Shown: in pieces, positions 1 through 64,000 of the stretch | Layout: each line of letters starts with the position of its first letter | Numbering within the stretch: position 1 is the stretch's first letter | Virus record (IMG/VR): IMGVR_UViG_3300020055_000005 | Span: 1-64,000 of that record | DNA length: 64,000 nucleotides | Direction: 5' to 3' (one strand) | DNA from: a virus | Notes under the pieces: model-generated | The model's database searches: none | The model's input: only the letters and a program-made list of their open reading frames with translations | What the model was told of the DNA's origin: nothing | Translations under genes and position numbers: made by a program

Positions 1-171
1 GAATTTGATTTCACCATCACCCACTATATTAGTGATGGGTTCCATCTTAGTATCTAAAATATAATAGGGATTGAATACACCTTTTCGTTGATAATCAGGT
101 GACACGGTCAACTCTGAAATTACTTTCGGAGTCGTCCTTTTAATACCTGAGAATTCTGAAAAACTTTTCAT
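1..171 (-). CDS. Unknown protein, N-terminal part (runs off the left edge)
   Basis: An open frame of 57 codons starts at an ATG at 171 and is still open at base 1. The visible protein begins MKSFSEFSGIKRTTPKV and continues with a stretch rich in polar residues; I do not recognise it. It lies just downstream of gp46 and starts 13 bases after the gp46 stop codon. The element GATAAATA (177-184) ends 5 bases before the ATG, the same spacing seen before other late genes here, so it may have its own late promoter and almost no 5' leader. No Shine-Dalgarno sequence is visible. Confidence 0.6.
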   Translation of the reverse strand, partial: MKSFSEFSGIKRTTPKVISELTVSPDYQRKGVFNPYYILDTKMEPITNIVGDGEIKF

Positions 172-176
172 ACTAC

Positions 177-184
177 TATTTATC
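177..184 (-). promoter_or_regulatory. Candidate late promoter, one mismatch
   Basis: Minus strand reads GATAAATAGTAGTATG. It is one base off the T4 late consensus TATAAATA and ends 5 bases before the ATG of the truncated left-edge gene. It overlaps the gp46 stop codon. Confidence 0.4.
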
Positions 185-1899
185 TATTCTGCGATGCGAG
201 AGAAGTTTTTATGTTTCTCAAAACGAATCACATTCTCAAACTTGTCATATAATACATCACCTTTATGACTAATAATAAATGCATTAGTCTTCTCTGTCAA
301 GGTGTTTAGAAGTTTTAAGAAATCATCTGTTCCATTAGTGTCAAGTGAACTATCAAAAACTTCGTCTAATATCAATAGATTAGTGTTCACTGAGTTCTTC
401 ATACGTGCAACAGCTCTCCAAGTGAATAGTAATGATAAGTCAATCCTCATCTTTTCACCCTGTGAGAAGTTATCGTATTTGAATACATCCCTGAACCTAG
501 ACTTGATGGTTTCTTCAAATGATTCGTTTAATTCAAAACCAACATAGAATTCTAATTGTGCAAGATACTTGTTAATCAGTTTGTTCATGATTGGAACGTA
601 CTGTTTGATAATCTTTTGTCTTACACCTTGATCACGTAGAAGTGTCACTGCAATATCATGATAGTGTTTCTGTTCTACTAAATTCTCTTTCTTTCTGTGT
701 AGGATGTCTAAAGAATCTTCTTCAGTTTCTATTTCATCTTGTACATTATTGTTCCCTGTTTGTTCTTCCTCAAGTTTAGTAATCTCTCCTTGAATCTTCT
801 TAATAAATTTTTGGTTTGAAACCACTTCCGATTGAAGAAGTCCGATATCCTTTTGTACCTTTTCGATACTATCCTGTACCTGTGAGATTTCGTCGAGTCT
901 TGATTGTGCTGAATTAATCGTCTCCTCGATTGATGCAATTGCATGGTTGATCTCATCTGCCTTCGCCTTGCGTTCTGCAATGTGTTTCTCCTTGTGTTCT
1001 TGATCTAACCCCTGTTTACACGTTGGACAGTCATCATTTTCCTCATAGAATTCGACATCTTTAATTGCCTTTCTACGAGCCTCTTGCAACTGTCTCTCCA
1101 ATTCTGTTGCTTGTTTGAGTCTATCGCCTTGAGGGTCTTTATCCTTGATGGTGGATTTTTTCTCCACCACATCTTTCGTCTTTTCATCCACTTCTCCTAA
1201 AAGTTTATCGATGTTATTTTGTGTTTCATCAACGGTGGATTCATACTGTTTGATTTTCTTTTCACGATTTTCACGAAGTGCATTGAGTTGATTATTAAGT
1301 CCGTTGATACGTTCTTCTAATATTTCAATTTCATGATTATTGTCATTCACTTCAATCTTGTGGTCAGAAATCTTTTTCTTTAGTATGTCAGACATAGTTG
1401 TAAAGATAGAGATATCCAACAAGTCTTCTACAAGTTTACGTCTTTCAACTGCCTTTAACTGCATGAAAGGTGTAAAGTTTGCAGAACCTAGTATTGCGAC
1501 TTGAGTAAAGGAACGGTAACTCATTTTGAGTACGTTCTTTTCTAGGTGTTCTTGATAGTCTCTCATGGTTGCATCTTGATTGATAAGTACATCATTCATG
1601 TACAATTCAAACTTATTTGGTTTCGCACCACGGAGTACTTTGTATCGTTTCTTACCAATATCAAACTCAACCTCAACTACAAGGTCACGTCCATTGATAG
1701 AATTGATAAGAAGGTCTTTCTTGAGATTACGGAACCCTTTACCATAGAGTCCAAAACAAAGTGCATCTAATAGGGTAGACTTCCCTGCACCATTCTCTCC
1801 CAAGATTAATGTTGTTTGATGTGAGTCTAGTTGTATTTCAGTAAACTTGTTACCTGAGCTCAGTAAATTTTTGTATCTTACTTTTCGAAAATTTATCAT
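184..1899 (-). CDS. 46: Recombination endonuclease subunit gp46 (SbcC/Rad50-like ATPase)
   Basis: This is the ATPase half of the phage Mre11/Rad50-type nuclease, which resects DNA ends for recombination-dependent replication. The Walker A motif GENGAGKS is at residues 34-41. A long charged coiled coil is interrupted by the zinc hook CPTC at 291-294. The ABC signature FSQGEK and Walker B with LLILDEVFD are near the C-terminus. At 571 residues it is close to T4 gp46 (about 560). Its ATG overlaps the stop of gp47 by 4 bases (ATGA), so the two subunits are translationally coupled. Confidence 0.95.
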   Translation of the reverse strand: MINFRKVRYKNLLSSGNKFTEIQLDSHQTTLILGENGAGKSTLLDALCFGLYGKGFRNLKKDLLINSINGRDLVVEVEFDIGKKRYKVLRGAKPNKFELYMNDVLINQDATMRDYQEHLEKNVLKMSYRSFTQVAILGSANFTPFMQLKAVERRKLVEDLLDISIFTTMSDILKKKISDHKIEVNDNNHEIEILEERINGLNNQLNALRENREKKIKQYESTVDETQNNIDKLLGEVDEKTKDVVEKKSTIKDKDPQGDRLKQATELERQLQEARRKAIKDVEFYEENDDCPTCKQGLDQEHKEKHIAERKAKADEINHAIASIEETINSAQSRLDEISQVQDSIEKVQKDIGLLQSEVVSNQKFIKKIQGEITKLEEEQTGNNNVQDEIETEEDSLDILHRKKENLVEQKHYHDIAVTLLRDQGVRQKIIKQYVPIMNKLINKYLAQLEFYVGFELNESFEETIKSRFRDVFKYDNFSQGEKMRIDLSLLFTWRAVARMKNSVNTNLLILDEVFDSSLDTNGTDDFLKLLNTLTEKTNAFIISHKGDVLYDKFENVIRFEKHKNFSRIAE

Positions 1900-2963
1900 A
1901 GATAGTTATGTTCATCAAGGGCTTCATTATATAATGAGGTCATCAAATCTGTAAGAGGTTTTTTCTTCCCTTGAATGTCGAGACCTTCTATGTACTTTGT
2001 GAGGATGGTTAGAGTGTCTTCAACGTCACCCATATCTTCATCATCCATAAAGTCCATGTGTTTATTATCGTCAACAACTGAAACATGAAGAGGACTTACT
2101 GCATGTATTTTGTCTAAGAATGTATCAAACCAATAAGGATTGTCTTTATTGACAACTACAATCTTAGTAAACTTACCAGTGTATTTTGAGTAATCTGCAT
2201 TTGATATTGTTTCAAATGTTTCCTTTGTATCATCATAGAATGCCTTTTCAAACATTGTAATAGGATTGTGTACAGGAAGTAGATCACGTGTTTCAGTATC
2301 AAAGATATGAAAGTGTTTACCATCACCATAGTCAGACCAAGTGAATTGCATCTGAGACCCTAGGTATCTGATATTTGCGAATTCAGATTTTTGATGGAAG
2401 TGTCCACTTAAAACTTTCTCGAATCGTTTTACATAAGAATGGTCAAGTCCATGTTGACACGTCATGCCTGGCATCATCAATGCACCTTCAAATTCGAAGT
2501 GTCCCATACACCATTCTGCATTTGCGTTCATTAAGAATTCAACTGAGTCTGCATAGTTCTCAGGATTAATCCATGGAACCAGTGCAACATTAAACCCATC
2601 AAAATCCTTTACAATAGGTTCAGAAATAACGTTAACGTTTGGTTGATTGTATAACAACAACTCAGGTGCATTAACATCATTGGTATTCTTATAATAGGTG
2701 TCATGGTTACCTAGAATCAAATCCATAGTAATCCCACGTTCATTCATAGGTTCTATAAAGTGATCTAGATTTGCCTTCATAGATGCAAAGTTAATATACT
2801 TTCTTCTATCAAAGTAATCTCCTAGGTGGACAATGTGTTTAATATCATGTTCATCCAAATATGGAAAGAACACTTCATTATAAAAACGACCTTGATATTT
2901 GGCCATTTCAATCATGTCACCTCTGACACCACAATGGGTATCGTTCAGTATCGCAAATTTCAT
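1896..2963 (-). CDS. 47: Recombination endonuclease subunit gp47 (SbcD/Mre11-like nuclease)
   Basis: This is a metallophosphoesterase that pairs with gp46 in end resection and recombination. The metal-binding motifs are in the expected order: NDTH with D8 and H10, GDYFDRR with D49, GNHD at 85-88, GHFEFEG with H155, and GHFH at 187-190. Its length of 355 residues is close to T4 gp47 (about 340). It overlaps gp46 downstream and gp55 upstream by 4 bases each, so gp55, gp47 and gp46 form one compact operon. Confidence 0.95.
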   Translation of the reverse strand: MKFAILNDTHCGVRGDMIEMAKYQGRFYNEVFFPYLDEHDIKHIVHLGDYFDRRKYINFASMKANLDHFIEPMNERGITMDLILGNHDTYYKNTNDVNAPELLLYNQPNVNVISEPIVKDFDGFNVALVPWINPENYADSVEFLMNANAEWCMGHFEFEGALMMPGMTCQHGLDHSYVKRFEKVLSGHFHQKSEFANIRYLGSQMQFTWSDYGDGKHFHIFDTETRDLLPVHNPITMFEKAFYDDTKETFETISNADYSKYTGKFTKIVVVNKDNPYWFDTFLDKIHAVSPLHVSVVDDNKHMDFMDDEDMGDVEDTLTILTKYIEGLDIQGKKKPLTDLMTSLYNEALDEHNYL

Positions 2964-3532
2964 TCTGTAAATTTATCTAATGTTGATGTTTTCTTTTTGT
3001 TTGTTCGTTTTGATTTCCTTGGTTCGTATTCAACACGATTCATGTTCTCTTGCATCCACTCTACGTTGGTATTGGTTAAACTTGGGTCATAGACTCCATC
3101 AATCGTTTCGAAAGCATCCATGGTCACATTCGTTGCATCAATCGCCTGTTGTTTTATGAATACCTGTTTCTTCTCCTTTTGAATTCGTCTTAGGAATGCA
3201 TAATAACAGATTTGAGTGACGTATGCGAATGCATTATTTGATTTTTCTTGATTAAAGTTACCAATATACTGAATACAATTTTCAATTGCATCACAGATCA
3301 TTTCATCCCTGTAAGTATAATTGATAAAGTTTGGACGTGTAGATAGTCGAGTTGCGATCTTATAGATACACTCTCCTATGTACTCGGTCATCCTTGGTGG
3401 GGTTTTCCCCTTTGATTCTGCGAGTTTAACCGCTTGATTAAAATCGGAGACTGCTTGAGTGAACTCTTTGTTGTTAACATAGTGTTCTGCCTTTTTAGGG
3501 TCTTTTTTAGTAGTCATACGTATATAATACAC
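2960..3532 (-). CDS. 55: Late-transcription sigma factor gp55
   Basis: This is a T4 gp55-like sigma factor that directs host RNA polymerase to TATAAATA late promoters, of which this window has many. The central part (about residues 70-125), with YRDEMICDAIENC and NAFAYVTQICYYAFLRRIQKEKK, matches the sigma region 2 core of gp55. The C-terminus is basic and could include the clamp-binding tail. Two starts are possible: GTG at 3532, which has AGGGG 5 bases upstream, and ATG at 3517, which has no clear ribosome site. The GTG extends the protein by 5 residues. A terminator hairpin lies directly upstream. Confidence 0.9.
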   Translation of the reverse strand: MYYIRMTTKKDPKKAEHYVNNKEFTQAVSDFNQAVKLAESKGKTPPRMTEYIGECIYKIATRLSTRPNFINYTYRDEMICDAIENCIQYIGNFNQEKSNNAFAYVTQICYYAFLRRIQKEKKQVFIKQQAIDATNVTMDAFETIDGVYDPSLTNTNVEWMQENMNRVEYEPRKSKRTNKKKTSTLDKFTE

Positions 3533-3533
3533 G

Positions 3534-3561
3534 AAAACCCCTGATTCTACAAGGGGGTTTT
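3534..3561 (-). terminator. Rho-independent terminator after the iscU-iscA pair
   Basis: The inverted repeat AAAACCCC (3534-3541) and GGGGTTTT (3554-3561) has a 12-base loop and a T-rich right arm on either strand. It sits between the IscA stop codon at 3571 and the gp55 start. It would end transcription from the iron-sulfur genes, and its GGGG arm also provides the possible ribosome site for gp55. Confidence 0.7.
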
Positions 3562-3570
3562 ATATATTTA

Positions 3571-3894
3571 TTAAACAGTGAAATTTACAGACACACCACA
3601 TCCACATGATGCAGTTTCTTTAGGATTTATAAATTTAAAAAAGGAATTGAGTCCTTCTATTACAAAGTCTAGTGTCATACCTTCTATATATGGTACACTA
3701 TCTTGGTCGATTAGTATAGAGAATTTTCCATAATCTACGATGGTATCATGTGCATCAGGAACCATAGAGCTATCAAAGATGTATTCAAAACCAGCACAAC
3801 CCCCACCAGTAACACCAACTCTGATGTGGTTAAATCCATCCCTTTGTTGCAACGATAGGATTTGAGTAATCGCCTCATTTGTAACTTCTATCAT
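3571..3894 (-). CDS. iscA: A-type iron-sulfur carrier (IscA/HesB-like)
   Basis: A-type carriers receive Fe-S clusters from a scaffold and pass them to apoproteins, or supply iron. All three ligand cysteines are present: C33 in GGGCAGFEY, and C97 and C99 in the C-terminal motif SCGCG. The length of 107 residues is normal for the family. Its ATG overlaps the iscU stop (ATGA), so it is translationally coupled to the scaffold gene. HesB/IscA-like genes are known from marine T4-like phages. Whether the protein serves a phage or a host enzyme cannot be read from the sequence. Confidence 0.92.
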   Translation of the reverse strand: MIEVTNEAITQILSLQQRDGFNHIRVGVTGGGCAGFEYIFDSSMVPDAHDTIVDYGKFSILIDQDSVPYIEGMTLDFVIEGLNSFFKFINPKETASCGCGVSVNFTV

Positions 3895-4325
3895 AGTCCG
3901 TTTTCAGGATAGAGATTATGTTTCCTATGTGCAGTCTTTTGTTCCCAGTCCTCTATTGCTTTATGGATACTTTCCTCTGCAAGGACTGAACAGTGAATCT
4001 TAATAGGTGGTAAATCTAATGCATCTGCAATGTCTTTATCTTTAACTAGTTTTGCTTCTTCTATTGTTTTACCTTTTAACATATCCACAAACATAGAAGA
4101 ACTTGCGATTGCAGAACCACATCCGTATGTTTTAAATACAACATCCTCGATTCTGTCATCGATATCTAGTTTTAATTGAAGTCGCATTACGTCTCCACAT
4201 GCAGGAGCACCAGCCATTCCAGTTGCGACATTGGGGTCGTTGGGGTCAAATCTCCCAACGTTGAATGATTTAGGATTGTTCGTTACTTGTTCGAACCTCT
4301 CCAATACCTCTTTCGAATAGGGCAT
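3891..4325 (-). CDS. iscU: Iron-sulfur cluster scaffold protein (IscU-like)
   Basis: IscU is the scaffold on which [2Fe-2S] clusters are built using sulfur from a cysteine desulfurase. The protein has all three ligand cysteines, C43 in ACGDVM with the conserved D45, C69 in YGCGSAIASSS, and C112 in IHCSVLAEE. It also has LPPIK at 105-109, equivalent to the LPPVK site bound by the HscA chaperone. Its 144 residues cover the full family domain, with a short N-terminal extension and a C-terminal tail ending HRKHNLYPENGL. The start has GGAG about 11 bases upstream. No cysteine desulfurase, HscA/B or ferredoxin gene is in the window, so it would have to use host partners. Confidence 0.93.
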   Translation of the reverse strand: MPYSKEVLERFEQVTNNPKSFNVGRFDPNDPNVATGMAGAPACGDVMRLQLKLDIDDRIEDVVFKTYGCGSAIASSSMFVDMLKGKTIEEAKLVKDKDIADALDLPPIKIHCSVLAEESIHKAIEDWEQKTAHRKHNLYPENGL

Positions 4326-4449
4326 ATTCTATCTTCTCCAGTCGTTCTAACAACTCTTTGAACCCATCAAATTCACAAAGACCTATAGGAGGATGAGAAT
4401 CCTTCTCTAAGGTTTCTATTCTTTGTATAATTTTCTGTAGTTCATCCAC
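4270..4449 (-). CDS. Possible small coiled-coil protein overlapping iscU
   Basis: A GTG-started frame of 59 codons runs from 4449 into the first 56 bases of iscU in another frame. The product begins VDELQKIIQRIETLEK (Val read as Met) and is rich in Leu, Glu and Lys, as in a short coiled coil. The late element TATAAATA (4454-4461) ends only 4 bases before the GTG, so any transcript would be leaderless for it. The region could equally be a 5' leader of iscU. There is no ribosome site and the overlap is long, so support is weak. Confidence 0.3.
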   Translation of the reverse strand: MDELQKIIQRIETLEKDSHPPIGLCEFDGFKELLERLEKIEYALFERGIGEVRTSNEQS

Positions 4450-4453
4450 TCTA

Positions 4454-4461
4454 TATTTATA
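4454..4461 (-). promoter_or_regulatory. Late promoter upstream of iscU-iscA
   Basis: A perfect TATAAATA on the minus strand, 128 bases upstream of the iscU ATG. It is the likely late promoter of the iron-sulfur pair. Confidence 0.6.
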
Positions 4462-4546
4462 TAAAAAAAATTAAAAAAGTCCCTTGTACATTCATAAAAA
4501 TATGATATACTAATTATGTCCCACAGGGGATGCTTATATAAAGAGA

Positions 4547-4750
4547 TTATCCTGCATAGGATGGGGATAGTAACCAAAAGATTCCTAACATCCCACCAAA
4601 CATCGTCAACTGTATTAACGTTGGTATGACGACGAAATACATGAGTGGGTCAGGTTTTCCACTGCGAAAGAAGTCTGTCCTTTCCCACTCTTTAACCTCT
4701 TCAGGTGATGCATCTCTAGGTTTATTTAGAGGTAGAGATAACTGTGACAT
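4547..4750 (-). CDS. Small membrane protein of unknown function
   Basis: A 67-residue protein with a charged N-terminal half (residues 1-35, PRDASPEEVKEWERTDFF) and one hydrophobic segment at about 38-62, ending WLLSPSYAG. It is predicted to be a single-span membrane protein. Its ATG overlaps the stop of the EF-hand gene by one base (TGATG), which links the two in translation. I do not recognise a family. The neighbours are also secreted or membrane peptides, suggesting a shared envelope-directed role. Confidence 0.75.
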   Translation of the reverse strand: MSQLSLPLNKPRDASPEEVKEWERTDFFRSGKPDPLMYFVVIPTLIQLTMFGGMLGIFWLLSPSYAG

Positions 4751-5010
4751 CAGTCAGATTTTTTTGGACACCTGTTTCTGATCATATACTCTGATGACTT
4801 TCTAAGTTCTTTCTTAGATAGTTTACCATCTTTGTTTTTGTCAGCATGCTTAAAAAGCCCAGGCTTAACGACACAACCCATTTGTGATAATTCACTAGGG
4901 ACGACGAACCCATCTGAATCTAAGTCAAATTTTCTCATTCTCCAGTCATCTGCGTATGCATTTGTTACAAACCCAAGAGTAACTATAAGTGCAAAAATTT
5001 GTTTTTTCAT
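4750..5010 (-). CDS. Secreted EF-hand calcium-binding protein
   Basis: The ATG at 5010 has AGGAG at ideal spacing and begins a clear signal peptide, MKKQIFALIVTLGFVTNAYA, with cleavage likely after residue 20. The mature part is about 66 residues with two canonical EF-hand loops: D29-E40 (D, D, D, G, V, E at the expected positions) and D57-E68 (D, N, D, G, L, E). Two cysteines (C46, C81) could form a disulfide. It should act in the periplasm or outside the cell and bind Ca2+. A longer reading frame starts at 5049, but the signal peptide and ribosome site favour 5010. A secreted EF-hand protein is unusual for a T4-like phage. Confidence 0.85.
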   Translation of the reverse strand: MKKQIFALIVTLGFVTNAYADDWRMRKFDLDSDGFVVPSELSQMGCVVKPGLFKHADKNKDGKLSKKELRKSSEYMIRNRCPKKSD

Positions 5011-5018
5011 TTGTTCTC

Positions 5019-5165
5019 CTAAACGATAGGTGCAATGGCGAATGTGCAAGTCACGAATACTAAAACGAGAGTCACTAGTTCAAGTGCCTCTAAAAAGTCA
5101 GCTTCAGTAGTACCACGAATTCCATGCTCGGCATCACGTACTAATTTTTTGACCAATTCAGTCAT
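5019..5165 (-). CDS. Small membrane protein, 48 residues
   Basis: The ATG at 5165 opens a 48-residue frame with a soluble first half (MTELVKKLVRDAEHGIRGTT) and a hydrophobic C-terminal segment, about residues 30-48, ending FAIAPIV. It resembles a tail-anchored single-span peptide. Its stop codon is next to the ribosome site of the EF-hand gene. GGAG lies about 12 bases upstream of the start and a late promoter lies 56 bases upstream. No family is recognised. Confidence 0.6.
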   Translation of the reverse strand: MTELVKKLVRDAEHGIRGTTEADFLEALELVTLVLVFVTCTFAIAPIV

Positions 5166-5220
5166 ATTGTTTTATTAACTCCATTGATAATGTGATATAA
5201 CTGCACGTTATACACGTGGA

Positions 5221-5228
5221 TATTTATA
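5221..5228 (-). promoter_or_regulatory. Late promoter of the small membrane and EF-hand gene group
   Basis: A perfect TATAAATA on the minus strand, 56 bases before the ATG of the 48-residue membrane protein. It would drive the genes from 5165 down to 4547. Confidence 0.65.
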
Positions 5229-5267
5229 AAACTTTTATTTCTAACAGATATATTTTTGAAAATTATT

Positions 5268-5357
5268 TTATGGACAAACTTTGTATGATTTATAGAAAGT
5301 ATATGCGCCTGTGATTATAGGCAACATCATTAGAGTTGCAAGTAAAAAAATTTCCAT
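5268..5357 (-). CDS. Tiny membrane peptide, 29 residues
   Basis: The ATG at 5357 shares one base with the stop codon of the upstream gene (TAATG), a classic coupling signal. The product, MEIFLLATLMMLPIITGAYT followed by a basic tail, is a single hydrophobic span. No family is recognised. The coupling and membrane character fit the other small envelope peptides next to it, but such a short frame could be chance. Confidence 0.45.
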   Translation of the reverse strand: MEIFLLATLMMLPIITGAYTFYKSYKVCP

Positions 5358-5890
5358 TAGTGGATTTTCTTCTTGTCTTTAGGTGGTCTTGCAGAAAAGA
5401 AATCTTCGTATTCGTCACGTTCCAAATCCAGTTCCTCTTGCATAGCCTCTAACCATTCTAGGTCTGCTTCTTCAGGATGTCTTTGCATGTCCATCATTCT
5501 TTTTACCAAGTCATCTAATTGTGACCTGACATCTACTTGGTCACCGATTGGTAAATTATTATCTAGTGGAATAGTTCCAGTCTCTACCATGTTCAACCAC
5601 TTAGATGATGCGTTGTCATAGAATGGAACTATTTGTTTATTAAGTGTGTTCCTATGTAAGATCATATCATCAGGTATTGTCACCGTAGTGTCTGATGATA
5701 AAGGTGAGTAAGGATAGAAGGTTGCAATAGTTCTACCTTTCATAGTTGCAGAGAGGTGACACATCATAGGTAATGTGACCTCGGTCTGACCTTCCAATCG
5801 TCTAGTCATACCCATAATCTCTTGACCTGTGTCAAGTCTGATTACTTCGTATTGATTAGGTACCAAATGTAAATCCTTAGGACTAGCCAT
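5357..5890 (-). CDS. Conserved-type phage protein of unknown function next to uvsW
   Basis: A 177-residue soluble protein. The N-terminal 85 residues look beta-rich (QYEVIRLDTGQEIMGMTRR, then TIATFYPYSPLSSDTTVTIP), in the style of a small Sm-like barrel. The C-terminal 60 residues are acidic and helical, ending in a basic tail PPKDKKKIH. It overlaps the uvsW stop by 8 bases. I cannot assign a function. The Sm-like idea rests only on sequence pattern. Confidence 0.75.
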   Translation of the reverse strand: MASPKDLHLVPNQYEVIRLDTGQEIMGMTRRLEGQTEVTLPMMCHLSATMKGRTIATFYPYSPLSSDTTVTIPDDMILHRNTLNKQIVPFYDNASSKWLNMVETGTIPLDNNLPIGDQVDVRSQLDDLVKRMMDMQRHPEEADLEWLEAMQEELDLERDEYEDFFSARPPKDKKKIH

Positions 5891-7340
5891 CTTTTAAATC
5901 GAACTCTTGTATTTCATACGGAAAATTTTCCTCGTTGTATATATTTATTCGATCTTTAAGGTGGTTAAGTGTATAATTTTCGTTTTGTAGATCATCTGAT
6001 ATATCAAACAATCTCATTTTATCTTTACCTTCCGTTTTACGCAATCCTCTACCAATAGACTGTAGGTTTCTGATACGTGACTTGGATGGTGATGCGAATA
6101 CAATGTTGTCGATTCGTTTGATATTAACTCCTGTAGAGAAAGTTCCGTATGATGCTAGTATGACACTATTCTTAGACTTCTCAACAATCTCTCTAACCTT
6201 TTCTCTACTTTCAGTATCAGTTCCACCATACACATAGTGTAAGTCTTGTACTCTGCCATCTAACATGGGATATAAGACTTCACCATGTTTCTCTACATAT
6301 TGAAACAACACTAGTGTGTTGCCCTTTAGGGATGCAACTAAATTAGTAATGAACTGATTACGTCCTTGATGACTTACGAGATAATCCATCTCTTCTTGAT
6401 ATGTCATCTTCTTCTGTTTAGTATGACGAAGTATGACACAATCTATATTAATATTTGCAATCGTACCTTCTTCCATGAGTTGGTATGACGATATTACTTT
6501 TTTAACTGGCCCGAATAATCCTTCGAGTTGTAATCTATGAACTTCACTTCCATCAAGTGTACCTGTAGTACCTATACGGAAACCAGTGGAAGACATCTTC
6601 TCTAGTATACTCTTCAGTGTTTGTGCTTTGAATAAGTGTGCTTCGTCTCCGATGACTACATCGAATGACTGTAATGTTTCTTTAGGTGCTTTAGAAAAAC
6701 TCTGCCATGTGGTAATGGTAATAGGTGCATCAAACACTTCTTGTCCATGATATATCTTACAGACCTTTTCTTTGTATCCATAGTCTTCGAAGTCTTTACT
6801 CATCTGTTCTACTAGAGACGTTGTAGGAACGATTATAACGGTCTTACAGTTAGGTAAGGACATTTCCCCTTCAAACCACCTACACAACATATAAATGATT
6901 AGAGATTTACCACTTGCAGTTGGTGATAGTAGAAGTTGTCTACCATATTGCACTGCAGTTTTAAATGCATCTATTTGATAATCACGTGGTTCAAAGGGAA
7001 GACCCAAGCCTGGAATTAGGTCATCACCGTTAATAAAGAAATCAACATCCTCATCTGTAAGGAGTGTCTTTTCACCTATAACATCTTCAATACCACCAAA
7101 CTCAAATCCACGTTCTCTACAGAACTCATCAACGTATGGTAATAGTCCGATATAAATCTTTTTAGTCTTCAGAGAGAAGAGTCTGACTTTACCGTCCCAA
7201 AATTTATTTCGATAGGAAGGCATGAACTTTGCATTAGGTACAGTAAAGGAAAAGAAGTCATACAAATCACGTGCAAGTGAATCGTCGCAATTGACTTGCA
7301 TGAAGACTTCATCAACTTTACGTACAGTAACTTTTTCCAT
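5883..7340 (-). CDS. uvsW: UvsW-like DNA/RNA helicase
   Basis: A superfamily 2 helicase. In T4 UvsW unwinds branched recombination intermediates and R-loops, turning off origin-dependent replication. Walker A SPTASGKS is at residues 139-146, the DEAH box at 232-235, GTTGT follows as motif III, and QSIGRGLRK is motif VI near the C-terminus. The N-terminal 110 residues match the small substrate-binding domain of UvsW. The length of 485 residues is close to T4 UvsW (about 500). It overlaps the oxygenase gene upstream by one base. Confidence 0.93.
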   Translation of the reverse strand: MEKVTVRKVDEVFMQVNCDDSLARDLYDFFSFTVPNAKFMPSYRNKFWDGKVRLFSLKTKKIYIGLLPYVDEFCRERGFEFGGIEDVIGEKTLLTDEDVDFFINGDDLIPGLGLPFEPRDYQIDAFKTAVQYGRQLLLSPTASGKSLIIYMLCRWFEGEMSLPNCKTVIIVPTTSLVEQMSKDFEDYGYKEKVCKIYHGQEVFDAPITITTWQSFSKAPKETLQSFDVVIGDEAHLFKAQTLKSILEKMSSTGFRIGTTGTLDGSEVHRLQLEGLFGPVKKVISSYQLMEEGTIANINIDCVILRHTKQKKMTYQEEMDYLVSHQGRNQFITNLVASLKGNTLVLFQYVEKHGEVLYPMLDGRVQDLHYVYGGTDTESREKVREIVEKSKNSVILASYGTFSTGVNIKRIDNIVFASPSKSRIRNLQSIGRGLRKTEGKDKMRLFDISDDLQNENYTLNHLKDRINIYNEENFPYEIQEFDLKDG

Positions 7341-8020
7341 TAGATGTATGGTTTACCGACTAACCATCCTACTAGTGATATCCTTGTACCTCTTATAACT
7401 GGTGTTACTTGATGGTGTACAAAGGAAGGGAATACAATTAGACTACCTTTCTCTTGTGCAGAGAATGGAGCTCTTCTTTTTATATCTTCGATTCTAATGA
7501 TATCTTCATTGTGTCTAAGATTATCAAAAGTGTGTTGTGGTTCTAACCACTCAAAATGACCACCCTCATATTCATCAGGATGGGATAATTGTAATGTGAA
7601 ACTAAGTTTTCTTTGACTACCATTCTTATATGCATCTGAACCTGCATCTGTATGCCATGTATAGAAGTCTCCTGTAACTGGTGCATCAGGTCTATGTTTA
7701 TATACAGTGTATTGTAATGGTTCTAAGTAATCATATTCCCACGATGACCAATTGTTTCTTCGTGCAACTTCACCTACACCTTCGTGTATTTTTTCAAGTA
7801 GGTCTTTGGATAATGGTTGTCTTTCATCAAACCATTTAACTTCAGATTGTCTGATTTCACTTCTTACATTGAAGTCCTCATCCAATTGATCAGGGTCACC
7901 TTCTGCAAAACCAACTCTACCCTTTTCCCATGGTAATGAATCTGACTGTCTGTGTATCTCTTGAACTTCAGTATCAGAAAAAAACTCTGAAATATAACAA
8001 CAATAACTTTCTAATAACAT
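7340..8020 (-). CDS. 2OG-Fe(II) oxygenase, prolyl-hydroxylase (PKHD) type
   Basis: This family hydroxylates protein or small-molecule substrates using 2-oxoglutarate, O2 and Fe(II). The iron ligands are H123 and D125 in WHTDAG and H203 in FVHHQVTPV. The 2-oxoglutarate-binding arginine is R213 in GTRISLVGW. The arrangement HxVTPVxxGxRxSxxxW is characteristic of the PKHD/PiuC branch of the prolyl-4-hydroxylase superfamily. At 226 residues it is full length. It is coupled to uvsY upstream and uvsW downstream by one-base overlaps. The substrate is unknown; the proline-rich repeat proteins of this phage are a possibility. Confidence 0.88.
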   Translation of the reverse strand: MLLESYCCYISEFFSDTEVQEIHRQSDSLPWEKGRVGFAEGDPDQLDEDFNVRSEIRQSEVKWFDERQPLSKDLLEKIHEGVGEVARRNNWSSWEYDYLEPLQYTVYKHRPDAPVTGDFYTWHTDAGSDAYKNGSQRKLSFTLQLSHPDEYEGGHFEWLEPQHTFDNLRHNEDIIRIEDIKRRAPFSAQEKGSLIVFPSFVHHQVTPVIRGTRISLVGWLVGKPYI

Positions 8021-8463
8021 TACATACCACTCATAAATTTACGCCACTCAATAGTGTTCTTAATTGTTTGATGTCTCCATGTGATATTATCCATACATCT
8101 TTTTATGAAATCAATCTTCTCTTGGAGGTAATCCAGTTGTGTTCTTATCTTCATTATGTCAGGGTCTGCATCTAAAAAGATATTGATATCGTTCTTCATG
8201 ATTTTAAGACCATCGAATGGGTCATCTGACCATCCTAGTTGTTTGATACGATCACCGTCCATTTTACCGTTAAACCACAGCCATTTGTCTTTTAAGAGCA
8301 GTTTATACTCCAACTGTTTACCTTTATAGGAAACAATGCTGTCAGTTAATAATTCGGAGTATTTAGCGTGTAGTTTGGGAACTTCTAATGATGATTTGTC
8401 GAGTTCAATATCATCAATCTCACAGTCTTTAGACCATTCTAATTTCAATTCATCTAATGTCAT
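8020..8463 (-). CDS. uvsY: UvsY-like recombination mediator
   Basis: UvsY loads the UvsX recombinase onto single-stranded DNA coated by gp32. The protein has 147 residues (T4 UvsY 137) and follows the UvsY pattern: an N-terminal MTLDELKLEWSKDCEID, a central lysine-rich block KLLLKDKW, and a C-terminal helical segment with LQEKIDFIKRCMDNI. The match is by overall pattern. Its place next to uvsW supports it. A late-type element and an 8-base-pair hairpin precede it. Confidence 0.85.
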   Translation of the reverse strand: MTLDELKLEWSKDCEIDDIELDKSSLEVPKLHAKYSELLTDSIVSYKGKQLEYKLLLKDKWLWFNGKMDGDRIKQLGWSDDPFDGLKIMKNDINIFLDADPDIMKIRTQLDYLQEKIDFIKRCMDNITWRHQTIKNTIEWRKFMSGM

Positions 8464-8471
8464 AATAATCC

Positions 8472-8493
8472 AATAGTAGTATTTTCTACTATT
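8472..8493 (-). promoter_or_regulatory. Leader hairpin before uvsY
   Basis: The perfect inverted repeat AATAGTAG (8472-8479) and CTACTATT (8486-8493) has a 6-base loop. It would form in the short 5' leader of the uvsY transcript, 8 bases before the ATG. A similar AGTAGTA/TACTACT hairpin abuts the gp13 start, which suggests a shared leader signal. Confidence 0.4.
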
Positions 8494-8499
8494 ATACCA

Positions 8500-8507
8500 T
8501 ATTTATG
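8500..8507 (-). promoter_or_regulatory. Candidate late promoter of uvsY
   Basis: Minus strand CATAAATA, one mismatch to the late consensus, 36 bases before the uvsY ATG and directly before the leader hairpin. A TATAAT-like sequence just downstream (minus strand GGTATAATAG) could also act as a host-type -10 box. Confidence 0.4.
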
Positions 8508-8513
8508 GGGATT

Positions 8514-9056
8514 TTACGAGGTGTTTTTTATCTCGTAGTATGAAAATCTAAATGATACGTTACAGGTTACTGCCTCTGACTCTGCCCCTGATTGCAATTC
8601 AATACCACTGATTGATATTGGGAATGCATCATGGAATCTAATAAATCTATTTGGAACGTTTTTGTTAGTGTTCATTACTAGTGTAATGTCTGAATACTGA
8701 TTCATATCATTATCTACTGCACTGTAAGTACCTGAACCTGTTTTAACTGAATCTACATATGCCTCATACGATGAGGGGTCTGATACAGGAACAATCGCAT
8801 CCATCCAATCAAAGATTTCTTTAAAGTTTTCTAAATCTTCATCCACTAAGAACGTACAGTCTAGTGTCTCAAATGACACTTTATCGCCTGGGAAGAATGC
8901 ATCCAAACCAATTCCTGTTGCAGACGTTGTTTCAGTAAATGATAAGCCTGGGATATTGCAAGACTGTATATAGTATTCCACTGTAGGAACTTTATCTATA
9001 AGAAGTCTAAAATTATTCTTATTCAGAATTGATTTGTTTATTGTTGTTTCAGCCAT
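8514..9056 (-). CDS. Tail-tube-like protein (gp19 superfamily)
   Basis: A 180-residue protein with the gp19/tail-tube pattern: NNFRLLIDKVPTVEYYIQSCNIPGL near the N-terminus, a central beta core, and a terminal SFRFSYYEI strand. It is distinct from the main tail tube at 14771-15268, so the phage has two tail-tube-like proteins, and this one lies apart from the sheath and tube genes. It could be a minor tube, tube-tip or tail-terminator component. It overlaps the gene at 9049-9267 by 8 bases. Confidence 0.75.
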   Translation of the reverse strand: MAETTINKSILNKNNFRLLIDKVPTVEYYIQSCNIPGLSFTETTSATGIGLDAFFPGDKVSFETLDCTFLVDEDLENFKEIFDWMDAIVPVSDPSSYEAYVDSVKTGSGTYSAVDNDMNQYSDITLVMNTNKNVPNRFIRFHDAFPISISGIELQSGAESEAVTCNVSFRFSYYEIKNTS

Positions 9057-9267
9057 TTAGTTTGATAATCCTTTTAGACGTTTTAGTGTCATAGTAATCT
9101 CCGTTACGATACTCTCTCTGAACTGTCTCTTCGCAAAGATATCCATCTCTAACGTATCGTGTAGCGATAGTCCTACTAATTACATCTGTCGTTTCGACTC
9201 CATCAGGGAATGCACTTTTTTCCCATGGGCCTTCTAACACTTTCACTGTTTTTGCATATTCACTCAT
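9049..9267 (-). CDS. Small protein of unknown function
   Basis: A 72-residue polar protein, MSEYAKTVKVLEGPWEK..., probably beta-rich, ending KTSKRIIKLNG. No family is recognised. It overlaps the tail-tube-like gene by 8 bases and lies just after the gp23 terminator, so it should need its own promoter. A degenerate late element CCTAAATA is at 9297-9304. Confidence 0.65.
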   Translation of the reverse strand: MSEYAKTVKVLEGPWEKSAFPDGVETTDVISRTIATRYVRDGYLCEETVQREYRNGDYYDTKTSKRIIKLNG

Positions 9268-9305
9268 ATTGTATACCTATAAAAATTGTTACTTTATATT
9301 TAGGT

Positions 9306-9335
9306 AAAAAAAAGGGTCTCAAAGAGACCCTTTTT
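9306..9335 (-). terminator. Strong rho-independent terminator after gp23
   Basis: The stem GGGTCTC/GAGACCC has a 3-base loop and is flanked by A runs on the left and T runs on the right, so it can terminate in both directions. It begins 20 bases beyond the gp23 stop and would insulate the abundant capsid transcript. Confidence 0.9.
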
Positions 9336-9354
9336 AAAGTTCTTAAACTTTGGT

Positions 9355-10659
9355 TTACAGAATGTTTGAAACTGCGAACTTTCTGTAGTAGAAGTTTGAA
9401 CCATCAGATGCAAGACCATTTGCAGGTGTTGAACCTACGAATGGGTTAGATACCATTCCGTATCTTGTTTTGAATCCGATTTTTGGTTGGAATGTATTCT
9501 CACCAACGGCACGAACCATTTGTAATGGAACGTATGGGCAATAGAATAGACCAGCATCGTAAGGGTTAGACCCTCTGTAACCAACTGTTAAGTAGTCAAC
9601 ACCAGCATAAGGGTCGATGTAGACTTTAACTCTACCGTTAAGAACACCAGCAAAAGTATTACCAGTGTCATCAACGTTTAAGTTAGTTGACAATGCAGGA
9701 GCGTAATCTAATACACCTGCCATTGAAAGAGCAGACGCTACGTCTGAAGAACAAAGGATAAAGTTACCTTTACCTCTTCTTGATTCTTTAGCGATCACGT
9801 TTGATTCTCTTTCGATTTGGAATAACAATCCTTTGAACTTCTCTACTGACCATCTACCGTTTGCATCTACGTCAAGGTTGAAAGTACCTGCAGATGCTGT
9901 TAAAGCAGCACCTGTTTTAGCTTGAAGATTAACTTCTCTAACAACTTCTCTGTTGATTTCTGCAAGGATTTCTGATGATAGAATGTTTGCAAGTTCTGAT
10001 TCTGCGTCAAGACCGTGGATTGCTTTTAAGTCTTGTGCAAGTTCGAGTGTGTACTCGGCTTTTAATGCTCTGGATTTTGCAGTAACAGTTGCCTTTTCAA
10101 TTGTGAAAGACATTTCGTTAAATGCGTTAGATGATGAATCACCTAAAGCTTCTGCAGTTGCAGTTGACATTCCGCCTACTGTATCAGTTGCATATCCACC
10201 TGCGAATGGGTCGCCTGATGGGTCAGCGTCAACACCTGCTGAACTGTTAGGGCCGTTTGTAGCGGAGTTTCCAGTTCTAGGTTCGTTGATACCTAATGCT
10301 TCTGATTGTGCTTCTCTAGCACCTGAAGGATAGTCATTATATCTAGCCTTCATTGCGAAAATTAACCCTGTTGGGCCTGTCATTGGTTGAACACCACAAA
10401 TGTCGTAAGCAACGAGATTTGGCATAGCTCTACGTACTAATGAGATCAAAATTGGATCCCAGTTAGAAATTGCAGAACTACCAGTAGCATTTAAAGGTGC
10501 AGCTTCTTCAAGAGTAACTCTGTCTTCGTTAAGAGCTTTCTCTTGGTTTTCAAGAATAACTGCAGTAACAGCACGCTTGTAGTTATCTTCGATCTTAGGA
10601 AGATCGGAGTGTTCTAGAATCGGTTGCCACTTTTCTTGTAAGTTTTCTGATAAAAACAT
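9355..10659 (-). CDS. 23: Major capsid protein gp23
   Basis: This is the main T4-type HK97-fold capsid subunit. The N-terminus (MFLSENLQEKWQPILEHSDL) and the segment from NATGSSAISNWDPILISLVRRAMP through AYDICGVQPMTGPTGLIFAM are diagnostic of gp23. The length is 434 residues, shorter than T4 (521) as in many marine relatives. LEE at residues 50-52 fits the LxE cleavage site of the gp21 protease, so mature gp23 would begin near A53. GGGG lies about 12 bases before the ATG. A strong terminator follows. Confidence 0.97.
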   Translation of the reverse strand: MFLSENLQEKWQPILEHSDLPKIEDNYKRAVTAVILENQEKALNEDRVTLEEAAPLNATGSSAISNWDPILISLVRRAMPNLVAYDICGVQPMTGPTGLIFAMKARYNDYPSGAREAQSEALGINEPRTGNSATNGPNSSAGVDADPSGDPFAGGYATDTVGGMSTATAEALGDSSSNAFNEMSFTIEKATVTAKSRALKAEYTLELAQDLKAIHGLDAESELANILSSEILAEINREVVREVNLQAKTGAALTASAGTFNLDVDANGRWSVEKFKGLLFQIERESNVIAKESRRGKGNFILCSSDVASALSMAGVLDYAPALSTNLNVDDTGNTFAGVLNGRVKVYIDPYAGVDYLTVGYRGSNPYDAGLFYCPYVPLQMVRAVGENTFQPKIGFKTRYGMVSNPFVGSTPANGLASDGSNFYYRKFAVSNIL

Positions 10660-10679
10660 TTTAAGTTTTCCCCTTTAAA

Positions 10680-12038
10680 TTAACCTAATGGTTTTAGTTT
10701 TGATAATGCAGAAGTATACTTAGACATTGTTGGGTCAAGAACTGGTTCTTTATCTTCTGATAATTCACCTGTTCCTTCTTCAACAACAGTTTCTTCTGCA
10801 ATTGTCTCACCTTCAACTGGGAAGTATGCTTCTTTCAACTCTGAAACTTTCTCTTGGAAATCTTCAATGTCTTGGAAGTCTACACCATTTGATAGTGAAA
10901 CCATCTTCTCTGTTTGTGATTCAGTTAAGTCTTTGCAGGCTTCTCTGATCACGTTACTTCTCTTGAGTGAATCTAACTCTTCAGTGACTTCCATATTCTT
11001 GGACACTTCACTGTCAAGTTTAGCTTCCATCTCGTCGAGACGATTTGCGAGTTCATCAATAACGTCATACTTGTCTTCAGGTACATCAACGTAGTGCTCT
11101 ACGAATAATGTTTTAAGACCTTCGATAAAGTTTTCGGTCATTTCTGATCTCAAACCTCTTTCGATTGCAAGTTCGTTTTCTTTCGTCCACTCTTCTGCAC
11201 AATAAGTCATGTACTTGTCCACCGCTTCTGCGAGGTCTGACTTGACTTCTTCTGTCGAGGTTTTTAATTGTTCTTTGAATTGTTCTTCAAGTTCTGTCTT
11301 GATTTCAGATACTTTAGAAGACACTGCAGCTTTGAAGATTGTTTTAGCCTTTTCAGTATTTTCTTCTGATAAGTCTAATGCTTCAGAGATAGCTGATAGG
11401 TCGTCATCTATTTCCATCTCAACCAACTCAGATTCGAGTTCAGCAGATGTTTCTTCATCTACTTTTTCTTCCTCGTCATCTTCGTCTTCGACTTCGTCTT
11501 CATCTGATTCCATTTCAGACATAACTTTTTTAACATCCTCATCGTCTTTCTTTTTCATAAGTTCAACGATGCTTCGAGCGATTTCTGCCTTTGTTAAGGA
11601 CTCGTCAACTTCCTCTTCGTCATCTTTGACTTTAGAGTACATTGCCTGAAGTTTTTCTTTATCCATACCCTTCATTGCGTTGACCATTGCCTTAATTGTT
11701 TCCATCTTAGATGGTGAGTCCTTCTCAGAATCTTCGCCCTCTGAAACTTTTTTCAATTTAGGTTGTGCATCAGGTTTACCCTCACCTTTTTGTTGAGCGT
11801 CACCACTTACTTCTTTAGTTTTTTCAGCGGACTTCACAGATGCAACTGCTTTGTCAACAGGATTTTCTTCAGGTTTGACGACTTCACCTTTACCACTTTC
11901 AATTGAAGCGGCGTCAGATGAACCTTGTTTTACAGGCGCTTTGTCACCCTTTTCTGCCTTTGAATCAGGTTGTTGACCTTCTTCAATAGCCTCAACAGTT
12001 TCTTCAACTGTTTCTAGGTTTTTATCTAACTCTGCCAT
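10680..12038 (-). CDS. 22: Prohead core scaffold protein gp22
   Basis: This is the main internal scaffold on which the gp23 shell assembles; it is degraded by gp21 during maturation. The protein is highly acidic, with a disordered Glu/Asp/Lys-rich first half (runs such as ESDEDEVEDEDDEEEKVDEE around residues 175-195) and a helical C-terminal half. The last part (SNVIREACKDLTESQTEKMVSL) resembles the gp22 core. At 452 residues it is much longer than T4 gp22 (269), the excess being the acidic N-terminal region. AGGAG precedes the ATG and a late promoter lies 30 bases upstream. Confidence 0.88.
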   Translation of the reverse strand: MAELDKNLETVEETVEAIEEGQQPDSKAEKGDKAPVKQGSSDAASIESGKGEVVKPEENPVDKAVASVKSAEKTKEVSGDAQQKGEGKPDAQPKLKKVSEGEDSEKDSPSKMETIKAMVNAMKGMDKEKLQAMYSKVKDDEEEVDESLTKAEIARSIVELMKKKDDEDVKKVMSEMESDEDEVEDEDDEEEKVDEETSAELESELVEMEIDDDLSAISEALDLSEENTEKAKTIFKAAVSSKVSEIKTELEEQFKEQLKTSTEEVKSDLAEAVDKYMTYCAEEWTKENELAIERGLRSEMTENFIEGLKTLFVEHYVDVPEDKYDVIDELANRLDEMEAKLDSEVSKNMEVTEELDSLKRSNVIREACKDLTESQTEKMVSLSNGVDFQDIEDFQEKVSELKEAYFPVEGETIAEETVVEEGTGELSEDKEPVLDPTMSKYTSALSKLKPLG

Positions 12039-12068
12039 TTGTTTCTCCTGTTTGAGTTTTTCCTTTTT

Positions 12069-12076
12069 TATTTATA
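12069..12076 (-). promoter_or_regulatory. Late promoter of gp22-gp23
   Basis: A perfect TATAAATA on the minus strand, 30 bases before the gp22 ATG, just downstream of the gp21 stop codon. It would give strong late transcription of scaffold and capsid genes. Confidence 0.75.
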
Positions 12077-12078
12077 TG

Positions 12079-12732
12079 TTAAAGGTTTTTAACAAACCTT
12101 TTCCATGCATTTAATTTAACTTCTTCCAACTTATTGAGCTTAGCAGACCTGAATTCATCTCTAATTGACTCAATTTCAACTGCTTTGAGGATACCACCTT
12201 CCATAACCCATTCTACACCTTCCATAATACCTTCTACGAAGGCCTCAGGAGCAGAAGGGTCTGCGACGATATCACCTGCAGTTGCAAGTTGGAAATCACT
12301 TTTAACGTATTGTGCGTTTCCCTTTTGTTCTAGTGAACCTAGACCTCTAGAAGAAACACCCAACTTTGCACCATCATCGATAAGATTTTTAACAATATTA
12401 CCATTTGGTGTACTTAAAATCTTTGCACGTCCCACATAGTTATCACCATCTTCTTCTAATTTAGTGATCATGTGCGACACTTTGTCAAGATTAATCGTAG
12501 GGCCGTCAGGATGTCCCAACTCACCGAATGCACGATCTTTCTCAACGAATTCTTTTACATAACGTTTTACCTCTTTCTGCATTACTTCTTTAGGGTAAAC
12601 ACGTCCATTTCTGTTCTTAATTTCTGACTGCATGAAGACACCTTCGATGAAGTAATCTTTCTTACCATCTTCGTTTTGTTCGATGATTACAGGTTGTACA
12701 CCGTAATCATTAAATTCTGATATTAATTTCAT
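12079..12732 (-). CDS. 21: Prohead core protease gp21
   Basis: This is the maturation protease (serine protease, herpesvirus-like S78/T4 gp21 type) that cleaves capsid and core proteins at LxE sites. The substrate and catalytic motifs are visible: FGELGHPDGP with H74 and LGVSSRG with S127/S128. The length of 217 residues matches T4 gp21 (212). It overlaps the preceding core gene by 23 bases. Confidence 0.93.
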   Translation of the reverse strand: MKLISEFNDYGVQPVIIEQNEDGKKDYFIEGVFMQSEIKNRNGRVYPKEVMQKEVKRYVKEFVEKDRAFGELGHPDGPTINLDKVSHMITKLEEDGDNYVGRAKILSTPNGNIVKNLIDDGAKLGVSSRGLGSLEQKGNAQYVKSDFQLATAGDIVADPSAPEAFVEGIMEGVEWVMEGGILKAVEIESIRDEFRSAKLNKLEEVKLNAWKRFVKNL

Positions 12733-13018
12733 CTAGTAAATCTCCAGTTTTAATTCCGTCATACGACATTTGTAACATGATTTTTTTCATGTCTTTTGTT
12801 TCTTTTTCTGCCGTTTTCATGTCTTTATAAGGGTTACCTCCAGTGAAATCATCACCGTTCAGGTAGACATGTATCTTACCCTTTTTGTCTTGGGTATAGA
12901 CTATCTCTATCTTCTTCCCACCGACTTTTTCTATATCTCTCTTAACCTCTTTTTCACCTCTAGGTGCCTTGAACTTTGCTTCGTTCAATTCTTTAGATAT
13001 AGATGCGAAAGTTTTCAT
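12710..13018 (-). CDS. Probable prohead core protein (gp68 position)
   Basis: A 102-residue lysine- and glutamate-rich protein, MKTFASISKELNEAKFKAPRG..., with a compact centre (KIHVYLNGDDFTGG). In T4 the small core proteins gp67 and gp68 are encoded between gp20 and gp21, exactly this position. The assignment is by position and composition, not by clear homology. It starts 4 bases inside the end of the upstream gene (ATGA overlap). Confidence 0.6.
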   Translation of the reverse strand: MKTFASISKELNEAKFKAPRGEKEVKRDIEKVGGKKIEIVYTQDKKGKIHVYLNGDDFTGGNPYKDMKTAEKETKDMKKIMLQMSYDGIKTGDLLDEINIRI

Positions 13019-13194
13019 TCGGAATCGTCACCTTCAGTTGTTGGATTGTCCATCCAGTCTACTTGTTTCTCAACTCGTTTCATGTCAACAGCGTCAGCAG
13101 CCTTCTGTTTGATACCATCAAAGGCAGCTTCTTTTGCATCGTTCCATTGACCTTTTTCGATATGGTCTACAACTTTTCTTGCATTATCACTCAT
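13015..13194 (-). CDS. Probable small prohead core protein (gp67 position)
   Basis: A 59-residue frame starting at the ATG at 13194: MSDNARKVVDHIEKGQWNDA, followed by a helical, charged stretch and an acidic end TEGDDSE. It sits between the portal and the gp21 protease, where T4 has gene 67, and its size and charge fit a core protein cleaved during maturation. It begins 3 bases downstream of the gp20 stop and its end overlaps the next start (ATGA). Confidence 0.65.
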   Translation of the reverse strand: MSDNARKVVDHIEKGQWNDAKEAAFDGIKQKAADAVDMKRVEKQVDWMDNPTTEGDDSE

Positions 13195-13197
13195 TTA

Positions 13198-14727
13198 TTA
13201 AAATCCTCCGAAATCATCGTCGTCTTCGTCACCACCCTCTGCCTTTTCGGTCTCGATTTGTTTGTCGAGGACTGCGATTTCGTCTTCTGTTTGTCTGAGA
13301 ATATACTTACGTATATACTCATGACTATAATATTTACCAACGTATTCTTGAGCCTGACTCAACGTATCAAGTCTTTCTCTTATGATTTCTGCATCCTTCA
13401 ACTCTGTAAAGTGGTTGTCAGTTGCGAAATCAAACTGCATGAAGTCTTTGATACCATCAAACTCTTCTGCAGAGACTACATCCTTCAATACAAGTTGTGT
13501 TCTTAATACATCTATGAACACTCTTGCAAATTTCTTTTGAAGTCTATTAGTAAACTTATTAAACTTCAATTCGTCTCTAGAAATCTCAGATGCACGACCC
13601 ATGTTAAAACCATTGTCTGCTTCTAATCTAGTTCTAGGGACATTCAGTGATTGATATAGTTTCTTCTTGAAGTATTCTATATCTTCAATCTCTGATAAAT
13701 TCTGTCCGCCTGGAAGTGTACTTATCTCTGTACCTCTTCCACCTTCTCTACGTGGTAACCAAAAATCCTCTAACATCGACATGTGTTTGCGATCATCCTT
13801 GATCTCACCAGTATCTGCATTATAAACAAGTTTGTTTCTGTACTTGTTCATAACATCGGCAAGATACTGTTCTGCCTTTGCCTTTGGAAGGTTACCTACA
13901 TCAATGTAGAAAATCCTTCTTTCAGGTGCTCTTGATATTCTATAGATAACAAGTGCATCCTCCATCATTGATAACTGATTTGCAGTCTTCAATGCTTTGT
14001 GAAGGTATCCGATTACAACATTCTTAGTGTAATCTAAAAGACCTGAGGTTGTATATGTAACTGCCTCAGGTGCAATTTTTAAGGTAGCACCTTCTGTACC
14101 ACCTGTTTTATCAAAACCTTTATCATTAAAAACGTAGAACTCTTCTACCTTCTTAATCTTTTCAATACCCTTTCTATCTTTTTCTTTCTCTACGTTACGT
14201 ACCTTTTTAATTTTTAAAGGGTCAATGATACGTAAATCTACAATACCAGCCTTTTGACGATTAGAATTCACTACCTTATGCAGATAAATTCTACCGTCAA
14301 CGTACCACTTTCTGAAAATTTCATGAGAGTTCTGATTGAACTTCATTAAAGATAGGATGTATGCAAACTCGTCTTGTATCTTAGTCTTGATACTATCAGA
14401 GAGTTTAACATCTCTGAGATCGAGTGAAACAATCCTATCTGCCGAATCAGATGTGATACACTCATTTATAATGTCTTCGATTGCAGAATCACACTCAGGT
14501 ATTAACGACACTTCACGATATCTTCGAATGAGTTCTGCCTCATTCTTGATACCACCTTCCATGTCGACATACGAACCATACGCACCACCAGTGATAAATC
14601 CGCCTGGCTGTGACTGTATGACTGGTGTTCCGTCATCGTCTACAGGTGGAACAAACGAAGGCCCTTTGACCTCCGTTGCCCTTAACTCGTCTTTTTTACG
14701 AGTTATTTCAAACCCAAATAATTCCAT
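13198..14727 (-). CDS. 20: Portal vertex protein gp20
   Basis: This is the twelve-fold portal through which DNA is packaged and the tail attaches. The protein has 509 residues (T4 524) with typical gp20 segments: ELIRRYREVSLIPECDSAIEDIINE, APERRIFYIDVGNLPKAKAE, and DFWLPRREGGRGTEISTLPGG. It ends in an acidic tail. TATAAATA ends 5 bases before its ATG and no Shine-Dalgarno sequence is present, so a leaderless late mRNA is predicted. Confidence 0.97.
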   Translation of the reverse strand: MELFGFEITRKKDELRATEVKGPSFVPPVDDDGTPVIQSQPGGFITGGAYGSYVDMEGGIKNEAELIRRYREVSLIPECDSAIEDIINECITSDSADRIVSLDLRDVKLSDSIKTKIQDEFAYILSLMKFNQNSHEIFRKWYVDGRIYLHKVVNSNRQKAGIVDLRIIDPLKIKKVRNVEKEKDRKGIEKIKKVEEFYVFNDKGFDKTGGTEGATLKIAPEAVTYTTSGLLDYTKNVVIGYLHKALKTANQLSMMEDALVIYRISRAPERRIFYIDVGNLPKAKAEQYLADVMNKYRNKLVYNADTGEIKDDRKHMSMLEDFWLPRREGGRGTEISTLPGGQNLSEIEDIEYFKKKLYQSLNVPRTRLEADNGFNMGRASEISRDELKFNKFTNRLQKKFARVFIDVLRTQLVLKDVVSAEEFDGIKDFMQFDFATDNHFTELKDAEIIRERLDTLSQAQEYVGKYYSHEYIRKYILRQTEDEIAVLDKQIETEKAEGGDEDDDDFGGF

Positions 14728-14732
14728 ACTGA

Positions 14733-14740
14733 TATTTATA
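14733..14740 (-). promoter_or_regulatory. Late promoter of gp20, 5 bases before the ATG
   Basis: A perfect TATAAATA followed by TCAGT and then ATG. With T4 late start-site geometry, transcription would begin at or next to the A of the start codon. Confidence 0.7.
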
Positions 14741-14742
14741 AC

Positions 14743-14756
14743 ACCCTAAAAAGGGT
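14743..14756 (-). terminator. Small hairpin between gp19 and gp20
   Basis: A 5-base-pair stem ACCCT/AGGGT with a 4-base loop, 15 bases beyond the gp19 stop. It could be a weak terminator ahead of the gp20 promoter. The stem is short and the following sequence is not a T run. Confidence 0.3.
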
Positions 14757-14770
14757 ATTCTTCACTGTTT

Positions 14771-15268
14771 TTAGACTACTCTGTCCCAGTGAGAGAATTC
14801 AAAATCAACTGTGAACTCTTCTAATGCATCGACTGATTCGTATGAAAGTTCGATTGCACCAATGTTAGAAGGGAACATGTTAAAGAATTCGTATCTCGCC
14901 AGTACTGAGTCGTCTTTATTAAGTTGTTCTACAAATGCACGTGATAATAAGTAATCTGTGTCAGTTGCACCTTCACCACTATCTAATGCTTGAATCTCTT
15001 GTTGCCAACCTTCTAAGGCTGTTCTTGCAGAGAATTCTACATCATTAATGATAGTAACACTCCATGGTTCGAAGGTTCTGTCCCCTGCGAGTTTAAGAAT
15101 GTGACCTCTAAAGTTTACAGGTACCACTCCAACTGTTGCAGGTGGAATTTGTGCAGCTTTACACAGGAATTCGATCTTATTACCAGCACGTGGTAAGAAC
15201 ACTCTAAATCGGTTAGCACGTGGGCCTCCACCGATCAATTGTGCTTTAAATTGGTCTATTGTTGCCAT
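14771..15268 (-). CDS. 19: Tail tube protein gp19
   Basis: This is the inner tube subunit of the contractile tail. At 165 residues it matches T4 gp19 (163). It has the N-terminal pattern ANRFRVFLPRAGNKIEFLCKAAQIP, the central FEPWSVTIINDVEFSARTALEGW and the terminal VDFEFSHW. It lies directly after the sheath gene gp18, in T4 order. AAGGAG lies 10 bases before the ATG. Confidence 0.95.
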   Translation of the reverse strand: MATIDQFKAQLIGGGPRANRFRVFLPRAGNKIEFLCKAAQIPPATVGVVPVNFRGHILKLAGDRTFEPWSVTIINDVEFSARTALEGWQQEIQALDSGEGATDTDYLLSRAFVEQLNKDDSVLARYEFFNMFPSNIGAIELSYESVDALEEFTVDFEFSHWDRVV

Positions 15269-15281
15269 TTATCTAATCTCC

Positions 15282-17294
15282 TTAAACTGCACCGTATACT
15301 TCTTCAAACTCAACACCTGAACGTGTTGCGACGAAGTTTAATGTTACAAAGTTAATTGACTTAGCAGGTTTGATGAAGATTGAACAAACAAATTCGTTTC
15401 TATCGATAACTGAATCTGTGTTGTTTGTTTCATCACAAACTACTGAGAAGTCTACCAAACCTCTTCTATTCTTCACATCTCTTAGGAAAGGTTCTACTGC
15501 ACTTCTAAACTGAGCTCTTGTGAATGCATCATTGAATTCAAAGAGTTGTGCTTGAGCGGCAGTTGCGATTGCTTTCTCCAATACGATGAAGAGTCTTCTG
15601 ACGTTAATTCTGTCGAATGCACTTGTTGTTGACAATCCTGTTTTATCACCGAAGAGAACTGTACCTTGTCCTGCGAAAGTAACCACTGGGTTAACTCTTG
15701 CACGATAAAGGTCATCTCTAGATGATTTTCTTGGATTGAAAGCAAGTTTTGTAATACCTAAGTATTGTCCTCTTGAGAAACCTGCAGGTGAGTACCATGG
15801 GTCTCTTAACAAGTCAGATCGTGCCATAATCCCTGCAGTATGGGGGTTTGCAGGTATGTAACAATATCTGTCATTGAATCTATCGTACTGATAAACCCAA
15901 GTTGAATCGAATACAACGTATGATGAACTTGTTGCAGTATCTACTGTTGCAATAACGTTTTTCAATCTGTTATTTTCAGATGTAGGTGCAAAGTGATTTG
16001 CTTCACTGTTTGCAGTACCCAAAACGTCTTTCTTCATTGGTGATGCAACAAGGATACAATCCTTTCTTGTTTCACAAAGTTGAATACCTTGGTTGATGAT
16101 AGTTGTCCAATCTGCTAAACTATCACCGTTGTCTGTTCTAGTTGAACCTACGATCAAGAACGAGATGTCAGATGCAGATGCATCTTCAAAATGATCTTGC
16201 CATGCACCGTAGATAGTCCCAGCAGTTGGTTCTGTACCATCTGAACCTGAACTCAATGATGAGTTATTTACTGCAGAAGGTCTTCCGAATGCTGTTGTAG
16301 CTGACTGTACATGTGTTCTATGTTCGTTAACTGTAGTGTGAGTTGATGTTGTATGCGCTGTCCAATAAACCCACTGTGAATCTCTTTCGATTACATCTCT
16401 GTAATAATTAGAGTTTCCATTTGAATCTTTTGAGTCAGATGCAAGGGATACAAAAGGATACGATTCCAATACTGTGTTAGCAGTACCTGAAATTGTTCCA
16501 TCCTCATCGACAACCACTACGTGTATTTCGTCGTCTGAACCACCTGCTGATAATGCAGATGCAGACTTTGCTGGAGCTTTGTTGAAAATGTTGTAGAACT
16601 CCCAATACCTATTGACGTTAGTCGCCGCAGAAACAGCAACTGTAAGTCCTGTTCCAGTAGGTTGTCCTATTGCTTCGATAGTTAATGAATCTGTTGCGAT
16701 TGCAGTAATACGGTACTGTGTATTATGACCTACTTGGTCAAATTCAATGATATCTCTAACATTGAAAGAAGCACCTTCTCCTGCACCAACAGAAATTGAT
16801 GTGTTACCTTCAGCCTCATTTCCTGCAACTGCACCTACACCTGCGTTGAAATACGCATTTGCAGATGGACATACTGAAACTTTAAGTGAATTACCTAAAG
16901 CACCAGCAAATCTTGCAGTCCATTGACCTGTAGTCCCACTCAATGCACCATCTCTGGCAATATTTTGGTAGTCTGTATCATTTTTGATAAGTTGAGTCCC
17001 ACCACTTGAGTTAGAGTTATACAACCCTGAGTTGTTTAATCTGATAACTCGTAGTGCTGAACCATATTTCAGGAACGATTCTGCTGAATAGAAGTCTTCT
17101 GCTGAAGCATCTGTATTTGCAGGTTCGTAGAAAATGTCGACTAAACTTTTCGCATCTGAAACTGTTACTACTTCATCAACAGGGCCCCATTGAAATGTAC
17201 CAGCAAATCCTCCAACCGTGGAAGAAACTGCAGGTACAACATTTGTAAGGTCTATCTCTGAGACCTGTACGCCTGGTGATACTTGAAATGCCAT
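15282..17294 (-). CDS. 18: Tail sheath protein gp18
   Basis: This is the contractile sheath subunit. It has the typical N-terminus MAFQVSPGVQVSEIDLTNVVPAVSSTVGGFAG and C-terminal sheath motifs including NVRRLFIVLEKAIATAAQAQLFEFND and RNEFVCSIFIKPAKSINFV. The length is 670 residues (T4 659). The central half (about 150-400) is variable and beta-rich, as in other sheaths, and probably faces outward. AGGAG lies 10 bases before the ATG and a late promoter lies 40 bases upstream. Confidence 0.97.
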   Translation of the reverse strand: MAFQVSPGVQVSEIDLTNVVPAVSSTVGGFAGTFQWGPVDEVVTVSDAKSLVDIFYEPANTDASAEDFYSAESFLKYGSALRVIRLNNSGLYNSNSSGGTQLIKNDTDYQNIARDGALSGTTGQWTARFAGALGNSLKVSVCPSANAYFNAGVGAVAGNEAEGNTSISVGAGEGASFNVRDIIEFDQVGHNTQYRITAIATDSLTIEAIGQPTGTGLTVAVSAATNVNRYWEFYNIFNKAPAKSASALSAGGSDDEIHVVVVDEDGTISGTANTVLESYPFVSLASDSKDSNGNSNYYRDVIERDSQWVYWTAHTTSTHTTVNEHRTHVQSATTAFGRPSAVNNSSLSSGSDGTEPTAGTIYGAWQDHFEDASASDISFLIVGSTRTDNGDSLADWTTIINQGIQLCETRKDCILVASPMKKDVLGTANSEANHFAPTSENNRLKNVIATVDTATSSSYVVFDSTWVYQYDRFNDRYCYIPANPHTAGIMARSDLLRDPWYSPAGFSRGQYLGITKLAFNPRKSSRDDLYRARVNPVVTFAGQGTVLFGDKTGLSTTSAFDRINVRRLFIVLEKAIATAAQAQLFEFNDAFTRAQFRSAVEPFLRDVKNRRGLVDFSVVCDETNNTDSVIDRNEFVCSIFIKPAKSINFVTLNFVATRSGVEFEEVYGAV

Positions 17295-17334
17295 ACTTTT
17301 TCTCCTGTTAATGTAAAAAGTTTTCTTACTGTTT

Positions 17335-17342
17335 TATTTATA
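17335..17342 (-). promoter_or_regulatory. Late promoter of gp18-gp19
   Basis: A perfect TATAAATA on the minus strand, 40 bases before the gp18 ATG and between the gp17 stop and gp18. It would drive sheath and tube synthesis. Confidence 0.75.
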
Positions 17343-17366
17343 AGTTTATTACTTTTAACGTTACTA

Positions 17367-18950
17367 TTATGTGTCTGTAAACCATCTATCTCCATTCACA
17401 TCTACAAATGAATTACTAGATTCATCCTCTTGATGGAAGAAGCCTGGGGGTAACAGATCATCTTCAATTAGTTTTTGTTGTTCTGAGTACAATAAATCCT
17501 TTACTGCACGATCAGTTAGAAATGTAAATTGTTCTGTTGTTACAAACCAACTGAATAAAACTAAATTCATCACTGTGTCATCATTATAACCTCTATCTGC
17601 CTCATAACTATTACCCTTAATAACAAATGTCATTAATTCTGTAATAGTTGCTCTATCACATAGAAGTAATCTGTTTTCTTCTAAAAGTTCTTTGAGTGTA
17701 GAACACCCAATTCTTTTTATACGTCTGTTCATCGTTATACCAATATCAGACGCCTTTTGAAGACCCTGTGCAAATACGTTAGGGTATTCAATGTCAAAAT
17801 GCAACTGTGTTGCAACCGTAGAACCTTCTGCATTGTTTTCTATAATAACTAATGCTTCATTATACGGTCTTACGTATTTATTAATTATGTCAGGTAACAA
17901 GAGCGATGAAATCATATTATCTCTATATGTTAACACCTGTCTGAACGGTTTCGCAGATACATCGACTACGGTGAACGTAGAATAGTCCATACCACGTCCT
18001 GAGGACACGTCTACTGTACAGACATAGTTATGCTCAGGTTGAGGTAACTCATAGACTTTTACACCGTCTTTACCCCACTCATGGTCTCTTGCTCGCATTC
18101 CTAAGAGCGTATCTGCGTTGATAAGGGTTGCACCTGTCCCTAAGAAACTATTACCGTATTCCTGTTCAAATTGCGCCTCAGAGGTATTTGCAATGGTCAT
18201 CTTCTTCCATTCTTCATCTCTGCCTGGCACATCGTACCAATTAATTGTAAAATGTTTATACTCTGATTGTCCGTGAACTGCAGATTCATATATCTTATGG
18301 AACATATTACCCACACCATTTGCAGTAGATGTAATAATAACCTTTGAGTCTTTACCTGAGGTTACCACTGGATATGTTGCAGTATAGAACTCTTCTGCAC
18401 CTTCTACGAATGCAAACTCATCGAGATATAGTAAGTTGATTGACATACCACGAATCGAACTAGAAGATGTTGCGGCTGCGACTACTTTAGAATCATTACC
18501 AAATTCTATCGAACCTTTGTTAAGAATCTTAACTCCAGGCTGCAGAAAGAATGGAACAGACTCTAACATAGTAACGAGACGTGCAATCATCTCCCTTGCA
18601 ATTGCACCTTTGTTTGCAAGTATAGCAACTGTAACTTCAGGATTGAACAACAAATACCATAATAGATATGCACAAGATGTAATTGATTTACCACTCTGAC
18701 GTGATGCGAGAACAACATTAAATCTGTTTGAATTATAATGATTGATTAATTTTTCTTGATATCCACGAAGTTCAAAAGGAACTAAACCTTCGTCAAGTGA
18801 TATAATTTGAGTGTAAGATTGAATGAAATAACAAGGGTCTTTAGTACACTTCAAGTACTCTTTTAATTCTTCTTCGGTATACTGGTGGTTGATGCCAGAA
18901 CGTTTGATTAAGTTATTACCGAGATAACCCTCATTCTTAGGTTGTACCAT
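17367..18950 (-). CDS. 17: Terminase large subunit gp17
   Basis: This is the DNA packaging ATPase and headful nuclease. Walker A ASRQSGKS is at residues 82-89 and Walker B LLYLDEF includes D177 and catalytic E178. The nuclease domain starts near 305, with its first metal ligand D314 in TVDVSSGRGMDYST. Its 527 residues are shorter than T4 gp17 (610) but complete in both domains. The start overlaps the gp16 stop by one base. Confidence 0.97.
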   Translation of the reverse strand: MVQPKNEGYLGNNLIKRSGINHQYTEEELKEYLKCTKDPCYFIQSYTQIISLDEGLVPFELRGYQEKLINHYNSNRFNVVLASRQSGKSITSCAYLLWYLLFNPEVTVAILANKGAIAREMIARLVTMLESVPFFLQPGVKILNKGSIEFGNDSKVVAAATSSSSIRGMSINLLYLDEFAFVEGAEEFYTATYPVVTSGKDSKVIITSTANGVGNMFHKIYESAVHGQSEYKHFTINWYDVPGRDEEWKKMTIANTSEAQFEQEYGNSFLGTGATLINADTLLGMRARDHEWGKDGVKVYELPQPEHNYVCTVDVSSGRGMDYSTFTVVDVSAKPFRQVLTYRDNMISSLLLPDIINKYVRPYNEALVIIENNAEGSTVATQLHFDIEYPNVFAQGLQKASDIGITMNRRIKRIGCSTLKELLEENRLLLCDRATITELMTFVIKGNSYEADRGYNDDTVMNLVLFSWFVTTEQFTFLTDRAVKDLLYSEQQKLIEDDLLPPGFFHQEDESSNSFVDVNGDRWFTDT

Positions 18951-19342
18951 TAGTCTTTATTCTTTTTCAGAAACTTCTGCAAGTCAGATGTTGACCCCAC
19001 ATATAGATGATTGTGTTGTGTCTTTGGTGCATCTTCACCTTCTAGTTTCTTTAATTTACTTTGTAGATCAATAAGTTTTTCTGCAGTCTCACCCACTGTT
19101 TTAATTAATTGTCCTGCAACTTCGTATGCACGTGGATGTTCCGTTTCTTTGGATAGTTCTAAGATACCATCGATTGCATCTTGTCCTCTCTCTACGAGAT
19201 TATAAAGATTCTCTCTGGCATATTTGTAATCTGTTTCGATATTCTCTGTTCTTGCAGGAAGTTTGACTAAGTCTGTCTTTTCCTTAATATCAGAACTAAT
19301 ATCTAACAGATCATTGAGTTGTTGATCTACTTTGTCTGTCAT
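18950..19342 (-). CDS. 16: Terminase small subunit gp16
   Basis: This regulates gp17 and recognises concatemeric DNA. A 130-residue, mostly helical protein with a central coiled-coil region (YKYARENLYNLVERGQDAIDGILELSKE) and the conserved EVAGQLIKTVGETAEKLIDLQ segment of T4-type gp16. It is coupled to gp17 by a one-base overlap and lies 2 bases after gp15. Confidence 0.92.
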   Translation of the reverse strand: MTDKVDQQLNDLLDISSDIKEKTDLVKLPARTENIETDYKYARENLYNLVERGQDAIDGILELSKETEHPRAYEVAGQLIKTVGETAEKLIDLQSKLKKLEGEDAPKTQHNHLYVGSTSDLQKFLKKNKD

Positions 19343-19344
19343 AA

Positions 19345-20391
19345 TTAAACTGCATCACTATCTATGTCTTCTTGGAATGTAGATGGTGCGCCATCATCAT
19401 AAAATGTTACCGTCTCTGCGACAACAAATGTATCTGTTGGGTCAACCGAACCTACAAACTTCAATGTAGTGTCTGCATCTAGTGTCACTGCATTACTCAC
19501 TACCATTGATAATCTATCTGTTGCAATCGATGTAATAGTTGGATTCGTTGATAAGTTTGTTCCAAAAACTTCATCTGATGCACTTATCTTACTATTTATT
19601 GCACTTGAAAAAGTAATAGTTGTTGAGTTAGAAACTGCGTTAGATACTTCTGCAAATGCAGGTTCATAGTGTTTAACTTCTTTTACTAGACCTGATGAAC
19701 TGATTTGTGACGTTGTAAATAACCCTGTTGCACTATTGATATAATCTCTTTCAATAACATTTGTAATAATCTTACCAGTACTTACAGGGCCGAAGAAGTA
19801 TATCTTCATTGTAAAGTCTAGTGTATATTCAATAACTCTTCTCTCTTCGAATGTCCCTTCGTACTGATCATCCATACTTACTGAATTTAAAACAATAGGA
19901 ACATCCCTAGTGTCAGACATATCATCGATCATTTTCATAGTGACCGTGTATTCAGGTTGAAAGTATGGTAGAATTTGTTCTACAATTTGTAATGCATCTA
20001 TAGCATTCTTTGCAAGAACACTTAGTGAGAAGTTTAGATTATATGGTGCAGGTTGATATTGAAACCCTCTATTAACTCCATCAGATTCTAGTGTTGATTT
20101 ACCATGTCTGATAATTTTGTTTTGTTGTCTAGTTGCATCATATTCAAAACCTGCTAGTTGAAATGCCATACGTGGAAGAGAGATTGCAGTCCTGTTACCA
20201 TCAGAAAGATTAGGTTCTTCTGCAAGTCTCTGTAAAAACTTCTGTTTAGGGCCGTATGAAATAGGTACCAATTGTTCTGTTAAAACAGTACCATCTGATT
20301 TTGTTTTCTTAACTTTGATGTTATTAAAGAGAGTACCGAATATAGAAATTGATCTTTTGATAGTCTCATTATAAAAATATGTACCAAACAT
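19345..20391 (-). CDS. 15: Tail sheath stabilizer/completion protein gp15
   Basis: gp15 caps the tail and joins it to the neck. The N-terminus MFGTYFYNETIKRSISIFGTLFNNIKVKK matches the gp15 start, and SLPRMAFQLAGFEYDATRQQNK the following core. At 348 residues it is longer than T4 gp15 (272). The extra C-terminal 100 residues are Ser/Thr-rich and look like an added beta domain. It overlaps gp14 by one base. Confidence 0.92.
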   Translation of the reverse strand: MFGTYFYNETIKRSISIFGTLFNNIKVKKTKSDGTVLTEQLVPISYGPKQKFLQRLAEEPNLSDGNRTAISLPRMAFQLAGFEYDATRQQNKIIRHGKSTLESDGVNRGFQYQPAPYNLNFSLSVLAKNAIDALQIVEQILPYFQPEYTVTMKMIDDMSDTRDVPIVLNSVSMDDQYEGTFEERRVIEYTLDFTMKIYFFGPVSTGKIITNVIERDYINSATGLFTTSQISSSGLVKEVKHYEPAFAEVSNAVSNSTTITFSSAINSKISASDEVFGTNLSTNPTITSIATDRLSMVVSNAVTLDADTTLKFVGSVDPTDTFVVAETVTFYDDGAPSTFQEDIDSDAV

Positions 20392-21245
20392 TACGGTTCT
20401 CCAAATGGATTCGTTTCACTAAAGTCTAAGTAAGATGTGTCTTTATCTTCAAACTCTTTGTTCTGTGCGTTAGGGTCATTACTCATAGTCATGATATCTG
20501 TAATTGTTAAGATGTCGTATGATGCACCATTGTCTGCACCTACAAGTGTGTCTCCAACTTGTAGTGTTCTAGTGTTATCTTTGATTGTAAGTTTTCTAGT
20601 AGATGCAACCCACGATACAACTTCACCTACTACGACACTATTAAGTGTAACATTTTCATTTGCGTAGTATGTTCCAGTTCCTGTTGCATCCATTGTAAGT
20701 TCAATTGAATATGCTTGTTGATCTTCAACAAGATCAATGAATGTGTTACCAGTATCGAAATCTTCTCCACTATATTCAAACAATTCACATTGAAGTTTAA
20801 ACACAAACAGTTTACCAACTTGATAGAAAGGATTTTCGTGTTCTACAAACTTGATTTCAAATAATGAACCTGACATAGGAAAATAGATTAGATCACCTTC
20901 ATTTGGTCTGAGTGACGTTGCAAGGTTACTATCTAAGGAAATGAACCTTTCCCATGAACGTAAAGATAAAACAAACGTGGCTTGGTCTCTTACTTGTACA
21001 CCAAACTTACTGAAAAGGTCTCCTTCTCCTTCGAAACCTTCTGTGTTTTCAATATACATTTCAACACTGTATGCATCTCCATAGATTGATTGAATGTCCT
21101 CTCCTAGTATAGAGTCCTCTTCGACTACTTCTCTAGGTAAGTAGAAACATTCGTGTCCATAGAATCGTAATGATTCAACAACTAAATCTTCGTAAAGATG
21201 TTGTTCAGTTTGGACTGCATGGTTAAAATATACATTAGTTGGCAT
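20391..21245 (-). CDS. 14: Neck protein gp14
   Basis: This is a component of the head-tail connector. Conserved segments include ESLRFYGHECFYLPREVVEEDSI, FSKFGVQVRDQATFVLS, NEGDLIYFPMSGSLFEIKFVEHENPFYQVG and the terminal NPFGEP, all corresponding to T4 gp14. The length is 284 residues (T4 256). An additional beta segment around 180-250 (YYANENVTLNSVVVG) is not in T4. Confidence 0.94.
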   Translation of the reverse strand: MPTNVYFNHAVQTEQHLYEDLVVESLRFYGHECFYLPREVVEEDSILGEDIQSIYGDAYSVEMYIENTEGFEGEGDLFSKFGVQVRDQATFVLSLRSWERFISLDSNLATSLRPNEGDLIYFPMSGSLFEIKFVEHENPFYQVGKLFVFKLQCELFEYSGEDFDTGNTFIDLVEDQQAYSIELTMDATGTGTYYANENVTLNSVVVGEVVSWVASTRKLTIKDNTRTLQVGDTLVGADNGASYDILTITDIMTMSNDPNAQNKEFEDKDTSYLDFSETNPFGEP

Positions 21246-21247
21246 AA

Positions 21248-22063
21248 TTATCCTATCATATCCATCACAGGCATTTCATAATTTAATCTTGATTCTTCTT
21301 CCAGTCTCTGTATCTCCTCTTGCGCTTCTTGTTTCATTTGTGAACCGTCAAGTGTCACACCGCCAGGCAGTGGTATACCTTGGAACTTAGAAAGATTTTC
21401 TCCCCATTGATACTTAACTAATGCAGTTGCATATCGTTTCAACCACATATCATTATAGATATCTGTAAAGTCTGAGGGGTCTAATTTACGATAACATTCT
21501 ATGATTAAATACTCATCATCATTGATTGCATCTAAATCCATATCTAGATATAATCTATTCATGTGAGTGTTATATCTAATTGGTGTTCTACCGACAAGTA
21601 TATGATCTAACATATTGATGTGTTGTTGTACTTGTTCGTAATATAAAATATTTGTTGACGTTAAATCCCATAAATCATTCAATCTTAATTGATACCTAAG
21701 ATCAAACATATTCATATTGTGTTTATCATTAAATGGGAATATGTTAATCACTGCAAGAACATGTTCAGGTAACACGATGTAATTCTTTTGATGTTCTGAC
21801 ACTTCATTAGTGTAATCGTGTGTACCAGCAGGTGTTGCAGTGAATGACTCATTAGTCTTCATTGCAGTTTTCTTGGTGTTAGTAATCTGATGTTTTAGAT
21901 ACGTTTTGATTGAACCATCATAGTGATACTCTCTGAAATATTGGAGTGCTTCATCAATTCTATCGTCGAATTGATCGTCATCAACGTTTATTTCGAGTAC
22001 AGGCGCACCAAGCCTTCTCTTGATATACTCTTTTAGTGCTGATTTGCTATTTGGTTCTGACAT
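21248..22063 (-). CDS. 13: Neck protein gp13
   Basis: Partner of gp14 in the neck. The protein starts MSEPNSKSALKEYIKRRLGAPVLEINVDDDQFDDRIDEALQYF and contains IECYRKLDPSDFTDIYNDMWLKRYATALVKYQWG, both typical of gp13. The length is 271 residues (T4 309). A CATAAATA element lies 32 bases upstream, and the 8-base-pair stem in between ends at the start codon. Confidence 0.94.
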   Translation of the reverse strand: MSEPNSKSALKEYIKRRLGAPVLEINVDDDQFDDRIDEALQYFREYHYDGSIKTYLKHQITNTKKTAMKTNESFTATPAGTHDYTNEVSEHQKNYIVLPEHVLAVINIFPFNDKHNMNMFDLRYQLRLNDLWDLTSTNILYYEQVQQHINMLDHILVGRTPIRYNTHMNRLYLDMDLDAINDDEYLIIECYRKLDPSDFTDIYNDMWLKRYATALVKYQWGENLSKFQGIPLPGGVTLDGSQMKQEAQEEIQRLEEESRLNYEMPVMDMIG

Positions 22064-22097
22064 AGTAGTATTCCATTAATTAAATGTGTTACTACTA
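22063..22097 (-). promoter_or_regulatory. Leader hairpin abutting the gp13 start codon
   Basis: The perfect 8-base inverted repeat TAGTAGTA (22063-22070) and TACTACTA (22090-22097) spans nearly the whole short leader and includes the first base of the gp13 ATG. It could control initiation. It resembles the hairpin before uvsY. Confidence 0.45.
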
Positions 22098-22103
22098 TTT
22101 ATG
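22096..22103 (-). promoter_or_regulatory. Late promoter of gp13 and downstream neck genes
   Basis: Minus strand CATAAATAGTAGTA, one mismatch to TATAAATA, 32 bases before the gp13 ATG. Confidence 0.6.
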
Positions 22104-22109
22104 CGAATT

Positions 22110-22370
22110 TTAATCTTGGAAGTAAGTTCTCGACTGTAATCTGTCTATCTTTTCGTCTATTCGTTCTATCGTACTCATCATTCTTTGGAAGTCTGCTTCT
22201 ATCTCTTCCCTTGTTACATACTCTTTTGCAATCTCTTCTCTTGTTTTATTAAGAAGTATATCGATTCTTTTCTGCTCTGCGAGAACAGACCTCACTAAAA
22301 ATCCAAGTGGGAAAACGACAGCCGTGATGAATACGTGCCACAAAAATTCAGGGTTTACAGTTACTTCCAT
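22110..22370 (-). CDS. Small membrane-anchored coiled-coil protein
   Basis: An 86-residue protein with one hydrophobic segment at about residues 8-30 (FLWHVFITAVVFPLGFLVR) followed by a charged helical region, residues 32-80, rich in Glu, Arg, Lys and Ile that suggests a coiled coil. This layout is common to inner-membrane spanins and holin-associated proteins, but no cysteine, lipobox or overlapping partner is visible, so a lysis role is unproven. A TCTAAATA element at 22377-22384 ends 6 bases before the ATG. Confidence 0.65.
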   Translation of the reverse strand: MEVTVNPEFLWHVFITAVVFPLGFLVRSVLAEQKRIDILLNKTREEIAKEYVTREEIEADFQRMMSTIERIDEKIDRLQSRTYFQD

Positions 22371-22379
22371 ACATACTAT

Positions 22380-23081
22380 TTAGAAGATTGGGTTCCCCTC
22401 TGAGTCTATTTCAAATAGAAATTCATCAGGGTCGTGGTCAAAATTACTACAATTACTTCCATCAGGATGATGGTATTTTACTTCCATATTAAATGAGATA
22501 CTATAACGATCTTTGTTACTCATGTTAGGTTCAACCATGTGCATCAAACCACTTGGGAACAGAATTAACCTTCCACTTCTTGGTTCGATATTATGACTCA
22601 TTCTAAACCTAGGTGAATTAGGATGGTCAGAAACCACCTTTGTGTCTTTATCTATTAATGAAATGCATCCTTCATCACCCTCTGCATGAACGTAAAATAC
22701 ACCACTATACCAACAACCATTATGTAAGTGTGGAGCATTCCATGCAGAAAAATCGTTAATATTAGCCCATGAGTTACCTATATTTACTGTACACTTAGTT
22801 TGGTCTATACGATGAAACGGTAAAACCTCATCTTTAAATTGTTGTTCTATCTTTCTCATCAATTGACTAAGTGCAGGATTTGATTCACAACCATCTACTG
22901 ATTGCCATCCTGTATATTGGTTAGATACTTGTCTACCAGCAGGGTCTCTCTTTCTCATACCATCCATTGCATCTCTGCACATTTTAAGATAGTCTTCAGT
23001 GACACCTCTACGTTGATCTAGTTCAGGGTCTAATAAATCCTTCTCAAATACAAAGTTTGGAAATAATAATCTAACTGCCAT
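22380..23081 (-). CDS. Putative 2OG-Fe(II) oxygenase (TIGR02466-like)
   Basis: A 233-residue protein of the phage-rich 2OG-Fe(II) oxygenase group. The iron site reads HLHNGCWYSGVFYV (H118, H120) and FPSGLMHMVEPN (H181); the 2-oxoglutarate arginine is probably R192 in DRYSISFN. The first ligand motif has His where HxD is usual, a feature of the TIGR02466 group as I know it. It is the first of a tightly packed block of modifying enzymes and overlaps the next gene by 11 bases. The substrate is unknown. Confidence 0.82.
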   Translation of the reverse strand: MAVRLLFPNFVFEKDLLDPELDQRRGVTEDYLKMCRDAMDGMRKRDPAGRQVSNQYTGWQSVDGCESNPALSQLMRKIEQQFKDEVLPFHRIDQTKCTVNIGNSWANINDFSAWNAPHLHNGCWYSGVFYVHAEGDEGCISLIDKDTKVVSDHPNSPRFRMSHNIEPRSGRLILFPSGLMHMVEPNMSNKDRYSISFNMEVKYHHPDGSNCSNFDHDPDEFLFEIDSEGNPIF

Positions 23082-23964
23082 TATCTAAATCTAACTCCAA
23101 TTGATTTTCTGTTTCTTCACTTACAACTTTATGAAAAGGACATTCAGGTGGTGGTGATTCTTCTTTATAAAACTTACCCTTCGGTTGCCAGTATTCACCT
23201 TTTCTATATGCACCCATTTGTAATGATACATTTCTTTCTTCATCACTCAACCCCTTATGTCGACCCCACTCATCCATAGATTTTGCATATTTACCATCTA
23301 AGTGAGTTGTCACACTAGAACGATTCTCTTGAAATGTTTGATGGTCGAACTGCATGTACGATGCATTCCATTCTTCTCTTTTGAAAGGTACAACCTGACA
23401 TAGTGGTGTACCTTCCTTAATGGTAAATGATTTCTGTACCTTTGGATAAAATATGATTTGTGCATTATCCATGTTACTGTTAAATGTATCAGTATCAATA
23501 ATTCCTTGCCATGTTGCAAAGTATTGATTCTGAAATAAGAAGGGGTCTAAGTAGAAACATGAATAGCCTGGAGGTGTAACAATGTTCCAAGGGTTTCTCA
23601 TTTTGAATGCATCATTGACAGGGCCATGAGTACCCATGTATTCAAATGCATTTCCCATTTGTGTATGATTATGTGAAGGTGATGCATAACCATCGTTCTT
23701 ATCTTTAGTATAGAACTCTGTTGAATCGGAATCTGTTCCTACACCACAGTTAACTTCCATATCTCTATTTGCAACGAGATACCATCCCATCTTTAACCAG
23801 TCATCCATTGCAGGACAGGCACGTACTGTTGTTATACGTTTTCCATGTACATCCATACCAACCTTGAGGGTTTTCCACCACTCAGGTTGAACCGTTTTCG
23901 CAAGAACTGGTCTAAAGTTCTTAACCGTGTCCGTATCGTATGAATGGAATTCTATCGTCGGCAC
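23071..23964 (-). CDS. DUF6065-like protein, probable cupin-type fold
   Basis: A 297-residue protein with an N-terminal PEWWKTLK motif, a central segment NPWNIVTPPGYSCFYLDP, and FTIKEGTPLCQVVPFKREEW. These resemble the DUF6065 family, which has a beta-barrel core and no proven function. H98 in SHNHTQMG and nearby His and Asp residues might bind a metal. A cysteine-containing PECPFHK lies near the C-terminus. It overlaps both neighbouring oxygenase genes, so all three are probably made together. The family call is from memory of the motif pattern. Confidence 0.6.
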   Translation of the reverse strand: MPTIEFHSYDTDTVKNFRPVLAKTVQPEWWKTLKVGMDVHGKRITTVRACPAMDDWLKMGWYLVANRDMEVNCGVGTDSDSTEFYTKDKNDGYASPSHNHTQMGNAFEYMGTHGPVNDAFKMRNPWNIVTPPGYSCFYLDPFLFQNQYFATWQGIIDTDTFNSNMDNAQIIFYPKVQKSFTIKEGTPLCQVVPFKREEWNASYMQFDHQTFQENRSSVTTHLDGKYAKSMDEWGRHKGLSDEERNVSLQMGAYRKGEYWQPKGKFYKEESPPPECPFHKVVSEETENQLELDLDNGS

Positions 23965-24664
23965 TGTACTTCGTCCTCCTGTCTGTTAATTTAACCTCGT
24001 CTCCTCTGATTACTATGGAACGTCTATCCATGTATCTTGCACTTTCATTTGGTGCATCTGCACCATGAGGTATTCTACCATCAAATAAAACTAAACGATT
24101 TGGTACAAATTCCACTTCTGCAATTTGATGGTTTTTAATATGTTCGTTTCTTCCTTGAAGACCCTGTTGTGGTGAATCATAAATTCTTAATGTACCACCC
24201 CATTTAGGGTTCCAAAATCTGTTATAATAATATAAAAAAGATAAGTTCCAATCATCATGATCATCACAATCTGAGTGTGTAGTTCCATGACATCCATGTG
24301 TTTGAGAATTTAAACCTGCATACTGAAATCTAACCCACTCAAATTCAAAATCTGTTTGAAGTTTTCTATTAAACCAAATCGGAACGACTGCATCTAAACG
24401 ATCAATATCTCCTTCAAGATTGTCCCCACGAAGAAAACTTGCACCCCAAAAAGAATGCATGGGTAATCCTGTAGGATTGTCTCCACCGACTTGATTGGTT
24501 TTAGACCAAATTGATGTTCTAGTAAATAGGTTGTCTATGTGGTGATGAAGTTCATCACTTAAATAATTATCTATTACATAAACTTTATCTAAAGGCAACT
24601 CGCAAATTTTAAAAGGTTCGTCTAAGTAGACGACCTCTAATTGATCATCATCCTGTTTGACCAT
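23921..24664 (-). CDS. 2OG-Fe(II) oxygenase, prolyl-hydroxylase-like
   Basis: A 247-residue enzyme counted from the ATG at 24664. Iron ligands are H130 and D132 in THSDCDDHDDWNLSFLYYYN and H200 in LVLFDGRIPHGADAP; the cosubstrate arginine is within RRSIVIRG (214-220). The WGGTLRIYD strand between them is typical of P4H-like double-stranded beta-helix enzymes. The frame is open for 22 codons further upstream, to 24730, but that part is hydrophobic shadow sequence inside the neighbouring gene; AGGGA precedes the ATG at 24664. It overlaps the DUF6065-like gene by 44 bases. Confidence 0.82.
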   Translation of the reverse strand: MVKQDDDQLEVVYLDEPFKICELPLDKVYVIDNYLSDELHHHIDNLFTRTSIWSKTNQVGGDNPTGLPMHSFWGASFLRGDNLEGDIDRLDAVVPIWFNRKLQTDFEFEWVRFQYAGLNSQTHGCHGTTHSDCDDHDDWNLSFLYYYNRFWNPKWGGTLRIYDSPQQGLQGRNEHIKNHQIAEVEFVPNRLVLFDGRIPHGADAPNESARYMDRRSIVIRGDEVKLTDRRTKYSADDRIPFIRYGHG

Positions 24665-25235
24665 TTCCCTGCGTTTCCATATAAGAGTCAGGAGCAAGTA
24701 ACGGTGTTGGTATAACAACACAGTAGTCATCTACTTCCTTTAAGAAATCCTCTCTAGTGTTATTAATTTCATCTTCGATTTGTACATAACAACACCACAC
24801 TGCATCAGCATATTCTGCAACTCTTCTGGCCGCTGACCTTCTAGGATGTGAAGACCCTTCTCTACCTGCAAAAACAACTTCAATCAAATCATCAAAACCG
24901 TATCTATGCACAACCTCTTTAATGAATTCATGACAAATATTATTGATTTCTTGTTTGTGTTGTTGATTTAAATTAAAACCGATAGGTGGTTCAGAGTTTT
25001 CAATGTATAGTTCAATCGCATCCTTTTCTTCATCTGTTAAGGGAAGTGCATCTTGTTTTTCAAAATCTACACCATCTTTCCATTTTACAATCTTAATTTC
25101 TAAGTCTGCGTACACTAACATTTCATAATCAAAACCCAAGTCAGGTGCATCGCAATTGTCAAAACTGTATCTCAAACCATTAGGTTTAGTGATTTGTAGA
25201 TTACCGTCTTCTGTAAATATTAATTCACTTTTCAT
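24648..25235 (-). CDS. Unknown protein in the oxygenase-glycosyltransferase block
   Basis: A 195-residue soluble protein. The N-terminal part (MKSELIFTEDGNLQITKPNG) is beta-rich and acidic. The C-terminal half is helical, with HEFIKEVVHRYGFDD and a basic segment REGSSHPRRSAARR. No family is recognised. It overlaps the downstream oxygenase by 17 bases. GAGG lies about 10 bases before the ATG. Confidence 0.7.
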   Translation of the reverse strand: MKSELIFTEDGNLQITKPNGLRYSFDNCDAPDLGFDYEMLVYADLEIKIVKWKDGVDFEKQDALPLTDEEKDAIELYIENSEPPIGFNLNQQHKQEINNICHEFIKEVVHRYGFDDLIEVVFAGREGSSHPRRSAARRVAEYADAVWCCYVQIEDEINNTREDFLKEVDDYCVVIPTPLLAPDSYMETQGNGQTG

Positions 25236-25280
25236 TTATTAAATACCTCTTTCATATTATAACCTGTCATTGACTTTTTG

Positions 25281-26849
25281 TCAAGCAAGTACTCTCCATT
25301 TTTTATAGATGTCTAAATTATTTATGTGGTCACAATCCATACCTTCTACCCAAGGGCCTCCCCTAGTATAATGGATACCACTGAAATCCCACTTAACATC
25401 AGGGTCATCATATCCTTCTACAAATATGTATTTCTCAGGAATCTTACTGATCTTATCAGTCCATTCAAACTGATGGAGTTGTTTACCTGTCCAAGTGTTC
25501 ACTGTTTCAGGTGTAAGTTTTTTACAATCTTCATGACCATTATTAAATATCATCATACTAGACCATAATTTTTTTGGATAGTCTATGTTCACTTCTCCGT
25601 TAAACTTAGTTTCATCATGTTTATATTGAGGATACTGAATACATGCAACTGCATCATCAGGATGTAGATAATAGAACATAGGTAATAAAGTTTTTTCAAA
25701 AATAAAATCATCATCTATGAAAATACTAAAACCCTCGTAATTTTCTAAGTAAGGAATTAAAAACCTACTGTATGTAAACTCTGTTGATTGATTTGCATAC
25801 TCTCTAGTATATTCAGGTATCTTTGATACATCTAATAGTTTTATTTCAGGTTCGTATCTTATTTCATTAATTAAATGTCCTGCACCTGTATCTTTAAAAA
25901 TACTTTGTTCAATAGAAATTTTAGATACTTCTGCGAGGTTACCATGTCTACTATCGTAACCAATGTAAATGTTTAATGGTTTACCTTTACTTAAACTATG
26001 AACCTTTTTATTCCAATTGTAAATTTTTGGTCTGAACTCTTGCACATTCATCAGGTTACTGTTATATTCTAATGCACCCTGTATCAGTGTGAATGACACA
26101 TTATAGTGTCCACCCATACCCATTCTTTGTCCAAGGTCTTCTCGTAGACTTAATTTGGTTTTCCAATACTCCATGAAATCTTCGAATCCAATGGGTTCTT
26201 GATCGATGGTGTCGTATGCATCTGTAATACACAATTCCATATCAGGGTCACCCATCTCTTCAAAACAACCTGAACGTATAGAGCCTGGATGAATTCTTAG
26301 TTGATATCTACTATCTTTAACTAATTCTATTACTTGTCCTTGTATAGGTGCCCAAAGACCATCTTCTTGTATACTGTGTATTAACCAATGTGCCTTTGCA
26401 CTATGGTAATACATTGAGTTTAAAGATTCTAAATCTCGTTTGGATAATGCATATTCTTGTTCATTGACATGATCTCTTAAATCAATATACTCACCATTTG
26501 TATCGACTGTATCCATACCTGCAATTTGATTTTCATGATTGGGACGAGGTTTTTCAGTCCATCCTACTGGTAAGAATTTATGATAACATGGTGATTCGTT
26601 TTTTAGTCCATTGAACAAAGACCACTTTTCTCTTTTTCGTTCTTTCTCAAAATCTCCCCATTTAAAAATTTTTATAGGGGGTATAATTTCTTCAAAAACA
26701 TATTTAAGAATTGCGTATGTTTCTTTATCCTTGTATTCTTGATCTAATTGAAGTGACCCAAAATGATAATAGGTATCTTTCCAGTCAGTTTTACCTGCTA
26801 GTTCTTCTTTTGCTTGGGATACGGATTCTATTTTAATAAAATTACTCAT
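25281..26849 (-). CDS. Two-domain glycosyltransferase with an N-terminal HPGSIR domain
   Basis: A 522-residue protein. The C-terminal part from about 290 reads LNIYIGYDSRH...EVSKISIEQSI, then TEFTYSRFLIPYLENYEGFSIFIDDDF with an acidic DDD metal site at 379-381, as in GT-A glycosyltransferases that take nucleotide sugars. The N-terminal 280 residues include WAPIQGQVIELVKDSRYQLRIHPGSIR (motif HPGSIR at 187-192), a region also found in the gene at 62708-63544. The gene lies directly upstream of the unknown protein and oxygenases, and just downstream of the repeat-protein genes. Acceptor and sugar are unknown. Confidence 0.8.
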   Translation of the reverse strand: MSNFIKIESVSQAKEELAGKTDWKDTYYHFGSLQLDQEYKDKETYAILKYVFEEIIPPIKIFKWGDFEKERKREKWSLFNGLKNESPCYHKFLPVGWTEKPRPNHENQIAGMDTVDTNGEYIDLRDHVNEQEYALSKRDLESLNSMYYHSAKAHWLIHSIQEDGLWAPIQGQVIELVKDSRYQLRIHPGSIRSGCFEEMGDPDMELCITDAYDTIDQEPIGFEDFMEYWKTKLSLREDLGQRMGMGGHYNVSFTLIQGALEYNSNLMNVQEFRPKIYNWNKKVHSLSKGKPLNIYIGYDSRHGNLAEVSKISIEQSIFKDTGAGHLINEIRYEPEIKLLDVSKIPEYTREYANQSTEFTYSRFLIPYLENYEGFSIFIDDDFIFEKTLLPMFYYLHPDDAVACIQYPQYKHDETKFNGEVNIDYPKKLWSSMMIFNNGHEDCKKLTPETVNTWTGKQLHQFEWTDKISKIPEKYIFVEGYDDPDVKWDFSGIHYTRGGPWVEGMDCDHINNLDIYKKWRVLA

Positions 26850-26881
26850 AATATAAACTGTGATTTATTAGTATTTAGTTA

Positions 26882-27583
26882 CTATGTAATCGGTGTTGCT
26901 GGCCACTGTTGTGACAATACACCATCCCATCTTGCGACAGGAGTTCTACCTTGTCTAGCATACGTTGCAGGTTGTCTGTTCTGATATGTGAAAGGTGTTT
27001 GACCTTGTCTCGCATACGTACTAGGTTGTCTGTTTTGATATGTGAACGGTGTCTGCGAGTTCGAAGGATTTCTATATGTAAACGGCGACCTGTGATTATA
27101 TGTAGAAGGTTGTCTTGCGTTTGCAATATAAGGATACGGTTGTTGTGCATCCCTAATGTTAGGTTCCTGTGCATTCTTAATAGTAGGTTGTTGTCCATTT
27201 CTAATGTTAGGTTCTTGTGCATTCCTAATATTAGGTTCTTGTGCATTTACTGGATTTCTATATGTAAATGGTGACCTATAGTTATATGTAAACGGTTGTC
27301 TTGCATTTGCACGATATGGAACCCTATATGTAAATGGCACTCTATATGTAAAAGGTTGTCTCGCATTCGCAATATAAGGAACACGATATGTGAAAGGTGA
27401 CTGATAAGTCACAGGTTGTTGTGCGTTAGCAGGGTACCTTGCACTGTATGTGAAAGGAGACTGATAAGTTACAGGCTGTTGAGCATTCGCAGGATATCTT
27501 GCGTTGTAAGTAAACGGTGCTTGGCTGTTGACCGTGGCACGAGCCTGACCTTGCATCGATTGTCTGTGGAAACCTGTTGCCAT
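26882..27583 (-). CDS. Proline-rich tandem repeat protein, first copy
   Basis: A 233-residue protein made almost wholly of short degenerate repeats of 6-8 residues with an (N/Q/R)xP core, such as NAQEPNIR, NARQPFTY, HRSPFTYR and NARYPA. It has almost no acidic residues, many Tyr, Asn, Arg and Pro, and no cysteine. The regular spacing of Pro and Tyr suggests an extended fibrous structure. Three other genes here (27602, 35378, 36096) have the same repeats. It is probably a virion fibre component, and a candidate substrate of the oxygenases and glycosyltransferase encoded next to it. Confidence 0.75.
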   Translation of the reverse strand: MATGFHRQSMQGQARATVNSQAPFTYNARYPANAQQPVTYQSPFTYSARYPANAQQPVTYQSPFTYRVPYIANARQPFTYRVPFTYRVPYRANARQPFTYNYRSPFTYRNPVNAQEPNIRNAQEPNIRNGQQPTIKNAQEPNIRDAQQPYPYIANARQPSTYNHRSPFTYRNPSNSQTPFTYQNRQPSTYARQGQTPFTYQNRQPATYARQGRTPVARWDGVLSQQWPATPIT

Positions 27584-27601
27584 CTTACTTAATTCCTCTC
27601 A

Positions 27602-28099
27602 TTATTTCGTACTAATATTATGAACCATTAAACTATTTGCAAAGAAGTTATGATGTGGACTGTCTACACCAAAGTGATAAACCATCTCTTCATCTGCTTC
27701 TTCTATAGATTCAATAATTGACTCTGATAAATTTTGTTTTAAAATTGCATTGTTGATGTCTTTAATTGCATCACCGATCTGCAATTCTCCGTTGACTTCT
27801 TTCATGTCATCGGCATGTCCTAATTCTACTTCTTTATTCCAATCTTCTAAATTAATAACCTTCCATCCCTGATCTTCAACATAGAATGGATGACCACCTG
27901 TTACTTTTAACCACCCACCGTCTGTAAGTTGTAGTTTATAAACTTTACACTCTCTTGGTTCCATGACATTTGATACACTTACTCTTTCCAGTTCGTTACT
28001 TTCTAGATTAAGTGAATACACCACATCACCCACTTGGATGTTTTCTATAGGTGTCATTGAAGTGTCACCCATCCAAACTTGTGTTCCAGCAGCGAAACA
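27602..28099 (-). other. Hint domain coding segment
   Basis: Encodes residues 270-434 of the repeat protein. Visible blocks are: N-terminal CFAAGTQVWM, PIENIQVGDVVYSL, the TGGHPFYV block, and C-terminal VYHFGVDSPHHNFFANSLMVHN. No homing-endonuclease insertion is present. There are only 4 residues after HN, which fits a C-terminal bacterial-intein-like domain rather than an intein inside a host protein. Confidence 0.85.
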
Positions 28100-28906
28100 T
28101 CCTCCTCCACCGTAGAAGTAAACTGCTAAGAAACGGAAAGGATATGTATACGGTTGTTGCGAAGAACTAGGTTGTCTTGCGTTTGCAATATAAGGCACCC
28201 TATATGTAAACGGTGATCTAAATGCAACTGGTTGTCTTGCGTTAGCAATATAAGGTACTCGATATGTGAAAGGAGACCTAAATGCAACTGGTTGTCTTGC
28301 GTTTGCAGGATATCTAGCATTATACGTAAATGGTGTTTGACCGTTTGCAGGATATCTAGCATTTGCAGGATATCTAGCATCATACGTAAATGGTGTTTGT
28401 CCGTTTCTTATATTAGGTTGTTGTGCATTTACAGGGTTTCTATATGTAAATGGAGACCTATGGTTATAGGTAAACGGTGATCTGTGTTGATACGTAAATG
28501 GTGACCTATGTTGATATGTAAATGGTGACCTATGTTGATACGTAAATGGTGATCGACCTGTTGCCTGATACGTGAAAGGTGTTTGTGCGTTCCTTATATT
28601 AGGTTCTTGTGCATTTACTGGATTCTGATATTCTGCAGGTTGTCTTGCGTTTGCAATGTAAGGTGTTTGTGCGTTTGCAATGTAAGGATAAGGTTGTTGT
28701 GCGTTAGCAATATAAGGCGTCTGACTGTTTGCAATGTAAGGATAAGGATTTTGAGTTGCTTCTTGACCTGATGCATTATTCCACCCTGTAGGTGTCTTAA
28801 TATAAATCTGATCAACTGCTTTCCATGCTGTGGGAGTCTTTACCCATGCACCCCTAGTTGCATTCCAACCTGTAGGTGTTTTTACGCTTTGATTACCTGA
28901 TGCCAT
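27602..28906 (-). CDS. Proline-rich repeat protein with C-terminal Hint (intein-like) domain
   Basis: The 434-residue protein has three parts. Residues 1-50 hold three copies of a (V/I)KTPT(G/A)W motif. Residues 55-255 are (N/Q/R)xP repeats like those of its neighbours, including four consecutive RSPFTY units. Residues 270-434 form a Hint domain: it opens with C270 in GGGGCFAAGTQV, has the GHPFYV histidine block, and ends FFANSLMVHN followed by only ISTK. Hint domains cleave their own N-terminal peptide bond through the first cysteine. The residue after HN is Ile, so normal protein splicing is not expected. Cleavage or ester transfer of the repeat part is the likely outcome. Confidence 0.85.
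   Translation of the reverse strand: MASGNQSVKTPTGWNATRGAWVKTPTAWKAVDQIYIKTPTGWNNASGQEATQNPYPYIANSQTPYIANAQQPYPYIANAQTPYIANARQPAEYQNPVNAQEPNIRNAQTPFTYQATGRSPFTYQHRSPFTYQHRSPFTYQHRSPFTYNHRSPFTYRNPVNAQQPNIRNGQTPFTYDARYPANARYPANGQTPFTYNARYPANARQPVAFRSPFTYRVPYIANARQPVAFRSPFTYRVPYIANARQPSSSQQPYTYPFRFLAVYFYGGGGCFAAGTQVWMGDTSMTPIENIQVGDVVYSLNLESNELERVSVSNVMEPRECKVYKLQLTDGGWLKVTGGHPFYVEDQGWKVINLEDWNKEVELGHADDMKEVNGELQIGDAIKDINNAILKQNLSESIIESIEEADEEMVYHFGVDSPHHNFFANSLMVHNISTK
28477..28548 (-). repeat. Three tandem 24-base repeats inside the Hint-protein gene
   Basis: Three adjacent 24-base units (28477-28500, 28501-28524, 28525-28548) differ at only a few positions. Each encodes one RSPFTYQH unit. 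The near identity suggests recent expansion by slippage or recombination. Confidence 0.85.
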
Positions 28907-28926
28907 TTACCTTTAATCCTCTAAAA

Positions 28927-28951
28927 TATACTCCTATTTATTAGGAGTATA
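28927..28951 (-). terminator. Hairpin between the fibre gene and the Hint-protein gene
   Basis: A perfect 10-base-pair stem (TATACTCCTA and its complement) with a 5-base loop overlaps the stop codon of the gene at 28941-30569 and is followed on the minus strand by TTTTAG. It could terminate or attenuate transcription into the repeat-protein genes. The loop contains AATAAATA, close to a late promoter element. Confidence 0.5.
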
Positions 28952-30569
28952 AAATCCACAAATCACCAACTGCACCATCTGAAGAAGTTGGAGCAGAGGT
29001 TGATTGATACACATTCCTTGCAACACCACCACTGTTATTTGCGTAGTTTGTAGTAATTTGTGTAAATTCTACGTTTGATGATGTTGATACTGCCTGACCG
29101 ATTGCAACTTCACCTGAACTGATTGAAACACCAGTTCCTGCAGTGATATGAGCTCTTACTTCAGCAGCACTTGGCCCTGTGTATGTAATTGTTCCACCAC
29201 TGTATGCAAGTGAACCATCTCCACCAGCGTCAGTTACAGTAATTGCAGCTCTCGCTCTTGTATCAGTATAATACAAGTTGGATGACCCTTCTGAAACATC
29301 GTCTGTATCATGGTTTGACACATCTGAAACTGTTCCAGTTACATTACCAGTTAGGTTACCTTCGAATGTTCCTGCAACAAAAGTTTCTGAACCTACTGTC
29401 CATTTGTCATTTGTTTCGTCCCAAAGAAGTGTCTTAGCAGTAGAACCACCTCTAGTGACACTAATACCTGTATCTTCTGTAGGTGAACCTGAAGTGAAGT
29501 TACTGTTTAATGCAATGATATTATCTGCAAGGTTAATTGTTTCTGAGTTTACAGTTGTTGTAGTTCCTGAAACTGTTAAGTCACCTGAGACTGTTAGTGA
29601 ATCATTAACTGCAACTACACCTGTTCCGTTTGCAGTAAGAACTAGGTTTGTATCTGCACTTCTTGACTCAATTGCATCTACATCAATTGAGTTTGAAAAT
29701 GAGATTGCATTTCCATCTGATGAAGCAACGTTTGAACCTGCCTGTACTGAGATCGGCCCTTTTAATTGGATACTACCTGAACCTGTTGGGTCTAATTCAA
29801 CGTCACCTGAACCTGATGTTTGGACACTAACATTTTGGTTCGCATCAGCAGAAACAACGATTGTTCCTGAACTATCTGATACTACTTGTTGACCGTTAAC
29901 ATATAATGACCCTGGCCCGACATACACATCTCTCCAAGTATATGAAGATGAACCTAAGTCGTATGTGTTGTCTGCACTTGGTACGATATGACCTGTTACG
30001 TCTGAATCTGCAGTAAGTGTTATACCTGCGAATGAAGGTTTATCTGAAGTTCCAACTGCCTGACCGATACTAACTTCACCTGAACTGATTCCAACACCAG
30101 TTCCAGCAGTGATATGTGCCTGTACTTCTGATGCACTAGGCCCTGTGTAAGTGAGTACACCTGTACTGTTATCGTATGCAAGTGAACCATCTCCACCTGA
30201 ATCTGTTACTGAAATCTTTCCTCTGATAGCAGCGTCAGTAATTGATAAATCAACTGCACCGTCTCCTGCATCATCGTAAGATGCAGTAATGTTAGTATGT
30301 GAACCGTTAGTTACTAACTGAGCACCAACGATATCTTGAATTTCTTCTTCAGTTTTACCAGTTGATGAGATTGTGATAGTGTCGTTTGTATCATCATAAG
30401 TTACAGTTGTTGAACCTGAACCTTGAATGATACCACCAATCTTATCTGCAATTGCTTCGTCTAAAGCAGTTCCTACTGCACTTGCAGTGATACTACCTGA
30501 ACTATCAATGACTTCGGTTGTACCAACCGTAAGTCCGTTCTTGATTATGAAATTCTTTTCTCCTGCCAT
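28941..30569 (-). CDS. Modular tail-fibre-like structural protein
   Basis: A 542-residue Ser/Thr/Gly-rich protein without cysteines. It starts with the module FIIKNGLTVGTTEVIDSSG, also seen in the next gene. It contains two copies of a segment reading AAITVTDAGGDGSLAYSGG or close to it, followed by TGPSA.EV.AHITAGTGV. The [21 protein letters not shown] module is shared with other proteins here. The end is SSDGAVGDLWILYS. Such beta-rich modular proteins are typical of marine T4-like phage fibres. Its ATG overlaps the stop of the upstream gene by one base. Confidence 0.75.
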   Translation of the reverse strand: MAGEKNFIIKNGLTVGTTEVIDSSGSITASAVGTALDEAIADKIGGIIQGSGSTTVTYDDTNDTITISSTGKTEEEIQDIVGAQLVTNGSHTNITASYDDAGDGAVDLSITDAAIRGKISVTDSGGDGSLAYDNSTGVLTYTGPSASEVQAHITAGTGVGISSGEVSIGQAVGTSDKPSFAGITLTADSDVTGHIVPSADNTYDLGSSSYTWRDVYVGPGSLYVNGQQVVSDSSGTIVVSADANQNVSVQTSGSGDVELDPTGSGSIQLKGPISVQAGSNVASSDGNAISFSNSIDVDAIESRSADTNLVLTANGTGVVAVNDSLTVSGDLTVSGTTTTVNSETINLADNIIALNSNFTSGSPTEDTGISVTRGGSTAKTLLWDETNDKWTVGSETFVAGTFEGNLTGNVTGTVSDVSNHDTDDVSEGSSNLYYTDTRARAAITVTDAGGDGSLAYSGGTITYTGPSAAEVRAHITAGTGVSISSGEVAIGQAVSTSSNVEFTQITTNYANNSGGVARNVYQSTSAPTSSDGAVGDLWILYS

Positions 30570-30802
30570 TAGATACTACCTCCATCAATTTGCACGTTTG
30601 CAAGTGTTTTTGATGCAGAACTATCGGCGAGATGTGTGTCTACTCTTGAAGTAGAAAAATACAAATTACTTGACCCTTCTGAAAGGTTGTCGGTGTCTAA
30701 GTCTGAGATTGCAGCTGCTTGTAATTTACCTGAACTGTTAATAATTTCCGTAGACCCAACTGTCAAACCGTATTCGATAACAAATGTGTTTTTAGTTGCC
30801 AT
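30569..30802 (-). CDS. Short fibre-module protein
   Basis: A 77-residue protein beginning MATKNTFVIEYGLTVGSTEIINSSG, the same module as the start of the 28941-30569 product, and containing LSEGSSNLYFSTSRV, which that protein also has as SEGSSNLYYTDTRA. It ends with IDGGSI, a C-terminal motif shared with other proteins in this region. It looks like a free-standing copy of one fibre module. AGGA lies 10 bases before the ATG. Confidence 0.65.
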   Translation of the reverse strand: MATKNTFVIEYGLTVGSTEIINSSGKLQAAAISDLDTDNLSEGSSNLYFSTSRVDTHLADSSASKTLANVQIDGGSI

Positions 30803-30843
30803 TTTTCGTGTGTCCTATGTCAAAATGTGGGTTATTATACTTT

Positions 30844-30851
30844 TATTTATG
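30844..30851 (-). promoter_or_regulatory. Candidate late promoter of 30802 and downstream fibre genes
   Basis: Minus strand CATAAATA, one mismatch to the late consensus, 41 bases before the ATG at 30802. Confidence 0.5.
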
Positions 30852-30867
30852 AAAGTATGACGTTCAA

Positions 30868-31704
30868 TCAAACATCTATTTCAATTTTTTTATATTTAAA
30901 TACAGTTGAATTGGTTGAAGCAGGTGAAATTTTTAGTTTCACATTACCACTTTCAATTGCAACTGAGAATGTAGCGAGTTCCGTAGTTCCTCCTGCAAGT
31001 ACGGTACCAAACTGAGAGAAGAATGCATTACTTCCATCATGTAATACATGTATCTCAGTCATCTGATATTCAGATGCAGTAGAATCGGATATCGATATAG
31101 TATATTTAACAGATCGATACGTTGAAGCGGAGAAAGAATCTAAATCGGTTTCTGATGTCGAGGTAGTTGTTGCAGTTCCTGAAGTTAATCCTGTTCCTGC
31201 ATCCTGAAATGATAGTGTACCACTACCATTGGTTGTGAGAACTTGACCATTTGTTCCATCTGTTGTTGGATATGCAATGTTTGAACCAGTGATACTATTC
31301 GTTACATTAAGTGTCGTTGCAGTCAAATCTCCTACTTCTAAGGCTGCTTTTGCGTATCCTGTTCCTGAAGTGTTGACTGTTGTAGTTGGTTCAACCTCTA
31401 AACCATCGAATAGTTTCCAAGTAGAATCTGATGCATCTCTGAATAAACCTGTGTATTCACTTGCACCTCCATCTGATAAACCATCATCATAATTACCATA
31501 CAAACCAATGTCAAGTGTGTCAGAACTCGTATTTGCATTTGCGAGTTCAAGCATTGAGTCTGCGACTGATGTAGTTGTTGAGTTAACTGTAATTGTTGTT
31601 CCATTTACAGTGAGGTTGCCTGCAATCGTAGTGTTACCATCGACAATCAAATCACCATTTGTAGAAAGCCCAATATCCGATAATAATTTTTGTTTTGTCG
31701 CCAT
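30868..31704 (-). CDS. Fibre protein with shared C-terminal beta domain, copy A
   Basis: A 278-residue protein. The N-terminus [49 protein letters not shown] carries the GNLTVNGTT module common in this region. The last 90 residues (YRSVKYTISISD, EIHVLHDGSNAFFSQFGT, LKISPASTNSTVFKYKKI) are homologous to the C-termini of the next two upstream genes. TATAAATA ends exactly 5 bases before the ATG and there is no ribosome site. Confidence 0.75.
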   Translation of the reverse strand: MATKQKLLSDIGLSTNGDLIVDGNTTIAGNLTVNGTTITVNSTTTSVADSMLELANANTSSDTLDIGLYGNYDDGLSDGGASEYTGLFRDASDSTWKLFDGLEVEPTTTVNTSGTGYAKAALEVGDLTATTLNVTNSITGSNIAYPTTDGTNGQVLTTNGSGTLSFQDAGTGLTSGTATTTSTSETDLDSFSASTYRSVKYTISISDSTASEYQMTEIHVLHDGSNAFFSQFGTVLAGGTTELATFSVAIESGNVKLKISPASTNSTVFKYKKIEIDV

Positions 31705-31709
31705 AGTAC

Positions 31710-31717
31710 TATTTATA
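31710..31717 (-). promoter_or_regulatory. Late promoter 5 bases before the ATG of 31704
   Basis: A perfect TATAAATA followed by GTACT and ATG. It predicts a leaderless late transcript. Confidence 0.7.
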
Positions 31718-31734
31718 CTTTTTTAAAAGTACAG

Positions 31735-31762
31735 ATAAAAAGAAGGGGACGTAGTGTCCCCC
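31735..31762 (-). terminator. Rho-independent terminator after the gene at 31785
   Basis: The minus strand reads GGGGAC, loop ACTAC, GTCCCC, then a pyrimidine-rich tract TTCTTTTT. It lies about 25 bases after the stop codon of 31785-32195 and before the next late promoter. Confidence 0.85.
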
Positions 31763-31784
31763 TCTAAAGATTGCTTACTGTTAA

Positions 31785-32195
31785 TTAAGCGTCAACTACA
31801 ATCCTATCGAATTGGATAACTGTAGAAGATGAAGATGCTGGTGTTACCAACAATCTTACATCACTTCCGTCGATATCTGCATCGAAAGTTGCAAGTGAAC
31901 TAGACTTCAGTGTACCATATTGAGTCATTGTTACACTACTACCATCGTGGACAAGCATAACTTCTGTTGAATGGAAGTCACTACCTTGTGACATAGCGAC
32001 GATATAACGTGCAGCTCTGAAATCTGTCTTTGCAAAGGTGTCGAGACTAAACTCAGTTGTAGAGGTTCTTGTTGAATTACCTCTCTTTGAGTTTTTATCT
32101 CTTGTTTTCTTTGCAGTAACGATTTCATCATTTGACGTATCGTATGAGAATACACGAATTAACTCAGCAATTTTAAAAGCATTTGTCTTAGCCAT
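31785..32195 (-). CDS. Fibre protein with shared C-terminal beta domain, copy B
   Basis: A 136-residue protein. About 90 residues at the C-terminus (FRAARYIVAMSQGSDFHSTE, VMLVHDGSSVTMTQYGTLK, LLVTPASSSSTVIQFDRIV) match copy A at 30868 and copy C at 32209. The short N-terminal part (MAKTNAFKIAELIRVFSYD) is unique. It is probably a minimal version of the domain. AGGAGG is placed before the ATG and a strong terminator follows. Confidence 0.75.
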   Translation of the reverse strand: MAKTNAFKIAELIRVFSYDTSNDEIVTAKKTRDKNSKRGNSTRTSTTEFSLDTFAKTDFRAARYIVAMSQGSDFHSTEVMLVHDGSSVTMTQYGTLKSSSLATFDADIDGSDVRLLVTPASSSSTVIQFDRIVVDA

Positions 32196-32208
32196 TTCTT
32201 ATATCCTC

Positions 32209-33033
32209 CTATGACATCCTAATTTGGAATGTATCCACTGTTGTATTAGTGTTAACAGGTGTAATGAGAAGTCTCATATTACCTGAATTAACGTCTGAAC
32301 TCAATGAGAACAATGATGCGTTTGAATATGTATCACCGTATTGTACGAAGTACGCATTCGACCCATCATTGATCAATAACACTTCTGCGGCATGTGTTCC
32401 TGCACTCGCATGAGTGGCAGTAATCACATACTTCACAGCCTTGTTTGCAACTGCATTAGATGATAAAACTTGATCAGATGTTGTTGCAGTGAAAGTATTT
32501 GCAGTAAAGAAACCTTGAACTAAGTTCGCAGCCTCTGTGATTGCAACTACTTCTACAACGTCACCTGAAATGGCGTTCTCAGTAAGTGTAATAACTGTAC
32601 TACTTGTTGCAGTATAGTCAGAACCTGAGACTAACTTAACACCGTTAATATACACTTGTTCTGTTCCTGAGGAATATGAAAGTGTATTACTATTATCATC
32701 TGCACCTGTAATTGAAGTACCAGTTGATGTAATAGAGTAGGTAAAAGTTACAACCCCTGAAGACGGTTGAGCGGCGAAACTTATTGTTCCACTACCATCT
32801 GTCTGTAGGACTTGACCTGAAGTACCATCTGAAGTTGGGAAAGAGTACGCATCGTTAACAGTAAGAGTTGCAGGATTTGACCCTACTTCAACAATTGAAG
32901 CAGAACCATCATCCTTCTCAGTATAGACTCTACCGTGATAGGTATTAATACCTATCTCACCTAATGATAAATCACTAGTTGATGGTACAGAATTCTGAGT
33001 TGAACTCCTCTTGAATTGAATTACTGTTGCCAT
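32209..33033 (-). CDS. Fibre protein with shared C-terminal beta domain, copy C
   Basis: A 274-residue protein. Its N-terminus MATVIQFKRSSTQNSVPSTSDLSLGEIGINTYHGRVY is paralogous to that of the gene at 33063 and resembles the N-terminal trimerising region of many phage tail fibres. A central module (SSGTEQVYINGVKLVSGSDY) recurs in other structural proteins here. The last 90 residues match copies A and B. AGGAG precedes the ATG. Confidence 0.75.
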   Translation of the reverse strand: MATVIQFKRSSTQNSVPSTSDLSLGEIGINTYHGRVYTEKDDGSASIVEVGSNPATLTVNDAYSFPTSDGTSGQVLQTDGSGTISFAAQPSSGVVTFTYSITSTGTSITGADDNSNTLSYSSGTEQVYINGVKLVSGSDYTATSSTVITLTENAISGDVVEVVAITEAANLVQGFFTANTFTATTSDQVLSSNAVANKAVKYVITATHASAGTHAAEVLLINDGSNAYFVQYGDTYSNASLFSLSSDVNSGNMRLLITPVNTNTTVDTFQIRMS

Positions 33034-33062
33034 TTGCTACTCCTGTTATAGACTAAGTGTTA

Positions 33063-34634
33063 TTAAAATGTTCCACCGTCGATAGCAGTAATGCTTACAG
33101 CTCCTGAACTCACTGTAAAGTTATTTGAATCGTAAGAAGCAATACCTTTTGCAGATGTTGTTGCATCGTCGATAGCAACATCACCTGAAGTTACAGTGAA
33201 ATATGAACCTGAGAATGAAGCAATACCTTTATTTGAGTCTGTTGCATCCTCACCTGCGATAGTGATAGCACCATCTGCATTAGTGATGTCAACACCTTCT
33301 CCAGCTGTTAAAGCTGCAAGTTCCATGTCTCCGTTAGAGCCATTACCAATCATCAATTGACCTGCTGTTGGAGCAGCGCCGTCTAATGATGTGATTGAAC
33401 CTGAAAGTGCAAGACCTGATGCCTCTAAACCACCAAATACTGCGTTACCGACTGAACCTGAGAATACTGATGAAGAGTCAGTTGCATCTTGGATGAACTT
33501 AAACTTACCATCTGAATCGTCCATACCAAAGAAACCAACTTTAGCAGCTGAACCATTGTGCCACTTAAATTTGATACCTCTGTCTAGGTTGTCATCTGAT
33601 GCATCATCACCGATTTCAAATACAGGGTCTGCAACTGAAGTAGTTGTAGAGTTTACAGTTGTAGTTGTACCATTAACAGTTAAGTTTCCTGAAACTGTTA
33701 AGTTACCTGAAGCAGCGATATTAGTTGATGTAATATCGTCTGATGTCAGTGTACCGTCTACTTGAACATTGTTAAATTGAACGTTGTCAGATGTACCAAC
33801 TGACTGACCAATTGCAAATGTAACTGCTTGGTTAGCGGCAGATGTTGTTACACCTGTTCCACCTGTGAAAGTGATTGATTGTGAATCTAAATCGATTGCA
33901 CCAGTACCACTGTCAGCAGCGACATCTAAGTCTTGAGCTGTTACTTGAGAGTCAACGTATGCTTTAACTGATTGTTGTGAAGGAACTTTGACATCTGAAT
34001 CAGAAGACATGTCATCTTCGTCAACAAAGAAGTCAATCATACCGAGTTCAACAGCGCTGTTTGCGATTGTTACAGCACCTGCTGAATCCATTGTTACATC
34101 ACCACTGATTGCTACGTTATCAAATGAATCTGAACCGTCATGGACAAGAATGTGTCCTGATGCAGGGCTAGAAATATCTGAGTCTGTTGCGCCAGCAAGT
34201 GTTGAAGTAGTAGATAGGAATGAAAGTGAACCACTTCCGTCTGTTCCTAGTACTTGGTTTGCACTACCATCTGCTGAAGGTAATGTAAACGTTACATTAG
34301 AAGCTACTGAATCAGGAGCTTTAAGTGCTACATAGTTTACACCATTGTCAGAATCTTCTAATAACTGAACCTCACCACCAGCAGTCGAACCATTACCAAC
34401 TTTAAAGTTAGCAGGTGTTGCAGAAGAACCTGCAAGAATGTCTGTGTAGTATTTACCACCAATCGCATGGATTAATGGGGTTGAGTTATCGGAATCAACT
34501 GATTCGATAAACAGTTTAGCACCAGCACCTGAATTACTTCTGTCCTGAATATACGCTAATTCACCTTCCGATAAATCTGATACTGTAGGCGCAGAAGAAC
34601 CAGTACTTCTTTTAATTTGAATTACTGTTGCCAT
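33063..34634 (-). CDS. Modular tail-fibre-like protein
   Basis: A 523-residue Ser/Gly/Asp-rich protein. It starts [28 protein letters not shown], paralogous to the next gene, and carries [21 protein letters not shown] near residue 330 followed by [22 protein letters not shown]. The C-terminus has three short repeats (…[20 protein letters not shown]…) and ends in IDGGTF. AGGAG lies 7 bases before the ATG, and a late promoter with a 140-base leader lies upstream. Confidence 0.75.
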
Positions 34635-34670
34635 TTTTTTCTCCTAAAAAATTTTATTTTTTATAAAAGT

Positions 34671-34684
34671 AATTTACGTAAATT
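34671..34684. repeat. 14-base palindrome in the leader of the 33063-34634 gene
   Basis: AATTTACGTAAATT is a perfect palindrome in the 151-base gap 34635-34785, the longest leader region here. The gap also has short hairpins (for example GTGTC/GACAC at 34741-34759) and a late promoter. Function unknown. Confidence 0.5.
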
Positions 34685-34774
34685 TCTCTTCACTATCCGA
34701 GAAAGATCATTATATATACAGTCCTCTCACTATGAGGGTCGTGTCTCACTGAATGACACCTTGATTTGTAATAG

Positions 34775-34782
34775 TATTTATA
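34775..34782 (-). promoter_or_regulatory. Late promoter of the 33063-34634 fibre gene
   Basis: Minus strand TATAAATACTATTAC, identical to the T4 late consensus. It stands 140 bases before the ATG, giving an unusually long leader. Confidence 0.75.
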
Positions 34783-34785
34783 AAA

Positions 34786-35034
34786 CTAGAATGTTCCACC
34801 ATCTATTGATGTGGTTGTTTCCCACTTATCAGTAGTTGCGTTGTATGAGAGAAGTCCATCATCTGTTTCAGATGCATTAACATCTGATAACTCTTGAATT
34901 GATTTAGTTGCAAGATTAACACTTGTTGATGAGTTACCGATTGCAACTTGTTTTGCACGTATATTTGTTGCACCTGCAATCCTAGCACCAACTGAACCTG
35001 TCGATCTATTTAATGTCCCTTTAATGTTTGCCAT
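34786..35034 (-). CDS. Small fibre-associated protein ending in IDGGTF
   Basis: An 82-residue protein, MANIKGTLNRSTGSVGARIAGATNIRAKQVAIG..., with a C-terminal ELSDVNASETDDGLLSYNATTDKWE segment like the collar modules of phage fibres, ending SIDGGTF. The same last residues end the 33063 product. It lies 2 bases after the upstream gene. Confidence 0.65.
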   Translation of the reverse strand: MANIKGTLNRSTGSVGARIAGATNIRAKQVAIGNSSTSVNLATKSIQELSDVNASETDDGLLSYNATTDKWETTTSIDGGTF

Positions 35035-35036
35035 AA

Positions 35037-35369
35037 TTAACTCCTCGTTACTCCTGGCGTTACAATCGCTTGTCCTTCTATAACTCTAGTTGTATTTGAA
35101 CCACTAGTTATATTTAGATCATAAACATATCTTCCAGCATTCAATGCAGCAGTTTGAGTGTCATCAAGTGATAATGTAACCTGTCCAGTTGCAGCTGCAA
35201 TACTAGTTCCAAATGTCGCAGAGACAGTAGAAGAACTATATGTTTTTCTTATCTGTGCGGCCGCAGTATATCCATTTAAGTCTAAGATATCACCTGCTGA
35301 GTCAGTCACATCAACAGTAATACTGAAGTCTGTTCCTTGATCTATGTATAGGTTTGCAATTATAGCCAT
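35037..35369 (-). CDS. Small beta-sandwich structural protein
   Basis: A 110-residue protein, MAIIANLYIDQGTDFSITVDVTDSAGDILDLNGYTAAAQIRKTY..., with a strand pattern typical of small immunoglobulin-like or fibre-attachment domains (QVTLSLDDTQTAAL then GRYVYDLNIT). It is probably a tail or fibre accessory. TATAAATA ends 5 bases before the ATG and overlaps the stop of the upstream repeat gene; no ribosome site is seen. Confidence 0.7.
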   Translation of the reverse strand: MAIIANLYIDQGTDFSITVDVTDSAGDILDLNGYTAAAQIRKTYSSSTVSATFGTSIAAATGQVTLSLDDTQTAALNAGRYVYDLNITSGSNTTRVIEGQAIVTPGVTRS

Positions 35370-35374
35370 ATAAC

Positions 35375-35382
35375 TATTTATA
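35375..35382 (-). promoter_or_regulatory. Late promoter 5 bases before the ATG of 35369
   Basis: A perfect TATAAATA followed by GTTAT and ATG. It overlaps the last codon and stop of the repeat-protein gene at 35378. Confidence 0.7.
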
Positions 35383-36094
35383 CCTGAGTGTTACTTGGGT
35401 TCTTAGAGAACCTTGCAGTTGGTACAGATTGATGTATTTTTTCTACAGTACCTGTTTTATTTACGTACACTTCACTTAATTTTCTAAGTGTACCATTATC
35501 ATTTACATATACTCCTTTCACTTTTGCAATCGGGCCTACAGTTCTAGTAGTTGAATATGGTGCTTGATATGTAAATGGTGACCTCACCGTGTAAGGGAAC
35601 TGATAGGTTACTTGATATATAAACGGTGATTGTGCATTCGCAATATATGGTGATTGTGCATTTGCAGTGACCCTATATGTTGACGGTGATCTATGTTGAT
35701 ACGTAAACGGATTCCTTGCGTTTGCAGGATTGGGTTGTTGTGCATTCCTAATATTAGGTTCTTGTGCATTTGCAATATAAGGACTTGGATTTTGTGCCTG
35801 ATATGTATTAGGTTGTCTTGCGTTTCCAGTCGCTCTATAAATTAAAGGTTGTCTTGCATTTCTAATATTAGGTTCTTGTGCAGATGTAGGGTTTCTATAT
35901 GTAAACGGAGACCTATGGTTATAGGTGAAAGGACTCTGTTTAGTTGCACGATATGTAAATGGTGACCTTGCAATATACGGATAAGGTGTTTGACCAATAA
36001 GAGGTTGTCTTGCCTGATAAGTCGTTTGACCTTGCGCTTGATAAGTTGTAGGTTGTTGTGCAATATATGGTATTTGATAGTATCCTGTTGCCAT
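35378..36094 (-). CDS. Proline-rich tandem repeat protein, third copy
   Basis: A 238-residue protein. Residues 1-175 consist of (N/Q/R)xP repeats (NAQEPNIR, NARQPLIY, HRSPFTYR, NAQSPYIA). The last 60 residues differ: VKGVYVNDNGTLRKLSEVYVNKTGTVEKIHQ contains two copies of a VYVN..GT..K motif, similar to the KTPTGW-type small repeats of the Hint protein. It is adjacent to another repeat protein at 36096. Probably a virion fibre. Confidence 0.75.
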   Translation of the reverse strand: MATGYYQIPYIAQQPTTYQAQGQTTYQARQPLIGQTPYPYIARSPFTYRATKQSPFTYNHRSPFTYRNPTSAQEPNIRNARQPLIYRATGNARQPNTYQAQNPSPYIANAQEPNIRNAQQPNPANARNPFTYQHRSPSTYRVTANAQSPYIANAQSPFIYQVTYQFPYTVRSPFTYQAPYSTTRTVGPIAKVKGVYVNDNGTLRKLSEVYVNKTGTVEKIHQSVPTARFSKNPSNTQV

Positions 36095-36095
36095 T

Positions 36096-37256
36096 TTATA
36101 TTCCTAATGCCTGTCCATAAGTTGCGTTTAATGATATCATACCATGACTATATGTTGATGTATATACATTATTACTTGAATCCACACCCTTAACTGTGAA
36201 ACTAACACCTTGTGCTTGTGTCCATGTAGTACCATTAGGGTTTGGGCCGTTTGGTGTTACACATGCCTTCCACAGGAATTGTCTTGCACCACTAGTTGGA
36301 ACACTATAGTAAGTACCTGAACTATATCCAGCGTTAGTTGGTAATGGCCCTGAACTATAAGAGTAACAATAACTTGAACTACAGTCTTTACCACTACATG
36401 CTTGACTTGATACATCATATTTTACTGTAAATGTGGAACTGGTTGTCAATAGACCTTGATATAAAATGTAATCAGAATAAACAGTCGCCTGATATTGATT
36501 TGTATAACCAAACCACAATGCCTTAATAGAACTTTGGGCAGTTGCATTTGAGAACTCCATTGAACACCCTACCTCAGGTGGAGGGTTTGTGGATGCTCTT
36601 GATTGCGTAGTATACCAGTACCCAGCTGAACCAGTACCAGGCCCCCAAACTTGTTCTAGTGGGTCATAGATATATGCAGCTGGTTGTCTTGCATTATAAG
36701 ACGATCTTGCGTTTGCAATGTATGGATAAGGTGTTCTTCCTATAAATGGAGACTGATATGAATATGGTGTTTGACCAATTGTAGGCACTGGTTGTTGTGC
36801 GTTACTAGGTGATTGATATGACTGTTGTGCATTTCTAATCACTGGTTGTTGTGCATTTGTAGGATTTCTATATGTAAACGGTGACCTATAGTTGTACGTA
36901 AACGGTGATTGTTTATTTGCTGGTACCTGATATGTAAATGGTGTCTGCGAATTTGCAATATAAGGATTCGCTTGTTGTGCCGAATATGTAAATGGTGATC
37001 TGTGTTGATAAGTAAACGGAGACCTAACAGTGTAATTGAAAGGTTGTTGTGCGTTTCTTATAAACGGAGATTGTTGAACAGCAGGTGTCCTATATGTTAC
37101 AGGTTGTCTGTTGTTGTATGTTAGGGGTTGTCTTGCCTGTGCAGGTGTTCTACCAGTTGCCTGTTTGGTTTCAGGTGATTGTGCGTTAACTACTGCTTGC
37201 CCTTGATAGGGTTGTTGGAAAGTCGTCCCTGTGTTTATATAGATTTCATCAGCCAT
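36096..37256 (-). CDS. Proline-rich tandem repeat protein with C-terminal globular domain, fourth copy
   Basis: A 386-residue protein. Residues 20-195 are (N/Q/R)xP repeats. Residues 200-386 form a different domain, starting YIYDPLEQVWGPGTGSAGYWY and rich in Tyr, Ser and Thr, with five cysteines including a cluster in SSQACSGKDCSSSYCYS. The C-terminal domain could be the distal receptor-binding or attachment part. It follows the previous structural gene by one base and is closely packed with the third copy. Confidence 0.75.
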   Translation of the reverse strand: MADEIYINTGTTFQQPYQGQAVVNAQSPETKQATGRTPAQARQPLTYNNRQPVTYRTPAVQQSPFIRNAQQPFNYTVRSPFTYQHRSPFTYSAQQANPYIANSQTPFTYQVPANKQSPFTYNYRSPFTYRNPTNAQQPVIRNAQQSYQSPSNAQQPVPTIGQTPYSYQSPFIGRTPYPYIANARSSYNARQPAAYIYDPLEQVWGPGTGSAGYWYTTQSRASTNPPPEVGCSMEFSNATAQSSIKALWFGYTNQYQATVYSDYILYQGLLTTSSTFTVKYDVSSQACSGKDCSSSYCYSYSSGPLPTNAGYSSGTYYSVPTSGARQFLWKACVTPNGPNPNGTTWTQAQGVSFTVKGVDSSNNVYTSTYSHGMISLNATYGQALGI

Positions 37257-37257
37257 A

Positions 37258-38337
37258 TCATATCACAAACCATAAGTGTCCATTAGACGTACTTCCTACA
37301 CTTGACGGTGCAGAAGATACTGTCTCGTAATCTAACACTACATTATCACTATCCGTTTTAATTCCGTTAGAAGTGTTGACACTCATAGTTGTCCCTGTAA
37401 GGTCTAGACCATCTCCACCTGTTACTGAATTCGAACCTGTAAACGATATAGTGTTATTCGCATCATCATAAGATACAGTGATATTAGTATGTGTACCAGC
37501 AGCAATTGCAGTTGCAACTGCATCTTGTGCCTGTTCGTCAGTGTAGTTTGCAGGTGCATCAGCGGATTCCCAATTCGTTGTTGAAGAGTTGTAGATTAAC
37601 ATCTGACCATTATTAGGAGATGATGCATCTACGTTACCCAACGATGCTAAATTGTGATTTGTTATACTGGATACGGTTCCTGTTACATTACCGACAACAT
37701 TACCCTGTACATCACCTTTAACTAATGCACCACTTGGTAAGTTGATATGATTTTGGAAATATACTTCACCATCAAATTCGATAGGTGCAGAAGTAGTTAA
37801 GAGTGTTGTCTTAGTTGCACCGTCACCATTGAAGATTAATCCATTGTCGTTTGTATTATAAATTGTATTAGCGGCAGTTTCAGAAAAGTAACCTACAGAT
37901 GCACTTCCTTGTCCTGTAAATCCTAAGTAAGAACCAGTAAATGAATAAATTACAATCTTATCTGAGTTTGCAGCTGCTGAAACTAGGTCTATTCTATTAT
38001 ATGTTCCATCACCTTGAACATTACCTAATGAATAGTCATCACCCTCAAATAGGTGAACACCATTCTTAAAAACTTGTATTCTGTTTGCAACAAATTTTAG
38101 AGTATATCCAAAGTTATCTACACCAGTAAATCTTGTATTACCGTTAGTTCCATCTGAACCAGTAAAGATATACTCTTGTAAGAAGAAAGACTTGTCTTCA
38201 AGACTGTTTAATGCATCGATAATATTACTTTTTTCAGTTGTGCGTAATCCTGATATCGCACCGACATCATTTGCAAGATCGTTGTACTGTCTTCTAAAGT
38301 CTTCTATCGTACTGTGATTGTCAACTGTCCTAGCCAC
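37258..38337 (-). CDS. Fibre-type structural protein
   Basis: A 359-residue protein. The N-terminus MARTVDNHSTIEDFRRQYNDLANDVGAI is helical. A segment around 90-130 (RIQVFKNGVHLFEGDDYSLG) is a beta module also found in other proteins here. Then LASLGNVDASSPNNGQMLIYNSSTTNWE is a typical collar repeat. It ends TSNGHLWFVI, similar to the end of the 28941 product. It overlaps the 68-residue gene by 8 bases. Confidence 0.75.
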   Translation of the reverse strand: MARTVDNHSTIEDFRRQYNDLANDVGAISGLRTTEKSNIIDALNSLEDKSFFLQEYIFTGSDGTNGNTRFTGVDNFGYTLKFVANRIQVFKNGVHLFEGDDYSLGNVQGDGTYNRIDLVSAAANSDKIVIYSFTGSYLGFTGQGSASVGYFSETAANTIYNTNDNGLIFNGDGATKTTLLTTSAPIEFDGEVYFQNHINLPSGALVKGDVQGNVVGNVTGTVSSITNHNLASLGNVDASSPNNGQMLIYNSSTTNWESADAPANYTDEQAQDAVATAIAAGTHTNITVSYDDANNTISFTGSNSVTGGDGLDLTGTTMSVNTSNGIKTDSDNVVLDYETVSSAPSSVGSTSNGHLWFVI

Positions 38338-38536
38338 TTACTTTCTCCATCAATTGTTTTAACATCTCTTTCATTTCAGACATGTCTTCTTTAAGTGTAT
38401 TTATCTCTTCTGTTTGCATTTTAAATCTTTGTCTTCTCATTTTCTGCAACTTCCACGCTTCTTTATCTGTGGAAACGATTGCAGTAGTGTCTTCGTCTCT
38501 TTCTAAGTAAGAATGTCCGTCTACTCTAATACCCAT
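38330..38536 (-). CDS. Small coiled-coil protein, possible trimeric adaptor
   Basis: A 68-residue protein with a polar N-terminus (MGIRVDGHSYLERDED) and a long charged helix, residues 25-65, with a heptad-like pattern (MQTEEINTLKEDMSEMKEMLKQLMEKV). It lies between two large structural genes and overlaps both (1 base and 8 bases). It may be a short coiled-coil connector or chaperone for fibre assembly. Confidence 0.6.
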   Translation of the reverse strand: MGIRVDGHSYLERDEDTTAIVSTDKEAWKLQKMRRQRFKMQTEEINTLKEDMSEMKEMLKQLMEKVSG

Positions 38537-41500
38537 TATCCTGTCGCAATAGCTCTAAATGCAGAGATTAAAGGTGGTTTAGAAGTATTATACCCCTGTC
38601 CTACAATCTTAATTATGAATGAAGAGAACTCAGGTAAATCTTCAACGTTATACTCATACTCTTTGAAGTTTCTTCCATCTGCACCTATTTGTGAATCAGG
38701 TGAACCATCTGTGTTAAAGAATTCATATCCTATTTCATCAAACTTACGTTCATCGTCAACCTTAACGGTCTTAAATAAAACTTTAACATCAGTTCCTGCA
38801 TTTTTCATGCAATCAAACATAACTCTGATACCAGTTGCAGGGTTCTTCAAGTTAATCTTCTTAGTTACATAACAGAATGCGTTGTCTTCACCTAGTGATT
38901 CCTGACTAATATTAATTGAACTTGAGAATGAATTGTCATTTGAATTTTTCTGCAACCCATTAATTCTATTTGCAAATGCAATTCCACCTAAAGTTTGTGT
39001 ATCAACAAAAGGTGAAATGTATTGATTTCTAGAGAACATCATACACTTCAACTGCAGTGACCTTCCACTTGACATCTCGTTAATCTCATTGATTCTAGAT
39101 GCAATAATACTTGGTCTACTGAAGAATGCATTTTCGTTAAGTGTTACATTATCACCACTAATTCTTCTCTGATAAACTGTACCATCAATATATCCTTCAG
39201 GTGAATTCATTGGTGTTCCTACTGCATTAATAAACATTCCTGTATTTGCACAAAGAATGTTTTGTACTTGAGTGTGGATTCCATCATAGTAAATATTTTT
39301 AGATGTTACAACATTTCTTCCACCACCAACTGTAGTGTCTGTTGCTTTATAGTCTGAAACATAATCAGGGAATAGTGCTTGTCCTATTGTTGTAATATCT
39401 GAATTAGCATCTACGTCTGATTGAACTGCAGTTGCACTAAGATTAGGTGTAAACGAGAATGTATCTATTGTAAAGTCTGCACCAATACTAGTATGTGAAT
39501 CATCTGTTGAAGTGTTTATTGCACGAACTGGAATTCCACCTAGTGTTTGTCCAATTCCTTCTACAGTTGTTGTGAAACTCCATGAAGAACCAACTGTTAC
39601 TGTAACGACATCTCCTACTGCGAAATTATCACCTGCTTGTAATATTTTACATGCAGTAATATCTGATACACCATTTGATGTAGAAACTGTAATTCTAAAT
39701 GCGACTCCTGTTCCAGTTGTGTTTCCATCACTTGGAGTCGTATCAGCTTTAACAGCAGATATTGATACATTGTCTGAACCCAATGTACTTGAAGTTCCAG
39801 TGTTATACGGTAGAGTTCCGTGTATTAAATTATATGTACCATCAACAGGAAGTGTTCCTGAATCGGTTGCATCAGAAATTCTATACACACCTCCATTCCT
39901 ATCACCTATTACACCATTAATTTGTACATTAGATGAAGTGTTGTAATGTCCATGGAAGAAACTTTGCATTGTAATTGATGATGAATCTGCAACGGTTGAA
40001 ATTGGATTTTCAGGAATGTGGTTTTCCACATCATCTTCATCTGTGGAGTTGATATCTATTGTTTCATCTGCATTATACCAAGGTATGTCTGCATTTGTCA
40101 AATTAAAACTTGAACTCTGTGCAATATCAAACTCTGCATAGTTTAGACAATATTTAATATCGTCTTCTTGTCTTGCAGTCCATGTTGAACTGTTTTGTGA
40201 TACAAACATAGAACCCATATTAGAAGCTGCGACTGCAACCTCAAGACCGTTAGCAATATCTTTATCACCTGCATGAGCGTACCAAATTTCATATTGGTCT
40301 GAACTTGTATAAACCACAAAACAATATTCCATTTGTGATTTAATAATAATAGGGTTCTCAAAAGTAAATTTAGTTACTGCAGATGCATCTTCTGAAACAT
40401 TAATTTCATCAGGAGTTTTTGTAACTACTGACAAAGGTATAGGTGTTTGAGTTGGATAACCATTTTCCATACCTCTTAATTCAACAGTGATCTCTTTGTT
40501 AACATCTTTTGTTTTGAAATACAGGTCAATACTTGTTAACACCATATTTGTACCTACTGATTCAGGGGCTGCAAATGATTGTGCAACTGGGTCAAACCAA
40601 ATTCCTGTTGGGAACATACCTGCATCAAATCTAAAATCACCTATATCGATAGGTGGAAATCCTGGCGGAAGATTAGGTGGCCAATTAGGGTCATCACCAC
40701 CATCTGAAATAAGTGGGCCATCGCCTGGGCCCTCAGGGTCTTCAGCACCAATTTCGTCTATTTGTGTTTGAAGATCATCAATTCTATCGTCTAATTCTGT
40801 AAATGGATTAGGGCCTGGGTCTGATTCATTAAAGGTTGCATTGATGGTTTCACCTCTAGTTGTTATTGTTCTCGAATCATTAGTTGGAACTCTTGTAATT
40901 CTAGAAGTTCTTGTAGTTACTGTATGTCTATCAATATTTGCAACCATACCTGTTGAGGTATACAATGCAGTTGCAGATGATACTGGATTTGGTGAATTAT
41001 ACTTTTGTGAAGTTACAATTAATTCTTTAGTACCACTTGTAAAGGTATTTGCACGGAGATAGAATCGTGCCTTCAATCTACCATTTGCATCAGTCTGTAA
41101 TTGAGCACCTGTGTTACCTAATGTACCTGAAGTATGCGAAGGAGAATAATAATAAGTAGCACTTGGGCTTCCATAAGTCCATCTTTCACTTCGCATTCGT
41201 GTACTAACATCTATACCATCAAAATAAACGTAATGATAAGTGTTAGGTTTTAATCCTTGACAAGTAACTGTGATAGTCCTTTGTTTCATGAACCTTTCAA
41301 GTTGAATATTTCTGACTCTATTTCTCTCGTCTACGGATACGTCAGTTGCATAATCAAACATCATACCATTACGTGCTTGAACTTCAGGGGTTTCTGTGAT
41401 CTCTCTTGTAAGGTCTATGCCTGGCTGCCATTCACCACCTTGTTCAGCAGACCCTGACCATGAACCTGAAGTTGATATCATAGGTTCTGTAGTCGTAACT

Positions 41501-44500
41501 GGTGTTCCTGTCCAAGTGGTTTCCCAATCATTCCAAAGTGTTCCTGTACCATTTCTTCTAAGACCTCGTAATTCTGCTTGAATTGCACTTAAATTAGATA
41601 CTGTTTGGGATGTAGGAGTAATAGAAGATGGTGTTCCAGGCCTTGTATCCATATCAGGACTGAGATTACATGTACCAGTAAATGATGTGACAAGGAATGG
41701 GTTAACATTAATTGATCTAGATGCTTGAGTTACAAACATAGATGTAAATGCTGTATCTGATGCCTTTCTCTCTGTATATGGAAGTGTTAGGAAATCACCT
41801 GTTTGTTGAGTGTGTACTAATGACCCTGCCTCTACTTCCATTGGGAAGTCTTGAGAAACATGAGAAGGTCTCAATTGACCCATTTTCATATCAATAGCGG
41901 CGTTATAATCAGTGTTTAATACATCACTTGCACGTTGATTCCTAAAGTTATCAACTAAGAAACCTGATTTAAATTTATCAAATCCATCTGCATCTAAAAT
42001 TTGTGTAGAACGTGTGTCTGATTCAAGTAATGACAATGTGGTTACTGTTTCTAATGCAGTAACCCTTTGAGATATTCTACCGATATCTCGCATTGTAAAT
42101 CTGCGATGATCTTTAGTTTTAACTCTGATGTCTTTAGGGTCTTTTGTAAATGCAGGTATTTTTAATTCTGCAATCTCTATTGCACCATCAACATGTGGTG
42201 GTCTTGTAGGTGTAATTCCTGCAATACCACTTGCAATTTGGAATTGACCTGATTTGTGCAAGAATAATTTATCAATTCTTGGAACATAAAATTTAAGGTC
42301 ACCTTGAATTGCAGATGCATCTTTAGGTGTAGGCATAATTGCAGGGTTAGTAGAATAATTAAATCCTGTATTAGTTTCTTTCTTATCTCTTGATGATTTA
42401 AAACTTACTCCATCTTCATAAGAAAAGTGTGCATATTCAATGATTGAACTTATACTCGATATATTTGTTAAGTCTACTGTTTGTGTTAAATCTTTATCAT
42501 ATAGTTGTCCTGCAACTGGTCTGTAGTCTAAACAATCTGAAAGTTCAAATGTTCCGTCAGGTTCATTACCTCCCAAGTCAACTCTGTTTGCAGCGTAAAT
42601 AGGAATGTCTTTGTAAGGAACACTATATGAATTTACATCAAAGAATTCTCCTGCACCATGAGAGAAGTAATCAAATACAACCAACACTTCACCAATTGGT
42701 GCAGCTCGTCCTTGTTTTCTAATTAATTTTGAGATACCATAGTATCCATCTTTTTGACCATCGTCAAAAAGGAAACTCTCTGTAATTTCTTTTGAACCTG
42801 CACTAAGTGAATCTATAGTTACCTGAGATTTATTGTTTTGTCCAACTGCAATCTCACCCTCTACAAATCTTTTCTTTGTTAGGTAATAGAAGTATGTTGT
42901 TGCACCTGCATTATAGTCAATTATAATTGCACGTGCATCTGAGGTTTGTCCTTTAATTTCTTCATGCAATTGTAATGCAGGAAAGGTCGCAAGGTCTTCT
43001 TGTAACGTTGCACTAGGAGTTATAGGAGCACTATCTACACCATCATAGATACCACGTATTTTAAATACATCTGCAACACCAAGTGTTATTTCCTGATCAT
43101 CCATTGCAGATGTATAAACACCTGAGTATCCTGCTGATCTTTTACCTGTTATTTTTAATACTCTACCTTTATGAAGTGTTTTTGATTTTCTCTGAGGTGT
43201 TGTTACTAGAACTGAATATGTTATTCTTAACACAACTCCATCATTTGCAGAACCAAAGTCTCCTAGTGTAATAGACTGACCACTACCGTTTGTTGCAGGA
43301 TTAGCGTCTTTATAACTTTCTATATCTAATAGGTCACCCTTACTAAATGTTGGGTTTGATGCTCCTGATATATCAACCACTGCAATTGAGAAGTTATCTG
43401 TATTTTGATCTTCAAATGCACCGTCTTGTTGTGCAATAGTTACTTCACCACTTCCGATAGTTTGTACTGTTTGTTTTTTGATGTGAATTAAATCACATGT
43501 ATGTTCACTGATGAAATCTCTTTCGTATGCGAAAATAGACACTGCTTGTTGAGGTCTATGGATTTGTGATCTAAGTCTAGTACAGGATTCACCAGTAAAT
43601 GATGTCTGTGTATTTGAACCTGAAATTGCACCACCAGTGTTTCTAACTGTCATTGAAGTGTCACTAGTGATTGCAGATACTGTTACTAATTCACCAGTAC
43701 CCAATCTTCTAATAACATCACCTACTCTTAATTGACTTGCAAATAACGTTTCAATACCAGTTACCGTAGCACTGTTTGCAGTAAATGTCAATTGACCTCT
43801 GAGAGAAAATTCTAAATCTTTCTTAATGTCTCCAAAGAAGTATTGTGTACTACCACCTGCAGTTGGTTCTTGAGTAATTAATCCAGCCTGTTCGTAGTTG
43901 AAGTTTACTACCCCATCATTCTGTGAATCTGTAATTGCAAAATCACCTTTACCGATACATGAGATTGCATCATTACCACTAAATGAACCGATTACATCGT
44001 GGATGTATAAACAACTTCTGTTAGGGTCATCGTATGCAATGATACCTGTTGCACCAGTAGCACTACCTGTAACGTGATCACCTGTTTGTGCAGTACCTGT
44101 ATGTGCAGAATAACTAATCTTAGTAAACATTTTTATATCAAATGCAGATAAGTTAAATTCTGTAGTATCTTCGTTATATTCTCCTGCAGTTGATGAACCT
44201 GTATGATGTGTTATGTCTCTTAAACGTGCATAACCGATTTGTTCAGGACTGTTTTGATCTGTTGTTAAGGGTTCTCTATTATTTGCGATAGGGCCATCAG
44301 ATGCATGTGAATCTGAAGTCATGTGATCAGAACCCATGTTCCAAAGTTTACATAGTTTATGTGCTTCTATGTTAGTTGCGTTAATACCCTTTGTGATTTC
44401 AGGTAAACCATGACAGTTAGTAACTCTAATAATGTTACCAACATTTGCAGTTGTCAACATGTCTTCTTCTGAGACTATTGTTCTTGCCTTAGGAAATGGA

Positions 44501-45627
44501 ACTGTTTCTGAACCTGTTTTTGCAACTTCAAAACCTTGTACGTATGCTTTTCCAGGCGACATCTGCATGACAAATTTAGTTTCATCACCACCGACATCTT
44601 TTTTGAACATTCCATTATTTGTTTCATCATTTAAGTGTTCTTTTAATTCGTATTCAAAGTTCTTTAATACAAAATCTCCACTTGCATCATGTGTTCTTCT
44701 TGCCATTGATTTTTCAAGAACATTATATGTTGGGTCAGTAATTTGTACTGCAATGTTACCTTTTTCAACCCTTGCAAGTTCAACAAAGTTTGAGTCTTCT
44801 ATACTATCAACTGGATATTTTTTAAGTGTTAAATCTAATTGTAATCTATCTGCACCAGCAGCGTTCTGATTTGAAGCACCAGTTGCATTGTCTTGTAATG
44901 TAGCATCTTCTGCATTGGAAATTAACTTTTCTTCGATGTTTAAACCAATTTTATAAGTTGGTTGAACACTATATTTTTCCAATATGAGACTTTGTGCATC
45001 TACTTTAATGAAAAAACCTCTGAGATAGATTACACCTTCGTCTAAATCTATCGCAGAACCTTGTCCTGTAGGTTTACTGGTATCACCAGTAGTTAAGACT
45101 TTAAATTCGTTGTTGTTTGTTCCAACAATTGAGTAAACACCAGCTGCGTTTACTGTAACTTCTTGTAATTCTTCTCCCTGTATAAATGTCATACGGTTAT
45201 CAAGACCGTTTACAACATACTTGAGGAACAGAGTCATCTCATCTGTTTGATTGTTTACAGTTTCTTTAGGAGTAGATTTTTTAACTTTTGCGATAACACC
45301 TGAAGTTTTACCCTGAAGAAATTTACCATGGAAGGATGTTCTATAGGTTTCTACATCAGCGTCACCTGCTGTGTTTGGGTTTTCTGTACTTACTTTTACA
45401 TAGTACAATTCGAGATCGATATCAGTTCTGATTCCATCAACGATAGAACCATTTTTAAAAATATGATTACCAAATCTTTCAATTTGGTTTTGAAGAATTG
45501 ATTGTGATTGCGTTAACTCTCTTGCTTGAAGAGGTCTACCTGCCTTAAATAGTATTTTATGATATTTTTTACTATCATCATAATCATCGAAGTAAGGTGC
45601 AATATTTAAATCGGTTTTCTCTGGCAT
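38536..45627 (-). CDS. Giant virion structural protein with DUF4815-type N-terminus
   Basis: At 2363 residues this is the largest product in the window. Its first part (MPEKTDLNIAPYFDDYDDSKKYHKILFKAGRPLQARELTQSQSIL) is the DUF4815-type start known from large structural proteins of marine T4-like phages. A middle region is Ser/Gly/Thr-rich. A proline-rich linker with DDPNWPPNLPPGFPPIDIGDF lies near residues 1630-1690. The C-terminal 650 residues hold strand-rich modules (TGIWFDPVAQSFAAPESVGTNMVLTSIDLYFKTKD). It probably forms long fibres or a baseplate sleeve. AGGAT precedes the ATG. Confidence 0.8.
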   Translation of the reverse strand: MPEKTDLNIAPYFDDYDDSKKYHKILFKAGRPLQARELTQSQSILQNQIERFGNHIFKNGSIVDGIRTDIDLELYYVKVSTENPNTAGDADVETYRTSFHGKFLQGKTSGVIAKVKKSTPKETVNNQTDEMTLFLKYVVNGLDNRMTFIQGEELQEVTVNAAGVYSIVGTNNNEFKVLTTGDTSKPTGQGSAIDLDEGVIYLRGFFIKVDAQSLILEKYSVQPTYKIGLNIEEKLISNAEDATLQDNATGASNQNAAGADRLQLDLTLKKYPVDSIEDSNFVELARVEKGNIAVQITDPTYNVLEKSMARRTHDASGDFVLKNFEYELKEHLNDETNNGMFKKDVGGDETKFVMQMSPGKAYVQGFEVAKTGSETVPFPKARTIVSEEDMLTTANVGNIIRVTNCHGLPEITKGINATNIEAHKLCKLWNMGSDHMTSDSHASDGPIANNREPLTTDQNSPEQIGYARLRDITHHTGSSTAGEYNEDTTEFNLSAFDIKMFTKISYSAHTGTAQTGDHVTGSATGATGIIAYDDPNRSCLYIHDVIGSFSGNDAISCIGKGDFAITDSQNDGVVNFNYEQAGLITQEPTAGGSTQYFFGDIKKDLEFSLRGQLTFTANSATVTGIETLFASQLRVGDVIRRLGTGELVTVSAITSDTSMTVRNTGGAISGSNTQTSFTGESCTRLRSQIHRPQQAVSIFAYERDFISEHTCDLIHIKKQTVQTIGSGEVTIAQQDGAFEDQNTDNFSIAVVDISGASNPTFSKGDLLDIESYKDANPATNGSGQSITLGDFGSANDGVVLRITYSVLVTTPQRKSKTLHKGRVLKITGKRSAGYSGVYTSAMDDQEITLGVADVFKIRGIYDGVDSAPITPSATLQEDLATFPALQLHEEIKGQTSDARAIIIDYNAGATTYFYYLTKKRFVEGEIAVGQNNKSQVTIDSLSAGSKEITESFLFDDGQKDGYYGISKLIRKQGRAAPIGEVLVVFDYFSHGAGEFFDVNSYSVPYKDIPIYAANRVDLGGNEPDGTFELSDCLDYRPVAGQLYDKDLTQTVDLTNISSISSIIEYAHFSYEDGVSFKSSRDKKETNTGFNYSTNPAIMPTPKDASAIQGDLKFYVPRIDKLFLHKSGQFQIASGIAGITPTRPPHVDGAIEIAELKIPAFTKDPKDIRVKTKDHRRFTMRDIGRISQRVTALETVTTLSLLESDTRSTQILDADGFDKFKSGFLVDNFRNQRASDVLNTDYNAAIDMKMGQLRPSHVSQDFPMEVEAGSLVHTQQTGDFLTLPYTERKASDTAFTSMFVTQASRSINVNPFLVTSFTGTCNLSPDMDTRPGTPSSITPTSQTVSNLSAIQAELRGLRRNGTGTLWNDWETTWTGTPVTTTEPMISTSGSWSGSAEQGGEWQPGIDLTREITETPEVQARNGMMFDYATDVSVDERNRVRNIQLERFMKQRTITVTCQGLKPNTYHYVYFDGIDVSTRMRSERWTYGSPSATYYYSPSHTSGTLGNTGAQLQTDANGRLKARFYLRANTFTSGTKELIVTSQKYNSPNPVSSATALYTSTGMVANIDRHTVTTRTSRITRVPTNDSRTITTRGETINATFNESDPGPNPFTELDDRIDDLQTQIDEIGAEDPEGPGDGPLISDGGDDPNWPPNLPPGFPPIDIGDFRFDAGMFPTGIWFDPVAQSFAAPESVGTNMVLTSIDLYFKTKDVNKEITVELRGMENGYPTQTPIPLSVVTKTPDEINVSEDASAVTKFTFENPIIIKSQMEYCFVVYTSSDQYEIWYAHAGDKDIANGLEVAVAASNMGSMFVSQNSSTWTARQEDDIKYCLNYAEFDIAQSSSFNLTNADIPWYNADETIDINSTDEDDVENHIPENPISTVADSSSITMQSFFHGHYNTSSNVQINGVIGDRNGGVYRISDATDSGTLPVDGTYNLIHGTLPYNTGTSSTLGSDNVSISAVKADTTPSDGNTTGTGVAFRITVSTSNGVSDITACKILQAGDNFAVGDVVTVTVGSSWSFTTTVEGIGQTLGGIPVRAINTSTDDSHTSIGADFTIDTFSFTPNLSATAVQSDVDANSDITTIGQALFPDYVSDYKATDTTVGGGRNVVTSKNIYYDGIHTQVQNILCANTGMFINAVGTPMNSPEGYIDGTVYQRRISGDNVTLNENAFFSRPSIIASRINEINEMSSGRSLQLKCMMFSRNQYISPFVDTQTLGGIAFANRINGLQKNSNDNSFSSSINISQESLGEDNAFCYVTKKINLKNPATGIRVMFDCMKNAGTDVKVLFKTVKVDDERKFDEIGYEFFNTDGSPDSQIGADGRNFKEYEYNVEDLPEFSSFIIKIVGQGYNTSKPPLISAFRAIATG

Positions 45628-45650
45628 ATCCTATCTCTTATAAGTTATTT

Positions 45651-45675
45651 ATTTGACCCCAAAATGAGGTCAAAT
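45651..45675 (-). terminator. Hairpin after gp8
   Basis: An 8-base-pair stem ATTTGACC/GGTCAAAT with a 9-base loop starts 2 bases beyond the gp8 stop. No T run follows, so it may be a weak terminator or processing signal. Confidence 0.4.
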
Positions 45676-45677
45676 GA

Positions 45678-47150
45678 TTACATTTCGACGATAAGTTTAA
45701 TATCTTCGATCTGATCAGCGGCACGTGTTACTGCACCTCTGTTTTCAATATACATGATGTTTCCACTGTATCTTTCTACTTCAGGATGAACTGTACTGAT
45801 ACCACTGGAACCAATTGTTGCAACTTCAACTGCATCAACATATACAGAATCTGAGTTTACAAAACTCACATATTGTCCACCTGAGTTTGCAACAGGTATG
45901 TATTTGACAATTGCATTTGTTGAATCGACAGATACCACTCTACCAACTGCTACTGATGCACCATTTGTTTGTGCATTTTGAATTAAGTCATCAACACTGA
46001 TATTTGCAACGTTTGATGCAACAAATTGATGATATGCAGTCAATGTATCACTTGTAGATACGGTAGTTGTTCCTAGATTGAATGGGTCTTGAATTAGACC
46101 AATTCTTCTGAAGTCGTTATCTGTTGGGAAGTCACCTGCACCTTCGTTAAACTCTAATCTTGAGTTGACAATAATGTAGTTACCACCTAGTTCTTCTACA
46201 GGGTCTGCACCATGTCCAATTAACGGTGATATAATAACTTTTACAGCACCATTTGAACCTGCCCCAATACCTGATATACTTGCGATATCGACTGATGCAC
46301 GTTTATAACCTGAACCTTCTGTTGATACTTCAACGTGTGAAATTGCACCACCCACTACGTGAACTGTACATACACCGTTTTGACCGTCACCTAAAATAGG
46401 GACTCCTGTATATCCTGAAGAAGGAGAGTCGTTATAACCTGTTCCACCAGCAGTTACCACAATGTGATGCACAGCACCATCAACTGCTTGGTTTTCAACA
46501 TCCCATTGAGATGAACCATCATCGGTGGCAGCAGTACCGAGTCCAGTTTCACCATAAATTTCTGTTTGAGCACCAAGTGTCTTAACAGGGATGAAATCGT
46601 TTGTTACGAATTTAATTGTATCTGAAGCGGAGACTGAGTACATATATTTCCAAATGTATCCTCTACCAGTTGCGGCACCTGTATCAGATGTCTCGACTAA
46701 TGAAGTTGGACTTGTACCTGAAGGTTTAACAGTTGAAGCAACCACTGAACCACTAGAATCTCTACCAGTTCTAATACACTTGTATACGTGATACTCATCT
46801 GTAATTACATAGAATGTTGCATCATACAAGTTAGTAGCACCTGATGCTACGCCTGGGTTTGATGAAGAGATATCATGTTGATACTCATCATAAGATGTAT
46901 TCTCTGCCCAGTTTCTTCTAACTAAACCGTGTGATACATCGGCTGTAGTTACTTTCTTGAGTGCAATCATATCTGAGAATGCATCTACTTCTTCTCCTAC
47001 TGAGTTTGCAGGTGAAGGAGGTGAATTCTCATCCGTCCAGTCGAATGAACGACCAATAAAAACATACGTTGAAGAAGCTGCTTCTCCAAAGTCTTCTCTG
47101 AATTGTTTCGCATTGTGGACACGAAACTTTTCTGTTATAATAGCTGCCAT
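45678..47150 (-). CDS. 8: Baseplate wedge protein gp8
   Basis: A 490-residue homologue of T4 gp8 (334). Aligned landmarks are VFIGRSFDW near the start, VRRNWAENTSYDEYQ, YKCIRTG, GRGYIWKYMYSV, the QDPFNLG segment, and the ending SGNIMYIENRGAVTRAADQIEDIKLIVEM. The extra length lies mostly between about 230 and 340, a Gly-rich beta insertion. Two late promoters and AGGAG precede it. Confidence 0.9.
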   Translation of the reverse strand: MAAIITEKFRVHNAKQFREDFGEAASSTYVFIGRSFDWTDENSPPSPANSVGEEVDAFSDMIALKKVTTADVSHGLVRRNWAENTSYDEYQHDISSSNPGVASGATNLYDATFYVITDEYHVYKCIRTGRDSSGSVVASTVKPSGTSPTSLVETSDTGAATGRGYIWKYMYSVSASDTIKFVTNDFIPVKTLGAQTEIYGETGLGTAATDDGSSQWDVENQAVDGAVHHIVVTAGGTGYNDSPSSGYTGVPILGDGQNGVCTVHVVGGAISHVEVSTEGSGYKRASVDIASISGIGAGSNGAVKVIISPLIGHGADPVEELGGNYIIVNSRLEFNEGAGDFPTDNDFRRIGLIQDPFNLGTTTVSTSDTLTAYHQFVASNVANISVDDLIQNAQTNGASVAVGRVVSVDSTNAIVKYIPVANSGGQYVSFVNSDSVYVDAVEVATIGSSGISTVHPEVERYSGNIMYIENRGAVTRAADQIEDIKLIVEM

Positions 47151-47169
47151 TTTTAATAATCTCCTAAGA

Positions 47170-47177
47170 TATTTATA
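47170..47177 (-). promoter_or_regulatory. Late promoter of gp8, proximal
   Basis: A perfect TATAAATA, 19 bases before the gp8 ATG. The AGGAG ribosome site lies between them. Confidence 0.6.
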
Positions 47178-47180
47178 TAC

Positions 47181-47188
47181 TATTTATA
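47181..47188 (-). promoter_or_regulatory. Late promoter of gp8, distal
   Basis: A second perfect TATAAATA, 11 bases upstream of the first, giving a tandem late promoter for gp8. Confidence 0.65.
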
Positions 47189-47191
47189 AAC

Positions 47192-50100
47192 CTACGCAGA
47201 ATTTACATAGGCACTAAATGCAATATTTGTTCTTTTTCTTTCATGAAGTGGGTAATCAGGAATATGCATTGCAGGAAAGTAAGTTTCATAATCTGAAATT
47301 CTAATACCTTCTGATTTAGTTTCTTCAGACATGAATACACCTGTTCCATCTTCTAATAAGAAGTCATCATTATCCGTCTCATCTTTGATGAAGTACGCAA
47401 TACGATAACTTCTTTGACTCTGTATTTTATTTAGTGTTCGTAAAGTATGGCCTAAAGGTGTAAATGTACTAATGTTATTTTCTGAAGATAGTTCATGCAC
47501 CATCGGTGATTCATCTTCCATAACAAGTCTATTCCAATCCTCAGTATATAAATTGTTATCAAATAAATCTATTGATCTTTCACTAACAAAATAATGAGTT
47601 TCCATCTCTACTGTTGCACTTTCTAAAATTGCAACATCGTCATTTTCTAATCTAATACGATCACCATGTGTTCCTTTTACATTTGCATCTTTATCAGGTT
47701 CAAATCGTATATGGTGTACGTGTTCTTCTAATAAAATTTTATGACCATCTTCTAATACAAGTATTTCATCTTCTTTAGTATATGATGAGAATATCTTTCC
47801 TTGGTCTGATGGTCTTCTTTCAGGTGTAGACCCAAACTGATTTATTGGTGTTTGCATCTCTCCATGGTTGTCATCTGAACGACATAGGTTCAAGACTGAC
47901 ATCATGTCATCCAGTCTAGGTGAATACTGAACTGGAGTATGTGCGAGTGATGCTATAACATTAACGTTAAAGTGTCTGTTCTTACTTTCTGTGTCATAGT
48001 ATTCTGCACGTTCACCTAAGTCAATACCAGCAGGGTTAGTAATATGGTCGACACCAAGTACCGTTCCAGTTGTATTAACTCCATTTGTTACAACTGCTGA
48101 TGTTGTTGTTAATGGATATGACACTGAAGTGTCTACTGTTGGTGTGTTGTTCTCTAATCCAGCAGGCATTAACACCAATAATGGGTCAGGTGTAGTGTCT
48201 TCCATTCGGAAGTAGTTTGATTGACCTGAAATAAATCCTGTTGTCTTATCTTCCAATACAGGTTTATACCCATCTTCAAATATAATATCTCCGTGTGGGA
48301 AAAAGTCATGTAACTCAATTTCTCTACTTGAGTTATAGAATGCTTGTGATATTCTAGTAGAGTCAAGTTCTTGAATCATTCCTCCACCACTAATATAACC
48401 ATCCATCTGATCGTAGAAACCATCTAAGAGAATTCTACCTAAAGATTGTCCAAATGTTTGAGAGTTGATATCCTGATCGTCCTCTAGAACAATATTAAAT
48501 TCTTCAGTATCACCGTGGATGATAATTGTAGGTCTAAAAGTAGTTTGAAGATCAAGTGAATTATCAATTGGGTCACCAGTTACTGGGTCTCTATCGACTG
48601 GTATGTTTACATTAGTAAGTGTAGTATCTTCACCGAACTGAGAGTTAGTGTCAGCAGAGACCACAACCTTTTTAATTGCAACTTCACCAAAGAAGATATG
48701 TCCAGCAGGATGTAATAAATCTTTTACTGCGGCTCTCCACTTGTTGATTGATTCTCCAATCTTAACAACATAGGAGTGTGATTGATAATAAAGGTTATCG
48801 TGTATATTAGATGCAGTTACAGATAACTGTCCTCTGTCACCTAGTGTACCTTCTTCAATAATACCTTCACCACCAACTAAACCTCTTCCGTCAAAACGGA
48901 AGTTCTTGATAACTTCAAAGGAATCTGTAAGATTAAAGTTAACCTCTTCTCCATCTAAGAAGTCACCATCTAAATCTGTATATGTTAATATGTGTCTGTC
49001 ACTATCATAACTAACAACTGATGCAGTTGTACCTGATGCTTCACCAGTTATTACAATTCCAGTAGTTAGACTTGTTGAAGGTGTTTTAATTAACATAGGA
49101 TGGTGAGATGATGATGCAACTAAACCATCTTCACTAAAGTTATAACCTTGTGATTCTATATTAATCGAACCAACACCACCGATAGTACTTGACCATGCAA
49201 ATAGTTTTGCACCTGTACCACTTGATACGTTTACTTGTTTTGCAGTTTGTTGATTTAAAGATACTGCACCTTTTATGATTTTACTTGCAACGAAAGTTCC
49301 TGTGTCTGTTGATCTTCTTGCAACTATTAATCTGTTTCTATCTTTTTCAATTTTTAAAAGTAGACCAGTTGCACTAACTGTAACACCGTCACCTTCTATT
49401 TGTTGAAGTTCTTCTCCTAGTTGATACCCACTTAAATCATCAACAAAAATATATCCACCAGTGTAAACTTTCGGTACTGTTCTATACCCATGTCCACCGT
49501 TATGAATATTAATTGTTCTAATTCTTGAATCGGTTGTTTCTAAATTGATGCGAGTTCCGTCTTCGTATGTTAGATTATTGAATTCTTGATAGATATCAAC
49601 TGTTTCTCCTCCTACTAGAGGTGTGTTTAAAACAATCCTATCATTTTTTCTTGTATAACCTAATACTGCATCACTTCTTGCATATTCGATTCCATCAACA
49701 AAGACTCTAACCTTCTCATCATTAAAGATGAGATTGAAACCATGATTGTCTTTACCAGTAAATAATGTTTGACCTGCAGTTGCTGTGAACTCAAATTGAC
49801 CATATACATCTTTATTTTCTAAAATTATTTCATCACCAACTGAACCAATAATTGCACTTGCACTTCCAGCTCCTTGTTGACCTGCATCATCAAACACCAA
49901 TTGTTGTGGTAGACCAATTTGTAAAATGTCTCCACTACTTAAACTTAATTTTTCATTGACTCTCATAGATGTTCTATCATCTGAGATTTCAACTACTTGT
50001 ACTCTTGGAAGATATGTACCAAAAACTTCTTGACCAACTCTGATTGAAGTGTCTAATGGTTGAGAGAAAATAAGTAAATCAGAACTTGTTGATTGTTCAG

Positions 50101-51721
50101 AAACTACTTTGTTTCCATCTTCATAGACGAGGTCTTGTAAATCTTCTGTTAACAGTTGATCAACTGTACCATCACAAACTGCAGTGAATGTGTTATGGAA
50201 TCCAGTACCTGCATCTTCAATGTAAATGTGTTCGATTCCACCACCGACTAGTGCATCTACAATACCTGTTGCTTTGACTGCATCTTTATCTCTATTTGAA
50301 CCAACAAAATCTATTCTATCATTAAGTTTATAGAGTGAACCTCTTTGATCAAGTTCGTATACAATACCTGAACTTGCATTTCTAATAATAGTGTCATTAG
50401 GAACGTCAGTTTCCAAACCTGTACCAAAAGGTTGATTTATTTGTTCAATAGTAAGTATACTTAAATCTTTAATATCAATAATACGATATTGTGTAGTGTG
50501 ATTATCAAACTCAACAATATCACCTTCACTAAATTTACCCACATAACTACCACCATTATCCTCTGAGATAATGTTAATGTTTATTTCTTGTTTACCTTGT
50601 AGTTGTTCTTGGGTAGTTTTAGATAGAATTGTTGTTTCTAACACTACAGTGTCTTCGTCATCCGTTTTCATATACGTACTTGACTGTCCGTATTTTACGT
50701 CACTAACGACACCTAAGATTCTTGCGAACTCACTTGTAACACCATCTCTATCTAAAAGTGTTACAGTTCCATTGTTTGTAAAGGTACCTATGTGATTGTC
50801 TGTTATCTCTAATGAGTAAATACCTTTATCTGATTCTAATACATATACGTTTTCAACTATAGACTCTGCAACTTTAACTGTAGACCCAGGCTCATATTGT
50901 ACAATCTTGTCTGTTGCGACAGGTAATGCACTTTCATTTTCCATCCTGATGACCATACGTCTTCTCTGACTAAAGTCAGATGTTGACAGATGAAGTGTCT
51001 CATCTACAGGATAACGTATTTCAGCGTCCTCTGCAAAGAGGATACGCATTAAAAACTTGAGTGACTCTTCTGTTCCTTTCTTCTTGTATAAAGAAGTCAT
51101 ATTCTTTATTGCAAGACGTTTACTCTTAATGTTATTAATGTTTAATGAAGGAACAAAGTCTTTCGTAAAATACTCTAAGAATTGTTCAGTTGTATGATCA
51201 ATATCTGAATAATCTAAGAGTCTGTTTTGTGCGAGTATGGTATTTTCTTTATATGTTTTTACAACACCAGTACGATTACCATCTCGTCCTTGTATAGTTT
51301 CGCCTGGCGCAAATCCATTTCCTGATATTGCATTTAGATATAACGTAAGTCCGTTGATAACTGTTACCTGTGCAACGGAACCACTGGTTTGACCAATGAT
51401 ATATTCTCCAACTTGAAACGGTTCAACCCCAACTAGTACACTATTAATACTTTTGGTTTTTTCTTGAACAATTTTAGATGTTGCAGAATCAGGAGATGGT
51501 GCAGTGGTAAAGGGTTCCAAAAGAATGGAACCCTGACCATCTTCTAAAAGAATGTCCCCTATCTCTTCTTCAGATTCGAGGACAATTATTTCGGATTCTA
51601 GATACTCAAAATATGCTTTTAAAAACTGTTCGAATGCAGGAGATTCCTCCTGAATAAAATTCGGTATCAGTTGCGATAATCTATGAGATAGTTTATCTAT
51701 TACAAAGTTATCGTGAGACAT
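47192..51721 (-). CDS. Large baseplate wedge protein with gp7-like core
   Basis: A 1509-residue protein. Its N-terminal region resembles the C-terminal part of T4 gp7: ESPAFEQFLKAYFEYLES, then SKRLAIKNMTSLYKKKGTEESLKFLMRILFAEDAEIRYP. Later INKWRAAVKDLLHPAGHIFFGEVAI corresponds to the next gp7 stretch. It lies between gp6 and gp8 as gene 7 does in T4. The rest is beta-rich and carries at least five short LEDG-type hairpin repeats and several looser ones. One module (KVRVFVDGIEYARSDAVLGY) is shared with other proteins here. gp7 links wedge parts in T4; this longer form may also bear extra domains. Confidence 0.75.
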   Translation of the reverse strand: MSHDNFVIDKLSHRLSQLIPNFIQEESPAFEQFLKAYFEYLESEIIVLESEEEIGDILLEDGQGSILLEPFTTAPSPDSATSKIVQEKTKSINSVLVGVEPFQVGEYIIGQTSGSVAQVTVINGLTLYLNAISGNGFAPGETIQGRDGNRTGVVKTYKENTILAQNRLLDYSDIDHTTEQFLEYFTKDFVPSLNINNIKSKRLAIKNMTSLYKKKGTEESLKFLMRILFAEDAEIRYPVDETLHLSTSDFSQRRRMVIRMENESALPVATDKIVQYEPGSTVKVAESIVENVYVLESDKGIYSLEITDNHIGTFTNNGTVTLLDRDGVTSEFARILGVVSDVKYGQSSTYMKTDDEDTVVLETTILSKTTQEQLQGKQEININIISEDNGGSYVGKFSEGDIVEFDNHTTQYRIIDIKDLSILTIEQINQPFGTGLETDVPNDTIIRNASSGIVYELDQRGSLYKLNDRIDFVGSNRDKDAVKATGIVDALVGGGIEHIYIEDAGTGFHNTFTAVCDGTVDQLLTEDLQDLVYEDGNKVVSEQSTSSDLLIFSQPLDTSIRVGQEVFGTYLPRVQVVEISDDRTSMRVNEKLSLSSGDILQIGLPQQLVFDDAGQQGAGSASAIIGSVGDEIILENKDVYGQFEFTATAGQTLFTGKDNHGFNLIFNDEKVRVFVDGIEYARSDAVLGYTRKNDRIVLNTPLVGGETVDIYQEFNNLTYEDGTRINLETTDSRIRTINIHNGGHGYRTVPKVYTGGYIFVDDLSGYQLGEELQQIEGDGVTVSATGLLLKIEKDRNRLIVARRSTDTGTFVASKIIKGAVSLNQQTAKQVNVSSGTGAKLFAWSSTIGGVGSINIESQGYNFSEDGLVASSSHHPMLIKTPSTSLTTGIVITGEASGTTASVVSYDSDRHILTYTDLDGDFLDGEEVNFNLTDSFEVIKNFRFDGRGLVGGEGIIEEGTLGDRGQLSVTASNIHDNLYYQSHSYVVKIGESINKWRAAVKDLLHPAGHIFFGEVAIKKVVVSADTNSQFGEDTTLTNVNIPVDRDPVTGDPIDNSLDLQTTFRPTIIIHGDTEEFNIVLEDDQDINSQTFGQSLGRILLDGFYDQMDGYISGGGMIQELDSTRISQAFYNSSREIELHDFFPHGDIIFEDGYKPVLEDKTTGFISGQSNYFRMEDTTPDPLLVLMPAGLENNTPTVDTSVSYPLTTTSAVVTNGVNTTGTVLGVDHITNPAGIDLGERAEYYDTESKNRHFNVNVIASLAHTPVQYSPRLDDMMSVLNLCRSDDNHGEMQTPINQFGSTPERRPSDQGKIFSSYTKEDEILVLEDGHKILLEEHVHHIRFEPDKDANVKGTHGDRIRLENDDVAILESATVEMETHYFVSERSIDLFDNNLYTEDWNRLVMEDESPMVHELSSENNISTFTPLGHTLRTLNKIQSQRSYRIAYFIKDETDNDDFLLEDGTGVFMSEETKSEGIRISDYETYFPAMHIPDYPLHERKRTNIAFSAYVNSA

Positions 51722-51738
51722 CTAGATTAAGTTCCTAT

Positions 51739-52215
51739 TTAAGCAACAACAATAGTTGCATTGTTGTTAGCAACTGGTAACCATACAGAACCGTTCCAAA
51801 TTAAAACACATCCATCTCCAGCATCTTCTAGTTGAATCTGAGGCGCAGATGCACCTGAAGCGAACCATGAAGATACAGTAATGTCTGCATCATAAGAAGC
51901 ATGCATTCCTGAACATGCGATGATTTTAATTTGACCAACATCAGTACCATTGTCTAATGTGAATGCAACGTCTGCTGAGAAGTTAGTACCATCGATGATG
52001 GTAATTGCAGTTGCAGCTAAATCTGTTGCAGCTGCTGTCTCAGTTGAGATGTCATTCAATGCAAGGTGAGTTGGAACGTTTTCAAAAAGTTGACCGATAG
52101 TCATCTTTTTGTTTACTGGGGTACCACTTGGGTTATCTACGATATGCAACAAGTCATCTGACCCAATATCTGAATCTGCGACTGATGATAACGCACTAAT
52201 TTTTTTATCTGCCAT
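51739..52215 (-). CDS. Small structural protein between gp6 and the gp7-like gene
   Basis: A 158-residue protein, MADKKISALSSVADSDIGSDDLLHIVDNPSGTPVNKKMTIGQLFENVP, followed by beta strands and ending WNGSVWLPVANNNATIVVA. The opening, KISAL...D..S.DLLHIVD...GT..NKK.TI, is the collar-domain pattern of phage fibre and baseplate-associated proteins. AGGAGG precedes the ATG. It is not one of the canonical T4 baseplate proteins. Confidence 0.7.
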   Translation of the reverse strand: MADKKISALSSVADSDIGSDDLLHIVDNPSGTPVNKKMTIGQLFENVPTHLALNDISTETAAATDLAATAITIIDGTNFSADVAFTLDNGTDVGQIKIIACSGMHASYDADITVSSWFASGASAPQIQLEDAGDGCVLIWNGSVWLPVANNNATIVVA

Positions 52216-52285
52216 TCTATTTTCCTCCTATAATCCAATTGAATGGGAAACTACTCAGGGGACTCCTGACCACTTTCTTCATAAG

Positions 52286-54157
52286 TTAATATGATGTACT
52301 AGATGTAGTTGTAAACCCTACACCAGCACTCGTTTCACCACTTGCGATGGTGTCTACTTCACCTTTGACTTTAACATTTTCTATATCAATGTCAATCAAA
52401 CTACCCCTTGTTGCGACAACATCGTCACCGTCAGGGATAATAGTGAAGTCAATCGAGCTATCAACGTTCTTCGTGGAAGTAAACGTGATGGCGTTGATTG
52501 TAATAATTCCTTTAGTATAATCGATAGTACCTGCTTCTTTGTCTGCAAAGATTCTATTAGAACCTTGTAAGTAATATCTTCTTAATACTCCGTTTCCGTC
52601 ATCGTCAAAATATTGATCATTGACGGAATCTCCTTGTACTTTAAAACTTGTAGTAACTAATATACCACCTGAGGATGCATTATGTCCTGAGTGTGGATGA
52701 TAAAATGCGTTTCCAAACTTAACATCGTATCCTTGTTTTTTATTAGCTTCTACAACTCTTGCTTTACGTAATCTGATATTTGTAGTGTTTGATAATATAG
52801 CACTGTTTGCATCATCAACAGCCCTTGTTAGTTTTGAATGTCTAAACACTGCATCAAAGTTGTTTAGGTTTACATTATCATAGTTTGTAATTGCGTTTAA
52901 CACTACGGTCTCTAATTCACCACTTGTAAGATCAGTTTGTTTCTCATCATACTTGAATGTGGTAGAGATTAAAATTTTAGTTATGTCAGGAGATATAATA
53001 ATAGGTCTTACCGTTAATATGTTCAGTGCCTTTAATTTGTTCTCCACTTGTCTCTTTTCTGTGTCTGATAAGTAGTCTGCGTTTTTAGGTTTGATTGCAA
53101 GAAACACTTTACCATATTCAGGTGGGTCATTATCTTCACCACCCCACACTGCGATTGCATCTGCATTCGGATAGTATTCAGACACTTTACCTTTATAGTC
53201 ATTAAGTGTCACAAGTCTGTTTTGTGATGTGTAAAATTTGTTTGCCTTAAATTTAATTGAGTCAATAGATTCTTTCTCTGCACCACCTGTTGATGCAACT
53301 TTAGTTGATATGACTGCATCAACAAATCCGTTAATACTTTCTCTTAAATTAAATATGTTTGCACCATCAGCGTGTAATGCATCAACTATAATATAAGTTG
53401 CAGTGATAATGTCACCGTCCTTTAGTTGTTTACCTAATACCCCATCACCAAAATAAATTTCCGTATATCCTTCGTCGTTTTCTTGTGCATAATAAACTCT
53501 AGATTCAGTTGATACGTTTGATATATCAGTTGATAATGTGTATGTTTCTAATTGACCATCTGAGTCAACTGTAACTTTAAGGTGTGATTTATCTATTCTC
53601 AAATTTGAGAGTACATACTTACCATTCTTGATCTGAGAGTCATACACGTATTTGTCTGTCATGTACGAACCTTGAACAAGTTGTACGTCTGCATATTGAT
53701 ATGTATTACCATTTGCAACAGGTCTTACTGGATTTGAAACAACATACTCATAGTTTTTACCATCGTATGCAGTTGAAAATCTAGTTCCTCTAGGGATTGT
53801 CATTTCAGTAGTTGTAGGATATGTCTGATCAGCATTACGAACATTTCTTAGATTCATATCTACAATTGCAGAAGATGCCTTTTCTGATGCAGGAGTGAAT
53901 CCTAAATCTTTTGCACGTGCAACAACGTTCTTTCTTAGTTGTGCAGAATCTAAAAACAATTCAGAAGCTGCAAGGTTAGTGTTAATTGCACCAATATGTG
54001 CAGTGTATGCCATTAGATCAATGAGAATCGACATTGTTGAACCATCGAAGTCATAATCTTTAAATTTTTGTTGTCCCTTTAGATATGATTTAAGATTCTT
54101 TGCGATATCTTCAAAATCTAAATCTGAAACTGATATTTTTGAACTGTCTACTGCCAT
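52286..54157 (-). CDS. 6: Baseplate wedge protein gp6
   Basis: This is the wedge protein that forms the inner baseplate ring. It has the diagnostic N-terminus: LKSYLKGQQKFKDYDFDGST, ILIDLMAYTAHIGAINTNLAASELFLDSAQL and RKNVVARAKDLGFTPAS. The length is 623 residues (T4 660). It overlaps gp25 by one base, matching T4-like order. Confidence 0.95.
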   Translation of the reverse strand: MAVDSSKISVSDLDFEDIAKNLKSYLKGQQKFKDYDFDGSTMSILIDLMAYTAHIGAINTNLAASELFLDSAQLRKNVVARAKDLGFTPASEKASSAIVDMNLRNVRNADQTYPTTTEMTIPRGTRFSTAYDGKNYEYVVSNPVRPVANGNTYQYADVQLVQGSYMTDKYVYDSQIKNGKYVLSNLRIDKSHLKVTVDSDGQLETYTLSTDISNVSTESRVYYAQENDEGYTEIYFGDGVLGKQLKDGDIITATYIIVDALHADGANIFNLRESINGFVDAVISTKVASTGGAEKESIDSIKFKANKFYTSQNRLVTLNDYKGKVSEYYPNADAIAVWGGEDNDPPEYGKVFLAIKPKNADYLSDTEKRQVENKLKALNILTVRPIIISPDITKILISTTFKYDEKQTDLTSGELETVVLNAITNYDNVNLNNFDAVFRHSKLTRAVDDANSAILSNTTNIRLRKARVVEANKKQGYDVKFGNAFYHPHSGHNASSGGILVTTSFKVQGDSVNDQYFDDDGNGVLRRYYLQGSNRIFADKEAGTIDYTKGIITINAITFTSTKNVDSSIDFTIIPDGDDVVATRGSLIDIDIENVKVKGEVDTIASGETSAGVGFTTTSSTSY

Positions 54158-54579
54158 TATCGTACCCTACTTACTGAGAATTCTACTTGATTATTTCGTT
54201 TACCATTGATGATAGAATAGGTTACTGTAACATCTAATCTATTACTGTTTGTTACAGGTGCAAATCTTACACCAACATTAGTAACACGTGGTTCAATGAT
54301 TTCTATTTGTTCTTTCAGTTGTCTTTTAAGACGATTAATCTGTACAGAAGTGTCTAACTCAAACAATGCACTCTGTAGATTTCCACCAAAATTTGGTTTA
54401 AAAGGTCTTTCATATTTATTGGTTAATAGAATATTTCTAACTGCACGTCTTACTGCATCTGTGTCATACTTCAATGCAAGATCACCTGTAATAGGATGTG
54501 CCTTAAATTGCAAATCTAAATCTGCTGATGCAGGGTCAATCGCAACTGTCTTACCATTGGGTTTTACGTAATCTACCAT
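54157..54579 (-). CDS. 25: Baseplate wedge protein gp25
   Basis: A 140-residue gp25/tail-lysozyme-superfamily protein that starts wedge attachment to the sheath. Conserved points are DAVRRAVRNILLTNKYERPFKPNFGG and the EPR motif in IEPRVTNVGV. CATAAATA ends exactly 5 bases before the ATG and no ribosome site is visible, so a leaderless mRNA is predicted. Confidence 0.93.
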   Translation of the reverse strand: MVDYVKPNGKTVAIDPASADLDLQFKAHPITGDLALKYDTDAVRRAVRNILLTNKYERPFKPNFGGNLQSALFELDTSVQINRLKRQLKEQIEIIEPRVTNVGVRFAPVTNSNRLDVTVTYSIINGKRNNQVEFSVSRVR

Positions 54580-54584
54580 AATTC

Positions 54585-54592
54585 TATTTATG
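54585..54592 (-). promoter_or_regulatory. Late promoter 5 bases before gp25
   Basis: Minus strand CATAAATAGAATTATG, one mismatch to TATAAATA, with exactly 5 bases between the element and the start codon. Confidence 0.55.
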
Positions 54593-54605
54593 TCACCTTA
54601 CCTAA

Positions 54606-56576
54606 TTAAACTGCAAGTTGGATTGAAACTAATCCACTATTTGGTGCATCTGTAAACTGTATGATCTGATTTTCAACATCGATTGTGTATAGACTAGGGT
54701 CAATTAATTTATTACGAATAAAAACATCGACATTATTTGCAGTCATCGTTCCACCACCCTGCACATTGAAGTCTGTTTGACCGTCATCTGCAAATTCTCT
54801 GTCCTCTCCAAACACTGAAATAAACTTTCCTGCTTCAGGTGGAGTACTAAACACTATGTTACCACTACTTTCAGTGAAACCACCACTTTGTCTTACACCA
54901 TCTATAAACACGTATGTATTACTACCACTTCCTGCGATTGGGAATGTATCTCTTACACCATCTGTTTCAAATGCGTTTTCTGTTGGTTCAGTATCATCAT
55001 TATTAGTAGGTCTAGGTATTTTAGGTTTTTTCAGACTTGAATTTACTACTCCATCTATACTTGAAAGGGAAAGACCAATCGTTAGAGGTAAGAAACCAAT
55101 TAACTCTAAGAAATCACAGAAAGTTAAGAAGAGTACATCAAATATTTTACCTAATCCAATCTTATCTAAAAACTTCTTAATCTTTTTAACCCATAAGAAA
55201 AGAACTCTCTTGTACCAGTTTACTTTAAATTTTTCTAATGCAATCATCATATCTGCAATTTCTTCTTCAAGTGATTGTGCAGTTGATTCTATTTCTGCAC
55301 CTATGATTTCTCTTACAGTAAAACCAAAAATAGATAAACCTAAAATTTTATCTCGTATCATTTGTTGGAACTTTCTTTGTTCGTCCATTATTTGATCTTC
55401 TAATTCTTTACGTCCTTCTAAAAGAATCTCTCTCGCAGCCACATCACTTTTATAGGGTTCTTCTTCTAGTAACTTATCAATTTCATCGATTTGTAATTGA
55501 ATACCCAGTCTAGTTTTCTTAAACTCCTCTTTAATAATCTCTGTGACTCCATGAACCATTTCAGGAATATCCATTGATAATATGTCTGCAAGTTCACTGA
55601 AAGGTAAATCAGGTAATCCTAATAAATCCCATATTTCATCAAACAGGTCTATAAGTTTTTCAAATGCTTTAACGTGCCAGTTATTCAACCAATCTTCAAT
55701 TTCAGTTTGTATACACTGGAATGCTAACTGCGCTTTCGCTTCTACATCTAAAACACCATACTCTCCGTCAAATTGTCTACATGTGGAAGGTAAGAATGAG
55801 AATAGTTTATCAACCAATTGTGTTCTTAAATTTTCCTTGGTTAAAATATCACTTTCGATTCTTTCAATCTCTGCCTTTATTGCCTCTTCTTCTGCCTCTG
55901 TATATGCAATAGGGTCGTCTTTTAATTTACGTAGTTCTTCATGTTGATTTTCGATTTCACCTCTTAATCCCTGAATCTCTTTAACGATTTCACTTCCCAT
56001 TATCTGTGCTTCAATTTCTTTTTTATAGTTTGGTGAAGTGATAATTGCAATAATGTCTATAGATATTCCATAAACATTAATTGTAAAATTGATAGGGACA
56101 AATTTACTGATAAACTCTGCAATTTTTGCTGGAACGTATACGTGGAATTCTGCGAGGAATTTAGTTACTGCCTGATTCGCTTCTTGTTGCCAGTTTCTTT
56201 TTTGTCCGTCTTTTTGCCAGTAAGGTGAAAGAAGTTCCTCAATTTTCTCTTTAACCTTTTCAACTTCTTCTACCATCTCTTCAATCTCTTCTTCCAATGC
56301 AGTGAGGACAGGATAGATTGATGATTCTAATGCATTAATCTCTTCAATTATAGCATCCTTTTCTTCCTTTGTCAAATTTGGGTCATTTAATCTGTCCCAA
56401 AGTTCTTTTATTTCTTTTTCCTTTTCTGCCTTTTCTTCTAAGAATGCGGCTCTCAACTTCATTGGTAAAGAACCAATTGAATTCAATGCATTAACTATTT
56501 CTGCTTTAGATGGAAGGTCAAAGATGTCCCCTTCAGGACATACTATTGCTGTAGGAATCTCAATATTAATGGACAT
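54606..56576 (-). CDS. Large structural protein with coiled coils and C-terminal beta repeats
   Basis: A 656-residue protein. The first 110 and the middle residues (190-260, 360-420) are highly charged helices (EEEIEEMVEEVEKVKEKIEELL), consistent with coiled coils. Hydrophobic amphipathic stretches lie in between (KFVPINFTINVYGISIDIIAIITS). The last 115 residues contain two beta repeats (NTYVFIDGVRQSGGF, then NVDVFIRNKLIDPSLY). Its position between gp25 and gp5 suggests a baseplate hub or tape-like component. I recognise no T4 counterpart. Confidence 0.7.
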   Translation of the reverse strand: MSINIEIPTAIVCPEGDIFDLPSKAEIVNALNSIGSLPMKLRAAFLEEKAEKEKEIKELWDRLNDPNLTKEEKDAIIEEINALESSIYPVLTALEEEIEEMVEEVEKVKEKIEELLSPYWQKDGQKRNWQQEANQAVTKFLAEFHVYVPAKIAEFISKFVPINFTINVYGISIDIIAIITSPNYKKEIEAQIMGSEIVKEIQGLRGEIENQHEELRKLKDDPIAYTEAEEEAIKAEIERIESDILTKENLRTQLVDKLFSFLPSTCRQFDGEYGVLDVEAKAQLAFQCIQTEIEDWLNNWHVKAFEKLIDLFDEIWDLLGLPDLPFSELADILSMDIPEMVHGVTEIIKEEFKKTRLGIQLQIDEIDKLLEEEPYKSDVAAREILLEGRKELEDQIMDEQRKFQQMIRDKILGLSIFGFTVREIIGAEIESTAQSLEEEIADMMIALEKFKVNWYKRVLFLWVKKIKKFLDKIGLGKIFDVLFLTFCDFLELIGFLPLTIGLSLSSIDGVVNSSLKKPKIPRPTNNDDTEPTENAFETDGVRDTFPIAGSGSNTYVFIDGVRQSGGFTESSGNIVFSTPPEAGKFISVFGEDREFADDGQTDFNVQGGGTMTANNVDVFIRNKLIDPSLYTIDVENQIIQFTDAPNSGLVSIQLAV

Positions 56577-56581
56577 ATCAT

Positions 56582-57640
56582 TTAAAATACAACTTTCTTA
56601 CCAGCAAGTACTAGATCACCTGCGGCCTGAATTCTCATGTTTTTACCTGACTTAATTGTCAGATCATCTGAAACATCAAGTAACCCTTTACCGTATGCAG
56701 TTATTTCTGCATTACCATTTGCATGAATGTTTGCGTTACCTAATACTCTTATATTCACTTTACCACCAACATACATTTCGTGGTCTTTACATACAACATG
56801 ATAGTGGTCATTTACAATGTGATGTACTTCAGAACCATCAGGATGAATTTCTGTAAATGTTCCTGATCTATGTTCTATTGCAAGACGTTCCTTTTCGAAA
56901 GTGTCATCAATTTCTAAGACGTGTCCTGACTCTGAATGCCATACATGGTTATATGGGTACTTGGGGTCTGCAGGTGAATTAGGGTAGTGTTCCATACCTT
57001 TAATTTCATTTATGTTTCGAACACTATAATCTCCTTCTCCTCTTGCAAACTTTGAAATATCTGATTCATCAAAATACAATGGATAGAATGGTAAATCTTT
57101 TTCTGCATCAATTTCATAATGGTCAACAGTTGACCCTGTTCCATCATAGTTAACAGTTCTTCCTTCTTCTGATGGTTGTTTAGGTGCAGTGTCTAATGCT
57201 TGTTCTAGTCCCCAAGTTCTAACTGAATTTTGTGCAGGGTTTGCCCCATCTGCAGTTCCTTCGTAATCTGCAGGGGTCATTCTTCTAGGGTCATTAAATC
57301 CTTTATCTACTAATCTAGATAATATGGTTCCTTCGACTGTTTCTCTGTAACCATCAACTGTAACTCCAGTCGCAACCCCTATAATAATTGGGTCTTGTTT
57401 TGTGGAGTCTCTCCAAAATCCAAATACCGTAGACCCCTCAACAAGTCCGTGAGAGTTCATACCGATACCTGAGAGACCACTTGACGTTGGTGGAAGAATT
57501 ACCTGTGCCCATGGTAAATCAGGTGTTGCAATCGCAAGTTTATCATCTGTATGAACACCATGAACACGTACACGTACTCTTCCTATCATGAGAGGGTCAT
57601 GTCTGTCTTCAACTATTCCGTAAAAATATTCTGCGTTCAT
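56582..57640 (-). CDS. 5: Baseplate hub protein gp5 without a visible lysozyme domain
   Basis: The N-terminal 95 residues (YFYGIVEDRHDPLMIGRVRVRVHGVHTDD then PWAQVILPPTS, GLVEGSTVFGFWRDS) are the gp5/VgrG OB-fold. The C-terminal part (HEMYVGGKVNIRVLGNANIHANGNAEITAYGKG) is the repeating beta-prism/helix of the spike. At 352 residues it is far shorter than T4 gp5 (575) and the middle region lacks recognisable lysozyme catalytic motifs. The gene overlaps the hub gene upstream by one base. Confidence 0.88.
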   Translation of the reverse strand: MNAEYFYGIVEDRHDPLMIGRVRVRVHGVHTDDKLAIATPDLPWAQVILPPTSSGLSGIGMNSHGLVEGSTVFGFWRDSTKQDPIIIGVATGVTVDGYRETVEGTILSRLVDKGFNDPRRMTPADYEGTADGANPAQNSVRTWGLEQALDTAPKQPSEEGRTVNYDGTGSTVDHYEIDAEKDLPFYPLYFDESDISKFARGEGDYSVRNINEIKGMEHYPNSPADPKYPYNHVWHSESGHVLEIDDTFEKERLAIEHRSGTFTEIHPDGSEVHHIVNDHYHVVCKDHEMYVGGKVNIRVLGNANIHANGNAEITAYGKGLLDVSDDLTIKSGKNMRIQAAGDLVLAGKKVVF

Positions 57641-59118
57641 TATGTATCCTGTACTGTATTTTGGATTCTTTCAGGGCCAGATGCGTTCTGTAATGGTCTG
57701 TAATCTTCTATTTTACCTGAGAAACTTTCTTTAACCGCTTCTATATGAAGAAACCCTGTGTTTTTAGTTGGGTCTGCATCCATACACATATCTGTTACAA
57801 GATAACGATTATCATTTACATTACTTTCAATCGAACTGTCAGGTCTCTTTAATTCAGGTTCAGGTATAATTAATTTAACTATAGACCCAACTGTGAAATC
57901 TGTTCTGAGAGGAACCGTAAATTTTATTCTGTTCTGTTGGAGTGTTTCTAATAATGCCTTTCTTTCCAGTGGCCCTGTGTTATCTGATTTAAGTCCTATT
58001 AATGGTTCGTTTGAAGTTACGTCTGTTGCATCACCAAAAGAATGTGTAGTAGTGTAAGTGTATTCAACAACACTATCGAATGCTTTATTCGGAGCTGCAT
58101 CTGCATCTAACTCATCGTAATCTGCAGGTAACATACTGTCTGTTTGGTTTCTTGCCTTCAATATAACTTCAGGTTCATCTAAACGTACCATTGGAAAGTT
58201 TCCACTTACGTGTGTACCCTTATCCATAACTTCTTTCATATCGTAATGATATGTTCTATCCATTTTTCTAAGAGGGTCGTATACATGCATAGTTGCAGAA
58301 TAAGAACCTGCAACTGTTCCTCTTAAAGTGTCAAATAGTTGAGGTCTAGAATATGAAAGTATTGTAGAATTCAATCCCACACCTGGCACGTTTACAGGTG
58401 CATTGAGTGAATCTATTTGAGAAGTCTTAGGTCTATATTCAAATTGTTGTCCGTGTTCTCTCCCACACATTTCATCCATGGACATAAACCTAAAACCACC
58501 GTTTAGTGTTTGGAATAAAAAGAATCCTTGTTTCCAACTACCACTATTATCTTTCTCTGCGTTCTGAATAGTGTAGTCTAAAAATTTATTAACTGACCAA
58601 TTAGGACAAATGAATTGAACGTTACTTGGGTCTGATTCTTCCCAAAAATCAATTTCAGTTCCTTTCATGTTACCGTAATCTTGCATTACACCCAAACAAA
58701 TCTCTGACCATGAACCTGTCCACGTCCCACTTATTCTTTGTTTCTGTAAATAGAATAGACGAGGTTCACATAATTGTAAGACGTATGATTGTGTCTTGTC
58801 ATCAACTCTCAGATTGTTTTGTACTTTATAAACTCTAAAAACTTTATCAATAGAATTTGAAAGTTCAGATTCTGACCCATCATTTTCTTTACCACGTAAT
58901 GCAATACGAACATACTCTTGTCCGACTAGTTTGAAATTCTTTAAAATGTTGAGGGAGTCAACTATTGAAATGTCTGCACTAACAAACTTAGAGTAGATAC
59001 TTTCATACATGCGAAAGTTAACAACAATATCTTCAATTGCAAGTGTGTCACCATCTGCATTAACTAATGTCATTGACTCTAGTGCAAACTCACCAGGCCT
59101 GTAATTTCTTTGTTCCAT
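57640..59118 (-). CDS. Baseplate hub protein, gp27-like
   Basis: A 492-residue protein that starts EFALESMTLVNADGDTLAIEDIVVNFRMYESIYSKFVSADISIVDS and contains VQFICPNWSVNKFLDYTIQNAEKDNSGSW, the pattern of gp27/gpD-like hub proteins that trimerise around gp5. Position next to gp5 agrees. It is longer than T4 gp27 (391), so the assignment is by fold pattern and neighbourhood. It is coupled to both neighbours by one-base overlaps. Confidence 0.72.
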   Translation of the reverse strand: MEQRNYRPGEFALESMTLVNADGDTLAIEDIVVNFRMYESIYSKFVSADISIVDSLNILKNFKLVGQEYVRIALRGKENDGSESELSNSIDKVFRVYKVQNNLRVDDKTQSYVLQLCEPRLFYLQKQRISGTWTGSWSEICLGVMQDYGNMKGTEIDFWEESDPSNVQFICPNWSVNKFLDYTIQNAEKDNSGSWKQGFFLFQTLNGGFRFMSMDEMCGREHGQQFEYRPKTSQIDSLNAPVNVPGVGLNSTILSYSRPQLFDTLRGTVAGSYSATMHVYDPLRKMDRTYHYDMKEVMDKGTHVSGNFPMVRLDEPEVILKARNQTDSMLPADYDELDADAAPNKAFDSVVEYTYTTTHSFGDATDVTSNEPLIGLKSDNTGPLERKALLETLQQNRIKFTVPLRTDFTVGSIVKLIIPEPELKRPDSSIESNVNDNRYLVTDMCMDADPTKNTGFLHIEAVKESFSGKIEDYRPLQNASGPERIQNTVQDT

Positions 59119-59828
59119 TAACTACTCATTACACGTTCAAATTCACGAACAACTCTAGACATTATCTGAGGTTTAATGAATTTAATCAAACGTTTTTGTT
59201 CATTCTCTTCGTCTTCCATCTGCCAGTTACTTACTTCTGTATAACCTGTTGCAGAAAAATTTTGTCTTTTACCTTCTGAATCTTGGTAGTATGCGACACC
59301 ATCTATCATGTCAATAACAGAATTTATTTCAAGGGTCTTTCCACTTACTTCACCAGTTAGTGTTTCTCCAACTATCCAATTACCTTTTGTTACTGCAATC
59401 CTCTTATATGTAGGTTCCACTTGTAAGACTCTTCCGTTACCACTATGTGACCTAACCTTTTCTCCTATTAAAAACTTCCTGTCTTGTTGAATGATATCTG
59501 AAACATTTTGCACTACGATATAATTGCCTGGATATTTTTCCTCCATATAAGTTTCCATGGTGCGTTGATCTTTATACCAATCAAGATAATTTTCCATGTC
59601 ATTGACTAAGAAGAATGTCCAATGTAATTTACTAGAACCGTATAATCTATGTGCAACAATATCAGGTCTCTCACCTTCTTTTATCTCGTAAAACTCATAA
59701 TCAATTAATGAGTTAACTGCATCCTGTTCAATCTTTGCCTTTCTGAAAAAGTCACGTACAGTTACCCACTTACCATTTTGGAGTTTGTAATTTATCTTTG
59801 GAAAATTTTTAAAATATTTTTGTGCCAT
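59118..59828 (-). CDS. 53: Baseplate wedge protein gp53
   Basis: A 236-residue homologue of T4 gp53 (196). Landmarks are VTVRDFFRKAKIEQDAVN, YYEFYEIKEGE-type strand (DYEFYEIKEGERPDIVAHRLYGSSKLHWTFFLVNDM) and a C-terminal LysM-like or beta-barrel part (GNYIVVQNVSDII). gp53 completes the wedge. The gene overlaps gp48 by one base. Confidence 0.88.
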   Translation of the reverse strand: MAQKYFKNFPKINYKLQNGKWVTVRDFFRKAKIEQDAVNSLIDYEFYEIKEGERPDIVAHRLYGSSKLHWTFFLVNDMENYLDWYKDQRTMETYMEEKYPGNYIVVQNVSDIIQQDRKFLIGEKVRSHSGNGRVLQVEPTYKRIAVTKGNWIVGETLTGEVSGKTLEINSVIDMIDGVAYYQDSEGKRQNFSATGYTEVSNWQMEDEENEQKRLIKFIKPQIMSRVVREFERVMSS

Positions 59829-60904
59829 TATCCACCTCTCATATTATCTTCTAATGCACTTGCGCTTTGTTCTCCACCAGCACCAAGTGCAGTTGCAGTC
59901 GGACTGATTGCAAGATAATTATTTTGTGATAGAATTTTGATTTCTAAAAACTCTAGTGTCATTGTTGTTTTCATAGGTTGTCCATCTGCATGAACAGAGA
60001 ATTTTTGTCCACCTGTATGATCAACATCACACTTGGTACACACCATAGGTAAGAACCCATCTAATTTGGATGCAATAGGCCCTACGTAAGTTACATCGAA
60101 TATGTTTGGATAGTTAAAGAAGTTTTCTGTTTCTGAACCACCTACTGATGCGAATGTATCAGGTAACATTGATGACCTAAACCCAAAAATTATATTATTG
60201 ACCATGGTTGCTTCTTCTTGACTTCTTGGATAGAAGTCATAACTAAAGTTCCATGATCTAAATGCAACCCCATCCAACATTTGTTCTTGCATAGGATTGA
60301 TTGCACGACCTGCCATGAAGTTTGAAACGTCACCTGTTAATTTGTTCCAAGTGTTTTGTCCTGCAGCTTTGATTGCGTTAAGTGCTTCTTCTCCTGCAGT
60401 CTTTAAGAAATCACCCTCAACATCGTTAGATGCAGCATTTATTGATCTCATCAAACCTTGTTTTGCAGGGCCAAAGTCTTTAGCCGCATAAGTTACGTTT
60501 GCTTGAGAGATAACTGAGTCAGGTACGTATAGGTGTGCAGAGAATCCATCGAATGGTGTTGATTGACCTGACATTAGATTTCCTGGCTGGTGTTTACGTG
60601 GTCTTGTTTCAAAATGAATATAATTGTTAAACAATTCATGTTGAGGATAAACTGTGTCTAGGTATCTTACATTAGTACTACTTTCATACCATGAACCCAC
60701 TTCGACTGCTGAACTGACCTGTGCTTCAAGTGCATCTCTTCTTTCTTTAAGTTTCTCTCTCGCTTCAGTTGCTTGCTCACCTAATTCATCAATGAGGTTA
60801 TCATAGTTTAATCTTTCGATTTTACTTTGAATACCTTTAATTGAATTAATGGTTTTGTTTGCTTTACCTACTAAGTCGAGTAACTTATCTACGAAATTTG
60901 ACAT
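59828..60904 (-). CDS. 48: Baseplate tail-tube cap gp48
   Basis: A 358-residue homologue of T4 gp48 (364), which caps the hub and starts the tail tube. It has a helical N-terminus, TNVRYLDTVYPQHELFNNYIHFETRPR, and the tube-like core NPMQEQMLDGVAFRSWNFSYDFYPRSQEEATMVNNIIFGFR. It is the first gene of the long minus-strand baseplate unit and faces gp4 on the plus strand. A late element CATAAATA lies 38 bases upstream. Confidence 0.88.
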   Translation of the reverse strand: MSNFVDKLLDLVGKANKTINSIKGIQSKIERLNYDNLIDELGEQATEAREKLKERRDALEAQVSSAVEVGSWYESSTNVRYLDTVYPQHELFNNYIHFETRPRKHQPGNLMSGQSTPFDGFSAHLYVPDSVISQANVTYAAKDFGPAKQGLMRSINAASNDVEGDFLKTAGEEALNAIKAAGQNTWNKLTGDVSNFMAGRAINPMQEQMLDGVAFRSWNFSYDFYPRSQEEATMVNNIIFGFRSSMLPDTFASVGGSETENFFNYPNIFDVTYVGPIASKLDGFLPMVCTKCDVDHTGGQKFSVHADGQPMKTTMTLEFLEIKILSQNNYLAISPTATALGAGGEQSASALEDNMRGG

Positions 60905-60914
60905 TTAAATACCT

Positions 60915-60922
60915 TATAAATA
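60915..60922 (+). promoter_or_regulatory. Late promoter of the gp4 operon
   Basis: A perfect TATAAATA on the plus strand, 25 bases before the gp4 ATG. It lies inside the leader of the divergent gp48 transcript. Confidence 0.7.
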
Positions 60923-60942
60923 AACTAAAAGAGTTTTACAGT

Positions 60943-60950
60943 TATTTATG
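60943..60950 (-). promoter_or_regulatory. Late promoter of gp48 and the baseplate unit
   Basis: Minus strand CATAAATA, one mismatch to consensus, 38 bases before the gp48 ATG. It overlaps the gp4 start codon on the opposite strand. Confidence 0.5.
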
Positions 60951-61394
60951 TCATACAGTGGAAAGTTCAAACCGAAGAACTATAAAAAATACAAAGGTGA
61001 CCCTACTAAAATCTTCTATCGTTCTCTATGGGAACGTAAATTTATGGTGTATTGCGATAATAACGATGCAATTATAGAATGGGGTAGTGAAGAAATTGTA
61101 ATTCCATACAAATCACCTATCGATAAGAAACCACATAGATACTTCCCTGACTTCTATATAAAATACGTGAATAGTAAGGGTCAGTCTGTTCGTGAAATTA
61201 TAGAAGTTAAACCAAAGGCACAGACACTACCACCCAAAGAACAGAAACGTAAGACACAGAAATTTTTACGTGAGATAGCAACCTACGCAACCAATCAGGC
61301 AAAATGGAAAGCCGCAGAAGAGTATTGTGCAGATCGAAGAATGCACTTTCGTATATTAACAGAAGATCATCTTCTACCCAAGAAAAAGAAATGA
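60948..61394 (+). CDS. 4: Head completion protein gp4
   Basis: A 148-residue homologue of T4 gp4 (gp50/65, 150 residues), a nuclease-like head completion protein added after packaging. The N-terminal GKFKPKNYKKYKGDPTKIFYRSLWERKFMVYCDNN, EWGSEEIVIPYKSPIDKKPHRYFPDFYIKY and IIEVKPKAQTLPP match the family, including the PD-(D/E)xK-like DFY...EVK pattern. It starts the plus-strand operon and its stop overlaps the next start (ATGA). Confidence 0.94.
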   Translation: MSYSGKFKPKNYKKYKGDPTKIFYRSLWERKFMVYCDNNDAIIEWGSEEIVIPYKSPIDKKPHRYFPDFYIKYVNSKGQSVREIIEVKPKAQTLPPKEQKRKTQKFLREIATYATNQAKWKAAEEYCADRRMHFRILTEDHLLPKKKK

Positions 61395-62011
61395 AAGCAG
61401 TTGTATTTGATTTAGATGGAGTGTTAATAGATTCTCTTCCTAATATGAAAATGGCATGGGGGATAGTGCAACTCCATCATAAGATTGACATACCATTTTC
61501 TGAATATGAGAAACAGATTGGTAAACCCTTCTTTGATATTCTAACTGCAATCGGTATCACTGAAAATCATAGAGAAATAAAGAACACTTATAATGAGGCA
61601 TCTCACATGACACTAGATGAGATAAAGATTTATCCTCATGCGATATCAACATTAAAAGAATTGAGAGATAGGAACTACAAGATTGCGATATGTACATCTA
61701 AAGACTATGACAGAGTGTTACATGTATTTGCATCTTTAATATTAGATGGTGAGAAATTTCCTAGATTTGATTTCATCTGCGCTCCTAAAGAGGAAATTAG
61801 AGGTAAACCAGCTCCTGATCAATTACTATATACCTTAGCACACTTAAACGTTGACCCTAAAGATGCATACTTCGTTGGAGATATGCAATCTGATAAAGAG
61901 TGTGCAGAACGTGCTAATGTAAAATTTATACATGCAAAATATGGATTCGGTGATTTAAAATGCGAACACTATCTAGACCAACTGTCGGACTTAACCAAGT
62001 TATTGGATTAA
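61391..62011 (+). CDS. HAD-family phosphatase
   Basis: A 206-residue haloacid dehalogenase-like phosphatase. Motif I is FDLDGVLIDS with D7 and D9, the lysine motif is RGKPAPDQ, and motif IV is FVGDMQSDKEC. A helical cap between residues 20 and 85 gives a subfamily I, phosphoglycolate-phosphatase-like fold. The frame is also open upstream to 61304, but the coupled ATG at 61391 starts directly at the conserved strand. Being beside kdsB it could dephosphorylate a sugar phosphate, possibly KDO-8-phosphate, though motif I differs from KdsC. Confidence 0.85.
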   Translation: MKAVVFDLDGVLIDSLPNMKMAWGIVQLHHKIDIPFSEYEKQIGKPFFDILTAIGITENHREIKNTYNEASHMTLDEIKIYPHAISTLKELRDRNYKIAICTSKDYDRVLHVFASLILDGEKFPRFDFICAPKEEIRGKPAPDQLLYTLAHLNVDPKDAYFVGDMQSDKECAERANVKFIHAKYGFGDLKCEHYLDQLSDLTKLLD

Positions 62012-62727
62012 TTCCTGCACGTTGGAACTCATCTCGTTTTGAGGGTAAACCCCTTGCAGAAATATGTGGTATACCTATGATTCATAGAGTATATAATCAA
62101 TGTCTTCAATGTGAATCGTTAGATAGAATAGTAGTCTTGACTGACGATGAACGAATCAATCAGTATTGTGCATCCAATGAAATTCCATGTGTTGTAATTG
62201 ATGAACCATGCGAGACAGGAACAGACCGTTGTGCGAAAGCGATTGAACTCTTAGATGGAGATTACTTTGTAAATATCCAAGGTGACGAACCCCTAATCGA
62301 CCCTTACACTATTGACACTTTGGTTAGAACATTTTTAGAAAATCCTGATCACTGGATGGCAGGAAATGCGTATGTAAAAATGCATGACGATTTAAAACTG
62401 CATGATAAGAATGTAGTTAAAGTTGTGTTCGATGTAACAGACAGTGCGTTGTTTTTTTCACGTTTACCTATCCCATATCCTAAAGGTGATATGGAACAAT
62501 ACTATCAACAGTTGGGTTTATACGTTTTTACACGTGAAAGTTTAGAACGATTCTCAGACTTAGAACGTCTTCCATTAGAAAGATCGGAAGAAATTGAAAT
62601 GTTGCGTTTTTTAGAACATGACTATAAGGTGAGAATGGTAGAAGTAACAGATGTGGGACTGTCCGTAGACACCCCTCACGATTTAAAGGAAGTAGAGAGA
62701 TACATTAATGATATACAATATAACTAA
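61960..62727 (+). CDS. kdsB: CMP-KDO synthetase (3-deoxy-manno-octulosonate cytidylyltransferase)
   Basis: KdsB activates KDO with CTP to CMP-KDO for lipopolysaccharide core synthesis. Nucleotide-binding PARWNSSRFEGKPLA is at residues 19-33; GTDRCA (87-92) and NIQGDEPLI (105-113) are diagnostic of the family. Its 255 residues match bacterial KdsB (about 250). The only ATG lies 52 bases inside the HAD gene. It may alter the host surface or supply sugar for virion glycosylation. No KDO synthase gene is present, so KDO would come from the host. Confidence 0.92.
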   Translation: MRTLSRPTVGLNQVIGLIPARWNSSRFEGKPLAEICGIPMIHRVYNQCLQCESLDRIVVLTDDERINQYCASNEIPCVVIDEPCETGTDRCAKAIELLDGDYFVNIQGDEPLIDPYTIDTLVRTFLENPDHWMAGNAYVKMHDDLKLHDKNVVKVVFDVTDSALFFSRLPIPYPKGDMEQYYQQLGLYVFTRESLERFSDLERLPLERSEEIEMLRFLEHDYKVRMVEVTDVGLSVDTPHDLKEVERYINDIQYN

Positions 62728-63544
62728 CCCTAATTATACAATTGATGAAGAGAATCTTGCAAGATTAAAAGAAGACTTTGAAAGAGTAAGTGAATATTCT
62801 AAACCAAAACTTGTAAGATTGAATGATGCATTTCATCATTACAATCTAGTAGATGCTGATCATCCAACATTACACTTTGCAAAAGGTCTATTAGAACATG
62901 GACACAGAGAACCCATACAAAAAGAAACGTTCATGGAAAAAATGAATGATCAAAAAGACAATGTGTTATTTCATGCAGTTAAGTGTATGTTTTTAATACA
63001 TGAAGAATTAATGAGAGGATTCTACTCACTTCCACAAGCTTATATAAATCATGACACTGGTAAATGGGTTGTACATCCAGGCTCGTTTCGTGTCAAAACA
63101 CTTGTTCATACAGGTAAATGGGAACAGAATTTTATTGTATGGGATGATAAAGATATTCTAGAAGAAGACCCCATTGATTTTGACACTTGGTGTGGACACT
63201 TCTTACATAATGCAGAGTTTGAAAGAGACCTTCATGTTGCAGTAGAACCTCAAAATCATAGAGGTAAAAAAAGTCCTATTATAGAATTTCATGTTGGTGA
63301 AGATAGAGAAATGATGTACGCTCTTGCTCACAAAGTACACAATCGATTTAAAGTGAAACCTTATCTAAAAGGAGAGTGTCATCCTGACTTAGAAATATAT
63401 TTTAGTGATGACCCCACTTCGAAGATACACGTTACGACTGCAGAGGGGTATGTTCTACAGGAACATGACCTAGTACACTTCCTAAATTTACATCCAACTA
63501 TTAGAGATTTTAACACTGATAGAGTATTCATTTCATCGAATTAA
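62708..63544 (+). CDS. Unknown protein sharing the HPGSxR domain with the glycosyltransferase
   Basis: A 278-residue protein overlapping kdsB by 20 bases. The segment FHAVKCMFLIHEELMRGFYSLPQAYINH...WVVHPGSFRVK (HPGSFR at 123-128), followed by an acidic EEDPIDFDTWCGHF, parallels residues 150-228 of the glycosyltransferase at 25281. It has no GT-A domain. The family is unknown. The KDO context suggests a link with sugar or surface chemistry. Confidence 0.7.
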   Translation: MIYNITNPNYTIDEENLARLKEDFERVSEYSKPKLVRLNDAFHHYNLVDADHPTLHFAKGLLEHGHREPIQKETFMEKMNDQKDNVLFHAVKCMFLIHEELMRGFYSLPQAYINHDTGKWVVHPGSFRVKTLVHTGKWEQNFIVWDDKDILEEDPIDFDTWCGHFLHNAEFERDLHVAVEPQNHRGKKSPIIEFHVGEDREMMYALAHKVHNRFKVKPYLKGECHPDLEIYFSDDPTSKIHVTTAEGYVLQEHDLVHFLNLHPTIRDFNTDRVFISSN

Positions 63545-63552
63545 TATAAATA
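63545..63552 (+). promoter_or_regulatory. Late promoter 7 bases before the gp2-like gene
   Basis: A perfect TATAAATA on the plus strand overlapping the end of the previous stop region, with 7 bases before the ATG at 63560. Confidence 0.65.
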
Positions 63553-63559
63553 ATAGACG

Positions 63560-64000
63560 ATGGCAGGTCTATTTGAACAATTTGATGAACTTTTACCAGC
63601 AGAGATAGAAGAAAAATCTGCAGAAAGTATCGATTGGTTCAGAAAGAATCTCAGAACAATAAGATTAAGAGTTGATGAAGTGTCACGTTCACAAGGTGTC
63701 ACTGTTCAACCGTCTGAGATGAAGACAGGAGAGATGTTCTTATACTTGTATGATGCAAAACATAAAGAAACACTTCCATGGTACGACAAGTTTCCGTGCA
63801 TGATTCTCTTAGAGAAGAATGCAAAGGGTTTTATGGGACTTAATCTACACTACATTGCACCTAGATTTCGTGCAAAGTTGTTAGATGAATTATACAAGAT
63901 TAGTACAGACGAAGAACTAGAAGAACGAACTAGATTCAGAATAACATACGAACTATTGAAGAAGATTACAGATTTAAAGTATGGTATTCCTTGTGTTAAG
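63560..64000 (+). CDS. Probable DNA end protector gp2-like protein, N-terminal part
   Basis: 147 codons are visible and the frame is open at the right edge. The protein starts MAGLFEQFDELLPAEIEEKSAESIDWFRKNL and contains KTGEMFLYLYDAKHKETLPWYDKFPCMILLEKNAKGFMGLNLHYIAPRFRAKLLDELY, a pattern I associate with T4-like end-protector or similar phage proteins. Position next to gp4 matches gene 2 in T4. The family name is from memory and should be treated as tentative. A late promoter ends 7 bases before the ATG. Confidence 0.55.
   Translation, partial: MAGLFEQFDELLPAEIEEKSAESIDWFRKNLRTIRLRVDEVSRSQGVTVQPSEMKTGEMFLYLYDAKHKETLPWYDKFPCMILLEKNAKGFMGLNLHYIAPRFRAKLLDELYKISTDEELEERTRFRITYELLKKITDLKYGIPCVK

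Follow-up and report, generated by a model that had tools for sequence, protein, structure and literature searches.

The proline-rich repeat protein encoded at nucleotides 27602-28906 of the window (the whole 64,000-nucleotide stretch of viral DNA analysed here, which belongs to a virus record 151,189 bases long) ends in a Hint domain which, judged from its sequence, is an intact A-type bacterial intein-like (BIL) module under selection and not a standard intein. New here is that a lysine is always present in the tail after the terminal His-Asn (HN) of C-terminal phage Hints, and we infer that the best reading of this lysine follows the BIL2 precedent. The explanation we consider best, with a probability of roughly one half, is a BIL-like Hint that would form a thioester at Gly269-Cys270, cyclise Asn430 and employ the tail lysine as acceptor.

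Organization of the protein and typing of the Hint domain

The protein begins with VKTPTGW units and continues with proline-rich repeats over about 210 residues, a GGGG tract, the Hint domain (CFAAGTQVWM...VTGGHPFYV...HNFFANSLMVHN) and the tail ISTK (Table 1). The repeats gave no match in PHROG or Pfam. Their AlphaFold model reached a pLDDT of about 33 with no fold predicted, so no claim of fibre structure is made; the label 'fibre' is taken from the position of the gene among tail genes.

Table 1. Features of the Hint-bearing gene and of the other repeat protein genes of the window.
Feature	Position	Strand	Evidence
Proline-rich repeat protein gene with C-terminal Hint domain, 434 aa	27602..28906	-	ORF and translation
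N-terminal module of three [VI]KTPTGW-like units (residues 1-50); family-defining	28757..28906	-	Alignment; 286 IMG/VR relatives
Proline-rich repeats, residues 51-262, e.g. RSPFTYQH, NAQEPNIR, ANARQPYI	28121..28756	-	Translation
GGGG tract, residues 266-269, predicted acyl donor	28100..28111	-	Aligns with Gly tract of Hint-less relatives
Hint domain C270-N430, 161 aa, exactly between Gly tract and tail	27617..28099	-	Pfam, NCBIfam, AlphaFold/Foldseek, empty site
Cys270, predicted thioester nucleophile	28097..28099	-	24/24 family Hints; invariant in 49-row alignment
B-block T336-G-G-H339	27890..27901	-	H invariant, T >90%
H429-N430, predicted Asn cyclisation site	27617..27622	-	23/24 family Hints
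Tail ISTK, residues 431-434; Lys434 candidate amine acceptor	27605..27616	-	Lys in all 80 distinct tails of C-terminal Hints
Hint-less partner repeat protein, directly downstream in loci examined	26882..27583	-	
Second Hint-less repeat protein	35378..36094	-	
Third Hint-less repeat protein	36096..37256	-	

The original prediction had recognized a Hint domain in this protein, with C270, a GHPFYV block and a C-terminal MVHN, and had considered it capable of N-terminal cleavage. The domain scored 45.1 bits with Pfam Intein_splicing (cut-off 35.8, residues 280-430) and 25.8 with TIGR01445 intein_Nterm of NCBIfam (cut-off 24.5), and thus matches Hint profiles far beyond chance. All the residues named are in place (C270 after G266-G269; T336 and H339; H429 and N430), and the N-terminal cleavage apparatus is intact in sequence. 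It also holds that only the four residues ISTK follow HN and that the +1 residue is Ile431; without a +1 nucleophile the domain is not a normal intein. Typing by profile search had been suggested as well: besides the Intein_splicing match, the nearest solved sequence is the bacterial intein-like domain 2lwy (1.3e-9), and PT-HINT remained at 17.3 bits, below its cut-off of 27.7. With 161 aa here and 151-161 aa across the family, the domain compares with 130-155 aa in the literature for A-type BIL domains (PMC9185962). An AlphaFold2 model of the Hint domain, with a 49-row alignment as input, had a pLDDT of 90.3. Foldseek searches with this model returned Tetrahymena BUBL1 BIL2 on top (E 5e-11), followed by DnaB inteins, gp41-1 and 2lwy, with Hedgehog far lower.

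The Hint domain is an optional cassette in a protein family of marine T4-like phages

For the neck protein, identity is 54% with Pelagibacter phage Mosig and 52% with Methylophilales phage Melnitz, and on this sequence evidence the source virus is a marine T4-like phage. The gene family adjoins the neck genes in such phages. Relatives at the corresponding place in other marine phages were reached independently from the neighbouring neck gene and from the N-terminal module, the latter yielding 286 relatives in IMG/VR. Neither the full protein nor the N-terminal module had a match among 50,697 annotated phage records, indicating that a cultured near relative is absent; in Mosig and HTVC008M other proteins occupy the corresponding place.

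Across the family, the C-terminus behaves as a cassette and consists of a Hint, of a Gly-rich short end alone or of an unrelated domain. Close relatives carry GGGGGGGG-FFPQQLK at the place where GGGG-Hint-ISTK stands here. In L015 and L016 the protein ends ...VVYFYGGGGGGGGFFPQQLK-stop, compared with ...AVYFYGGGG-(C270...N430)-ISTK-stop here, and DNA similarity to these two extends up to the last Gly codon, is absent over the length of the Hint and is back at the final AAA-TAA-TGAGG. In the neck-protein tree the Hint-bearing stretch is sister to the Hint-less L015 and L016 (93/92), and on the best tree the presence of the Hint changes at least three times. The contigs L084 and L163 have identical neck proteins and are unlike in Hint presence; between these two the whole gene differs.

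The active site is conserved and under selection

Among 24 distinct family Hints, which were collected without use of the active site, Cys1 and [TS]xxH were present in all and HN in 23, and Cys, Ser or Thr occupied the +1 position in none of 23. In the wider 49-row alignment, at 22-55% identity to this Hint, the only invariant columns were C1, F2, the B-block His and H-N; C, F and HN had partly been used in row selection, the B-block His had not. Seven of 12 pairs gave dN/dS values for the Hint domain, all between 0.12 and 0.23, and the other five were probably saturated. Active residues that are kept, a +1 position that is never Cys, Ser or Thr and these low ratios point together to an intact, selected A-type BIL-like module. 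The lack of a +1 nucleophile and of an endonuclease domain would suit a decayed, inactive intein, but the retention of Cys1, TxxH and HN at such low identities and the dN/dS values make this very improbable, and we have rejected it on these grounds.

A lysine follows the terminal His-Asn

The tails after HN are short and otherwise unconserved, and every one contains a lysine. It was present in a first set of 49 distinct C-terminal phage Hint tails (49/49) and in 29 further distinct domains (29/29), retrieved by two fresh pattern scans using the N-side only. Two annotated phage records agree, NCTB with the tail APVDQKH and Erwinia phage pEa_SNUABM_35 with TDIVAKAEKT, whose Hint protein has collagen-like repeats and is annotated as 'virion structural protein'; these records and the 29 validation domains were found after the rule had been noticed in the first 49. 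In total, all 80 distinct C-terminal phage Hints, forming 32 clusters at 50% identity, possess the lysine. As a control, C-terminal stretches of 3 to 12 residues from 1,457 other ORFs contain lysine in 14-40% of cases; by this measure, lysine in all 32 clusters has a joint chance of about 10^-17.5, the clusters correcting only partly for relatedness. When residues were shuffled among tails, an all-lysine set was obtained in 0 of 20,000 cases. The control rules out that lysine is simply common at C-termini in tails of 3-12 residues. That any basic residue suffices is likewise ruled out, arginine being found in 22% of the clusters; the commonest residue after lysine is glycine (44%).

Inside the family, lysine is present in 24 of 24 Hint tails vs 14 of 28 Hint-less C-termini (Fisher 2e-5, relatedness uncorrected); in some Hint-less relatives it is also terminal, and the K-stop is homologous there. 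Generic viral Hints found by their HN end only had Cys, Ser or Thr at +1 in 72 of 80 cases and a lysine within 8 residues in only 17%. In bacteria and archaea, 56 of 59 Gly-tract Hints have lysine at +1, +2 or +3, mostly as HN-K-GGG. The wider sets were retrieved mostly via Gly tracts, which confines the lysine rule, as shown here, to Gly-tract Hints. Searches of an open-access library gave no description of it; the founding BIL papers (Amitai 2003, Dassa 2004) may already mention a downstream lysine, and the novelty of the rule is therefore provisional.

The one family Hint that lost HN (L213) has no lysine after that point, and a group of HN-less terminal Hints ending in NVNILNA has none in the last seven residues. 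Marine phage proteins in which a Gly-tract Hint-like part lacking HN comes last (L113, L171, L190, L444 and others) form a distinct subclass, many of them with this ...NVNILNA end.

Proposed mechanism and alternatives

In the explanation that we favour, Cys270 would attack the carbonyl of Gly269 to give a thioester at Gly269|Cys270, Asn430 would cyclise and thereby cut the chain before Ile431, and the epsilon-amine of Lys434 would take the acyl group, replacing the missing +1 Cys/Ser/Thr. An isopeptide bond would then link the repeats-GGGG part to the tail lysine, and the Hint domain would be set free. With donor and acceptor on one chain, the simplest outcome would be a repeat protein whose tail is rejoined through an isopeptide bond; such rejoining alone would not link one fibre protein to another. 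Since HN is kept in nearly all family Hints and the tail lysine is conserved, it is also likely, as far as can be read from the sequences, that the C-terminal side is cleaved and that an amine acceptor is built in. A reported precedent is BIL2, described as joining a ubiquitin-like C-terminus to a lysine epsilon-amine (PMC8616854). Several points speak against a lysine acceptor. Whereas the lysine of cellular Hints is at +1 to +3, in phage tails it sits at a variable distance from HN, often last or next to last, as a fixed nucleophile need not; the acceptor role meets a serious objection here, and a supporting role of the lysine is possible. Moreover, the benefit of attaching a mere tetrapeptide is not obvious, and a lysine also ends some of the Hint-less relatives.

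Some of the same observations would fit plain autocleavage, in which the chain is cut at Gly269-Cys270 by hydrolysis and at Asn430-Ile431, the Hint is a C-terminal module whose removal gives a repeat protein ending in Gly, and the lysine has a supporting role such as docking or folding. The active site is kept while the +1 nucleophile is absent, BIL domains are stated to yield predominantly cleaved products (PMC7664689), and the Hint-less relatives themselves end in the corresponding Gly tract; we nevertheless regard this course as unlikely, for it leaves unexplained why lysine, and not arginine, is found in every tail. Still less probable is splicing through a peptide bond without a side-chain nucleophile. 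Here the alpha-amine of Ile431 would attack the thioester after Asn cyclisation, and the resulting repeats-GGGG-ISTK would look like the Hint-less alleles, but the universal lysine would be left without a role.

Extended beyond this protein, transfer to the conserved lysine after His-Asn could operate in the Gly-tract Hints of phages, bacteria and archaea in general and leave an isopeptide behind, a proposal to which we give slightly less than even odds. The conserved tail lysine suggests a way for intein-like domains to join protein ends that has not been described; in our search, reports of acyl transfer to lysine by an intein-like domain were found for one ciliate domain only. If the universal lysine behind Gly-tract Hints is the acceptor, lysine acyl transfer would be common in phages, bacteria and archaea, a simple sequence rule would allow its recognition and new self-contained ligation tools could follow. 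It would also mean that viral tail proteins undergo lysine ligation at their ends without ATP or a separate enzyme, and covalent self-processing would be a feature of phage tail-end proteins.

Comparison with known Hint and self-processing domains

The Hedgehog Hog domain is a C-terminal Hint that follows Gly-Cys-Phe and hands its thioester to an acceptor. The phage Hint shares the C-terminal position and the Gly-Cys-Phe start, but it keeps the terminal His-Asn and, ending with HN and four residues, has no sterol-recognition region. The Peptidase S74/intramolecular chaperone of phage tail fibres is a self-removing C-terminal module; by analogy both are such modules on tail proteins, whereas fold and chemistry are unrelated. 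Polymorphic toxin PT-HINT proteins carry a toxin domain downstream, where the phage Hint is followed by ISTK only. With class 1 inteins (DnaB, gp41-1) the domain has in common the fold, the A, B, F and G blocks and clean presence/absence alleles; unlike these, it lacks both the +1 Cys/Ser/Thr and an endonuclease and is located C-terminally in a non-conserved protein. A-type BIL domains, for instance that of C. thermocellum (PDB 2lwy), share the Hint fold, Cys1, TxxH and the terminal His-Asn, require no +1 nucleophile, have no endonuclease and reside in variable, non-conserved proteins. The phage Hint differs by its place in tail-region proteins at a Gly tract and by the universal downstream lysine, and its activity is predicted here. 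The best structural match, Tetrahymena BUBL1 BIL2 (PDB 6tmm, 6y75), is reported to form a lysine isopeptide (PMC8616854); BIL2 is flanked by ubiquitin-like domains, which it conjugates, while the C-side of the phage Hint is a short tail only.

Neighbouring genes and other Hint arrangements

The original prediction had pointed to three further repeat proteins without a Hint as possible transfer partners. All three exist, and a profile search of the whole record detected a single Hint domain, C270-N430. In the loci examined, the Hint-bearing gene or its Hint-less counterpart is present once, followed by a second repeat protein ending RWD...QQWPATP, whether or not a Hint is present. The proposal of a real Hint with an intact N-terminal apparatus that is no normal intein was borne out; transfer to the neighbouring repeat proteins was not supported. 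More generally, the Gly thioester might be passed to an outside nucleophile, either another virion protein or an amine of the host surface. BIL2 conjugates to lysines of other substrates (PMC8616854), and several C-terminal Hints, judged by eye, are found on long proteins with gpJ-like (tail-tip) N-termini. Given that the partner repeat protein is present with or without the Hint and that the same chain already holds an acceptor lysine, we consider an outside acceptor improbable.

Among the relatives examined, the product of 26882-27583 (minus strand) has a conserved end near R-W-D-x(4)-Q-x-W-P-A-T-P. Not far from the proline-rich repeat genes are two 2OG-Fe(II) oxygenase genes (22380-23081 and 23921-24730, minus strand), adjoined by a phrog_28018 protein at 25281-26849; it is possible that the oxygenases hydroxylate the proline repeats. 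Similar oxygenases are located at the corresponding place in Mosig and HTVC008M, both without a match to the N-terminal module, and the link between oxygenases and repeats may hence be accidental.

Other arrangements of Hints were observed. In cellular genomes (L541, L557, L560, L539, L566, L583) the linker between tandem Hints is just HN-KG(G)-C or HN-KGGGGG-C, and several tandem-Hint proteins of Legionella and archaeal MAGs have a common C-terminal WYYxxxRA-like motif. In L090, L096, L116, L127, L164 and others a Hint is positioned near the N-terminus of long gpJ-like proteins, before GGGGK and with Gly or Ala at +1. Finally, a T4-like phage structural protein (L003, 6747-8522) contains a Hint near its end (GTGGCC...VVHNKTADN), and the next ORF, 60 bases downstream, looks like the continuation of the Hint ORF.
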